A stretch of DNA of 43,321 nucleotides, taken from contig PBWV01000003.1 in assembly GCA_002728255.1 (NCBI GenBank), forward strand, positions 1 to 43,321. The letters run 5' to 3'. The position numbers were made by a program, and so were the translations under genes. The notes under the pieces are model-generated. The model was not told the DNA's origin. It did not search any database and saw only the letters and a program-made list of their open reading frames with translations. This DNA comes from Rhodospirillaceae bacterium. GTDB lineage: Bacteria > Pseudomonadota > Alphaproteobacteria > UBA7887. This document shows positions 1 through 43,321 of this stretch, piece by piece; the first letter of the stretch is position 1; each line of letters starts with the position of its first letter.

Positions 1-22
1 TGGACCTAAACCCATTGTTTAG
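1..22 (+). CDS. 3' end of a second DUF805 gene (cut by window edge)
   Basis: Bases 2-22 read G-P-K-P-I-V-stop. These are exactly the last six codons and stop of the complete DUF805 gene at 3268-3648, and the identity continues for 69 bases past the stop. I infer that the left edge cuts through the end of a second, probably duplicated, DUF805 membrane-protein gene. Only six residues are visible, so nothing can be said about the rest. Confidence 0.55.
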
Positions 23-91
23 GCGTTATGAAATAACTACTGGGATTCTGCCCGTGAATGTGTCGTGAGAGATTACAAAGGTTGTTGAGTA
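1..91 (+). repeat. 91-bp perfect direct repeat, left copy
   Basis: Every base of 1-91 matches 3627-3717 in the same orientation. Identity stops at base 92 (a here, g at 3718). The repeat covers the last DUF805 codons and the spacer up to the start codon of the MORN-repeat gene in the right copy. In this left copy the spacer runs instead into the end of the minus-strand gene at 106-474. The true left end lies outside the window, so the repeat may be longer. Confidence 0.97.
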
Positions 92-105
92 AGTAGACCT
101 AGTTC

Positions 106-474
106 TTAATTAGAAAACCCAAAATCACTCATCAGAATAGTCTTATCGACAACGTCCATACTGAAGTCGGACCACACCTCTGGATACTCTCGTTTTAATA
201 GTTCCTCCTTTGCCAATCTCTTCTTCAAGATTGAATGGACATGAACACCTCTGAACCGTTTTCCACGCACAGTCAGGTATCCCTTCTTATTTAACCCCTC
301 GGCAATGGCATTAAAGGTCATTCCTTGCTCTCGATACTCAGAGATGGTCTGATAAAGGAATAGTTGGTATGAGGAATAGTGATTTCCAGTGAGGGCAGGG
401 GATCGATAAGTGATGGTGAAGTTGAAGGTTAGGTCAGTATTTTTTAATGCACCCCTACACCGTACAAATGCCAC
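106..474 (-). CDS. Small protein with recombinase-like helix-turn-helix segment
   Basis: The protein has 122 residues. Around residues 50-85 it resembles the C-terminal DNA-binding part of large serine recombinases: a predicted helix, then the pattern MTFNAIAEGLNKKGY, then T-x-RGKRF and VHSILKKR. There is no catalytic resolvase domain, so it is not a working recombinase on its own. I recall similar stand-alone proteins of about 120 residues, with the same YRSPAL and NHYSSYQLFLYQ patterns, in marine alphaproteobacteria, but know no function for them. Its 3' end lies just past the left repeat. The start used is a GTG without a clear Shine-Dalgarno; a later start is possible. Confidence 0.6.
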   Translation of the reverse strand: MAFVRCRGALKNTDLTFNFTITYRSPALTGNHYSSYQLFLYQTISEYREQGMTFNAIAEGLNKKGYLTVRGKRFRGVHVHSILKKRLAKEELLKREYPEVWSDFSMDVVDKTILMSDFGFSN

Positions 475-790
475 GGTGGAGTAAGTTCCAAAGGACGTAT
501 TTTCCCAATTAAGGCATCTTTCATAGGAAAGGTTTGTTGGCCTATGCAGAAACTCATTACCACCAAAAAAATTATTTTTCTATCGGTACTTTTCCTGTTA
601 CCCTGCCAGTTTGCTTAATTTCACCATCAAAAATCAATGCTTAAGATACGAGAGGCGATAATGAGGCAGCACAAAAATTTGACTTTGTGTCTGAAAACTA
701 GACTTTTCTAGTCTCGGCACCTGTATTGCAATTTGCAAAACACGGATACTGTAACGTCTAAGATTTAAGCGTTTTGGGGAGGGAAAATTC
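475..790. other. Spacer with one orphan leader and a small hairpin
   Basis: No full gene was found here. The stretch holds the short leader ORF at 544-618 and a perfect 6-bp inverted repeat, ACTAGA and TCTAGT, at 697-712 with a four-base loop. There is no T-run after the hairpin, so it does not look like an intrinsic terminator. The Shine-Dalgarno of the next gene (GGGGAGGG) closes the stretch. Confidence 0.6.
544..618 (+). pseudogene. Orphan signal-peptide-like leader ORF
   Basis: An ATG opens 24 codons that read like a complete secretion signal: a lysine-containing start, then a hydrophobic core of I, F, L and V, then PCQFA. A TAA follows at the place where cleavage would be expected. No mature domain follows in any frame that I could see. 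It is the first of three such truncated leaders in the island, with 3177-3266 and 4211-4282. It could be the stub of a lost secreted protein or a small hydrophobic peptide gene. Confidence 0.35.
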
Positions 791-1207
791 GTGAATTATA
801 TAAATAAACTATTTTCGTATAGCGTAATCATTTTGTCTTTTGTGATCCTGCAGAGTCGAGCTCCGGCAACCGCGGATGATTTTGCGTTTTCATTTGAATG
901 GGGAGATATTCCGAGGTGTACTACTGGGAGCCCTACCGACGTCGACAATCCAATTTTTACTCTATCAAATCTGCCAGCGGGAACGGTCGAGATAGATTTT
1001 AAACTTCGTGATCTCGATGCGCCAAGTTGGTTTCATGGAGGTGGAACTATCCAATACGTTGGGGAAGATGTTATCCAACCAGGAGCGTTCAGGTATAAAA
1101 GTCCTTGTCCGCCAAGCGGTAAGCACAGGTATCGTTGGAAAGCTACAGCCAAGAATGCAGACGGTGATGTTCTCGCAGAGGCGAAGTCTATAAAGCATTA
1201 TCCGTAG
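791..1207 (+). CDS. Secreted PEBP-like (YbhB-type) protein
   Basis: The protein has 138 residues with an N-terminal signal peptide (hydrophobic residues 9-22, likely cleavage near ATA/DD). The mature part resembles the phosphatidylethanolamine-binding protein fold: a strand reading LSNLPAGTVEIDFKLRDLDAP, then GGGT, and late in the chain SPCPPSGKHRYRW, which corresponds to the P-P-x-G-x-HRY core of YbhB-like proteins. Two cysteines (in RCT and SPCPP) could pair in the periplasm. The GTG start at 791 is supported by GGGGAGGG about eight bases upstream. Ligand and role are unknown. It stands alone, with non-coding gaps on both sides. Confidence 0.75.
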   Translation: MNYINKLFSYSVIILSFVILQSRAPATADDFAFSFEWGDIPRCTTGSPTDVDNPIFTLSNLPAGTVEIDFKLRDLDAPSWFHGGGTIQYVGEDVIQPGAFRYKSPCPPSGKHRYRWKATAKNADGDVLAEAKSIKHYP

Positions 1208-1344
1208 GCGGTTTTCTGAAATTTTTTGGTTTTAAATGCGATGCGACAGCGGGGCCAAAATTAGTTATGCATTTTCAAAAAACATAACAAAAGGTCAAAG
1301 GGCTTAAATGTGCAAACATATCTGAGGAATGTAAATCAAGAGGG

Positions 1345-1440
1345 TTTATTGGTATTCCCTGATTTCTCTCAATGTGTCATCATTCTCGTATGAAAAACCT
1401 GACCGCCACCATCTGCCTAATGATTGCCGTGCTTCTTGGA
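1345..1440 (+). repeat. Leader module copy A (5' UTR plus signal-peptide codons)
   Basis: This 96-base stretch, from TTTATTGGTATTCCC through the first 17 codons of the 1390 gene, matches 3132-3227 at 83 of 96 positions with no gap (counted by hand). Its coding part also matches 2376-2426 at 44 of 51 positions. The proteins that follow are unrelated. The untranslated part has no obvious Shine-Dalgarno sequence. Confidence 0.9.
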
Positions 1441-2190
1441 AGTGCGGGGGTCAGTTGGAGTGCTGATTTCGAAAAATCATTGCGGGTACTCTATGAAGAT
1501 TTAACGCCCGATCAACGATTAATTATTAAGTCATTACCACTACGGCGTATTGAATATCCTCAACCTGCGGGTACTAAGTATCAAGGTATATTTATAGACA
1601 AAGTGTGTGGCGATCAAGGTTACGGTACTGGTGGCATACTCGAATTGGATGATGGCGAGATGTGCTTTGATTTAGAAAATGGTGAGTACGGTTTTGGATG
1701 TTTAGAGAGAAGAATTTATTCTGGCGGTAGTGGCGATGTACTGCGTTATGGACCTTGGGTCGGTCGGAATGGTGAATTACGGTTTTTTGATAATGGAGGT
1801 TTTGAGGTAATTCCGACAAATAAAGAGATATTCGCTTTGTTCGTTTGCGCTTCCTCTAACGCAGAAATAACCCGCCTATTGCAAAATGCAAAAACAGAGT
1901 TTCTTCGACTTGCTAAGAAGGAAGATGCTGCCGCCATGTATAGGTTAGGTTGGTTGGATCAATTTTTACGAAGGAAATTTTCCCGCGCGGCAGAGTGGTA
2001 CGAAAAATCGATGTATCTAGGTAACAAAAATTCGAAAGAGGCACTTAGCATGATGTGCAACGATGCCAATGGGGACAAAAATGGCAATTTCCGTTGGGGA
2101 TCGTTCGCGGATTATCCGGGACGGACAGAGTCGTATGCTGACGTTAAGAGAGTATTACGTCATTGTAATTTTGCGGAAAAATCAGATTAG
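1390..2190 (+). CDS. Secreted protein of unknown function with Sel1-like C-terminal part
   Basis: The protein has 266 residues from ATG 1390. This start is preferred over the in-frame ATG at 1372 because it matches the start of the reused leader MKNLTATICLMIAVLLG. Signal cleavage is likely at VSWS/ADF. Residues from about 45 to 150 are rich in G, Y and W and match no family I know; they hold several cysteines (VCGDQG, MCFD, GCLERR). Near residues 185-220 the text AMYRLGWLDQFLRRKFSRAA with AEWYEKSMYLGN looks like one Sel1/TPR-type helical repeat. I recall the same leader in front of multi-repeat Sel1 proteins in marine alphaproteobacteria, so this may be a diverged member. Likely periplasmic. 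Confidence 0.7.
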   Translation: MKNLTATICLMIAVLLGSAGVSWSADFEKSLRVLYEDLTPDQRLIIKSLPLRRIEYPQPAGTKYQGIFIDKVCGDQGYGTGGILELDDGEMCFDLENGEYGFGCLERRIYSGGSGDVLRYGPWVGRNGELRFFDNGGFEVIPTNKEIFALFVCASSNAEITRLLQNAKTEFLRLAKKEDAAAMYRLGWLDQFLRRKFSRAAEWYEKSMYLGNKNSKEALSMMCNDANGDKNGNFRWGSFADYPGRTESYADVKRVLRHCNFAEKSD

Positions 2191-2375
2191 GTTCCTATAG
2201 GACACATACTAAAGGAACACCGATGGATATCTGCGTGGTTGCAATTGAGACATAGGAAATGTTGCTGGGTTGAGACTTGCCCGGCGCTGCGCAAACATCC
2301 ACCCGTCTCCCACCCAGAACTCCACACGCCCCATTTTCTCTACCCATACCGAATATTCTCTGGCAGAATTTCCCT

Positions 2376-2426
2376 ATGAAACACCTGACCACCACCTTCT
2401 GTCTGACGATTACCGTGCTTCTTGGA
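2376..2426 (+). repeat. Leader module copy B (signal-peptide codons)
   Basis: The first 17 codons of the 2376 gene match copy A (1390-1440) at 44 of 51 positions and copy C (3177-3227) at 44 of 51 positions. Unlike copies A and C, the upstream untranslated part is not conserved here. The left boundary of shared sequence therefore falls at or near the ATG. Confidence 0.85.
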
Positions 2427-2828
2427 AGTATTATGTGTATTCAAAATGCATTTGCAAAAGATCTCTTCCTGTATGGCGGAAGCAATCACGATGAGTTTCT
2501 TGGGTGTCTAGTTTGTAATGAGTTTGATGGAGATAGTGTATGTAATGGATTTGGTAGATATGGGAATGAGTTTGGATCCAATATGTGGAATGAATTTTCG
2601 TCTCCTTATGGAAATGAATTTAGCAGTTGTAGTCCTTGGAACGAATTCTCGACCAGCACATGCGTTCCTGTCTTAGTCGATCAGCAGGGAAATTTTTATG
2701 GATACTTTACCACCAATACAGCAAGAACTGACGCCGTAGATTTCGCAGATGCACTATACAGAATATTCAGGGGACATGATGGTGACGTCGAAGCAGTCAG
2801 GAAAACGTTGTGTGATTTATTGAATTAA
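2376..2828 (+). CDS. Secreted cysteine- and NEF-repeat protein
   Basis: The protein has 150 residues, with signal peptide MKHLTTTFCLTITVLLG and likely cleavage near NAFA/KD. Residues about 37-90 form a degenerate repeat built on the tripeptide NEF: HDEF, CNEFD, CNGFG, YGNEFG, WNEFSS, YGNEFSS, WNEFST. C-x-x-C (CLVC) occurs once. The opening LYGGSNHDEFLGC and the closing PVLVDQQGNFYGYF match a bacterial family I remember with the pattern Y-G-x-x-x-S-x-x-S-x-W-N, whose function I do not know. The C-terminal 30 residues (DAVDFADALYRIF onward) look particular to this copy. Start chosen at the leader ATG; the upstream open frame is judged non-coding. Confidence 0.75.
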   Translation: MKHLTTTFCLTITVLLGSIMCIQNAFAKDLFLYGGSNHDEFLGCLVCNEFDGDSVCNGFGRYGNEFGSNMWNEFSSPYGNEFSSCSPWNEFSTSTCVPVLVDQQGNFYGYFTTNTARTDAVDFADALYRIFRGHDGDVEAVRKTLCDLLN

Positions 2829-3176
2829 TGATTTTTACCAACAGATGATAAAGTGAATGGGTATTTACTACCTCAGTGCGGATTCCATTTTTAGAGAAGG
2901 CATGGATGTTGAAAAAGCAGCAGATATGGCAAGGAAAGTTGTGGAAAATATGTATAATTAAGAATTCATATATTAAGTTTTTGTGGGGGTTTAGGAACCC
3001 CTATCACCAATATGGACTGTTCTAACATAAACAACCTCTGTCGATTAAAAGCGTTGATTTTCTGCGGTTTTTACCCCTAAAAATACCCTCCGACAGAGTG
3101 TCCTGTAGGGTGGTGAGTCTGATATAGAGGATTTATCGGTATTCCCTGATTTCCTCCAATCTGTCATCATTCTCGT
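2829..3176. other. Mostly non-coding spacer with gene remnants
   Basis: No full gene is visible. The stretch includes the 34-codon ORF at 2857-2961. It also has a 6-bp inverted repeat GGGGTT/AACCCC at 2986-3001 with no T-run, and an imperfect palindrome near 3086-3114 (ACCCT...ACAG with CTGT...AGGGT). The untranslated half of leader copy C begins at 3132. Confidence 0.5.
2857..2961 (+). pseudogene. 34-codon ORF, possibly a gene fragment
   Basis: ATG 2857 opens 34 codons, starting MGIYYLSADSIF and continuing with a charged, probably helical stretch (DVEKAADMARKVVENMY). An in-frame TGA sits immediately before the ATG. The composition is protein-like, and it reads as the C-terminus of a longer secreted protein, but I do not recognise the family and no Shine-Dalgarno is clear. 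It could be a tail left by the recombination that produced the neighbouring leader copies. Confidence 0.25.
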
Positions 3177-3227
3177 ATGAAACACCTGACCACCACAGTC
3201 TGCCTGATTCTTGCCGTGCTTCTTGGG
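3132..3227 (+). repeat. Leader module copy C (5' UTR plus leader codons)
   Basis: This is the second full-length copy of the 96-base module, matching 1345-1440 at 83 of 96 positions. It includes the untranslated TTTATCGGTATTCCC block and the ATG plus 17 codons. After the shared part the frame reads a glycine run and stops at 3266. Confidence 0.9.
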
Positions 3228-3266
3228 GGTGGGGGTGGTAAATGTACAATACGAAGGGGCGACTGA
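3177..3266 (+). CDS. 29-residue leader peptide ending just before the DUF805 start
   Basis: ATG 3177 starts the reused leader (MKHLTTTVCLILAVLLG), which runs into GGGGK and stops with TGA at 3264-3266. The ATG of the DUF805 gene is at 3268, one base later. The hydrophobic core is intact, but there is no cleavage site and no mature protein. It may simply be a leader whose downstream gene was replaced. If translated, it would place ribosomes directly at the DUF805 start and could couple the two. No experimental support is visible in the sequence. Confidence 0.4.
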   Translation: MKHLTTTVCLILAVLLGGGGGKCTIRRGD

Positions 3267-3267
3267 C

Positions 3268-3648
3268 ATGAACCTTTTTGATGCTGTAAAAGTATGTTTT
3301 GTAAAATACACAAATTTTTCTGATAGAGCGTCTAGGTCAGAATTTTGGTTATTTACGTTATTTAACGCTATTGTAAGTTTGATGTTGATGTTTCTTGATC
3401 CATTGATCGCAGGGGAGTCGTTCCTGGATTACGATGAAATATTTCCGCCTTTATCTACTATTTTTTTACTGGCCATAATTATTCCAGCGATTTCTGTATC
3501 AGTAAGACGCCTTCATGATGTTAACAGATCGGGATGGTGGTTTCTTATCGAATTGACCATCATTGGAGTACTATTCCCGATCCTATACTGGTGCTGCAAG
3601 AAAGGGGATGAAGGAGAAAATAGGTTTGGACCTAAACCCATTGTTTAG
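3268..3648 (+). CDS. DUF805 family inner-membrane protein
   Basis: The protein has 126 residues from ATG 3268, preceded by AAGGGG seven bases upstream; the earlier in-frame start at 3211 lies inside the leader and is rejected. The family hallmarks are present: an N-terminal amphipathic part with FSDRASRSEFW, hydrophobic segments at roughly residues 30-45, 60-80 and 95-112, the SVRRLHDVNRSGWW loop between them, and the closing GENRFGPKP. DUF805 proteins are small membrane proteins of unknown role. The last codons and the downstream spacer are repeated exactly at the left edge of the window, so at least two copies exist. Confidence 0.88.
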   Translation: MNLFDAVKVCFVKYTNFSDRASRSEFWLFTLFNAIVSLMLMFLDPLIAGESFLDYDEIFPPLSTIFLLAIIIPAISVSVRRLHDVNRSGWWFLIELTIIGVLFPILYWCCKKGDEGENRFGPKPIV

Positions 3649-3717
3649 GCGTTATGAAATAACTACTGGGATTCTGCCCGTGAATGTGTCGTGAGAGATT
3701 ACAAAGGTTGTTGAGTA
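3627..3717 (+). repeat. 91-bp perfect direct repeat, right copy
   Basis: Identical to 1-91. It covers the last eight codons and stop of the DUF805 gene and the spacer, and ends two bases before the ATG of the MORN-repeat gene at 3719. The two copies enclose 3.5 kb that holds all copies of the leader module. Confidence 0.97.
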
Positions 3718-3718
3718 G

Positions 3719-4207
3719 ATGAAACATATTCTGGCACCCATGCTCCTACTGGTCTTTCTGTCCCCCGCACTTGTATTAGGTGAAGAGCTTAGGATTGATG
3801 ATTTGGTTGAGCGAGAAGGTATTTATTACAAAAAATTCAGCGATGTTCCATGCTCTGAGAAGAAAACAAACCAAAGAGAACAAGCCTTGAAGGATTTTGT
3901 ATTCTATTGTCCTTATGCTGAAAAGGGCGAAAATGAACAGCTGCAGGGCGCGGGTCACATGACGACTGGAGAAAGGGAGGGTCCTTGGATCAAGTATCAC
4001 GAGAATGGGCAATTAGAAAGCAAAGGATACATAAAGAATGGAATGTTGGAAGGTCCTTGGGTTGGTTATCATAAAAATGGCCAGTTAAGTATTAGAGGCA
4101 CCTACAAGGACGGGAGGCGAGTGGGGATCTGGATACAATACTATGAAGATGGAACGATACACGAGAAATACACGGGTATTTTCGAGAATGGTGAAAAGGT
4201 TAAATAG
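3719..4207 (+). CDS. Secreted MORN-repeat protein (YwqK-like)
   Basis: The protein has 162 residues. The signal peptide MKHILAPMLLLVFLSPALVLG is probably cut before EELRIDDLV. The front of the mature protein has the family text LVEREGIYYKKFSDVP. From about residue 84, MORN-type beta-hairpin units follow: REGPWIKYHENGQLESKGY, LEGPWVGYHKNGQLSIRGTY, RVGIWIQYYEDGTI. The end YTGIFENGEK is typical. Such proteins are often labelled YwqK-family antitoxin, but no toxin gene lies next to it, and I regard that label as uninformative. Residues 44-80 lack the repeat pattern and contain two cysteines. The gene starts two bases after the right direct repeat. Confidence 0.85.
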   Translation: MKHILAPMLLLVFLSPALVLGEELRIDDLVEREGIYYKKFSDVPCSEKKTNQREQALKDFVFYCPYAEKGENEQLQGAGHMTTGEREGPWIKYHENGQLESKGYIKNGMLEGPWVGYHKNGQLSIRGTYKDGRRVGIWIQYYEDGTIHEKYTGIFENGEKVK

Positions 4208-4210
4208 GGG

Positions 4211-4282
4211 ATGAAACACATCTCCACCCCCGCACCCCTAAGGATTTTCCTGTTCATCAAACTATCCCTTAAACATTGTTGA
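4211..4282 (+). pseudogene. Truncated leader of a second MORN-type gene
   Basis: Just after the MORN gene stop, ATG 4211 opens 23 codons (MKHISTPAPLRIFLF, then IKLSLKHC) that resemble the leader of the 3719 gene at both DNA and protein level, sharing MKH and the P-x-L-x-x-x-x-F-L spacing. The hydrophobic core is broken by charged residues and the frame ends at TGA 4282 with no mature part. Best read as the remnant of a tandem copy. Confidence 0.45.
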
Positions 4283-4307
4283 ATCTCGGAATAACAAGAT
4301 TTTTTTT
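4276..4307 (+). terminator. Weak candidate intrinsic terminator
   Basis: TTGTT (4276-4280) and AACAA (4293-4297) can pair around a 12-base loop, followed after two bases by eight T (4300-4307). The stem is short and AT-only, so stability is doubtful. Its position after the MORN gene and its leader remnant, facing a minus-strand gene, is suitable. Confidence 0.3.
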
Positions 4308-4308
4308 A

Positions 4309-4566
4309 TTAATTCATTTTTTCTAATGAATAGACTTCATCGATACAATTGAACTTGGTATCCCATGTTTGCATTTCCGCAGATGTCATTAATTCCTGAA
4401 ATTTTTCCATATCAGTTATGTGAATCATCAAAGCGATCTTCCCCTCCCTTATTATCGCTATATCATAATCAGTAAAAAAATCTCCAACCCTTTCTTTCGT
4501 GGCATTAAACATTTCCATATAGTCATCAGTGGTGCCATCAAAAGTTGAAACTACGCATATATTCAT
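4309..4566 (-). CDS. Small cytoplasmic protein of unknown function (85 aa)
   Basis: The ATG is preceded by AGGAGA at good spacing, which supports translation. There is no signal peptide or membrane segment. The order strand (MNICVVSTF), helix (DDYMEMFNATKERVGDFF), strand (DIAIIREGKIALMIHI), helix (MEKFQELMTSAEM) suggests a ferredoxin-like, dimeric alpha/beta barrel protein, like small DUF3764-type or antibiotic-monooxygenase-fold proteins. That is a fold guess from the pattern; no catalytic residues are recognised. It is transcribed away from the DNA methylase gene that follows. Confidence 0.7.
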   Translation of the reverse strand: MNICVVSTFDGTTDDYMEMFNATKERVGDFFTDYDIAIIREGKIALMIHITDMEKFQELMTSAEMQTWDTKFNCIDEVYSLEKMN

Positions 4567-4688
4567 AATTTTCTCCTAATTATTAAAATACAGTAGAGTT
4601 GTTCGTGAACTAGAGGTTAAATCTACTATTGAATTGTAAAAATGGAATATTGCTCAGAGAATTTCTGATGTCTATGGTGTAGAAGTTG

Positions 4689-5534
4689 ATGTCGGTACAG
4701 CGTGAACTACAGTGTTTTAAGTGGACCGGGTCTAAATGGTTGATAGCAAATAATATTATCCCTTTGATTCCAGGTAATTGTGAAAACTACATTGAACCCT
4801 TCTTAGGAGGGGGAGCGCTGTTATTGAGTAACGCAAAAAGATTTAAAAGGATTACTGGAGCAGACTTATATCAACCTTTAATAAATCTTTGGAAAGTGCT
4901 TAGAGACAAACCTCAGGAAGTTATTGAACGTTATGATGTTTTGTGGGGCAAACTTCGCCAAGAGGTCTTGGAAATTGATTTAGGTAGAGACAAAGGAAAA
5001 AACTACCCGAAAATATTCTATAAATGCCGGGAAGAGTTTAACCGAACCAAAGACCCAGCACTTTTGCTCTTTCTATCTAAAACCTGCTTGAATGGAGTAA
5101 TAAGGTTTTCCAAAGGTGGGCAATTTAACAATTCTTTCCATCATGGAAGACTCGGTCAAAAACCTGAAGCATTTCGCAAATGTGTTATGAATGTCTCACA
5201 AGTCATAAAGGGCGTTAATTTTCTTTCCGCAGATGCGTTGGAGATAGTTCAAAATGCCAACGAGAAAGATTTTATCTTTTTAGATCCTCCTTATTTTGCC
5301 TCAAAAAATAGATACATCGAGAATTATACACTTGAAAATTTGGAGACACTATTGGAACACCTGAATAGTAAGGGAGCGAAATGGATATGTACCTACGACT
5401 CACGGAACGATGTCAAATTAAACCCTAGTTTGTTCCGTCAGCATCTACTGAGTGATGCGTATCAGTCACGGATTAGAAGGACAAGCGGTCAAGGTGTTCA
5501 AAGCACTTCGGAATCAATCTACATGAACTATTAG
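4689..5534 (+). CDS. D12-class DNA adenine N6-methyltransferase (Dam-like), orphan
   Basis: The protein has 281 residues from ATG 4689; a TTG directly before it (4686) is the alternative start. The class hallmarks are in order: the N-terminal KWTGSK (about residues 11-16) and the SAM-binding EPFLGGG (36-42), which corresponds to the family's F-x-G-x-G motif, then the catalytic DPPY (199-202). FNRTKDPALLLFLSKTCLNG and RFSKGGQFN match the family's target-recognition region. It should transfer a methyl group from SAM to N6 of adenine in a short site, but the site cannot be read from the sequence. No restriction enzyme gene is adjacent, so it is an orphan, phage-type methylase in an island. Confidence 0.92.
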   Translation: MSVQRELQCFKWTGSKWLIANNIIPLIPGNCENYIEPFLGGGALLLSNAKRFKRITGADLYQPLINLWKVLRDKPQEVIERYDVLWGKLRQEVLEIDLGRDKGKNYPKIFYKCREEFNRTKDPALLLFLSKTCLNGVIRFSKGGQFNNSFHHGRLGQKPEAFRKCVMNVSQVIKGVNFLSADALEIVQNANEKDFIFLDPPYFASKNRYIENYTLENLETLLEHLNSKGAKWICTYDSRNDVKLNPSLFRQHLLSDAYQSRIRRTSGQGVQSTSESIYMNY

Positions 5535-5771
5535 CCGAACGGATAAACTCTGCAATGTTGTCGCAAAGGACAGTAATAGGAAATCTCTTCAGACGGCTGT
5601 ATTATTGTAACCAGGGAAAAAAGATCTAGTTTTGTCTATCCAAGATGGATTAGTAACCCTAAAACATTACATTTAGTCTTCAATAAGAGGGTATAAGAAA
5701 AGTTCCTATGATAAGTGGTATTTAATGTTCACAATAAGGTTATGGCGCGGTAATTTTGATATCAGGAAACG

Positions 5772-6002
5772 CTATAAGAAAAAAAATCGGATTATCAGTG
5801 CAAGTGCCATCATGACAAAGAAGTGTAAAAAAAATACTTTCCACCTGTCCATAAAGGGGAAGTTAGTTAGATGATCCTTAAAAGTCTTGGAATACCTTTT
5901 CCAGCTTATAAGCTTCCTAAAATAATCCGCGAGGTAAAAAACACTCGCAAACAATGCCGGTATAATAATTGCCCAGAGTAGGGGTCCTTCCCACCAAATC
6001 AT
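5772..6002 (-). CDS. Small two-span membrane protein, unknown
   Basis: From ATG 6002 the 76-residue product has two hydrophobic spans (about residues 7-24 and 58-74) joined by a basic loop rich in K, R and aromatic residues. The first span starts MIWWEGPLLWAIIIPALF and the chain ends ALIIRFFFL. I do not recognise a family. The ATG overlaps the stop of the short ORF at 5999-6181 in the ATGA arrangement, which hints at coupled translation. The longer in-frame start at 6086 would add a stretch without membrane character and is less likely. Confidence 0.45.
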   Translation of the reverse strand: MIWWEGPLLWAIIIPALFASVFYLADYFRKLISWKRYSKTFKDHLTNFPFMDRWKVFFLHFFVMMALALIIRFFFL

Positions 6003-6181
6003 TTGTCCAATTCCCACATGTTCCCTGTAGCCCCGGTCCTGCGGGACTGCTCCAATACAAACATTAGCCAGACATTTTCCTGCCAATTAGAGAGTGCTTG
6101 ATCTGGCAAGATAGCTAATACTACATCATGTATTGAACAATCTACTCCATTCAAGGCAGTATCCAAAGAGCAAGCCACCAT
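5999..6181 (-). CDS. 60-residue ORF overlapping the next start by ATGA
   Basis: The product (MVACSLDTALNGVDCSIHDV onward) has no known motif, no signal peptide and no clear ribosome binding site. The only support is that its TGA overlaps the ATG of the 5772-6002 membrane protein. It could be a real small gene, or chance reading frame over a decayed gene. The 230 bases upstream to 6414 hold no other convincing gene. Confidence 0.25.
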   Translation of the reverse strand: MVACSLDTALNGVDCSIHDVVLAILPDQALSNWQENVWLMFVLEQSRRTGATGNMWELDK

Positions 6182-6414
6182 ATAACAGGTTAAGCCATGC
6201 CTTTACGCTTGTCCCGTTGCCGAGTTGGAAGAGCTCCAATGGCCTATTGAGTTTACTAATTTCCTAAGCAGCGTCACGGGATGTCAAAGTTTTCCTTTAC
6301 TTGGTTATTGATATGTTAATGGGAGCAGGTGTATCAATGTTTTATCGTCGATGTGATAGGCATATTGTTGGGGGTAAATACTAGGGAACGACTTAGGAAT
6401 AGGTTGTGAGAATA

Positions 6415-6705
6415 ATGAAAAAAATAATTATAATATCTCTACTATTGTGGGCACCTATTGTCACCAAGCCATCAAGTGCTCAGGAAATTGTAAACACTGA
6501 ATGGGAGGAGAATTTTTTGACTGTAACTTATTCTCCGACAAAAGGGGTTGTAAGTTGTACTGTCTATAGTTCTGAGGGAGCAGGAATTGGTGGATCCGCA
6601 GCAATGAGTGTTGGTGGTGTGGCAGTAGTAAGGGTAGAACTGCCTGAAGAATTTGTTAATACAGAACTTAGAATTGAGTGTTCTTCTCCAACCAATGGTT
6701 ACTGA
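6415..6705 (+). CDS. Small secreted protein, unknown (96 aa)
   Basis: ATG 6415 is chosen over GTG 6406 because it starts a standard signal peptide (MKKIIIISLLLWAPIVTKPS, cleavage near SSA/QE). The mature part of about 73 residues is beta-rich, with valine and glycine alternation (IGGSAAMSVGGVAVVRVELP) and two cysteines (VVSCTVYSS, IECSS) that could form a disulfide. This looks like a small immunoglobulin-like or beta-sandwich domain, but no family is recognised. The ion channel gene follows after about 40 bases on the same strand. Confidence 0.65.
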   Translation: MKKIIIISLLLWAPIVTKPSSAQEIVNTEWEENFLTVTYSPTKGVVSCTVYSSEGAGIGGSAAMSVGGVAVVRVELPEEFVNTELRIECSSPTNGY

Positions 6706-6743
6706 TTGGGGAAGAGAACAATGTAGATTTACAGTAGTACTTT

Positions 6744-7475
6744 ATGGGGTTTTGGAACTCGTTTATAGGATCGCGCTTGCCAACTAAAATATTTTTTAAA
6801 ATCAAAGAACACAAATTATTCCAAGCTGTGGTGATTGCAGCCATTGTTTTATCAGCTTTGGTCATTGGTGTTTCTACGTTTGAGGTCTCTAGTTCTTACA
6901 AAACTATCTTTCAAATCATTGATCTTCTTATAACGATATTTTTTGTTGTTGAGATCAGTATTAGGTATATTGGGGAGCCTCAAAAGCAGTTATTTTTTAA
7001 GAGCGGATGGAATATATTTGATACGATTATAGTCCTCATCTCTATTATTCCATTAGGTCCAGATTCTTCTGTTTTATTGCTTAGACTATTGCGGATTTTT
7101 CGGGTTCTAAGGTTGATTTCTGCGGTGCCAGAGCTGAAGGAGTTAATTGAGGCGCTGTTTCTTTCGATAAAGAGAGTTTTCTATGTTGCCCTGCTTTTGT
7201 TTATCATTCTGTACATTTATGCCTCTTTTGGAGCGATATTATTTGCTGAGGAGGATCCGTTAAGATGGAAAGATTTAGGAATTTCTATGATTACCTTAGT
7301 TCAAGTGCTGACATTATCAAGCTGGGAGCAGGTAATGTTGCCACTTCAAAGAACGTTTTGGTGGTCGTGGATATATTTTTATAGTTTTGTTGCTATCGGG
7401 TCGATCACTATACTAAATTTGATAGTTGCTGTGCTGGTTGACGTGGTTACATCTCAAAAGAAGAAATTACCCTAA
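6744..7475 (+). CDS. Single-domain voltage-gated cation channel, BacNav-like
   Basis: The protein has 243 residues and six predicted membrane spans in one domain, so four copies would form a channel. The voltage sensor S4 is clear: RLLRIFRVLRLISAVPELK, with arginines at 114, 117, 120 and 123. S2-S3 carry acidic residues (E70, D93). The pore loop reads TLVQVLTLSSWEQVM at 184-198, aligning with the TLESW filter of bacterial sodium channels but with serine at the usual glutamate and a glutamate just after the tryptophan. S6 follows (about 208-235). The family conducts sodium or calcium across the inner membrane; the ion preference here is open. The C-terminal tail is very short. Confidence 0.9.
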   Translation: MGFWNSFIGSRLPTKIFFKIKEHKLFQAVVIAAIVLSALVIGVSTFEVSSSYKTIFQIIDLLITIFFVVEISIRYIGEPQKQLFFKSGWNIFDTIIVLISIIPLGPDSSVLLLRLLRIFRVLRLISAVPELKELIEALFLSIKRVFYVALLLFIILYIYASFGAILFAEEDPLRWKDLGISMITLVQVLTLSSWEQVMLPLQRTFWWSWIYFYSFVAIGSITILNLIVAVLVDVVTSQKKKLP

Positions 7476-7568
7476 TTGAAAAGGAGTGAGTGCGTGCTCT
7501 CCGAGATTAGTGCCAACTGCCCGGCAAAAGGTGTTTTCTTTTGTAGAAATTTGATCTTTGGAGGAGCA

Positions 7569-7808
7569 ATGTCCGAGAAGAATTCAGTAGTGAATTACCA
7601 GTGGGAGTATAAAACTCTAAGACATGATACCAGCATCATGGGTTATGAAAAGGGTATGAATGACCTAAGTCGGGCAGGTAAGAATGGTTGGGAACTCGTG
7701 TCCACAGTTGCAGCCACTAGCCCCACCAATCCAGACACAAAATATCTCTGCCATTATCTTAAAAGAAAAACCGGTATGTTTGTCATAGATCTGGAAGAGG
7801 CTAATTAA
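7569..7808 (+). CDS. DUF4177-like small protein
   Basis: ATG 7569 follows GGAGG at ideal spacing, so the longer frame from 7476 is rejected. The 79-residue product has the pattern of DUF4177-type proteins: a first strand YQWEYKTLRHD, a helix with LSRAGKNGWELVS, then strands with YLCHYLKRK. GWELV and W-E-Y-K are the recognisable parts. Function of the family is unknown. It is probably cytoplasmic and lies downstream of the channel gene on the same strand. Confidence 0.7.
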   Translation: MSEKNSVVNYQWEYKTLRHDTSIMGYEKGMNDLSRAGKNGWELVSTVAATSPTNPDTKYLCHYLKRKTGMFVIDLEEAN

Positions 7809-7868
7809 TTGAGTGTCACTGGTCGGGAAGAGAAACATTCGTTTCCTGAAGTGGAATCTGGGTCGTAA

Positions 7869-8216
7869 ACTATTAATACCCGAAATTTGCAGAGCATTGC
7901 CGGCGTCGATGGTGGCAAGATAATGAGTTTCACTGGTGGGGATCTGGGCAAAGATTCTCCTGGGAACCTATCGAAAAAGATGTGCACTGCAACCATAAGA
8001 GGTCAGATTCTTTCCATAAACTGTGAAACCACAGATCAAGATGGAGACAGCGTTTATAGTTCTTTGTATCGAGATATGAGCAAAGGTCCTAAAGGGGTCA
8101 GGAAAGTTCTTGGCGGGACAGGAAAGTATGTTGGCGCAACGGAGGTATAAAATTACGTGGCGGACTTCATTGATGTCTAAGTTGGTATTGCCGTACTTTT
8201 GGGAAAATGGAAATAA
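7869..8216 (+). pseudogene. Decayed copy of the secreted protein at 11119-11550
   Basis: One frame from 7869 to the TAA at 8214 aligns along its length with the mature part of the intact gene at 11119-11550. Matching pieces are DSPGN/DSNGN, ETTDQDGD/QGKDQDGD, RDMSKG/RDMSGG and GGTGKYVG/GGTGKYAG. It continues past two in-frame TAA codons (8148 and 8178) with NYVADFIDV and VGIAVLLGKWK, matching YTVELSDFTVGVGYLTANCKE in the intact protein. The signal peptide is missing and a stop (7866) precedes it. This is a 5'-truncated pseudogene. The part before the first stop could still be read from a TTG at 7887, but would give an incomplete domain. Confidence 0.75.
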
Positions 8217-8355
8217 AAGGTTGGGTTCACGTATGGAATTCAGCGTGTAGGACGTTCTTCATTGGCCTTGTCCTGCACGTTCGACTCTATTGTGAAGATA
8301 TATTTTCAGAAAATGTGGTCGCGGACTCTGGAAATTTTTGCGACAAGTTTAGTCT

Positions 8356-9123
8356 TCACACTATAGTTACTCCGCTATCGACTGGTATCACTTGTCCGGT
8401 GGTAATAGTTGATTCGTCTCCAGCCAGATATACTGCTAATTCCGCTACATGTATTGGCTCCCCGAGACCAAGCAGATGTGTTTTTGATATTGCTTCGATC
8501 TCGGGACTCTGCGCTAAGAGTTTTTTAACCCGGTCTGACAAGGTTACGGACGGAGCAATAGCGTTCACTCTAATTTTATCAGGGGCATATTCCACCGCCA
8601 TGGACCTAGTGAGAGAGGTGACGGCGCCTTTTGCGGCAGTATAACAATCCCGGCCTGGCAGCGCCATTAGAGCAACATTAGATGACATGTTAATCACTGA
8701 TCCACCTCCAGATTTCGCAATTTCTGGGATAACAATCTTGGAACAAAGAAATGTGCCAAATAAATCTAGATTAATGCAGCGCCAAAATTCCTCGAAAGGA
8801 GCCTCGGTAACAGGGCCATCCTGGAGGGTTGATCCACCAGCATTGTTATGCAGGATATGAAGTGATTTATAGTGTTTGATGGTTTCTTTTACGGCAGCCT
8901 TAACGCTCTCAGCATTGGTTACATCAGTTTCAATGAAGATGGCATCACCACCTGCATTTTTCCCTTTGGAACGGGCTGATAAAGCGGCTTCTTCACCTGT
9001 AACTTTGTCTATTTCAGCTATAACAACTTTTGCACCCTCTTCCGCGAAGCGTTCTGCAGTCGCACGACCAATTCCGCCTCCACCACCGGTAATGAATGCA
9101 ACCTTATCGCTTAATCTTGCCAT
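8356..9123 (-). CDS. Short-chain dehydrogenase/reductase (classical SDR)
   Basis: The protein has 255 residues from ATG 9123, chosen because a purine-rich AGAAGAAA precedes it and the product then starts MARLSDKVAFITGG; ATG 9135 is the alternative. The nucleotide-binding TGGGGGIG is at 12-19, NNAG at 93-96, the catalytic serine in INMSS (147-148), and the Y161-x-x-x-K165 pair in YTAAK. The end TTGQVIPVDSG is typical. A D/E after the second strand (IAEID) suggests NAD rather than NADP. It should oxidise or reduce a hydroxyl/keto group; the substrate cannot be told. It is encoded alone, opposite to its neighbours. Confidence 0.93.
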   Translation of the reverse strand: MARLSDKVAFITGGGGGIGRATAERFAEEGAKVVIAEIDKVTGEEAALSARSKGKNAGGDAIFIETDVTNAESVKAAVKETIKHYKSLHILHNNAGGSTLQDGPVTEAPFEEFWRCINLDLFGTFLCSKIVIPEIAKSGGGSVINMSSNVALMALPGRDCYTAAKGAVTSLTRSMAVEYAPDKIRVNAIAPSVTLSDRVKKLLAQSPEIEAISKTHLLGLGEPIHVAELAVYLAGDESTITTGQVIPVDSGVTIV

Positions 9124-9298
9124 TTTCTTCTTCATATATTTGTATAGTGTATTGCAATTTCCAGAATAATAGCCCTTTGTTTGTGTGTTATGTCAAAGAA
9201 TTTATCCAAAGATCCCCTATTGGGTTGGTGGTGTGGATGTTCTAATGGTATTAAGGGCCTTCAGAGGCTCAAATGAACTCTGAAGTGGAAGAAATAAT

Positions 9299-9838
9299 AT
9301 GGAATTCGATGCCTCATCGCGCTTTCAGGACAGTCTTCCCGTCTCTTCGGATCAACTTTTGAGACAGCTACAGCTTTGGGCCATTGACTATAAGTGCCAC
9401 TATCACGTACCAGTCGGAACGGTCCAACAGTCGAAGCTAATTCAACATCGGTTCTCACAAGTTGGTGGTCGAAGCGGGCATATCAAAAACCTGTACCTTC
9501 GGGATAAAAAGAAGAACAACTTTCTAGTAACAGTCCAGCAAGACCGGGAGATTAATCTGAAAGAATTGAAAGATATTATAGGAGCGGGCCGCTTATCATT
9601 TGGCTCTCCAGAGCGGTTGATGGAGAATTTAGGTGTGTACCCAGGTGCTGTAACCCCATTTTGTATGATTAATGGTGTAAAGACCGGTGTGAGGTTTTTT
9701 CTAGATAATAGTCTACGATTATGCTCTAAAATATATGCTCACCCCTTGGTTAACGATAGAACTCTTGAGGTATCGTTGCGGGATTTAGAAAAATTCTTTG
9801 ATAGGATCGGTGCACAAATTAATTGGATCAGAGCATAA
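9299..9838 (+). CDS. Prolyl-tRNA editing family deacylase (ProX/PrdX-like)
   Basis: The protein has 179 residues, the usual size of stand-alone ProX (YbaK-fold) proteins. Recognisable parts are HIKNLYLRDKKKNNFLV (about 61-77), where the conserved lysine lies, and GAGRLSFGSPERLMENLGV (95-113) followed by PGAVTPFCMIN, a signature of the PrdX/ProXp-ala group. Members hydrolyse mischarged aminoacyl-tRNA, mostly alanyl-tRNA-Pro, in trans to prolyl-tRNA synthetase. ATG 9299 has GGAAG upstream. It is cytosolic and monocistronic in appearance. Confidence 0.88.
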   Translation: MEFDASSRFQDSLPVSSDQLLRQLQLWAIDYKCHYHVPVGTVQQSKLIQHRFSQVGGRSGHIKNLYLRDKKKNNFLVTVQQDREINLKELKDIIGAGRLSFGSPERLMENLGVYPGAVTPFCMINGVKTGVRFFLDNSLRLCSKIYAHPLVNDRTLEVSLRDLEKFFDRIGAQINWIRA

Positions 9839-9922
9839 TGCGTTTGGCATTTTGAAGGGTTTGGAGAGCATGGTCATTATAGTGAATGGATATTTCAAAA
9901 TGCATAGTTATGGAGATGTTGT

Positions 9923-10444
9923 ATGAGCTGTTTATCGCAGTTGAATGTAATTTCGTTTAATAAACGGAATACAGTATCATTCCTACTTTTGCTTGCCTCA
10001 TTTGTTCTTTTGGTCCTGGGCGTTACACAGCCCATGTTAGAAATTTCGGCAGAGCATGCTGGAAGGGAGTTATTTTCTTATAAGCAATCGATTATAGAGG
10101 CAGTCGAGACTTTATACGAGGGGGAAAATTATCTGGTAGCCTTTTTGATCTTATTCTTTAGCGTCATGATACCAGTCTTGAAGGGTATCGTAATCCTTTG
10201 GGTATTCTTTTTTGGTACGTTGATCCAAAAAGAAACAGCCCATAGTTTTATCTTCACTATTGGCAAGTGGTCGATGGCAGACGTATTTGCCGTTGGTGTT
10301 TTTATTGCTTATTTAGCTAGCAAGGCCTCTGGAATGCTGGATGCAAGGTTAGAGTCGGGATTTTATTTTTTCACAGGATACTGCATTGTGTCACTATTAT
10401 CGCTGCAGGCTAAAACGCGGCCTACTAAATTGGATAAAAGTTGA
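9923..10444 (+). CDS. PqiA-domain inner-membrane protein
   Basis: The protein has 173 residues with four predicted spans (about 18-34, 72-98, 108-130 and 150-165). The PqiA signature GKWSMADVFAVGVF is at 114-127, and PMLEI with the E-x-x-S pattern is near residue 40. The protein has only one PqiA domain, as in many single-domain relatives, and lacks the zinc-ribbon cysteines of E. coli PqiA. PqiA-type proteins work with MCE-domain proteins in lipid transport between membranes, but no MCE gene is nearby, so that role is only inferred. The next gene starts close after the stop. Confidence 0.82.
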   Translation: MSCLSQLNVISFNKRNTVSFLLLLASFVLLVLGVTQPMLEISAEHAGRELFSYKQSIIEAVETLYEGENYLVAFLILFFSVMIPVLKGIVILWVFFFGTLIQKETAHSFIFTIGKWSMADVFAVGVFIAYLASKASGMLDARLESGFYFFTGYCIVSLLSLQAKTRPTKLDKS

Positions 10445-10481
10445 GGTGAGAGGGGGATTCCTGGTAAATCTCTGCCGTTAT

Positions 10482-10976
10482 ATGCTTTTGCTAGTAAGCA
10501 GACTAGATGCCAAAACTACTTTAAGTGTTGAGTGCTTCTCTTTGTCTATAGCGTGCCTCGTTGTGTTCAGTATTGGATCCCCATATTCTTTTCCTGGTGC
10601 TGTAGCAGGAGAGTTAGATGGCAAGGGACTGTCCTGTGTTGGAGTGACAGGCTCAACCGAAGATTTATACTATGGGTTTGTATTTAAGAATGGCCGTGTG
10701 AAGGCTTTATCGATTGTAAGGGGTCGCCTGTATATCCCCGCGAGCGATGAGGATGTCCCTTATAAATTTGATGGGCAAGACCGAATAGAATGGAGATCGA
10801 GGAGTCCTCTTCCTGAGACACGAACTCCGTCAAGTGGTTTTACCCATGTGGTGGACAGGAAGAGTATGAAACATACAGTATTGGGCGAAAAAGGGGGGTT
10901 CGAAGGTGGGCTTTGCTTCTTCGACACGGCGGTTGGTGTCAAGGTAGGCTTATTGCAGAGAATAGATATTCCTTAA
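10482..10976 (+). CDS. Secreted protein of unknown function, paralogue of 15016-15450
   Basis: The mature part starts GELDGKGLSCVG and continues with LYYGFVFKNGRVKALSI. The same layout, DGKG-x-x-C then an aromatic F-x-F-x-(N/D)-x-x-V segment, occurs in the 15016-15450 protein (CGAIDGKGYRCSS, SFFYFQDKEVYRAYL), so I call them distant paralogues. A conserved tail with a WRSR segment and LDRKTL-like VVDRKSMKHTVL follows. I remember this layout in marine alphaproteobacterial proteins of unknown role. ATG 10482 gives a hydrophobic signal segment but lacks a Shine-Dalgarno; the strong AGAGGGGG at 10449-10456 may belong to a non-ATG start near 10461. Confidence 0.6.
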   Translation: MLLLVSRLDAKTTLSVECFSLSIACLVVFSIGSPYSFPGAVAGELDGKGLSCVGVTGSTEDLYYGFVFKNGRVKALSIVRGRLYIPASDEDVPYKFDGQDRIEWRSRSPLPETRTPSSGFTHVVDRKSMKHTVLGEKGGFEGGLCFFDTAVGVKVGLLQRIDIP

Positions 10977-11073
10977 AGTTGCGGAAGAAGCGTGTCTACG
11001 AGCTTAGTTGTGGGAGCAAACCGTTTCCTAGAAGGGTTGCAAAATTGTTTCGAACGAAACCCCGTGAGTTGGG

Positions 11074-11101
11074 ATCTCTCAGGGCGGGAGCCCTGAGAGA
11101 T
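11074..11101. terminator. Strong hairpin between converging genes
   Basis: ATCTCTCAGGG (11074-11084) and CCCTGAGAGAT (11091-11101) form a perfect 11-bp stem with the six-base loop CGGGAG. It sits between the plus-strand gene ending at 10976 and the minus-strand gene ending at 11119. No long T-run follows directly on the plus strand (only TTTCTT after six bases), so it is not a textbook terminator, but the position fits a bidirectional transcription stop. Confidence 0.6.
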
Positions 11102-11118
11102 GAGCAGTTTCTTACATT

Positions 11119-11550
11119 TTATTCTTTGCAATTTGCCGTAAGATAGCCGACCCCAACAGTAAAGTCAGAGAGTTCTACCGTATATACGCATGTGGAGGGT
11201 GACCCGGCATACTTTCCTGTTCCGCCTGTTCTCTGAAGGGTCCCTTGTTTATTGCCCCCGGACATGTCTCTAGAGACTGTTGTATATTCAATGTCTCCAT
11301 CTTGATCTTTCCCCTGGCAATGACCTGATATTTTTCCATTGGTTACGTTTACCACGCATTTCAAGCTCGCCTTGTTGCCATTTGAATCTTCGGAATAACC
11401 TATAACGGTCGCATTCATAGCATTGGAACCATTATGGGTTGCCACCATGTCCGCATTTTCAAATTTATAGACATTGCGAATAGTATAGTCCGCGGCAGCC
11501 ATGCTCGAAGACAGACAAACCACAGAAACGATTAGAACTAGGAATCTCAT
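11119..11550 (-). CDS. Small secreted protein, intact paralogue of the 7869 pseudogene
   Basis: ATG 11550 is chosen because GGAGAG lies at the right distance and it opens a clean signal peptide (MRFLVLIVSVVCLSSSMAAA, cleavage before DYT). The upstream in-frame extension to 11616 has neither. The mature domain of about 123 residues is beta-rich and contains KCVVNVTNGKISGHCQGKDQDGD, RDMSGGNKQGTLQRTGGTGKY and a final VGYLTANC. The cysteines suggest two disulfides. The G-T-G-K-Y element followed by a hydrophobic tail recalls an allene-oxide-cyclase/dirigent-like barrel, but this is only a shape guess. Function unknown. Confidence 0.78.
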   Translation of the reverse strand: MRFLVLIVSVVCLSSSMAAADYTIRNVYKFENADMVATHNGSNAMNATVIGYSEDSNGNKASLKCVVNVTNGKISGHCQGKDQDGDIEYTTVSRDMSGGNKQGTLQRTGGTGKYAGSPSTCVYTVELSDFTVGVGYLTANCKE

Positions 11551-11916
11551 AGTATCTCTCCATGTTTGATTACGAAAACTTTGGCAGATTGCTAATACAA
11601 GAGGCAAAACAATCACATTTGGTATTATAAACAGTCACAAATAATTAATAAATATCCAAATAAGTTCCAGGTGTGTAGGGAAAAGTGCAGGGATTGGGTT
11701 TGTGGTGTCATCGAATGAGAAAGTTGGGGGCATATGGACCAAGCCATTTCAAAGCTTCTTGCGTTCCTGGATTAATGTCGAGGATACCTTCAGGAAATCT
11801 CATCTGAACTATGGGTTGTAGACCTTATGGGCTGGACGATGGTCGCAAAGCATGGATGCACAAAGGAGCCCTTAAGCCCTAACTAGAAAAGCGTTTCTGG
11901 AAGTTTTTCGGCTATC
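11551..11916. other. Gene-free stretch
   Basis: No reading frame longer than about 20 codons looks coding, and no strong hairpin or repeat stands out. The left part is AT-rich (around 11640-11660) and probably holds the promoter of the minus-strand gene at 11119-11550. The right part (11700-11900) has more even composition and may be decayed coding sequence, but I could not identify it. Confidence 0.5.
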
Positions 11917-12351
11917 TTAAAGAGGTTCTGCTAGGAACACCGGAATTTTCCGAGAGGTTTTGTCTTTGTACTCGTTATAGGGAGAATATGCTTTGGCTGC
12001 TTCTTCCCAAAGAGCCTCGCGCTCAGCCTCATCGTTAACTTCCCGTACCCGCATCTTCGTTACTTCAGTCCCATCGCGGATTTCAACCTCAGGGTTTTTC
12101 CTAAGATTATATACCCAAGTTGGGTTGTTGGGACGGCCGCCGTAAGACCCAACTAAAATATAATTTGAATCAACTTTTACCCGCATCACTGGAATTTTAC
12201 GTATGGCCCCAGTCTTGTTGCCTTCATGTGTTATGATTATGCACGGAAGGCCAGTGTCTCGCAGTGTCGTGCCTTTCGTGCCACCGCTACTTTCATATAA
12301 TTCTACTTGCTCGCGGACCCAGTCTAGGGTGGGTGGAATATAGTTTGCCAT
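11917..12351 (-). CDS. Nitroreductase/deazaflavin-dependent oxidoreductase family (DDN-like)
   Basis: The protein has 144 residues from ATG 12351 (a TTG directly before is a less likely start). Typical family parts are WVREQVELYESSGG, then PCIIITHEGNKTGAIRKIPVMRV, then YILVGSYGG with NPTWVYNLRKNPEVEI. This is the split-barrel flavin/F420-binding fold. Relatives in actinobacteria use F420, whereas those in proteobacteria may use F420 or FMN; the window has no F420 biosynthesis gene to decide. It is cytosolic, monocistronic, and points away from the hydrolase gene upstream. Confidence 0.88.
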   Translation of the reverse strand: MANYIPPTLDWVREQVELYESSGGTKGTTLRDTGLPCIIITHEGNKTGAIRKIPVMRVKVDSNYILVGSYGGRPNNPTWVYNLRKNPEVEIRDGTEVTKMRVREVNDEAEREALWEEAAKAYSPYNEYKDKTSRKIPVFLAEPL

Positions 12352-12479
12352 CAAAATTCTCTATGCTAGGTAGCTGAGTTTAACGTTTAATTTATTCTCA
12401 GTGTATCATAACCAAAATCAACTAGAAACAAGTTACATCAAGCCTTAATATTTTTTTAGATCTAAAACTTTTAGCAAAA

Positions 12480-13616
12480 TTAAGGTCGGGACAGGTCGCT
12501 TATGAGAAATTCAATAACCGCGTTCGAAATTTTGTGGTCCGCATGGCTTTCATCCAACATAACTGAAAATGAACCTCCCTGTCTCGTTTGCCTTACCATA
12601 TCCTGAACATCTGGTTCGTATAGTGTGCCGCGAAGTCCATTGAAACAACATCGGTCATAGCGATTATAAATCTGTACTTGTTTACGATTTTTGCCAATGG
12701 CTCCTAACACGAATAAGTCCAAGGAACTTGCTATGCTTAGCATGGGTTTGTAAGAGGGAGGGCCGTCCGGCATGACTTCATTGCGGACGCGTATATAGGC
12801 GGGATATGCGCCTGCAATTGGATAGCTGCGTTCAATTCTTGGGTCGAGTGCGGCTACGACAACCGCAAGGTAGGCCCCCATGGAAAACCCTATTATGTCT
12901 ATTGATTTATAATCTTTTTGTTTTAGAGCATGATTCATGCTCGCGAAAATAGGATTAAGGTGGTATCGGTAGGGTCTATCGAAGGATGACATTTGGTGGA
13001 AGATATTGGCCAAAGCTTTTGAGTCTTTCGTTGGAAAACCATAAGCAGGATTCAATATATGTCCGTGCCCCAGGGGATATAAGACGATAAGGTCAAACCC
13101 TTCATTCATTAGTTCTAGGAAAAGAGCTCTCATTTTGTGGGCAGCCTCGCCGAATCCATGGTGATAAATGATTAGGCGGTTGGCTTCGGGCGAACGGGAC
13201 AGGTAGACTGGGTTTGAATGAAAACCAAGTTCCATTTGTAAGGTAAGTTGATGTACAGTATCTAGCGATGCTGTGATTCCGAGCATTTCTGCATCTGTTG
13301 AACTAACAAATTTCTGGGGAAGCAACTCCGCAGGAAATCCTTCATTGCCCCATAGAGCAGTAATTAGGGATTGTCTTGTTTTCGAGAAGTTAATGGTTAA
13401 CTGCTTGTTTAACTTACTGGAGGGATCTATGACCATCAGTGATGGGTCTACTCTTTCATATATATAAGGGCTATCAGCTTTGAGTCGCTTATATATGACA
13501 CGTGTGTAATCAATTTTGTGAGCGAGTATGTCAAAAATTAATATCGCTATTACAAAAATAATTAGTAGGGAAATAAATTTGCTGAGGCCATGTGTGTATA
13601 CAGAGAGCGGTTTCAT
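12480..13616 (-). CDS. Membrane-anchored alpha/beta hydrolase
   Basis: The protein has 378 residues. One N-terminal span (about residues 11-31) should anchor it in the inner membrane with the catalytic domain outside. The alpha/beta hydrolase core begins near residue 147: oxyanion-hole text YHHGFGE (151-157), nucleophile elbow G-F-S-M-G with S245, and late D (NRYD) and H (DESHADH, near 360) that complete a triad. Residues 40-130 form an extra domain unknown to me. The fold fits an esterase, lipase or peptidase; the substrate cannot be assigned. It diverges from the thioesterase gene on the other strand. Confidence 0.8.
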   Translation of the reverse strand: MKPLSVYTHGLSKFISLLIIFVIAILIFDILAHKIDYTRVIYKRLKADSPYIYERVDPSLMVIDPSSKLNKQLTINFSKTRQSLITALWGNEGFPAELLPQKFVSSTDAEMLGITASLDTVHQLTLQMELGFHSNPVYLSRSPEANRLIIYHHGFGEAAHKMRALFLELMNEGFDLIVLYPLGHGHILNPAYGFPTKDSKALANIFHQMSSFDRPYRYHLNPIFASMNHALKQKDYKSIDIIGFSMGAYLAVVVAALDPRIERSYPIAGAYPAYIRVRNEVMPDGPPSYKPMLSIASSLDLFVLGAIGKNRKQVQIYNRYDRCCFNGLRGTLYEPDVQDMVRQTRQGGSFSVMLDESHADHKISNAVIEFLISDLSRP

Positions 13617-13759
13617 GAAATGCTTGCGGAACGGACCCCTTGTTGATGATCAATGCGTTTTTGTTTCTAGCTCATAGCATTCCAATCGCTTCATGTATTG
13701 CCCAAAAAATATTGGTATACAAGCAATATTGTTATTTCTTAAACGAAAGAAGCGGTGCG

Positions 13760-14188
13760 ATGAAACGTGTTGATTATAGATTCTTTTTCCCATTTAGGGT
13801 CCGTTATTCGGAGATTGACGGTCAGATGATTGTTTATAATGCTCACTACCTTACCTATTTTGATACGGCTATTACCGAGTATTGCCGCCTTTTATCCTAC
13901 GATTTCGTGGGAGAAAGGGAAAGGACTGGGCAGGACTTTCATACGGTGAGGGCCTTAGTTGAGTACAAGGCACCTATATTTTTTGATGATGAGATTGAAG
14001 TAGGTGTGCGGACATTACGGATAGGGAATTCAAGTTTAACATTTAATTTAGGAATTTTTCGCTTGCAACAGTCAGACTTGTTATCATCAGGCGAAGTGGT
14101 TTGGGTTAACACTGATCAATCTAGTCGTAAGGCTGTCGCTGTTCCTCAAAAATTAATTTCCAAACTAAATGAGTTTGATCGGAAATAA
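13760..14188 (+). CDS. Acyl-CoA thioesterase, 4HBT hotdog family
   Basis: The 142-residue product from ATG 13760 is chosen over the longer frame from 13640 because the family domain begins at once (RFFFPFRVRYSEIDGQMIVYNAHYLTYFD). In this motif the aspartate of S-E-I-D is the catalytic acid of the 4-hydroxybenzoyl-CoA thioesterase/YbgC type, and N-A-H-Y-L-x-Y-F is the helix start. The rest (EYKAPIFFDDEIEVGVRTLRIG, then GEVVWVNTD) gives the remaining strands. It should hydrolyse an acyl-CoA; chain preference is unknown. It lies 70 bases before the CPBP gene on the same strand and may be cotranscribed. Confidence 0.87.
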   Translation: MKRVDYRFFFPFRVRYSEIDGQMIVYNAHYLTYFDTAITEYCRLLSYDFVGERERTGQDFHTVRALVEYKAPIFFDDEIEVGVRTLRIGNSSLTFNLGIFRLQQSDLLSSGEVVWVNTDQSSRKAVAVPQKLISKLNEFDRK

Positions 14189-14257
14189 TGATGATGGCTC
14201 TTGGGAAGTATTTTCAAGCCATTTTTATTCTTGGGGTTGTCCTTTTAGAAACCTGGT

Positions 14258-14902
14258 ATGCTCTGTAAACTAATCAGGAACAAATTATTTCTAGGTGGTG
14301 AGCTGCTTGTGCTGAGCATCTTGCTGCCTGGCGCAGTACTCTTTTTTAAGCTGGCGCCATATATACTTTTGTTTCTGTGGGCTATCCTAATCTATACCTT
14401 GTTTATATACCATAATCTTGAGAGAGAGCCAGGCGTTGTAATTATTTTTGATCGTAGAATACTGTTTTTAATTTTTATTAGGTGGTCGTTTTTTAGTATC
14501 CTCTTGTTGATCCTAACGTACCAGGTGTTTCCAGATAAGTTATTTATGATTCAGGCCAATAACCCTGGGTTAATTTGGAAAATTTTACTGTTTTATCCAA
14601 TATTTTCAGCGTTGCCCCAGGAGTTTATTTTTTGCAAATTTTTTTTTCATCGATATAAGTGCTTTTTTGGTGAGGGGGCTCTGATGGTAGCCATGAGTGC
14701 CATAGCGTTTTGTATCGCCCATATTTTATTTTTCAATTGGGTGGCGCCAATTTTGGGTCTGTTGGCGGGAATTATTTTTGCAAGCACATACCTGAGGACA
14801 CGTTCTCTTGCCATGGTTACGCTGGAGCACAGTCTTTATGGAAATGCTATATTTGTTATGGGTCTAGGGTGGTATTTTTGGGGGGGGTCTATAAATTGGT
14901 AG
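14258..14902 (+). CDS. CPBP family intramembrane metalloprotease homologue
   Basis: The protein has 214 residues and is very hydrophobic, with about six or seven spans. The three motifs of the CPBP (Abi, Rce1-like) family can be followed: SALPQEFIFCKFFFHRY in place of EExxxR, FCIAHILFF giving the F-x-x-x-H motif, and LEHSLYGN for the last conserved helix. The first motif has Q-E instead of E-E and lacks the usual arginine at its place, so whether it is catalytically active is unclear, though I recall a subgroup with PQEF. Members cut membrane-embedded peptides or modify exported proteins. It follows the thioesterase gene. Confidence 0.8.
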   Translation: MLCKLIRNKLFLGGELLVLSILLPGAVLFFKLAPYILLFLWAILIYTLFIYHNLEREPGVVIIFDRRILFLIFIRWSFFSILLLILTYQVFPDKLFMIQANNPGLIWKILLFYPIFSALPQEFIFCKFFFHRYKCFFGEGALMVAMSAIAFCIAHILFFNWVAPILGLLAGIIFASTYLRTRSLAMVTLEHSLYGNAIFVMGLGWYFWGGSINW

Positions 14903-15015
14903 GCGTGCAAGAGTTACTGGCGGGTTTTAGGTCTCCCGTTTTCAGAATCCATAGTGGACCATAAGATCTTTTACAGTGTAATCACCACATTGCCTTAGAA
15001 TTGGGAAATCTGACC

Positions 15016-15450
15016 ATGAGAAAATTTAAGATAGCGGTGCTCGTTGCGGTATTTTCTGTCGTTCCTTTGCTTGGCCTCGGTATGGCTTGTGGCGCTATAG
15101 ATGGCAAGGGGTATCGGTGCTCAAGCACTATTGATGAGAGATTGAATGAGCAGGATGTAGAATCATTTTTCTATTTTCAAGATAAGGAAGTTTATAGAGC
15201 TTATCTTGCTGTGACGCAGGATGTCACGGAGGTTATGACTGAGAACCTTGGGCCCTATTCTTTTACCCCAGAAGGAATGGCCTGGGCCGGTATTTATGAG
15301 CTTGATAAGGAGTCGTTGACGCTTTCAGTTGGAGCCAATGTTCCGGCTACACTCTCGTGTGTATTAATGGCTAGTCCCTTGGTTGAGATTCTTGCGCACT
15401 TTGAGCCTATATTGGCAGCTGCCAATGATTCTAAGGACTCTTCTGAGTGA
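15016..15450 (+). CDS. Secreted protein of unknown function, paralogue of 10482-10976
   Basis: From ATG 15016 (TTG 15001 is the alternative) the product has 144 residues. The signal peptide MRKFKIAVLVAVFSVVPLL is likely cut near GMA/CGA. The cysteine after the cut site is not in a normal lipobox (GMAC), so lipidation is doubtful. The mature start CGAIDGKGYRCSS and SFFYFQDKEVYRAYL parallel the 10482 protein. Next come YSFTPEGMAWAGIY and LDKESLTLSV, matching the general pattern of a W-containing strand then an L-D-(R/K)-x-(S/T)-L strand. Function unknown; probably periplasmic. Confidence 0.68.
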   Translation: MRKFKIAVLVAVFSVVPLLGLGMACGAIDGKGYRCSSTIDERLNEQDVESFFYFQDKEVYRAYLAVTQDVTEVMTENLGPYSFTPEGMAWAGIYELDKESLTLSVGANVPATLSCVLMASPLVEILAHFEPILAAANDSKDSSE

Positions 15451-15498
15451 AACTTTAGCTGTTGATTAGATGTGGGTGGGTGGATGCCAGGTAGGTCA

Positions 15499-16029
15499 AT
15501 GGGTATTATTCCTCTTTCCGAGGAACTTGGGTTCAGCAGGGCGAGAGAGAAAGTGCGGGAGGTTTTTTTTCTCACTTCGGCAAGTGGGGAATCATTGGGT
15601 GGCCCCAAGGCCGAAGATTTATTTTTTAACTGGGCTGGTTGGTATATGGAAAATATTCCTGAACAAACCTTACTATTGCGGGAGCCAGGAAATAAAGTCA
15701 TCGGCTACTTGGTAGGTTGCTTTGATAGCATGTCGGCACAGGGGCTTTTCAAACATATCTTCTATTATACGACATTTGCGTGTTGGTATACTGAATATCC
15801 TGCCCACTTTCACGTTAACTGCCATCCAGATTATCAAGGAGTGGGCTATGGTAAGGCTCTCGTGGAGAGGTTTGAGAGCGATGCCAAAGCTGCCGGCGTA
15901 AGAGGTTTACATGTCGTGACAGGATCCAAAGCGCGAAACCGCACATTCTATGAACGATTACAATTTCACGAGCGAGACCGAAGAATAATTGGCGAAAGAT
16001 CTCTAGTATTGCTCGGGAAAAGTTTGTGA
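15499..16029 (+). CDS. GNAT family N-acetyltransferase
   Basis: The acetyl-CoA-binding motif A is clear: FHVNCHPDYQGVGYGKALVERFE, where Q-G-V-G-Y-G is the R/Q-x-x-G-x-G/A loop. It is followed by GVRGLHVVTGSKARNRTFYERLQF, the usual motif B helix and strand. ATG 15499 (AGGTAGG just upstream) is preferred; in-frame starts at 15484 and GTG 15472 are possible. The N-terminal half, with LFFNWAGWYMENIPEQTLLL, is less conserved. It should acetylate a small molecule or protein amine in the cytosol; the substrate is unknown. Confidence 0.85.
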   Translation: MGIIPLSEELGFSRAREKVREVFFLTSASGESLGGPKAEDLFFNWAGWYMENIPEQTLLLREPGNKVIGYLVGCFDSMSAQGLFKHIFYYTTFACWYTEYPAHFHVNCHPDYQGVGYGKALVERFESDAKAAGVRGLHVVTGSKARNRTFYERLQFHERDRRIIGERSLVLLGKSL

Positions 16030-16104
16030 AGACACAAATTTTTGGGTTGTACGGCACCAGAGAACAGTTACGGACTGAATAAGGGTGTGCCTTTTAAGGG
16101 CTAT

Positions 16105-16428
16105 TTACTTTTGGATTATGTTTTCTAGTGCGTGGCTTATGTCAGCACTTGTCATTTCCCAGTCATTATCAAAATATGCGACAACCTTCTCCATGAAAGC
16201 CTTGTATAAATTAAGGGCAGCGGCATCATTATTTAGATGATCTGCCAGGATTGCTAAGGCTAACTGAGCGGGTTCTGCTCCTTCGTAACTCCACTCAAAA
16301 AGGCCGTCTCGCGAGAGCTTTTTTAGGTCAGTGCGGTGGGGAAGTGGTTTCCCGTCCACCCAAACTTCCGCACCTTCTTGAGTTCTGTCACCGCGATATC
16401 GTCGGACAGGGTTCGAACTAGCGTCCAA
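16105..16428 (-). CDS. DUF6166-like cytosolic protein, TTG start
   Basis: The conserved part runs RYRGDRTQEGAEVWVDGKPL, RTDLKKLSRDGLFEWSYEG, then PAQLALAILADHL and FDNDWEMTSADI. I recognise it as the DUF6166 pattern found beside various mobile and regulatory genes; function unknown. The frame is open up to 16536, but that part overlaps the upstream small membrane gene in another frame. I place the start at TTG 16428, which has GGGAG nearby and begins one base after the upstream TGA (16430-16432). The product is then 107 residues. Translational coupling to the upstream gene is likely. Confidence 0.72.
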   Translation of the reverse strand: MDASSNPVRRYRGDRTQEGAEVWVDGKPLPHRTDLKKLSRDGLFEWSYEGAEPAQLALAILADHLNNDAAALNLYKAFMEKVVAYFDNDWEMTSADISHALENIIQK

Positions 16429-16429
16429 T

Positions 16430-16615
16430 TCACTCTCCCTTTTTTCTGCCACCTTTGGCTTCAGGAAATATCCACATTCCCAACAGCATGATAGCTCCAA
16501 CAAGTAGAACCAAGTGCTGACTTGTCGTGTGTCCAATCGCGGCCTGCCACCGCGAAATAAAAATAGCTCCAGCGACTACCAAAACACTAATTAATATTTG
16601 AACACTTCGTGGCAC
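16430..16615 (-). CDS. 61-residue two-span membrane protein
   Basis: The protein reads MPRSVQILISVLVVAGAIFI, then a short polar loop with RWQAAIGHTTSQ, a second span (LVLLVGAIMLLGMWIF) and a basic tail PEAKGGRKKGE. The shape, two spans with a positively charged C-terminus, is that of a real small inner-membrane protein. It ends one base before the TTG start of the DUF6166 gene. No family recognised. Confidence 0.6.
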   Translation of the reverse strand: MPRSVQILISVLVVAGAIFISRWQAAIGHTTSQHLVLLVGAIMLLGMWIFPEAKGGRKKGE

Positions 16616-16638
16616 GGCCTGTTATTCAATTTCTAGTT

Positions 16639-17421
16639 TTATGAAGTTTGTTGATCTGATTTTCCGGTCGGAGTGTGAGCCGTATGGCGAAGACCTGCTT
16701 TGATATGTTTATTATTGTATCCATTAAATAGGTGACCTAAAAGCCCGCGTTGCAGATCAGATGTTCCAAACATCCAGTCACTAATTGGGAAGGTTAAGTT
16801 CATATTTTTTTCCATCATGATGGAGTGACTGTGATGAGCCGTGTGATGTCTTCGAAGGGTATTAACTAAAGGGCAATATTTTACGAAAGGGCTTTCTCCC
16901 ACGTGACAACAAAAGTGCATAAATTCATATATCAAGTACATACCTACGGTAGTTGAAATCAACAACCAGCCGGCATTACTCGAGATACAGAGTCCTACTA
17001 GCAAGGCAGGTGGGATAGACATGATCGTAAAGACTACTAGTGCATATGGAGGAAAGAAAGTTACCCGCCAATCTCCTGTGGAGGCAAACCGCATATCTTT
17101 TTCGGTGAAAAATTGATGGTGATTTAGTGTGTGACGAGTATATATAGCCTTAAACAATGGGTTTTTGCTTGGCCTGTGCATTATGTGCCGGTGTAAAAAC
17201 CATTCAAAGAAATTACAAGCGATCCCGATGGTCGGGATAGTTAGCCATTCCCACCATAATATATACTCCATATTGGCTATGAAAATTGAGAAAAGCCCGA
17301 TACCAATGCTATAAATTATAGCCACATGTAACCAGCCACTGTACCATCCGTCTATGTTATCGCGATAGGTTTTCCGGAACTTTCTTTGCCTTTCATTCAT
17401 CGCAGTATTTGAAAGTTCCAT
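16639..17421 (-). CDS. Fatty acid hydroxylase / sterol desaturase superfamily protein
   Basis: The protein has 260 residues. Three histidine clusters that bind the di-iron centre are visible: HRHIMH (77-82), HTLNHH (97-102) and RRHHTAHHSH near residue 200. Hydrophobic spans occur at about 32-50, 58-75, 120-140 and 145-165. This is the integral membrane superfamily that includes sterol desaturases, fatty acid hydroxylases and carotenoid hydroxylases. It should use O2 to hydroxylate a lipid-type substrate, but which one cannot be said. The ATG at 17421 lies 174 bases from the divergent ketopantoate reductase-type gene. It is followed on the same strand by the two small genes at 16430-16615 and 16105-16428. 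Confidence 0.88.
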   Translation of the reverse strand: MELSNTAMNERQRKFRKTYRDNIDGWYSGWLHVAIIYSIGIGLFSIFIANMEYILWWEWLTIPTIGIACNFFEWFLHRHIMHRPSKNPLFKAIYTRHTLNHHQFFTEKDMRFASTGDWRVTFFPPYALVVFTIMSIPPALLVGLCISSNAGWLLISTTVGMYLIYEFMHFCCHVGESPFVKYCPLVNTLRRHHTAHHSHSIMMEKNMNLTFPISDWMFGTSDLQRGLLGHLFNGYNNKHIKAGLRHTAHTPTGKSDQQTS

Positions 17422-17595
17422 ATTAGTTTGATCTCCGCAACTTTGTCATTGTAACAGGGTTAAGAAGCTGCTCTTTACTTTCATGACCTCCAAAAGGCAA
17501 CCATGCGGATCATAGCATAAGTAATAAGTGACTTGAAGAGCTGGTTGTTAGATCCGCGGAAGGTCTAATTAGCTTAAATCTAGGGGTTTTGAAAA

Positions 17596-18516
17596 ATGAA
17601 AATCGGAATTATTGGCGCTGGCGGAGTAGGCGGGTTTTTTGGGGCGAAATTGGCAAAATCTGGTCATGATGTGACATTCATCCAAAGGGGACCCCATTTA
17701 CAGGCTATGCAGCGTAATGGATTAAAAGTGGAGAGTGAGTCGGGGGATATAGAGCTCCCGACAGTTCTCGCGACTGATGATCCTAGGCGGGTGGGGCTAG
17801 TGGATGTCGTGCTAGTGACCGTGAAAAGTGGTCAGACAGATGAGGCTATTGCGTTGATCAAGCCAATGATGGGCCAGAATACTGCTGTAATTACTCTACA
17901 GAATGGCGTTGAGAATGAGTGTAGGTTGATGGCAAAGTTGGGGGAATCGAGTGTATTGGGCGGAGTTGCCTATATTTTATCATTGATTAAGTCGCCCGGC
18001 GTCATCCAACAAACGGGACCAATGGCCAGGTTGGAATTTGGAGAACTAGATGGTACCCGAAGTAGACGAGCACTTAATTTTCTAGAAGTTTGTGAAAATG
18101 CCTCTATTGAGGCGACGCTGTCTGATAACATTCAACAAAATATATGGAAGAAGTTTGTTTTTCTTTGTCCTCACAATGGTATGACGAGTTTAACTCGCTC
18201 GAGTATAGGAAAAATTCGTGATGATCGGGACTGTCGGTCACTCTTGGAAGGGGCTGTTCATGAATTGCTGCTTCTAGCTGAAGCCAAGGGTATTTCGGTT
18301 GGCTTAAATGGTACTTCAGAAGTGATGAAAATGTATGATAGCATGCCTCATGCAATGACATCTTCCATGCACTATGATGTGCTTCACAAAAAGCCATTGG
18401 AGCTTGATTGGCTGAACGGCGCAGTGGTCCGTTTGGGGAAAGAGGTAGGTATTTCTACACCAGTAAATAGTTTCATATACGCGGCGTTAAAATTATTAAA
18501 AGATGGAGCGGTCTGA
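17596..18516 (+). CDS. panE: 2-dehydropantoate 2-reductase family protein
   Basis: The protein has 306 residues, the normal size. The N-terminal Rossmann loop is GAGGVGGFFGAKLAKSGHDV from residue 7. LVTVKSGQTDEA and LQNGVENE follow as in ketopantoate reductases. In the helical C-terminal domain IWKKFVFLCPHNGMTSL carries the catalytic-type lysine, and LELDWLNGAVVRLGKEVGI-type text matches the substrate-binding E-x-D/N-x-x-x-G pattern. The reaction would be NADPH-dependent reduction of ketopantoate to pantoate for CoA synthesis, but this family has many paralogues with other 2-keto acids. Its end overlaps the open frame before gabD, so the two are probably cotranscribed. Confidence 0.85.
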   Translation: MKIGIIGAGGVGGFFGAKLAKSGHDVTFIQRGPHLQAMQRNGLKVESESGDIELPTVLATDDPRRVGLVDVVLVTVKSGQTDEAIALIKPMMGQNTAVITLQNGVENECRLMAKLGESSVLGGVAYILSLIKSPGVIQQTGPMARLEFGELDGTRSRRALNFLEVCENASIEATLSDNIQQNIWKKFVFLCPHNGMTSLTRSSIGKIRDDRDCRSLLEGAVHELLLLAEAKGISVGLNGTSEVMKMYDSMPHAMTSSMHYDVLHKKPLELDWLNGAVVRLGKEVGISTPVNSFIYAALKLLKDGAV

Positions 18517-18580
18517 GCAGACTGTCTCATGGTTTAAGCTAAAGTGGGGTTGTGAGTTGAACAAAGGACGGGATGGGAGA

Positions 18581-20032
18581 ATGAAACTCAAGGACCAGAA
18601 ATTATTTTGTCAAAAGTGTTTCATAGATGGCGAATGGGTCGATGCTGATTCTGGTGAGACTGTTGAAGTTACTAATCCAGCTGATGGAAAAGTGATTGGT
18701 ACCATGCCTAATGCGGGCGCGGCAGAGACCAAAAGGGCAATATCTGCAGCGGATCAAGCGTGGAAAGGGTGGAGGGCGATGACCGCCAAAGAGAGGGCCG
18801 CGTTGATTAGAGCGTGGCACGATTTAATTTTGGAAAATTTGGATGATATAGCCTTGCTTATGACCATGGAGCAAGGGAAGCCGCTGAGCGAAGCAAAAGG
18901 CGAGATAGTCTATGCGTCATGGTTTATAGAGTGGTTCGCAGAGGAGGGAAAACGAGCCTATGGGGATGTAATACCGCAAACTATTGCTGATAAGCGGATA
19001 GTGGTAACCAAGGAACCAGTAGGTGTTGTGGCTGCAATTACGCCATGGAATTTTCCAGCAGCCATGATTACACGCAAGGCCGGCCCAGCGCTTGCTGCGG
19101 GTTGTCCAATAGTTATAAAGCCAGCGAGTTCTACCCCTTTCACTGCGACTGCGCTGATCGAGTTAGCAAATCGTGCTGGGATTCCAAAAGGCGTAATTAA
19201 TTTACTTAGCGGGTCTGCTCGAGCCATCGGTGGAGAAATGACCCACAATCCGACGGTACGAAAACTATCTTTCACAGGTTCCACGGAAATCGGCAAAGAA
19301 CTAATGTCGCAGTGTGCGGGAACAGTTAAAAAGGTCTCCCTTGAGTTGGGTGGGAACGCCCCGCTAATCGTTTTTGATGATTGCAATATGGAAGAGGCGG
19401 TAGCTGGGGCAATGGCTTCTAAGTACCGCAATACAGGTCAAACTTGTGTGTGTGCTAACAGAATTCTAGTACAAGATGGTGTTTACGAGGAATTTTCCCG
19501 TAAGTTTGCTCAGTCGGTTGGAGAACTAGAGGTGGGATCTGGCTTGGACCACGGGGTATCACAGGGACCATTAATTGACATGGCCGCTGTGGAAAAGGTC
19601 GAAGAGCACATTAAGGATGCACTAGATAAGGGGGCGAGGCTAATGGTGGGAGGTGAAAGACATCCATTGGGTGGGCAGTTTTTTCAACCCACAGTGCTCT
19701 CTGAGGCGACTAATAATATGAAGGTAGCGAAAGAGGAAACCTTTGGCCCAGTCGCTCCAATATTTCGGTTCTCTACAGATTCGGAGGCCATTAAGATGGC
19801 AAATGACACTGAGTTTGGACTTGCCGCATACTTTTTTAGTAGGGACATAGGTCGAATTTGGAAGGTCGCAGAAGCGCTTGAATACGGCATGATTGGGATA
19901 AATGAGGGGATAATTTCTACAGAAGTGGCCCCTTTTGGGGGATTCAAGGAGTCAGGTTTAGGCCGGGAAGGTGCAAGAGAAGGCCTTAACGAGTTCTTAG
20001 AAACGAAGTACCTATGTATGGGTGGCATATAA
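18581..20032 (+). CDS. gabD: NAD(P)-dependent succinate-semialdehyde dehydrogenase
   Basis: The protein has 483 residues from ATG 18581, preceded by GGGAG; the longer frame from 18503 adds an unlike N-terminus and is rejected. It closely follows the GabD pattern: FIDGEWVDADSG near the start, ITPWNFPAAMITRKAGPALAAG, SFTGSTEIGKELM, catalytic base E255 in LELGGNAP and nucleophile C289 in NTGQTCVCANR, whose second nearby cysteine is typical of GabD. FGPVAP and the final PFGGFKESGLGREG are present. It converts succinate semialdehyde to succinate, linking GABA and related routes to the citric acid cycle. It lies between panE-like and gor genes on the same strand. Confidence 0.94.
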   Translation: MKLKDQKLFCQKCFIDGEWVDADSGETVEVTNPADGKVIGTMPNAGAAETKRAISAADQAWKGWRAMTAKERAALIRAWHDLILENLDDIALLMTMEQGKPLSEAKGEIVYASWFIEWFAEEGKRAYGDVIPQTIADKRIVVTKEPVGVVAAITPWNFPAAMITRKAGPALAAGCPIVIKPASSTPFTATALIELANRAGIPKGVINLLSGSARAIGGEMTHNPTVRKLSFTGSTEIGKELMSQCAGTVKKVSLELGGNAPLIVFDDCNMEEAVAGAMASKYRNTGQTCVCANRILVQDGVYEEFSRKFAQSVGELEVGSGLDHGVSQGPLIDMAAVEKVEEHIKDALDKGARLMVGGERHPLGGQFFQPTVLSEATNNMKVAKEETFGPVAPIFRFSTDSEAIKMANDTEFGLAAYFFSRDIGRIWKVAEALEYGMIGINEGIISTEVAPFGGFKESGLGREGAREGLNEFLETKYLCMGGI

Positions 20033-20062
20033 TGGTTATAGATCGGGCGTAAGGTTATAAAA

Positions 20063-21436
20063 ATGCAATTTGATTACGACTTATTAACAATTGGAGCTGG
20101 GTCCGGTGGTGTGGCAGCCACTCGCCGTGCTGGAAATTACGGGGCTCGATCAGCTATATGCGAGGTCGATCGTGTGGGAGGCACCTGTGTTTTAAGGGGA
20201 TGCATTCCGAAGAAGTTTTTAGTCTATGCTGCCCACTTCGCCCAAGAGGTTTCCGACTCAGTGGGGTATGGCTGGGCTACAGGAGATGTAACCTTAGATT
20301 GGGAGAAGTTAATTAAGCGTAAGGACTTGGAGTTGGATCGGTTACATGGAATTTATCAAAATATGCTGGATAAGGCGGGAGTAGAGGTGCTGTCGGGTAG
20401 GGCCTGTTTGTTGGATGAACACAAGGTCATGGTCGAATCCGATAAAGGACGTCAGGAAGTAACGGCAAAGAATATACTGGTTGCGACTGGTGGCTGGCCG
20501 CAGATTCCAGATGGCATGGGGTCCGGTCCTTTTCTTACTTCAAACGAGGCCCTTTCTCTTGAGAAACTTCCGCAGAGATTAATTGTGGTAGGAGGCGGGT
20601 ATATAGCGGTAGAGTTTTGTGGCATCTTTAACAGTCTTGGTGTTGAAGTGATTGAGGTAATAAGGGCAGGCCGAATTTTGCGAGGTTTCGACTGGGATGT
20701 GAGGTGCCATTTGCAGAACGAGATGGTTCGAAAGGGGGTCAAAGTGGAGTCGGGGGTGACTATCAGTAATGTGACTGAGGTCTCAGAAGGGTATAAGGTT
20801 AAACTTTCAAGTGGTGCCACAATAGAGGCAGACGAAATTCTTTTTGCTACGGGACGAAATCCAAATACATCTGGGCTAGGGCTTAAGGAGGCAGGCGTAC
20901 TGTTATCGGAAAACGGGGCTATTAAGGTTGATGAGTGGTCCCGAACAAGCGTTCCAAATGTCTATGCTATTGGAGACTGCACGGACCGCCTAAATTTAAC
21001 CCCTGTGGCTATTGCAGAAGGCCGAGCATTGGCTGATTCACTCTATAATGAAGACCCTAAAACAGTCGATTATGACAGCACTGCAAGTGCTGTGTTCAGT
21101 CAGCCTCCAGTTGCCACAGTTGGTATGACGGAGGAAGAAGCACGCGGTAGGTTTGAATCTGTTTCTGTTTATCAGTCGGAATTTCGTCCATTGAAGGCTA
21201 CTGTTAGTGGTGACGAGGGGAGGACAATGATGAAACTCGTCGTCGATGAGAGTTCTCGTAGGGTAATAGGTTGCCATATGGTTGGGGAGGATGCACCGGA
21301 GATAATACAAGGAATGGCGGTGGCCTTAAAATGTGGTGCAACTAAAGAACAATTTGATGCTACAATGGCTATCCACCCGACAGCGGCCGAAGAGTTTGTT
21401 ACAATGTATGATGCAAAAGTTGGTCCCCTTGAATAA
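20063..21436 (+). CDS. gor: Glutathione-disulfide reductase
   Basis: The protein has 457 residues. FAD-binding GAGSGGVAATRRAG is at 11-24, the redox-active pair C42 and C47 in GGTCVLRGCIPKK, a second nucleotide loop VVGGGYIAVEFCGIF, and the FAD-binding YAIGDC. The C-terminal catalytic dyad is H438 and E443 in HPTAAEEF. V-x-R-A-x-x-x-L-R after the second Rossmann loop (VIRAGRILRGFD) fits NADPH preference. It reduces glutathione disulfide in the cytosol. It may supply the glutathione needed by the monothiol glutaredoxin encoded at 28953. It follows gabD after 30 bases, probably in one transcript. Confidence 0.95.
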   Translation: MQFDYDLLTIGAGSGGVAATRRAGNYGARSAICEVDRVGGTCVLRGCIPKKFLVYAAHFAQEVSDSVGYGWATGDVTLDWEKLIKRKDLELDRLHGIYQNMLDKAGVEVLSGRACLLDEHKVMVESDKGRQEVTAKNILVATGGWPQIPDGMGSGPFLTSNEALSLEKLPQRLIVVGGGYIAVEFCGIFNSLGVEVIEVIRAGRILRGFDWDVRCHLQNEMVRKGVKVESGVTISNVTEVSEGYKVKLSSGATIEADEILFATGRNPNTSGLGLKEAGVLLSENGAIKVDEWSRTSVPNVYAIGDCTDRLNLTPVAIAEGRALADSLYNEDPKTVDYDSTASAVFSQPPVATVGMTEEEARGRFESVSVYQSEFRPLKATVSGDEGRTMMKLVVDESSRRVIGCHMVGEDAPEIIQGMAVALKCGATKEQFDATMAIHPTAAEEFVTMYDAKVGPLE

Positions 21437-21499
21437 GTCTTTATTGATACTACGATAGTCTGCGGTAATTGATGTGAGTTTTGAAGGATAGGTGAATTT

Positions 21500-22879
21500 A
21501 TGACTGAGGCTTGGAGTTTAGAGGGGTGGCGCAAGCTCCCGATAAAACATCAACCCGTATATGCTGACCCAAGAGCCCAAGCGGCAGTTGAGGATCAGAT
21601 AAAAATGTTTCCACCGCTAGTGTTTGCGGGCGAAGCGAGAAGCCTAAGAAGTCGGCTTGCGGATGCCGCTAATGGACACGCCTTTCTTTTGCAAGGAGGT
21701 GATTGCGCGGAAAGTTTTGCAGAGTTTCATCCAGACCACATTAGAGATACCTTCAGGGTTTTGTTGCAAATGGCGGTGGTGCTAACCTATGGAGCTGCGT
21801 TACCGGTGATTAAAGTTGGAAGGATGGCTGGGCAATTTGCTAAGCCGAGATCGTCTGATGTCGAGGCTCAAGATGGTGTTGAGTTGCCTAGCTACAGAGG
21901 GGATATCATCAATGGTATCGAGTTTTCTGAAATGTCCCGCCTGCCAGATCCTGGAAGGATGTTACAGGCTTATTCTCAGGCAGCCTCAACTCTAAATCTT
22001 ATTCGGGCTTTTGCTCAGGGAGGATATGCTGACCTTCATGAAGTGCATCGTTGGAATCTTGGTTTTGTTTCGGGTAGCCCGCAATCGGAGAGATACCAAG
22101 ACTTGGCGGACAGAATTGGGGAGAGCCTCGCCTTCATGGAGGCCTGCGGTCTAACAACCGATGGGGTTGCTGAACTCCGTCAGACGGACTTTTTTACGAG
22201 CCACGAGGCGTTGTTGTTGGGTTATGAGGAGACGTTGACCCGTGTGGATAGTACCACTGGCAGTTGGTATGATTGCTCTGCTCACATGTTATGGATTGGT
22301 GACCGCACAAGATCCTTGAACGAAGCACATGTAGAGTTTTTGCGGGGCGTACAGAACCCGATTGGCGTTAAGGTTGGCCCGTCCATGGACCAAGAAGAGC
22401 TTCTAAAACTTATTGATATCCTAAATCCAGGCAATGAGGCTGGCCGGTTGACACTGATTGCTAGAATGGGTGCTGATAAGATAGGTGAATTGCTTCCACC
22501 TCTTTTGGCCCGGGTAAAGGCGGAGGGGAAGGTCGTTTTATGGGCCTGTGACCCGATGCATGGGAATACTATTAAATCATCAACGGGTTACAAAACGCGG
22601 CCATTTGATCGCGTTGTTTCCGAAGTGGAGCAATTTTTTGGCGCGCACTTGGCAGAGGGTACTTATGCGGGTGGGGTACATTTTGAAATGACTGGCCAAG
22701 ATGTAACCGAGTGCACTGGTGGTGCCCAAGAAATAAGTGAAGAAAGTCTGCGAGACAGATACCACACGCATTGCGACCCTCGACTAAATGCCTCCCAAAG
22801 CATAGAGTTGGCCTTTTTGATTGCAGAGCAGTTGAAGGCACAAAGGAATGATATTTCGGGAGAGACAACGGCTGCGTAA
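21500..22879 (+). CDS. aroG: Class II 3-deoxy-7-phosphoheptulonate (DAHP) synthase
   Basis: The protein has 459 residues, the plant-type (class II) length. Key parts are [20 protein letters not shown], then [14 protein letters not shown] with the metal-ligand C69, later [24 protein letters not shown]-type [36 protein letters not shown], and [10 protein letters not shown]. It joins phosphoenolpyruvate and erythrose 4-phosphate in the first step of the shikimate pathway. The ATG has GAAGGA upstream. Alphaproteobacteria commonly use this class. The symbol follows common usage for class II enzymes; some annotations use other aro letters. Confidence 0.94.
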
Positions 22880-23001
22880 GAGTGAAATATTCTAAAGGCT
22901 TAAACCAGAAACCGGCCAGACGAACTGGGGCTCCTGTATCAGGGGTTTAATTGCCGTAGCATGCTATTTACACCACCTAACTTTGATGACTGATTTGCGA
23001 T

Positions 23002-24126
23002 ATGTCTGATTTTGAATCCTACCTCTCAGCCCATTCTGATAGCTATTTTAAGCGAACTCGAGAAATAGTCAGACGTAACGGGGATAGTGAAGTGACATAT
23101 GCGGTTTTCATGCGGAGGCCGGTTATTTTTTGTCCGAAGCTGGCCTTTGAGTGGATTGAAACAGCGGCAACTGAAAGAGAAACCAAATTTTCTATAGAAT
23201 CCTGTTTCAGCGAGGGTGACCATGTTGGAGCGGGAGAGGTGCTATTCTATATATCGGGCCAGATGTCTCATTTGGTTGATCTAGAAACGACCTACCTTCA
23301 AAGACTGGGGGCGCCCTGTGTAGCGGCTTACAACGCTTATCTCATGTGCACCTACTTGCCTAAGGTTTCTTTTCTTGCCATGGATGCTCGGCATTGCGCT
23401 GGTGCGGGTATGGCTGATCTTATGGCGTATGCTGCCAGCGTCGGTTCTGCAAGCGCAAAAAAGAATGCGGGTTCAGTGGGTTTTATCGGTTGCGCAACCG
23501 ACGGCACCGCGCATTATTTTGGGAAAAGAGCGGGGTTTGGCACCATGCCGCATGCTTTAATAGGATATGCAGGTTCTACTATTAAGGCTGCGGAAATGTT
23601 CCACGAGACGTTTCCCGAACTGCCACTAACAGTTTTGATTGATTATTATGGTCAGGAAATAACAGATTCTATCGAAGTATGCCGACGTTTCTCTGCCTTT
23701 GCTGAGGAGGGTAGGCTCAGTCTTCGAATAGACACACATGGCGGACGCTTTGTGGAAGGGTTGGACACGGCACGGTCCTACAGTGTATTGGAGCGCCACG
23801 TTCCTGAGGCAGTTCGCACATACAGAACTGAGACCGAACTGAGGTGGTTGGTTGGCACAGGAGTAACAGCTGCTGCCTTATATCATTTGAGAGTTAATTT
23901 GGATGAATCTGGTTATAAGAATGTAAAAATTGTAGCGAGTTCTGGATTTGATATGGCTAAATGTAAGTTAATGGGGCAGGTAAAAGCGCCGATAGATATT
24001 GTGGGTACGGGTTCCTACTTACCGGAAAACTGGTCAGAAACCTATGCCACGTCAGATATTATCACCTATGATGGGAAATCGGGGGTAAAAATAGGCCGAG
24101 AGTTCTTGCTGCGAAAGGACGATTAG
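23002..24126 (+). CDS. Nicotinate phosphoribosyltransferase family protein
   Basis: The protein has 374 residues. It starts with a phosphoribosyltransferase-type N-terminal domain (YAVFMRRPVIFC, SCFSEGDHVGAGEVLFYISG), then LETTYLQRLGAPCVAAYNAY, a variant of the L-E-T-x-x-L-x-x-L helix of quinolinate and nicotinate phosphoribosyltransferases. DARHCAG and RIDTHGGRFVEGLD follow, and the barrel ends KIVASSGFD with DIVGTGSYLP. The expected reaction is nicotinate plus PRPP to nicotinate mononucleotide. Position next to nadE supports a role in NAD salvage. It is shorter than E. coli PncB and belongs to another branch, so substrate preference is inferred. Start at ATG 23002, with no strong Shine-Dalgarno. 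Confidence 0.82.
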   Translation: MSDFESYLSAHSDSYFKRTREIVRRNGDSEVTYAVFMRRPVIFCPKLAFEWIETAATERETKFSIESCFSEGDHVGAGEVLFYISGQMSHLVDLETTYLQRLGAPCVAAYNAYLMCTYLPKVSFLAMDARHCAGAGMADLMAYAASVGSASAKKNAGSVGFIGCATDGTAHYFGKRAGFGTMPHALIGYAGSTIKAAEMFHETFPELPLTVLIDYYGQEITDSIEVCRRFSAFAEEGRLSLRIDTHGGRFVEGLDTARSYSVLERHVPEAVRTYRTETELRWLVGTGVTAAALYHLRVNLDESGYKNVKIVASSGFDMAKCKLMGQVKAPIDIVGTGSYLPENWSETYATSDIITYDGKSGVKIGREFLLRKDD

Positions 24127-24294
24127 AGAGATAGCTGCTTTTTCTCAGAGTAGGTGATCTAGATATAGGATTAAGATAGAGATTAGGGTCGTGGTGAGCA
24201 TTAATTTTGAAGTATAAAAATGTCCAGGCAGGCCAACGGAGCTAGCCCTTTTATTCGAGATGAATTGTTGTTTCATTAAATTGCCGGATTAGGA

Positions 24295-25962
24295 ATGAAT
24301 AAAGATTTTCGTATAGCACTGGCCCAATTGAACCCGGTCGTTGGAGATATGGAGGGCAACGTAGTTATGCTACGGCAGGCGCGCTCGGAAGCTGCCCGTG
24401 AAGGAGCGGACCTTCTGGTAAGTGGGGAGCTCTCGATCACTGGATATCCCCCCGAGGACCTTGTGTTGCAACCTGGATTTTGTCGGGATGTAGAGAGTTG
24501 GGTTAAGAAACTGGCGGTGGAGACACTGGATGGGGGGCCAGCGGTATTAGTGGGCGCACCATGGTATTATGAGGGGCAGTTGTACAACGCCGCACTCTTG
24601 TTAGATGAAGGAGAAATAACCGCCCAAAGGTTCAAGCGTCATTTGCCAAATTATGGTGTTTTTGACGAAGTTCGGGTTTTTAAGCAAGGGCCAGTGGCCG
24701 GCCCTGTTCCTTTCCGTGGCGTCAGAATAGGAATAATGCTTTGCGAAGATATGTGGTTTGAGGAAGTTGCGGAGACTTTGAGTGAGTCGGGGGCACAGAT
24801 TTTGGTGGTCATGAATGGTTCCCCCTATGAGATTACTAAAGAAAATAGCAGATTAAATTTTGCGGTAGCTCGCGTACAGGAAACAGGACTTCCCCTAATT
24901 TATGTAAACCAAGTTGGTGGACAAGATGAGTTAGCTTTCGATGGTGGATCCTTTGTTCTAAATGCAAAGAATACTTTGTGTTTGCAGGCTCCCCGGTGGG
25001 AGAGATCGGTAGCCATGACCCGGTGGAACGCTTTGGATAATGGACAGTGGTCGTGTAAGAAGGGGAACATAGCTCCGGAGGTTACAGGTCTAGAGGCTGT
25101 TTATTCAGCAATGGTGGTGGGTATAAGAGATTATGTTCAAAAAAACAAATTCCCTGGTGTTATTGTGGGTTTATCTGGCGGAGTCGACTCTGCATTGTCC
25201 GCAGCGGTCGCGGTAGATGGCTTGGGTCCGGAAAGAGTTTTGTGCGTAAGAATGCCATCTCGTTTTTCCTCACAGCATAGTTTGGACGATGCGGAGAGCT
25301 GTGCTCAACTTTTGGGTGTAGAATGTAGAACTATACCGATTGAGCAAGCCCACCTTTCATTTGATGGAATGTTAGGGGAAATTTTTTCTGGATATGCCCC
25401 GGATTCGACTGAGGAAAATATACAGGCTCGTATAAGGGGCCTTATTTTGATGGCTATCTCCAATAAATTGGGCAAGATGGTCCTAACTACCGGAAACAAG
25501 TCTGAAATGTCAGTTGGATATGCAACCTTATATGGTGATATGTGCGGTGGATTTTCAGTTCTGAAGGATGTCTATAAGACAAAGGTATACGAACTTTGCG
25601 AATGGAGAAACAAACATTGGGAAGATCGGTTCCGAGGCCCGCAGGGCCAGGTGATACCAGCCACTATTATTACGAAGGTCCCTTCGGCCGAATTGCGGCC
25701 AGATCAATCTGATCAAGATAATTTGCCCGCGTATGACGTATTGGATGATATCTTAAATTGTCTGATAGAGCAGGAGCTAAGTAATGTAGAGATAATGGAT
25801 AAAGGGTATAGTGAGGCCTTAGTGAAAAAAGTGCGTAACCTTCTTTATCTGGCAGAGTATAAACGGCGGCAAGGTCCACCTGGGGTTAAAATAACTGGTA
25901 AGGCCTTTGGTCGGGATCGTCGCTATCCCATTACTAATGGTTATCTTCGGCTAGATAATTAA
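24295..25962 (+). CDS. nadE: Glutamine-dependent NAD+ synthetase
   Basis: The protein has 555 residues in two domains. Residues 1-260 form a nitrilase-type amidase with triad E45 (SGELSITGYPPEDL), K114 (FKRHLPNYGVFDE) and C150 (MLCEDMW), which frees ammonia from glutamine. Residues about 265-555 form the synthetase, with the ATP-pyrophosphatase loop GLSGGVDSA (SGGVDS at 294-299), TGNKSEMSVGYATLYGDMCGG and KVPSAELRPDQSDQD. It converts nicotinate adenine dinucleotide to NAD+. The ATG at 24295 is 168 bases after the phosphoribosyltransferase gene and its stop is 15 bases before cysS, so it is probably cotranscribed with cysS. Confidence 0.97.
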   Translation: MNKDFRIALAQLNPVVGDMEGNVVMLRQARSEAAREGADLLVSGELSITGYPPEDLVLQPGFCRDVESWVKKLAVETLDGGPAVLVGAPWYYEGQLYNAALLLDEGEITAQRFKRHLPNYGVFDEVRVFKQGPVAGPVPFRGVRIGIMLCEDMWFEEVAETLSESGAQILVVMNGSPYEITKENSRLNFAVARVQETGLPLIYVNQVGGQDELAFDGGSFVLNAKNTLCLQAPRWERSVAMTRWNALDNGQWSCKKGNIAPEVTGLEAVYSAMVVGIRDYVQKNKFPGVIVGLSGGVDSALSAAVAVDGLGPERVLCVRMPSRFSSQHSLDDAESCAQLLGVECRTIPIEQAHLSFDGMLGEIFSGYAPDSTEENIQARIRGLILMAISNKLGKMVLTTGNKSEMSVGYATLYGDMCGGFSVLKDVYKTKVYELCEWRNKHWEDRFRGPQGQVIPATIITKVPSAELRPDQSDQDNLPAYDVLDDILNCLIEQELSNVEIMDKGYSEALVKKVRNLLYLAEYKRRQGPPGVKITGKAFGRDRRYPITNGYLRLDN

Positions 25963-25977
25963 ATTATCATAAGAATC

Positions 25978-27366
25978 ATGACTTTACAGTTATATAATTC
26001 GTTGGGCAGAACCAAGAGTAAATTTGTTCCATTAAACCCGAATGAGGTAAAGCTCTATGTCTGTGGGCCAACCGTCTACAGTGATATACACATAGGTAAT
26101 GCTCGACCGATTATAGTGTTTGACGTGTTGTATCGGTTACTAAAATTTTCTTATCCGCGGGTCACGTATGTTCGAAATATTACAGATGTCGATGATAAAA
26201 TTTTAGCGCGTGCCAAGGAATTAGGTGAACCAATAAAAGAGCTCACGTCACGAACTGTTAAACAATTCCATCAAGATATTGCTCAACTAGGTACTATCGA
26301 TCCTGATCATGAGCCTCGCGCCACGGATCATATTCGCCACATGATCCAGATGATTAAAAGGCTTGTCGACGCTGGATTCGCGTACGTAGCCTCAAGGCAT
26401 GTGTTGTTTCATGTTCCTTGTGTTCCTAGTTATGGGATGCTTTCTGGACGGTCGCGGGATGAAATGGTAGCGGGCGCTAGGGTAGAGCCAGCCCCATACA
26501 AAAAAGATCCAGGTGATTTTGTGCTTTGGAAGCCCTCAGAGAAAGGCGAAATGGGCTGGGACTCACCTTGGGGAAGAGGCCGTCCAGGTTGGCATATAGA
26601 GTGTTCAGCAATGAGCACAGAATATCTTGGTGCAGATTTTGATATTCATGGGGGTGGTGAGGATTTAATATTTCCACATCACGAAAATGAGATAGTGCAG
26701 AGTTGTTGTGCATACCCAGACACTGGCTTCGCCCGTGTATGGTTGCATAATGGCTATCTCCAATCCGAGGGTACTAAGATGTCCAAATCATTAAATAATT
26801 TTTATACCGTGAAGGAGTTGTTGGGGGTTGGAGACCGCCAGAGAATGTGGCGAGGTGAATCTATTCGCCTAATGATGTTGGGCACTCAGTATAGGCAGCC
26901 GCTAGATTTTCGGGTTCAGGGAATAGAGACTTCAAAGAACAAATTGGACCGATGGTACAGGGCCGCCTCACTCGGAGCTCCATCTGATGTTGATCCATCG
27001 AGTAAGTTTTTGGAAGCTTTGAGAGACGATTTGAACACTCCGTTAGCAATATCTGTCTTGGACTCTATGTGTGGGAGAATTCTTGCAGGCGATGACGGGA
27101 GATCCAGGCATATTGAGGAATTTATTGCAGGTGCTCAAATGTTGGGGTTGTTTCGATATGAGCCGCGCATATGGTTCCAAGGTGGTTCACCTGAGACTGA
27201 AACAAGGGAAAAGACTAAAATTGAATCCTTAATCGAACAGCGAACATTGGCAAAAAGAGAAAAAGATTTTGAGAAGGCCGATTATATTAGAAAGATATTA
27301 ACAGAGCAGGGCGTGATCCTCGAAGACAAGCCGGATGGTCAGACTGTATGGCGGTGGTCGACATGA
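25978..27366 (+). CDS. cysS: Cysteinyl-tRNA synthetase
   Basis: The protein has 462 residues, normal for bacterial CysRS. The class I signature HIGN is at 38-41 within VCGPTVYSDIHIGNARP, and KMSKS at 267-271. Zinc ligands are C29, C209 (HIECSAMS), H234 and E238 (FPHHENEI). The region DFDIHGGGEDLIFPHHENE is the family's best-conserved part. The C-terminal anticodon-binding part ends with LIEQRTLAKREKDFEKADYIR and a GV-x-L-E-D-x-P-x-G-x-x-W-R tail. It charges tRNA-Cys. It starts 15 bases after nadE. Confidence 0.97.
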   Translation: MTLQLYNSLGRTKSKFVPLNPNEVKLYVCGPTVYSDIHIGNARPIIVFDVLYRLLKFSYPRVTYVRNITDVDDKILARAKELGEPIKELTSRTVKQFHQDIAQLGTIDPDHEPRATDHIRHMIQMIKRLVDAGFAYVASRHVLFHVPCVPSYGMLSGRSRDEMVAGARVEPAPYKKDPGDFVLWKPSEKGEMGWDSPWGRGRPGWHIECSAMSTEYLGADFDIHGGGEDLIFPHHENEIVQSCCAYPDTGFARVWLHNGYLQSEGTKMSKSLNNFYTVKELLGVGDRQRMWRGESIRLMMLGTQYRQPLDFRVQGIETSKNKLDRWYRAASLGAPSDVDPSSKFLEALRDDLNTPLAISVLDSMCGRILAGDDGRSRHIEEFIAGAQMLGLFRYEPRIWFQGGSPETETREKTKIESLIEQRTLAKREKDFEKADYIRKILTEQGVILEDKPDGQTVWRWST

Positions 27367-27438
27367 TTTTGGCAAATTGTAGTTTCGCAACGGAAATTTA
27401 GTGTCTGGTCAGTAGGTAAATAAGTTGGTGTAGGAGCT

Positions 27439-28215
27439 GTGGATAGAACGGAAGAATTAAAAGCGGGCCCAGCAGTTATTTTGGTAGAGCCGCAACTCGC
27501 GGAGAATATTGGAACTGTGGCTCGGGCGATGCTGAATTTTGGCCTAACTGATTTGCGATTGGTAGCGCCACGGGCTGACTGGCTTGATAAAAAAGCAACT
27601 GCCACCGCGTCCGGTGCAAATATAGTGTTACGCGGTGCTAAAACCTTTGGGAGCACTGAGGCCGCTATTGCGGATCTGCATACTGTATATGCTATGACAG
27701 GGCGGCGGCGTGATTTGACAAAAGTGGTAATGGTGCCCAATAAAGCTGCAGCTAGCATGTTTGAAGATGTTAACGCCGGAAAATATCCTGGTATGCTCTT
27801 TGGGCCTGAGGCCAGCGGGCTAAATAACGATGATATTGCATTATCGGATGCTGTTGTATCTGTACCTACGAACAACGATTTCAAGTCGCTTAATTTGGCT
27901 ATGGCAGTGCTTTTACTTGGCTATGAATGGTTTTTACAGCTGGATTCAGGACGGTTAGCTGAGGTTCTCGAGTTGGGCCAGGGTAGGCCAGCGACTAAAA
28001 AGGACTTACATGGGCTGTTTGACCATTTGGAAGGGGCGCTGGATGCATGTGGTTTTTTCAGAGTACGAGAGAAACGTCCTCATATGGTTCGAGGTATTCG
28101 GAATATTTTTCAACGATCGCACCTAACGGAGCAGGAAGTTAAGACCTTCAGAGGGGTTATCTCTGGTCTTGTTAGCCACGGTGCGGATCCCAGGAAAATG
28201 ACGAACGATGGTTGA
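27439..28215 (+). CDS. trmJ: TrmJ-type tRNA 2'-O-methyltransferase (SPOUT)
   Basis: The protein has 258 residues, starting at GTG 27439 with TAGGAG just upstream. The SpoU/SPOUT motifs are present: motif 1 EPQLAENIGTVARAMLNFG (18-35), motif 2 GMLFGPEASGLNNDD and motif 3 VSVPTNNDFKSLNLAMAVLLLGYEW, which makes the knotted SAM site. The C-terminal extension of about 90 residues, with FFRVREKRPHMVRGIRNIFQR and LTEQEVKTFRGVI, is typical of TrmJ, which methylates position 32 in tRNA anticodon loops. It follows cysS, another tRNA gene, on the same strand. Confidence 0.88.
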   Translation: MDRTEELKAGPAVILVEPQLAENIGTVARAMLNFGLTDLRLVAPRADWLDKKATATASGANIVLRGAKTFGSTEAAIADLHTVYAMTGRRRDLTKVVMVPNKAAASMFEDVNAGKYPGMLFGPEASGLNNDDIALSDAVVSVPTNNDFKSLNLAMAVLLLGYEWFLQLDSGRLAEVLELGQGRPATKKDLHGLFDHLEGALDACGFFRVREKRPHMVRGIRNIFQRSHLTEQEVKTFRGVISGLVSHGADPRKMTNDG

Positions 28216-28239
28216 CGTTAGGAAATCCGCGCTTATAGT
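28212..28239 (+). promoter_or_regulatory. Candidate sigma-70 promoter for rpsD
   Basis: TTGACG (28212-28217) and TATAGT (28234-28239) are separated by 16 bases, each one mismatch from the TTGACA/TATAAT consensus. The -35 box overlaps the stop codon of trmJ. Transcription would start around 28246, leaving a leader of about 45 bases before the rpsD ATG. Predicted from sequence only. Confidence 0.5.
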
Positions 28240-28290
28240 GCATTTTTCACTTTTCCTCGTGGGGTCCCGTATTAACAAGCTGGAGTATCA

Positions 28291-28905
28291 ATGAGTAAAC
28301 GTCAGAGCTCAAAATATAAGATTAACAGGCGGTTGTCCGTAAACCTTTGGGGGCGTCCAAAAAGCCCATTTAACATTCGGGAATACGGGCCTGGCCAACA
28401 TGGGCAGCGAAGGCGCAAGGTCTCCGATTATGGGACCCAACTGCGGGCTAAACAGCAATTACGGGGATATTATGGTAATATCAATGAAAAGCAGTTTCGG
28501 CGAATATACGCTGAGGCGGTGTTGGCACGTGGTGACACGAGTGAGCAACTGATTGGGCTACTTGAAAGAAGATTGGATATTGTGATTTATCGGATGCTGT
28601 TTGTCCCTACGGTGTTTGCAGCGCGGCAGTTAATCAGCCATGGGCATGTCATGGTTAACGATCGACGTGTGAACATTCCTAGCTACCGCTTGCGGGAGGG
28701 TGATGCGGTGGAAGTAAGGCAAAAATCGAAGCAACATCCGGTTGTGCTTGAAGCCATCCAGACACCAGAGAGGGATGTACCTGATTATATGGAAGTGGAC
28801 TTTGAGAAACTTAGAGGTACTTTCATTAGGACACCACTTTTATCGGATGTGCCATTCCCAGTCCAAATGGAACCCAATTTAGTGATTGAGTACTACTCTC
28901 GGTAG
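28291..28905 (+). CDS. rpsD: 30S ribosomal protein S4
   Basis: The protein has 204 residues, the standard length. The N-terminal part has no zinc-binding cysteines, as in the C-minus form ([20 protein letters not shown], then [16 protein letters not shown]). The S4 RNA-binding domain is [50 protein letters not shown], from about residue 93. The end [12 protein letters not shown] is typical. It is a primary binder of 16S rRNA in 30S assembly. CTGGAG precedes the ATG. It converges with the glutaredoxin gene. Confidence 0.98.
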
Positions 28906-28952
28906 GTATTTTCAAAATTGGATTCCACCTATTAAGGGGGTGCGGTACTTTC

Positions 28953-29300
28953 TTATTCTACCCCTAATTCTATGCCTTTTTCGCTGAACACTGAGCTCAG
29001 TTCTCCAGCCTCGTGCATTTCCCGAATAATATCGCATCCCCCGACAAATTCTCCCTTAACGTAAAGCTGGGGAATTGTCGGCCAATTACTGTACTGCTTT
29101 ATCCCTTCCCGGACTGCTGGCTCATTCAAGACATCGACGCTTTTGAATTGTACTCCCAGGTGGGTTAACACTTGCACTACCATGGCGGAGAACCCGCATT
29201 GTGGGAATATAGGAGTACCTTTCATAAACAACACCACAGAGTGGTCATTTATTTCCTGTTCGATTCGCTCGAATGTTGGGTTATTCTGGTCGTTGGCCAT
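28953..29300 (-). CDS. grxD: Monothiol glutaredoxin, Grx4 type
   Basis: The protein has 115 residues. The active site is CGFS at 35-38, within VVLFMKGTPIFPQCGFSAMVV, the hallmark of class II monothiol glutaredoxins that bind a glutathione-ligated 2Fe-2S cluster. WPTIPQLYVKGEFVGGCDI supplies the glutathione-binding TIP and GG-C-D. It works in Fe-S cluster transfer, usually with BolA, whose gene is immediately upstream in the same transcript. It is the last gene of the purine-bolA run. Confidence 0.96.
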   Translation of the reverse strand: MANDQNNPTFERIEQEINDHSVVLFMKGTPIFPQCGFSAMVVQVLTHLGVQFKSVDVLNEPAVREGIKQYSNWPTIPQLYVKGEFVGGCDIIREMHEAGELSSVFSEKGIELGVE

Positions 29301-29328
29301 GTTTATTTTCCTTTGTTATCGCTTTTAC

Positions 29329-29568
29329 CTACACTTCGTCTGGGACCGACGTATGGAGTGCTAGGGCATGAAGCTGGCCCCCCATGGCGCCTTTTAGTGC
29401 TTGATACACCAGTTGATGTTGCTGAACGCGGCTTTTCCCTCTGAACGCCTCTGACGTCACGTAAGCGGCGTAGTGATCTCCATCACCTCTAAGGTCATCA
29501 ATTCGAATTTTCGCGTCAGGCATGGATCCTAAAATCAATTTTTCTAGTTCAGAGGCATCCATTGCCAT
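29329..29568 (-). CDS. bolA: BolA family protein
   Basis: The protein has 79 residues, typical of short BolA proteins. AAGGAAG lies before the ATG at 29568. The class II KH-like fold can be followed: MDASELEKLILGSMPDAKI, IDDLRGDGDHYAAYVTSEAF, then RVQQHQLVYQALKGAMGGQLHALALHTSVP. The H-A-L-A-L-x-T end is the family signature. BolA proteins form 2Fe-2S-bridged pairs with CGFS glutaredoxins, the product of the next gene. It lies 28 bases after purL and 29 before grxD. The symbol is a family name; the exact paralogue (BolA or IbaG type) is not settled. Confidence 0.93.
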   Translation of the reverse strand: MAMDASELEKLILGSMPDAKIRIDDLRGDGDHYAAYVTSEAFRGKSRVQQHQLVYQALKGAMGGQLHALALHTSVPDEV

Positions 29569-29595
29569 TTTAACTTCCTTTGAATAAAATTAGTT

Positions 29596-31773
29596 TTAGC
29601 TAACGTTGGTATAGGATGGAAACCACCCTGTATGCAACTTGTTTAGTGCTTGGATTGGTATTGCATCGCCTGAATTTAGTGTCAATGCGGTTCCTCCGAC
29701 CCTCCCTATTTCAGCTAAATTAACCTCTGCCCGTAAGGCTTTTGCGGAAATAATACCGACAGCCTCCTCAGTTGTAGTCAGAATATACCGGCCTTGATCT
29801 TCCCCAAACAGCCAACTTGCGGTTTCCTCACCTTCTAGCGTAATCCCCAGGTTTCCAGCCAAACACATCTCTGCAATGGTGACTAACAAGCCGCCATCCG
29901 ATATATCGTGACAAGCCGTTACTAGCCGTTCTTTGATTAACTTTCGAACGAAGTTGCCGTTTTTATATTCCAACGAGAGGTCTACTTCAGGGGGAGACCC
30001 AAAGTCTCCATTAAAAATATTTCTGGCAAAAAGAGACTGCCCCAAATGCTTTGGCGCACCGCCGACTAAAAGCACTCTATTGCATCGAGCCGTAAGAGCT
30101 AGGTCACAGCGTAGGCCGATATCTTCTAATATTCCAACGCCGCCAACCTGGGGAGTCGGTGGAATATTAGAATTCTCTGTTTCATTGTAAAAAGAGACAT
30201 TGCCAGAAACGACTGGGAAGTTCAGGGCACGGCAGGCCTCCGACATCCCTTCAATCGCTTTTACAAACTGGCCCATTACCTCTGGTTTTTCTGGATTTCC
30301 AAAGTTTAAGCAATCTGTAATAGCGAGTGGCTGGGCGCCGACGCAGGTAAGGTTTCTCCAGCACTCGGCAACGGCCTGTGCTCCACCTACTTTGGGTTCC
30401 GCCACGCAGTATCTGGGAGTACAATCAGCGGTAACAGCTATAGCTTTATTAGACGAGTGTATTCTAATCACAGCAGAGTCGGAGCCTGGTCCTGTTGCGG
30501 TATCTGCCATTACGGAGTAATCATACTGTTCCCAGATCCATTTCCGTGATGCGAGGTCTTTGCCTCCAAGCATTTTGCTGAGAATTTCTAATGGTGCAGG
30601 TAATGAGACGGGAAGGGCAGGAAGCTGGGGTGGCATAGGGGGTTCTACCCAGGGTCGTTCATAACTAACACCATCGGCTAAAGGTTTTACTGGTACCGAG
30701 GCCGCCACTTTTCCTCCTGCTTTTAGGACTATGTGATCACCGTCGGTGACCCTGCCAATGACTGAGAAATCTAGTTCCCACTTTTCGAATACTCCCCTAG
30801 CTTGGGCTTCGGACCCCGGCCTTAGAACCATGAGCATACGTTCTTGGCTCTCTGAAAGCATGAGCTCATAAGGGGTCATGCCCTCCTCTCGGCTCGGCAC
30901 TAAATCCATATCCAGTTCTATGCCGCCTTCCCCTTTAGATGCCATTTCTATAGCTGACGATGTCAGGCCAGCAGCACCCATATCTTGAATGCCTGTTATC
31001 GCATCGCTTGACATTAATTCCAAACAGGCTTCTAGAAGTCTTTTTTCGGTGAATGGGTCCCCCACTTGAACAGTCGGACGCTTATCTTGAGAGTCTTCGT
31101 CGAAAGATGCTGAGGCCATAGTGGCGCCGTGGATCCCATCTCTACCCGTTTTTGAACCCACGTACACAACGGGGCTATCTACCCCTGTTGCACGGGCATA
31201 GAAGATGCCATCTGCTGCTGCAAGCCCAACACTCATGGCGTTGACAAGGATATTTCCATCGTATCGAGTATCGAACGTGCACTCGCCTCCCACAGTAGGA
31301 ATACCCATGCAGTTGCCATAGCCTCCGATTCCCGCAACTACGCCATCTAATAAATAACGGGTTTTTGGGTGATCTTCGTGGCCAAAACGAAGGCAATTCA
31401 GTGAAGCAAATGGGCGGGCGCCCATAGTGAAGATATCTCGCAGAATTCCGCCAACTCCGGTTGCGGCGCCTTGATATGGTTCAATATATGAAGGGTGGTT
31501 GTGGCTCTCCATCTTGAAAACCAGAGCTAGGCCATCTCCAATGTCTACGACGCCAGCATTTTCTCCTGGTCCGCAAATAACCCAGGGAGCCTCCGTCGGA
31601 AGTTTCGACAGCCATTTTCTCGAAGATTTGTATGAGCAGTGTTCGCTCCACATGGCGGAAAAGAGACCGAGTTCAGTAAAATTAGGGGAGCGTCCCAATA
31701 TCTTTTTGATACGATTGTACTCTGCCTCTGTTAGACCCATTCCCTGGGCAGATTTTAGGTTAACCGAAGTCAT
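29596..31773 (-). CDS. purL: Phosphoribosylformylglycinamidine synthase, large subunit
   Basis: The protein has 725 residues, the length of the small-type PurL that needs PurS and PurQ. Near the N-terminus [19 protein letters not shown] holds the catalytic histidine. [35 protein letters not shown] is the ATP/metal part. [19 protein letters not shown] and [17 protein letters not shown] are the two repeats' magnesium-binding regions. It converts FGAR to FGAM with ATP and ammonia from PurQ. The ATG overlaps the purQ stop by four bases (31770-31773), so expression is coupled. Confidence 0.98.
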
Positions 31774-32459
31774 ACAAGCTCATTCACCAACGCGGCGAAC
31801 ATGGCTCTTCCATCTGTGCTTCCATGTTCCAAGTCGGTAGCTCTTTCAGGGTGTGGCATCATCCCTAGTACCCGGCGAGATTTACTGAGAATGCCGGCAA
31901 TAGACATTTGGGAGCCGTTGGGAGACTTATCATCATTAACAGAGCCGTCCTTCATACAGTAGTGAAAGGCAATCCGGTTTTCAGAAGTCAGGCGTTCAAG
32001 GGTTTCAGGGTCGGCATGATAATTTCCCTCATTGTGGGCTATTGGCATGGAAACCATGTTATTTCTCTTGAAACCGCTAGTGAAGATGGAGTTCGAAGTG
32101 GCTACTTTTAGTGTAACAGTTTTGCATATAAATTTCAGGTCACGATTTCGAAGTAATGTCCCAGGTAGCAATCCACACTCTGTCAGGACTTGAAATCCGT
32201 TGCATATTCCAAGAATGGGTATCCCGGCGGAGGCTTTCTTTAGCACCGATTCCATTACTGGAGATCTGGCGGCTATGGCGCCAGCTCGTAGATAGTCACC
32301 ATAAGAAAACCCACCAGGAATCGCTATGAAATCTACCTCGGGGAGTGCTGATTCGCCGTGCCATACCATCTTGACCTCTGCTGAGGCATATTTTCGAAGG
32401 GCTGACGCCACATCTCTATCGCAATTTGATCCCGGGAACACGACCACAGCAGCTTTCAT
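31770..32459 (-). CDS. purQ: Phosphoribosylformylglycinamidine synthase, glutaminase subunit
   Basis: The protein has 229 residues. It is a class I glutamine amidotransferase with nucleophile C86 in [12 protein letters not shown] and the partner dyad H203 and E205 in [10 protein letters not shown]. The start [15 protein letters not shown] and the oxyanion strand [19 protein letters not shown] are family hallmarks. It supplies ammonia to PurL. Its stop overlaps the purL start by four bases. It lies between purS and purL. Confidence 0.97.
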
Positions 32460-32496
32460 ATGAACAGCCGGCTATTTATTAAAGTTGAATAGTTAA

Positions 32497-32739
32497 TCAA
32501 GTTATTATCTCAATGGAATAGTCTTCTATAACGGTATTTGCTAAAAGTTTTTCGCACATTAGCCGTGCCGTTGCCTCCGCATCTTCAGGTTTTGTCTCAT
32601 TAATAGTGAGTTCAAGAAATTTTCCTTGACGAACTTGACCTACCTGAGGGAAGCCTATTCTCTTAAGAGACTGCTCGATGACCTTCCCCTGAGGGTCTAG
32701 CACACTGGGCTTAAGAGTTATATGAATACGAACTTTCAA
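32497..32739 (-). CDS. purS: Phosphoribosylformylglycinamidine synthase subunit PurS
   Basis: From TTG 32739 the product has 80 residues, like other PurS proteins, and begins in the usual way (LKVRIHITLKPSVLDPQGK). RIGFPQVGQVRQGKFLEL and the final EDYSIEI complete the family pattern. No Shine-Dalgarno is clear. ATG 32769 is the alternative: it adds 10 residues and would overlap the end of purC. With the TTG start it begins eight bases after the purC stop. PurS bridges PurL and PurQ in the FGAM synthase complex. Confidence 0.92.
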   Translation of the reverse strand: MKVRIHITLKPSVLDPQGKVIEQSLKRIGFPQVGQVRQGKFLELTINETKPEDAEATARLMCEKLLANTVIEDYSIEIIT

Positions 32740-32746
32740 GGTTTTT

Positions 32747-33511
32747 CTATTGAGTTGTATCAGGACCATGAAGATCACGAGGGCTTCCCTCCGGGAAGAT
32801 TCCCAGGCGCCGAGCTACTTCTTGGTATGCTTCTTCCACTCGATCTAAGTCACGACGGAAACGATCTTTATCAAGTTTCTCGTTAGTTTTCAAATCCCAC
32901 AAACGGCAATTGTCTGGGCTTATCTCGTCCGCCAAAACCGTTCGAACCTCATCTCCTTCATAGAGACGGCCGAATTCTAGCTTGAAATCAACGAGCGTGA
33001 TTTCTAGTCCCAGAAATAATCCAGATAGAAAATCATTTATCCTGAGAGCCATCGCTAATATTTCATCAAGTTCTGTTGGTGAGGCCCAGCCAAAAGCTGT
33101 TATATGCTCTTCCATTATCATTGGGTCATCTAGTTCATCAGACTTATAGTAGTATTCAACGATAGATCTTGGTAGGGCTGTCCCTTCTTCAAGCCCAAAT
33201 CTTTTGGCTAAGGATCCGGCGGTTACATTCCTCACGACAACTTCTATGGGTATGATCTCAACTTCTTTTACAAGTTGTTCCCGCATATTAAGGCGGCGAA
33301 CAAAATGGGTGGGTATCCCAATTGCGCCTAATTTTGTCATTAGGTATTCTGAGATTCGGTTGTTTAATACCCCCTTGCCAGTAATAGTTCCCTTCTTTTT
33401 ATTATTGAAAGCGGTCGCATCGTCCTTGAAGTGCTGCACAAGAGTGCCGGGCTCCGGGCCTTCAAATAGCACCTTGGCTTTGCCCTCGTATATTTGTCTT
33501 CGCCGCGACAT
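32747..33511 (-). CDS. purC: Phosphoribosylaminoimidazole-succinocarboxamide synthase
   Basis: The protein has 254 residues from ATG 33511, which has GGAAAGAG upstream; the longer frame from 33547 adds an unlike 12 residues. The product starts [18 protein letters not shown]. Other conserved parts are [52 protein letters not shown] and [14 protein letters not shown]. It joins aspartate to CAIR in the step before PurB. It is the first gene of the purC-purS-purQ-purL-bolA-grxD run. Confidence 0.97.
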
Positions 33512-33550
33512 GTTTGTCTCTTTCCAAAGATATAGGAGTTTTAGCAACGG

Positions 33551-33578
33551 GTCATACTGTTATGGCTAAAGCTGCCAA
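33551..33578 (-). promoter_or_regulatory. Candidate promoter of the purC run
   Basis: Read on the minus strand, TTGGCA (33578-33573) and TATGAC (33556-33551) are 16 bases apart. The -35 box is one mismatch from consensus and the -10 box two. It ends about 40 bases before the purC ATG. No purine riboswitch-like fold or PurR-type box was recognised. Prediction only. Confidence 0.35.
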
Positions 33579-33620
33579 AGAGATTATCGATCTTTTAACC
33601 TATAAGTAAACCACACACAA

Positions 33621-33664
33621 CGGCCCCATCCCAAATATAGCATATATTACCAGGGGAAGGGCCG
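33621..33664 (-). terminator. Two-tier inverted repeat downstream of the DUF4399 gene
   Basis: Outer arms 33621-33632 and 33653-33664 pair over 12 positions with three mismatches (perfect CGGCCC/GGGCCG at the base). Inside lies a perfect AT-rich palindrome, AATATA (33634-33639) and TATATT (33643-33648), around GCA. It sits after the end of the DUF4399 gene and before the purC promoter, so it could end the upstream transcript. No T-run follows closely, so the mode of action is uncertain. Confidence 0.4.
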
Positions 33665-33715
33665 CACTATACCCAAAATTCGGTGCCTTTATGATGTGTG
33701 TTTGCTCGGGTAAAA

Positions 33716-34153
33716 TTACTCGACTATTATGGTTATTACTTCTGAGTGAATTGGTGGATTATGTGGCAAGTGGTAGTGGTCTGCTAATAACAATTGGAGA
33801 GAGTGTTTCCCTGGAAGGAGTTCAATTGTTGTTTGGGTTTGTCCACCACCAAAGTGGCGATAATTTTCGTCGGAAGGGATAGGTTCGTTGAGTGGAGGCA
33901 GTGCAGCATCAACGATTAGGTGATGGTGCCCAGTGCCTGTCTTTTCCACTCCTGCTGGAGCGACCCCCATACCATCTAGTCCAAACAAGATAGTCACAGG
34001 GGAGGAAACAGTATCTCCATTCACCGGGCTAATTATATACACACGAGTTCCGACATTTGACTCCATGGCATCATCCGAATGTACCACGATCGGTGTTAAG
34101 CAAATTAAGCCGGTAGCTAATAGCGCAAGCTTTAAGTATAAATTTTTGAACAT
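33716..34153 (-). CDS. Periplasmic DUF4399 protein
   Basis: The protein has 145 residues. The signal peptide (MFKNLYLKLALLATGLICLTP, cleavage near VVHS/DD) is followed by the DUF4399 domain: RVYIISPVNGDTVSSPVTILFGLDGMGVAPAG, then GTGHHHLIVDAALPP, HFGGGQTQTTIELLPGKHSLQLLLADHYH and the end IHSEVITIIV. The histidine-rich G-H-H-H-L-I-V-D motif suggests metal binding. The family's role is unknown. TTCCTCC on the plus strand just before the start gives GGAGGAA on the coding strand, a strong ribosome binding site. Confidence 0.9.
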   Translation of the reverse strand: MFKNLYLKLALLATGLICLTPIVVHSDDAMESNVGTRVYIISPVNGDTVSSPVTILFGLDGMGVAPAGVEKTGTGHHHLIVDAALPPLNEPIPSDENYRHFGGGQTQTTIELLPGKHSLQLLLADHYHLPHNPPIHSEVITIIVE

Positions 34154-34251
34154 TTATTCCTCCTTGAAGGCACTGATCTAGGCGAGTTCGTGGTCCATTA
34201 TCCCGGACTATGGGGCGTACGTCCAGAATAAGAGCACGATCCACGACGATT

Positions 34252-35022
34252 TTATTTCTCTGTTGAGAACCTTATCCGGTAGTAGGGTGATGGGCTGGGA
34301 TACCCATCAGAGAAGTGCCAAACTGGTGGGACAGTAGAAAATTCAATAGAGGGTAAGGCGATTAAGGAACTTGAGGTTGTCCCAAACCCCGTTTCCGTCC
34401 AAATACGCATTGCTTCTGTTGGTCCCGCCTGAGGCTCATGGACACGACTGGCTAGCAAGTCTTTCCAGGATTGCCAATTATCAGATTCTGGAATGGGTTC
34501 CGTTGTTTTTCTAAATACGGGGAGATAGGTTTTTATTCGAGAGGACCTATAATCGTTGATATCCCAGGATGTCAACATTGATAATCCGAAGGGTATTGGT
34601 TGCACATGAATGTTATCTGATTGCTGGGCGCAGCGATGGGCTACCCAGAATGCATCCCTATTGTCAGCAACAACCATATTGAAGGGGCGGTACGCCAGAC
34701 CATTTATGTTGGAGAGAGATTGTGCAGCGGATGAGGCGTCGGCATGCTCGAGTGCCTCCAATACTAGTTCTCCACGGCTGCGTTTATTTGCTTCAGTGCC
34801 TAACGTACCTGTGCGATTGAGAATGGCTGCGGTTACCCCATAATCGTTAATGCCCAGCCAGCTTCCTCCAGCTTCTTTATCCAGGCCACCAACAGTCGTT
34901 GGCCGATCGGGCCAATGCCGTGCCGGGGATAGCCAGGGTCGACCCAGAGCCTCATCTCGGTTTGCGCCGATTATGATTGGCCACTTATGATTCGGCCGTC
35001 GCAAAATTATCAAAGTACACAT
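34252..35022 (-). CDS. NRDE family protein (TANGO2-like)
   Basis: The protein has 256 residues. It starts MCTLIIL, with the conserved C2, and the family name motif appears in IIIGANRDEALGRPWL. Other family parts are GGLDKEAGGSWLGINDYGVTAAILNR and SRGELVLEALEHAD, then FNMVVADNRDAFWV. The fold is thought to be like N-terminal nucleophile hydrolases; human TANGO2 belongs here. Biochemical function is not settled, with heme and lipid roles proposed for relatives. It stands alone between DUF4399 and a small plus-strand gene. Confidence 0.9.
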   Translation of the reverse strand: MCTLIILRRPNHKWPIIIGANRDEALGRPWLSPARHWPDRPTTVGGLDKEAGGSWLGINDYGVTAAILNRTGTLGTEANKRSRGELVLEALEHADASSAAQSLSNINGLAYRPFNMVVADNRDAFWVAHRCAQQSDNIHVQPIPFGLSMLTSWDINDYRSSRIKTYLPVFRKTTEPIPESDNWQSWKDLLASRVHEPQAGPTEAMRIWTETGFGTTSSSLIALPSIEFSTVPPVWHFSDGYPSPSPYYRIRFSTEK

Positions 35023-35199
35023 CTGAAATCATAACCTGATTTATATGTAGATTTGGGCAACGTGGTCCCCATAATTGGCGTATCAACTTGCAAACAAGAT
35101 AACGTTTTTTTTCATAAGTATCTTACATAATGGTATATAGGTGTGAATTATAGTTTGGGAGAAAAATAAATAAGCACTTTTAAGAATGGGGAAAAGGCG

Positions 35200-35454
35200 T
35201 TGAAAGCCGATTTCAGCATCATTAGGAACTACAATTTAAGGCGACGGCCTGGGAGAAATAAGCGATTAGGGCTTTGGGCCCCAGATGAGCTTGGATTCTC
35301 AGGAGCGAAAGCCGATCTCTATGCAAGAGAAGTTGTTTTGGCTGATTTTGATGAGCCGGGCGATAATGACGTTCTTCGGAAGATTTTTGCCGACTTTGAA
35401 AAAGGAAGCGTGGTCATAGATCCTTCAAAATTGGATATGAGACGGATCAGTTGA
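35200..35454 (+). CDS. Small protein of unknown function, TTG start (84 aa)
   Basis: The product reads MKADFSIIRNYNLRRRPGRN and then KRLGLWAPDELGFSGAKADL, followed by an acidic stretch (LADFDEPGDNDVL) and FEKGSVVIDPSKLDMRRIS. It is soluble and carries a basic N-terminal third and an acidic second half. The only in-frame start is TTG 35200, with GGGG and AAGG upstream. Composition is protein-like and no larger frame competes, but I recognise no family. Confidence 0.55.
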   Translation: MKADFSIIRNYNLRRRPGRNKRLGLWAPDELGFSGAKADLYAREVVLADFDEPGDNDVLRKIFADFEKGSVVIDPSKLDMRRIS

Positions 35455-35532
35455 TGTCCGTGGCGAAGCAGCAGCTTATACATGAATAAAACTCATATAC
35501 ACCACCTAAAAAGTTGACCTATTTCTCTGGGT

Positions 35533-36825
35533 TTAAGAAAAGACGCGGCTAAAAATGTCGTCCAGATATTTTAGTTCATTGGATGAATCAAAAATTCGAT
35601 CTAATTCATTTTGTGGGATATGGTCTGCAATTTCAGGGTCCGTTTTTAGGCTTTCTCTAAAGCTACTTCCTTGCTCCCACGTGCTCATTGCATTTCGCTG
35701 CACGGCACGATAGGCCGCTTCCCGGCTGAGTCCGGCTTGAGTGAGTAATAGGAGAACCCGTTGAGAATGAATGAGGCCACCTAAACTATTCAAGTTCCGA
35801 ACCATATTATCCGGGTAAACCAGTAGTTTTTCTATTACTTTAGTCAGTCGACTAAGGGCAAAATCCAGGGTTATTGTGGCGTCCGGCGCTATCAAGCGTT
35901 CTACAGAAGAATGAGATATATCTCGTTCATGCCACAAGGCAATGTTTTCCATTGCTGGTGCTACCGTGGAACGCACTACCCGGGCTAGGCCCGTTAGGTT
36001 TTCTGTGAGAATGGGGTTCCGTTTGTGTGGCATGGCAGAGGAGCCCTTCTGACGAGAGTCAAAGAACTCTTCGACTTCCCGAACTTCTGTGCGTTGAAGA
36101 TGTCGAATTTCAGTCGATAATCGTTCCACCGAACCTGCCACAACTCCTAATGTGGCAAAAAACATAGCGTGACGGTCTCTGGGGATCACCTGAGTAGAAA
36201 TTATTTCGCGGGTTAGACCTAATTTTTTTGCAACATACTGTTCAATTTCAGGGTCCAGGGTAGAATAGGTTCCCACCGCTCCCGATATTGCGCAAACTGA
36301 TACCTCTTTTTGTGCCGCTTCAATGCGCTCTTTTGCTCGTGTAAACTCAGAATATGCGTATGCAAGCTTCAGTCCAAAAGTCGTTGTTTCTGCATGTATC
36401 CCGTGGCTCCTTCCCACGCAAACGGTATGCTTGAACTCATGCGCCCTATTTTTCAGCACAATACATAAATTTTCCAGATCGGCGCACAAAATAGTACATG
36501 CGCGATTGAGTTGTACTGCAAAGGCCGTATCCAGTACATCAGAGGAGGTTAGGCCTTGGTGCATAAATCGCGCTTCGTCCCCTATATTTTCAGCCACGTT
36601 AGTTAGAAACGCTATTACATCATGTTTGAGGTCTCTTTCTAGCTCATCAATCCGCGCAATATCAAATTTTCCACGGTCCATGATTGCTTTAGAAACTCCT
36701 GCAGGGATTATGCCCAGGGTCTCTTGTGCTTCGCAGGCGTAACGTTCAATATCAAGCCAGATCTCAAAGCGAGTTTTGGCTTCCCATAGTGATGACATTT
36801 CGGGACGGCTATAACGAGGGATCAT
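35533..36825 (-). CDS. purB: Adenylosuccinate lyase
   Basis: The protein has 430 residues. The fumarase/aspartase superfamily regions are in place: TSSDVLDT (93-100), RSHGIHAETT (139-148, general acid H141) and the signature loop GSSAMPHKRNP (261-271) with the catalytic serine. It starts MIPRYSRPEMSSLWE as most bacterial PurB do. It cleaves fumarate from SAICAR and from adenylosuccinate, so it acts both after PurC and in AMP formation. It is separated from the purC run by three unrelated genes and has its own upstream region. Confidence 0.98.
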   Translation of the reverse strand: MIPRYSRPEMSSLWEAKTRFEIWLDIERYACEAQETLGIIPAGVSKAIMDRGKFDIARIDELERDLKHDVIAFLTNVAENIGDEARFMHQGLTSSDVLDTAFAVQLNRACTILCADLENLCIVLKNRAHEFKHTVCVGRSHGIHAETTTFGLKLAYAYSEFTRAKERIEAAQKEVSVCAISGAVGTYSTLDPEIEQYVAKKLGLTREIISTQVIPRDRHAMFFATLGVVAGSVERLSTEIRHLQRTEVREVEEFFDSRQKGSSAMPHKRNPILTENLTGLARVVRSTVAPAMENIALWHERDISHSSVERLIAPDATITLDFALSRLTKVIEKLLVYPDNMVRNLNSLGGLIHSQRVLLLLTQAGLSREAAYRAVQRNAMSTWEQGSSFRESLKTDPEIADHIPQNELDRIFDSSNELKYLDDIFSRVFS

Positions 36826-36882
36826 ATGCTAATCTCATCTTCAAAGTGGAGAGCTGATTATTATTTGTGGCTTTATTATTAA

Positions 36883-36899
36883 ATTGTACTAAATACAAT
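36883..36899. promoter_or_regulatory. Palindromic operator-like site between purB and the aldolase gene
   Basis: ATTGTA (36883-36888) and TACAAT (36894-36899) form a perfect inverted repeat around the five bases CTAAA. It lies in the 138-bp AT-rich region between two divergent genes. Its shape (TTGT-N-ACAA core) recalls sites of GntR-family repressors. No regulator gene is adjacent. Confidence 0.4.
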
Positions 36900-36963
36900 A
36901 TCCAACATGGGTCTAAATTAGAGATTATAAACACTTTAACTCCAACAGTCGAATAGCAGGAAT

Positions 36964-39006
36964 ATGGAAAATCTGTGGTCCCAAAAAGAAGCTGAAGAGC
37001 TAGCTAAATATTACAAGGCACAGGGGGTTGGCCGGGATATCGCCATGCGGGTCTATAGCTCTCGTTTGCTTGGTGGTGTTTCAGATCTTGTTCTTCATGG
37101 TGGTGGTAATGTTTCGGTAAAGACCCGGGAGGAAGATTTTTTAGGTCAGACTGTGGAGGTTTTGCGGATCAAGGGTTCAGGGTGGAACATGGACACAATT
37201 GAACCAGATGGTTTGCCTGCCGTGAGACTTAAGCCGTTACAAGATAGCGTTGCATTGGACAATTTGAGTGATTTCGAGATGGTGAATCTTCATCGTACCA
37301 GTTTGATGGATAGCTCAGCCCCGAATCCCTCAGTTGAAACACTATTGCATGCGTTCTTACCACACAAATTCGTGGACCACACTCACTCTAACGCTATTTT
37401 AGCCCTTACCGATCAAGTGAATGGAGCGCAAATATGTCAGGAGATTTTTGGTTCTAGGGTAGCTATAGTTCCTTATATAATGCCTGGATTCCACCTCGCA
37501 AGAAGCGCTCTGGATGTATTCAGGGCCAGTCCAGCCTCTGAAGGCTTGATCCTGTTAAAGCATGGTATTTTCACTTTTGGCGAGACGGCTGAAGAATCCT
37601 ACAATCGTATGATAGAGCTAGTTACCTTGGCCGAATTTAATATCCCGGATTCTGCAGTGCCTAATGTGCAACCGGTTGCTGATTCTGTGCCAAGTCATGA
37701 CTTGGGCCCAGTTATTAGAGGTAAGTGTGTGGTATCAGGCCAGGGAGATGGGGAGGCATATCCATTTGTTGTTAGTTTTCGCACCAGCGCCGCCATCAGG
37801 TCATACAGTATGTCGAGGGAGGCGTCGCGGTTAGTGATGTCCGGGCCAGTGACGCCTGATCATGTTATTCGGACTAAGCCGTGGCCGCTACTGGTGGATC
37901 CCCCTAAAATTGACGAGTTATCCAATTGGGCCGATTATTTTGGCAAAAAGCTGCAAGACTACGAGAATCACTACCATGATTATTTTGCACGAAATAACTC
38001 CAAAGAACAAACCTCTAAAATTGCTCTAGACCCTCTACCACGAGTTATCTTGGTGAAGGACATTGGCCTGTTTGCCCTAGGGAAGGATTTAAGAACCGCA
38101 AAAATTGTGGCTGATATAGCTGAGACTAATGTTCGCGTTGTGAGTGATGCCGAAAGAGTTGGAAAATTTGAGAGTATTTCTGAGAAAGAGATTTTTGACA
38201 TCGAATATTGGCCATTAGAGCAAGCTAAGTTGGGAGGGGTTCCTAGGTCTAAATTGTCAGGAAAGGTAGTTGTGGTGACAGGGGCTGCGGGGGCCATAGG
38301 TAAGGCGATTGCTGAGGCGTTCCATGGTGAAGGTGCTGAGGTGATTTTGCTTGATTTTTCCGAGGAGGGATTAAAATCAACAGCTGAGTTTATGGGAGGG
38401 CATCCCATATGTTGTGATGTCACGAATCCCGAAGAGGTAGCTGCGGCTTTTAAGCAAATAAAATCCCTTTGTGGGGGAGTTGATATCCTTGTATCCAATG
38501 CGGGGATTGCGTTGGAAGGGCGCATAGGGGACGTGCCAGACGAAGTTTTAAGACGGAGTTTTGAGGTAAATTTCTTTGCTCACCAGAATGTGGCTAGCCG
38601 TGCTGTTGAGATAATGCGGACTCAGGGTATGGGGGGTGTACTTTTGTTTAACGTTTCTAAGCAAGCTGTGAATCCTGGGAAAAATTTTGGGCCGTATGGG
38701 CTTCCAAAGTCGGCAACCATGTTTCTGTCTCGTCAGTATGCTCTTGACTATGGTGGGGATGGCATTAGGTCTAATGCTGTAAATGCCGATAGAATCCGGT
38801 CTGGTATTATGACTGCTGAAATGATCGCGTCACGCGCGCAGTCTCGTGGGCAAGATGTGGAGCAATACATGAGCAGCAACCTTTTGGGACAGGAGGTGGG
38901 TGCCGAACATGTGGCTAAGGCATTTGTAGATCTTGCCTTATCACCCAGGACAACGGGTGCTGTGCTAACGGTTGATGGGGGCAATATTGCTGCGGCTCTG
39001 CGTTAG
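36964..39006 (+). CDS. Bifunctional class II aldolase / short-chain dehydrogenase
   Basis: The protein has 680 residues in two domains. The N-terminal class II aldolase part has LHGGGNVSVK (44-53), catalytic-type E125 in NPSVETLLHAFLP and zinc ligands H139 and H141 in DHTHSNAI. The C-terminal SDR domain starts near residue 430 with VVVTGAAGAIGKAIAEAF (TGAAGAIG at 439-446), SNAGIA, and Y578-x-x-x-K582 in YGLPKS. The same fusion occurs in RhaD/YuxG-type proteins of rhamnulose-1-phosphate metabolism. I infer a phosphorylated sugar or sugar-acid substrate; no rhamnose kinase or isomerase gene is nearby, so the exact one is open. Divergent from purB. Confidence 0.9.
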   Translation: MENLWSQKEAEELAKYYKAQGVGRDIAMRVYSSRLLGGVSDLVLHGGGNVSVKTREEDFLGQTVEVLRIKGSGWNMDTIEPDGLPAVRLKPLQDSVALDNLSDFEMVNLHRTSLMDSSAPNPSVETLLHAFLPHKFVDHTHSNAILALTDQVNGAQICQEIFGSRVAIVPYIMPGFHLARSALDVFRASPASEGLILLKHGIFTFGETAEESYNRMIELVTLAEFNIPDSAVPNVQPVADSVPSHDLGPVIRGKCVVSGQGDGEAYPFVVSFRTSAAIRSYSMSREASRLVMSGPVTPDHVIRTKPWPLLVDPPKIDELSNWADYFGKKLQDYENHYHDYFARNNSKEQTSKIALDPLPRVILVKDIGLFALGKDLRTAKIVADIAETNVRVVSDAERVGKFESISEKEIFDIEYWPLEQAKLGGVPRSKLSGKVVVVTGAAGAIGKAIAEAFHGEGAEVILLDFSEEGLKSTAEFMGGHPICCDVTNPEEVAAAFKQIKSLCGGVDILVSNAGIALEGRIGDVPDEVLRRSFEVNFFAHQNVASRAVEIMRTQGMGGVLLFNVSKQAVNPGKNFGPYGLPKSATMFLSRQYALDYGGDGIRSNAVNADRIRSGIMTAEMIASRAQSRGQDVEQYMSSNLLGQEVGAEHVAKAFVDLALSPRTTGAVLTVDGGNIAAALR

Positions 39007-39125
39007 CCAATGAATTGTTTGAGTTGTATTAGTAAAATGCATCATTCTTTGTCTATGTTGTCGGGACGCATTTATAGTTTGCACCTGTACTGCGGGATAC
39101 GTAATTCAAGCTAGGGAGTATTGTT

Positions 39126-39713
39126 ATGTCGAAGAAGGTAGAATTTTTATTTGATGTGGGCAGTCCCACAGCTTATCTGGCCTATACCCAGTTGCCCCTT
39201 ATTGCAGAGAAGACAAATGCCGAAATTGAATGGACGCCGATGCTGTTAGGGGGGCTTTTCAAAGCTGTCGGGAACCAGAGCCCGGCTTTCCTCAAACCAA
39301 AATCGGAGTGGATGTCGAGAGATATAGCGCGGTTTGCTGAGAGATATGGTGTTCCTTATCAGAAAAATAAGCACTTTCCCGTTAATACACTTCATTTAAT
39401 GCGTGGTGCTATCGCCGCTCAGGAGGAGCAAAATTTGCCTGAATACCTTGATTGTGTTTTCCGTGCCATGTGGGTGGACTCAAAAAAAATGGATGACCCT
39501 GAGGTGGTTAGCCAAACTTTTGAGGCCGCTGGGTTGGATCCAAAGCATATTTTTTCTAGAGCACAAGAGCAGCCAGTCAAGGACGGTTTGATCCGTAACA
39601 CCGAAAGTGCAGCAGAAAGAGGAGCTTTCGGAGCTCCTACTTTCTTTGTTGAAGGTGAGATGTTTTTTGGCCAAGATCGATTAGATTTTGTGGAGCAAGC
39701 TTTGCGAACCTGA
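39126..39713 (+). CDS. 2-hydroxychromene-2-carboxylate isomerase family protein (DsbA-like fold)
   Basis: The protein has 195 residues. The kappa-class GST/HCCA isomerase fold is seen in VEFLFDVGSPTAYLAYTQLP (serine at the active-site place), LGGLFKAVGNQSP, DIARFAERYGVPY and the final GAFGAPTFFVEGEMFFGQDRL. It needs glutathione in known cases. The name comes from naphthalene breakdown, but many members act elsewhere, and no aromatic degradation genes are here. Start at ATG 39126, with AGGGAG upstream. It lies 120 bases after the aldolase gene on the same strand. Confidence 0.92.
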   Translation: MSKKVEFLFDVGSPTAYLAYTQLPLIAEKTNAEIEWTPMLLGGLFKAVGNQSPAFLKPKSEWMSRDIARFAERYGVPYQKNKHFPVNTLHLMRGAIAAQEEQNLPEYLDCVFRAMWVDSKKMDDPEVVSQTFEAAGLDPKHIFSRAQEQPVKDGLIRNTESAAERGAFGAPTFFVEGEMFFGQDRLDFVEQALRT

Positions 39714-39778
39714 GCCATTAAAAATTTTCCGAATTCTGGTGTGTCATGGGCGAGAGTGTCATGCGTCCATAGAGGATC

Positions 39779-40591
39779 TTAGTACGGTGGGCAATGGTAT
39801 CCTTTAGGTGATAAGGTAAAAATTTTATGGCCATTTTTGGTGACGCCAAGGGAATGCTCAAATTGGGCCGATAAAGACCGATCGCGAGTCACTGCCGTCC
39901 ATCCGTCTTCTAAGATTTTTACGTCGAGCTTTCCCTGATTAATCATTGGTTCGATTGTAAAAAACATTCCCTCTGCAAGCTCCATGCCGTCTCCCTCTTT
40001 CCCATAGTGCAGAACACTGGGTGCGTCATGGAATACCTGTCCTATTCCATGTCCACAGAAGTCTCGCACGACCGAATATCGATGTTTTTCGGCAAAAACC
40101 TGAATTGCGTGTCCAATATCCCCCAGGGTAGCTCCTGGTCTAACTACTTCTATGCCCCTCATCATGGCTTCATACGTAATTTCCACGAGCCGACGTGCCT
40201 TAAGCGGAACCTTGCCCACGAGAAACATTCGGCTGGAGTCGCCATGCCATCCTTTTAAGATGACGGTAATATCAATATTGATGATATCTCCATCTCTTAA
40301 TTTCTTGTTCCCAGGGATGCCATGGCATACAACATGATTGAGTGAGGTACATATTGATTTGGGGAATCCCCTATAGTTGAGTGGGGCTGGTACCGCATCT
40401 CTGTCAACTATGAATTCGTGGCATAAAGAATCCAGTGCATCTGTGGTGATGCCTGGTTGCACATGCGGTGTGATAAAATCTAAAACTTCGGCCGCCAGAG
40501 CCCCAGCTTTTTCCATTGAAATAAAATCGCTTTCAGAGTGGAGTTTTACCTCACGGCCATCCGAGAAAATCTTGTTTTTTTCTTTAATCAT
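39779..40591 (-). CDS. map: Type I methionine aminopeptidase
   Basis: The protein has 270 residues. Metal-binding residues are read in DIINIDITVILKGWHGDSSRMF (two aspartates), FCGHGIGQVFHDAPSVLHYG (histidine), GMFFTIEPMI (glutamate) and AQFEHSLGVT (glutamate). LNHVVCHGIP gives the family's substrate histidine. It removes the initiator methionine from new proteins, with two metal ions in the active site. It precedes sfsA in the alphaproteobacterial order map-sfsA-CinA-like. It has ordinary length and no extra N-terminal domain. Confidence 0.96.
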   Translation of the reverse strand: MIKEKNKIFSDGREVKLHSESDFISMEKAGALAAEVLDFITPHVQPGITTDALDSLCHEFIVDRDAVPAPLNYRGFPKSICTSLNHVVCHGIPGNKKLRDGDIINIDITVILKGWHGDSSRMFLVGKVPLKARRLVEITYEAMMRGIEVVRPGATLGDIGHAIQVFAEKHRYSVVRDFCGHGIGQVFHDAPSVLHYGKEGDGMELAEGMFFTIEPMINQGKLDVKILEDGWTAVTRDRSLSAQFEHSLGVTKNGHKIFTLSPKGYHCPPY

Positions 40592-40704
40592 AGTTTTTAT
40601 ATAGTACGTTTAATGTGACAGTGATTAGTTAGCTTGTTTCTCCAAATCCCTTAAACCAGGTATTAGTGTATCAGAATCCAAGGTAATTTATTGGGCATAA
40701 AAGT

Positions 40705-41403
40705 CTAACGTATCAGTCTTATTCTCCTGTCAAGGCAGATTGCTTTAGTAGTTAAACGACATGAATAACACAAGTGTTCCACACCACTGCTTGTTGCTTT
40801 AATAAAAGCATTGTGGTACTCGGGATCAATATCTTTAGCAATCTTAAAGGTTGCACAATCCTCTCTTTGCACGAGATACACCATCACGGCCCGGTGGCCA
40901 AGTTTCACCATATTAGATAACTCTCTTAAATGCTTTGCTCCACGGGTTGTTACTGAGTCAGGAAACTCGGCACTTTTTCCTCGTTTAAGGTGAACATTTT
41001 TAATTTCTACAAAGCATTTTTCTCCGCTGGATTTCTCGAGAAGAATATCTATGCGAGAGGATTCTCCATATTTTACTTCTCTTCGAAGGCTGTGGTAACC
41101 AGACAACGCCTGTATTTTATTATTATTAATAGATTCAGCCACTATGCTGTTTGGATGATTTGTATTTATTCCGACTAGTGAATCTCCGATTCTAATCAAC
41201 TCCCAAGACCATCGCAATTTCCGAGAAGGATTTTGGGCAGGAGATACCCAGACTTCGGACCCTGGTTCTTTCAGTCCTGTCATTGCTCCGGGGTTAGCAA
41301 CGTGCGCTGTGACGATTTCCCCTGAAGGAAACTCAATATCGGCCAAAAAGCGTTTGTAGCGTTTCAATAAGGTCGCCTGGACTAACGGTTCCACAAATTC
41401 CAT
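40705..41403 (-). CDS. sfsA: SfsA family DNA/RNA-binding nuclease-like protein
   Basis: The protein has 232 residues. Hallmarks are LLKRYKRFLADIEFPSGEIVTAHVANPGAMTGL near the start, RKLRWSWELI, then LEKSSGEKCFVEIKNVHLKRG, a PD-(D/E)xK-like nuclease core (E-I-K). FPDSVTTRGAKHLREL and YLVQREDC follow. E. coli SfsA was named for sugar fermentation stimulation and binds DNA; its real role is unclear. It is upstream of map on the same strand, and diverges from the CinA-like gene. Confidence 0.95.
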   Translation of the reverse strand: MEFVEPLVQATLLKRYKRFLADIEFPSGEIVTAHVANPGAMTGLKEPGSEVWVSPAQNPSRKLRWSWELIRIGDSLVGINTNHPNSIVAESINNNKIQALSGYHSLRREVKYGESSRIDILLEKSSGEKCFVEIKNVHLKRGKSAEFPDSVTTRGAKHLRELSNMVKLGHRAVMVYLVQREDCATFKIAKDIDPEYHNAFIKATSSGVEHLCYSCRLTTKAICLDRRIRLIR

Positions 41404-41517
41404 TACCGCACATTAGAACACTTGGGCCAATAGGTCTATCAGTGACTTGGTCTTTCGCGCTTGGGTGGGGGAGCTGTTTAGGTTATAACCCTTTTGGGTC
41501 TGGGAGGATCAATTAAG

Positions 41518-42273
41518 ATGATTGCTAGTAAGAATCCAACTGCATGTGTACTGATTATTGGGAATGAAATTCTTTCGGGGCGGACAAAGGATGTGAATCT
41601 TAATTTCATTGCCACCCGGTTGACCGAATTGGGAATACGATTAATGGAGGCTAGAGTTATCCCGGATGCATCAGATGTGATTGTAGACACAGTGAATAAT
41701 TGCCGGGGCCGATATGATTATGTGTTCACTACTGGCGGTATAGGGCCAACCCATGACGATATCACTGCGGATTGCATTGCCAAGGCTTTTGGAGTGGGGC
41801 TGGTGAAACATCCTGAGGCAAGACGATTAATAGCAGAAATGTGCGAAAAAAATGGTGTCGAGCTGAATGAGGCACGTTTGAGAATGGCAAATGTCCCTGA
41901 GGGTGGGATATTAGTCAAAAATCCGGTTTCGGGGGCCCCAGGCTTTAAGATGGAGAATGTGTTTGTGCTGGCAGGTGTCCCAAGGATCATGCGAGATATG
42001 TTTGCTGGATGCGAGATTCATCTAGAGGGTGGGAAAAAAATTAAGAGCCGAACAGTAGTGGCTTATCTTGCTGAAGGTGTTATTGCTGAGCCCTTACGAG
42101 ATCTTCAAGCTCGTTATGAAGACGTTGAAATGGGTAGTTACCCTTTTTACACTGATGGAAAATTTGGAACGAATTTGGTTCTACGCAGTGATAATGATCT
42201 TAGCTTATCGGATGCTGCAAAAAAGGCGGCAGAACTGGTTCGTAGTCTGGGTGCTGATCCAGAGTTCGAGTGA
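41518..42273 (+). CDS. CinA-like molybdopterin-binding domain protein
   Basis: The product from ATG 41518 has 251 residues; GGGAGG lies upstream, and the earlier in-frame start (41494) is rejected. The MoCF-binding (MoaB/MogA-like) domain is clear: ACVLIIGNEILSGRTKDVN, then FTTGGIGPTHDDITADCIAKAFG, and VFVLAGVPRIMRDMF. It corresponds to the first domain of CinA (COG1058) without the C-terminal deamidase domain. Relatives of full-length CinA act in NAD-related nucleotide repair; the role of the short form is unknown. It is followed after seven bases by the cyclophilin-fold gene. Confidence 0.92.
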   Translation: MIASKNPTACVLIIGNEILSGRTKDVNLNFIATRLTELGIRLMEARVIPDASDVIVDTVNNCRGRYDYVFTTGGIGPTHDDITADCIAKAFGVGLVKHPEARRLIAEMCEKNGVELNEARLRMANVPEGGILVKNPVSGAPGFKMENVFVLAGVPRIMRDMFAGCEIHLEGGKKIKSRTVVAYLAEGVIAEPLRDLQARYEDVEMGSYPFYTDGKFGTNLVLRSDNDLSLSDAAKKAAELVRSLGADPEFE

Positions 42274-42280
42274 AGTGATT

Positions 42281-42670
42281 ATGTCGGTAGTTGTGATTAG
42301 TATTGATGAAGTTATCATTCGGGTGCAAACGTTGGATACGCGGACAGCGATGAGTATTATGGCTGCTTGTCCTATAGAATCCACTGCGATTAAATGGGGC
42401 GAGGAAATTTATTTCTCTACACTGGTTTTGGTCCCTCGCGAGGAAGATTCAAAGTCAATTGTTGAGAGAGGGGAGGTTGCTTATTGGCCTGAAGGAAAAG
42501 CAATTGCGATTGGTTTTGGCCCTACTCCAATAAGCAGAGAAGGTGAGATTCGTTTGGCAAGTCCCTGTAACATATGGGGCCATGCGCTTGACGATGTCGG
42601 GGCATTGGGCGCTGGAGAAAATGGTGACAGAGTGGTAGTCCAATTAATGACGTTGGAACATGGCATGTAG
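42281..42670 (+). CDS. Cyclophilin-like fold protein (TM1367-type)
   Basis: The product from ATG 42281 has 129 residues. It matches small cyclophilin-fold proteins in GEEIYFSTLV and RGEVAYWPEGKAIAIGFGPTPIS, then GEIRLASPCNIWGHALDD. These share the barrel of peptidyl-prolyl isomerases but lack the known catalytic arginine pattern, so activity is uncertain. The open frame extends back to 42068, but that part overlaps the CinA-like gene out of frame and is not coding. Seven bases separate the two genes, so they are probably cotranscribed. Confidence 0.83.
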   Translation: MSVVVISIDEVIIRVQTLDTRTAMSIMAACPIESTAIKWGEEIYFSTLVLVPREEDSKSIVERGEVAYWPEGKAIAIGFGPTPISREGEIRLASPCNIWGHALDDVGALGAGENGDRVVVQLMTLEHGM

Positions 42671-42698
42671 CGCTGATTAGTTCGCAACTTTATCTACT

Positions 42699-43321
42699 TT
42701 ATTTTTTTTGTAACTCGCGTAGGGCTCGCAATGCTTTTTGCCGAATAATTTGGGCATAGGCATCTTCGGTTCCTAATCTTGATATAGCTTTTTCCAGATG
42801 GTTGCTGGCAAGGCCAATGTTATCATCGCTTAATCTCAATAGGCCCATCGCATATTCAAAGTGAGCCAGCCCGGAATTTGGCTGTAATTCTAAAGCGCGT
42901 TGGTAGGCAGCTAAGGCATTTTCTTCGGTAGCCCCGTACAGCATCTTTGCCATAAACCCGGCAGCAGCTACGATCTCGGCATTCCATGAGCCAATACTTA
43001 AATGGGCCTTAAAATTCTGTGGATCAAGTTGAACAGCCCTGTCCATGGCTGTTTTCGTCTTTTCAGCAAAACCACCCGTTAACGCTTCAGCAACGCCGAT
43101 AGTTTGGGCGTAACGCCCAAGTGTATGGGAAACTTCCAATGATGCAGCGCTGCTGTTGGGATCAAGTTCAACTGCCTTCTTCGCATAAGCTATGGCCCGC
43201 TCAAAATGTTTTTGTTTGTCGCTATCATTTGCGATTTCGTAGCCATGGATAGCTAAAGCGCGGGCTGCCAGCGTGAAGCCTTCAGATCCCCCTACATCAG
43301 CGGCAATTGCAGATGCTTCGA
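42699..43321 (-). CDS. TPR-repeat protein, 5' end beyond the window
   Basis: The frame stays open from the TAA near 42699 to the right edge, so the start lies outside; at least 206 residues are present. Tetratricopeptide-type units are visible: RAIAYAKKAVELDPNSSAA, then MDRAVQLDPQNFKAHLSIGS, then ALAAYQRALELQPNSGLAHFEYAMGL, then HLEKAISRLG. The P at the start of each second helix and the A-L-E-L-x-P-N pattern are typical. Such proteins serve as scaffolds; the visible part has no catalytic domain. It converges with the cyclophilin-fold gene. Confidence 0.82.
   Translation of the reverse strand, partial: EASAIAADVGGSEGFTLAARALAIHGYEIANDSDKQKHFERAIAYAKKAVELDPNSSAASLEVSHTLGRYAQTIGVAEALTGGFAEKTKTAMDRAVQLDPQNFKAHLSIGSWNAEIVAAAGFMAKMLYGATEENALAAYQRALELQPNSGLAHFEYAMGLLRLSDDNIGLASNHLEKAISRLGTEDAYAQIIRQKALRALRELQKK

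Follow-up and report, generated by a model that had tools for sequence, protein, structure and literature searches.

A 5' block of Sel1-repeat genes with a predicted promoter and signal peptide precedes unrelated genes in related bacteria

In the window, the 43,321-nucleotide stretch of Rhodospirillaceae DNA analyzed here, three copies of a short module precede different genes. Judged by its sequence, this module is the 5' end of a Sel1-repeat gene family, and a tail of ~43 bases found behind some captured genes is the 3' end of the same family. The reading that we favor, with a probability of roughly 60%, is that this ~110-base block carries a predicted leaderless promoter and a Sec-type signal peptide and that recombination among Sel1 genes captures foreign genes behind it. 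The Sel1-repeat family would be one that spreads horizontally, duplicates in tandem, and disperses. Recombination among its members and neighboring DNA would remove the Sel1 interior and leave foreign genes between the 5' module and the 3' tail, with Sel1 genes serving as sockets. A gene captured in frame would at once receive both promoter and signal peptide, as may have happened for the NEF, M23, histidine phosphatase, MORN/trypsin, and hydrolase proteins, and one captured out of frame would receive the promoter only, as may be the case for DUF805. We infer recombination as the agent and the order of these events, along with the transcription start and export.

The relevant elements of the window are given below. 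The promoter of copy A was assigned from positions conserved across module copies.

47-92, + strand: second Sel1 tail copy, where the contig starts, within the repeat 1-91
106-474, - strand: gene with only a PF07508 (Recombinase) domain (Pfam E = 4.9e-5); its 3' end abuts the tail at 47-92
1339-1389, + strand: upstream part of copy A; predicted -35 TTCCCT at 1355-1360, 17-base spacer
1378-1383, + strand: -10 hexamer of copy A; extended -10 TGT-CATCAT, predicted transcription start at 1390
1390-2190, + strand: gene A; leader MKNLTATICLMIAVLLGSAGVSWS, mature part beginning ADFEKS; weakly Sel1-like
2316-2375, + strand: upstream part of copy B; predicted -35 TACCCA at 2341-2346 and -10 CAGAAT at 2364-2369
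2376-2828, + strand: gene B; leader fused at about codon 18 to a NEF-repeat protein
3126-3176, + strand: upstream part of copy C, of the subtype of copy A; predicted -35 TTCCCT at 3142-3147 and -10 CATCAT at 3165-3170
3177-3266, + strand: leader remnant of copy C; dead-end ORF MKHLTTTVCLILAVLLGGGGGKCTIRRGD, 29 codons, stop at 3264-3266
3268-3648, + strand: DUF805 gene (Pfam PF05656, E = 3.1e-32), between the leader remnant and the Sel1 tail
3673-3718, + strand: Sel1 3'-end remnant behind DUF805; reads ECVVRDYKGC, then stop

Over 51 coding bases, the leader copies at 1390, 2376, and 3177 agree at 44 (A-B), 43 (A-C), and 43 (B-C) positions. Copies A and C, whose identity begins at 1339, also have 40/45 upstream bases in common, giving 83/96 in total. 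The counts in the original prediction (43 to 44 of 51 pairwise and 83 of 96 for A and C) proved exact on recount. It had confined the shared untranslated part to two copies, which describes A and C correctly, but the DNA upstream of copy B is also module DNA, of a subtype that differs from that of A and C and is common in other families (window 2316-2378 is 88% identical to the upstream element in relatives; E = 2.8e-16). With copy A as the query, the whole 2.55-Mb genome (53 contigs, 99% complete) yielded copy C (E = 1e-28) and copy B (E = 5e-13). Because the next genome match falls to E = 0.07, the similarity of the three copies is not due to chance. A 30-residue leader query of the whole genome retrieved the same three copies and no others, all of them inside the first 3.3 kb of contig C3, the start of which is window base 1. 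The suggested genome-wide leader family is thus not present in the source genome, which has three copies only, one of them dead and all at a contig end.

An exact 91-base repeat (window 1-91 = 3627-3717) places the contig start within a second copy of the DUF805 3' end and Sel1 tail. The assembly therefore probably broke there, and the true copy number in this genome is at least the one observed; with several modules at contig ends, module counts in general are lower bounds. Directly after the Sel1 tail behind DUF805 begins a MORN_2-repeat protein with a different MKH-type leader (window 3719-4207), with a short MKHISTP fragment downstream of it (4211-4280); the resemblance to the module is confined to the first bases. 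A D12-class adenine DNA methyltransferase gene (4686-5534; Pfam E = 2e-32) adjoins the array. An Rfam scan of the window retrieved nothing.

The boundary between leader and mature protein is less sharp than first described. Identity of A and C ends at about codon 20, and that of copy B ends at codon 18, ahead of its own c-region; across relatives, leader conservation fades over roughly codons 15 to 26. Because the point of joining to foreign proteins ranges from about codon 15 to codon 26, the end of conservation does not exactly match the cleavage site, and the claim that conservation stops where the mature protein begins does not hold exactly. The designation of the protein after copy A as Sel1-like survives in part: it retains the ADFEK start typical of Sel1 proteins, but its match to Pfam Sel1 is below the cutoff (E = 0.028). 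When searched against the genome contigs, protein A matched one relative, a Sel1 protein. Pfam assigned no family to protein B.

A search of the kind proposed at the outset, which found only the three copies in the source genome, was productive in relatives, with 54 leader copies in 30 genomes after duplicates were collapsed. Their distribution among the searched relatives is patchy. By protein search, 3/9 genomes of the genome's own family were positive; by DNA search, 13/385 genomes of a class sample were positive, and individual families ranged from 9/13 (f105) and 10/24 (f103) to 1/11 (f114). The open frame has at least 100 codons in 29 of the 54 copies and fewer than 60 codons in 24. Most of the long in-frame fusions are Sel1-repeat proteins (PF08238, E = 6e-45 and 2e-25 on two of them). 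The other partners comprise MORN plus trypsin, MORN, alpha/beta hydrolase, and dienelactone hydrolase domains and several proteins without a Pfam family. Histidine phosphatase fusions occur in two families of bacteria, and M23 peptidase fusions occur in two genomes. The central claim of the original prediction, that leader DNA stands before nonhomologous mature proteins, is thus borne out in relatives; rather than all proving homologous by profile search, as it had considered, the downstream proteins belong to different Pfam families.

In IMG/VR, the module was found on one contig (L115), which may be bacterial. It holds five leader copies within 5 kb: two lie before Sel1 proteins, one before a MORN/trypsin protein, one before a protein that has no clear family, and one before a broken Sel1 gene. 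On the same contig, a Sel1 protein at 4805-5863 resembles a fusion of two adjacent Sel1 genes, with the tail of the first gene internal. A 140-base module query gave no match in the plasmid and phage collections.

The second line of evidence concerns the 3' end. Sel1 proteins of the module family end in ECVRKKYKGC, and the corresponding ~43-base piece lies behind DUF805 (window and G001), M23 (G413 and G415), and phosphatase (G412) genes, as well as behind other genes in G397, G112, and G393. It was not detected behind most foreign recipients. In the complete genome G306, at least seven dispersed Sel1 genes with a different leader lie between the module promoter and the tail, so promoter and leader are separable. 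The notion of a free-standing secretion leader gives way to a conserved block that, by sequence, forms the 5' end (predicted promoter plus signal peptide) of a family of Sel1 genes. Two of the G306 units (L169 4995-6367 and L170 4590-5962) are identical over 1,373 bases and lie ~3 Mb apart as that contig is numbered; because G306 is a single contig, these identical units at distant loci point to recent dispersal of Sel1 genes.

Genes for recombination enzymes lie near some of these elements. At seven G306 loci (L165 to L171), a Sel1 tail is followed ~42 to 66 bases on by a convergent serine-resolvase C-terminus, and the same was observed in G110, G393, and G417. The PF07508-only gene recurs beside leaders or tails in G000, G001, G393, and G402 (window 106-474 on the - strand, L018 6754-7050, L119, and L075) and is a possible partner of the module. 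At L017 123-243, immediately upstream of a leader-bearing Sel1 gene, a Sel1 tail is joined to the end of an apparent transposase reading frame.

These arrangements raise the question of whether the Sel1-derived ends are themselves recombination sites for a serine recombinase, with site-specific capture by a dedicated and previously undescribed mobile gene-cassette system. Any gene entering such a cassette would gain transcription and export at once. Several features fit: the tail has almost the same left edge in a number of foreign contexts, contiguous tail-promoter-leader junctions exist, and an M23 unit appears to have moved between its ATG and the tail stop codon (the G413 and G415 units are highly similar over that interval and have unrelated flanks on both sides). 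The ends of serine-recombinase genes also abut tails in G306 (seven loci), G110, G393, and G417, as does a recombinase gene with another domain in the window and G001. However, for most of the other tails, no recombinase was detected in the surrounding 2 kb. No partner site resembling attC was observed, folding of the tail region was not better than that of shuffled sequence, and the upstream flanks in G306 extend past the module. We regard a dedicated system as unlikely and favor general recombination among Sel1 genes as the route of capture.

The promoter prediction rests on positional conservation. In an ungapped alignment anchored at the ATG, the copies have in common TG at -15/-14, A at -11, T at -7, and T.CCC at -35 to -31. 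For a footprint test, we used 1,098 pairs in which the background upstream positions match no more often than random sequence (mean, 0.25). Identity among these pairs was 0.57 at -35, 0.51 at -17, 0.52 at -15, 0.59 at -14, 0.60 at -11, and 0.76 at -7, and most of the spacer was near background. This layout matches a predicted extended -10 promoter with a 17-base spacer and a start on the A of the ATG (consensus, -35 T.CCC[A/T], 17 bases, and TGn followed by [C/T]AnAnT), from which a leaderless mRNA is predicted. Common descent may account for part of the conservation, although the pairs were chosen to have unrelated background positions. A standard scan for sigma-70 consensus promoters and terminators did not report the module promoters; we retain the prediction because its basis is comparative conservation. 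Some Sel1 copies carry Shine-Dalgarno-like upstream DNA in place of the promoter element. The element also occurs without a leader, at L116 2440-2534, with a 48-base repeat block and a Sel1 tail downstream, and at L119 1843-1893.

Copy C illustrates what an out-of-frame capture may look like. The original prediction took it as the leader of DUF805, a predicted membrane protein family, and proposed that mature domains behind the module can gain export. The leader ORF instead ends after 29 codons, and the DUF805 ATG (3268) lies one base past its stop in another frame; neither the assignment nor the gain of export can be upheld. In the sister species G001, the same DUF805 gene stands behind a leader copy with TGA as codon 2. 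Because the leader is dead there and DUF805 is kept, at most the upstream part would be useful to DUF805. A role of the dead leader as a translational coupler was discarded, given that the G001 leader stops at codon 2 and DUF805 is retained.

Such cases would be expected if the module were mainly a mobile promoter and its leader codons were baggage that works as a signal peptide in some cases. Short dead-end leader ORFs make up 24/54 copies, several of them upstream of genes with their own start; a ~55-base upstream element precedes unrelated genes in several genomes; and the promoter is found without a leader (L116 and L119) or with another leader (G306). Against this account, many copies retain a complete hydrophobic core and an open frame into enzymes that would be expected to act outside the cytoplasm, and conservation is higher in the coding part than upstream of it, even where the upstream parts are unrelated. 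We therefore consider a promoter with passenger codons quite improbable, and the reading in which Sel1 genes supply both promoter and signal peptide is preferred.

That reading implies that recipients gained the leader, and the closest homologues found suggest as much. A homologue of the window NEF protein (L111; 62% identical) begins MMILRPVFIAIALSQFLVSEVAQAK, unlike MKHLTTTFCLTITVLLGSIMCIQNAFAKD, and DNA homology between the two genes is limited to the mature part. The histidine phosphatase homologue in G217, a genome of the same genus as the leader-bearing G395, has an unrelated signal peptide, and the signal peptides of the other homologues with N-termini read are likewise unrelated. From these comparisons, the leader appears to have been gained rather than lost by the NEF and phosphatase recipients. 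Leader copies of different bacterial families also use identical codons for the same residue at a frequency of 0.65 to 0.66, whereas the expectation from pooled codon usage is 0.26. The frequency is 0.64 for copies retrieved only by protein search; thus, the codon identity is not explained by DNA-based picking of copies. The mature part of Sel1 genes has raised codon identity as well (0.54), so whole Sel1 genes, beyond leaders alone, appear to have spread. Plain tandem duplication and divergence from one ancestor, with only the 5' ends of the window genes still alike, would suit three adjacent copies in the same orientation and the weak Sel1 likeness of protein A, but is very improbable given recipients of different Pfam families in relatives, the known unrelated family of DUF805, and the unrelated leader of the 62% identical NEF homologue.

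The way in which cytoplasmic or foreign proteins acquire export is usually treated as slow tinkering; the module makes the acquisition of a signal peptide by recombination directly testable, with at least two recipients from families in which the closest homologues found carry other signal peptides. In practical terms, shared N-termini in these genomes do not equal shared ancestry, dead leader copies (e.g., the one in front of DUF805) can lead gene callers astray, and assembly breaks fall at the repeats.

Our literature search for a natural signal-peptide module common to unrelated bacterial proteins, conducted with few terms in a small literature set, gave no match; several known systems are nevertheless comparable in part. 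The closest are the secreted Sel1-repeat (PF08238) proteins with an MK(N/H)LTATICL-type leader, as this family supplies both ends, the module as its 5' end and the tail as its 3' end; the difference is that unrelated genes replace the Sel1 interior in the window and several relatives. Integron gene cassettes are gene units separated by conserved sequence, arranged in arrays of varied content. Module arrays are similar in that units with varied contents are split by conserved sequence, but the module repeat carries a predicted promoter and coding sequence, and the nearby recombinases are of the serine type. An attC site was considered because GTTGAGT fits the GTTRRRY core motif, and integron membership was rejected, with no partner core site seen by eye and a folding z-score of -0.31 in the tail region.

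Sequence-variable mosaic (SVM) proteins of phytoplasmas are secreted proteins that share an N-terminal signal and otherwise differ. By comparison, the module occurs in unrelated bacteria, is unrelated in sequence, and appears together with Sel1 ends, which SVM proteins lack. The SVM family is mentioned by name in PMC9312162. Mobile promoters (Matus-Garcia, Nijveen, van Passel 2012; van Passel, Nijveen, Wahl 2014) are, as cited in PMC8049555, short repeats and presumed promoters before unrelated genes, thought to spread with horizontal transfer. The module is like them in that similar upstream DNA was found before nonhomologous genes. It differs from mobile promoters as they are outlined there in that the repeat extends into the coding region, where it provides a predicted signal peptide, and in that it would form the 5' end of a gene family that can be identified and whose 3' end is also represented. 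Finally, alphaproteobacteria such as Zymomonas mobilis are documented to have transcripts that begin at the start codon (PMC7566282); those leaderless transcripts are reported for individual genes, whereas the promoter predicted for the module would travel with a signal peptide.
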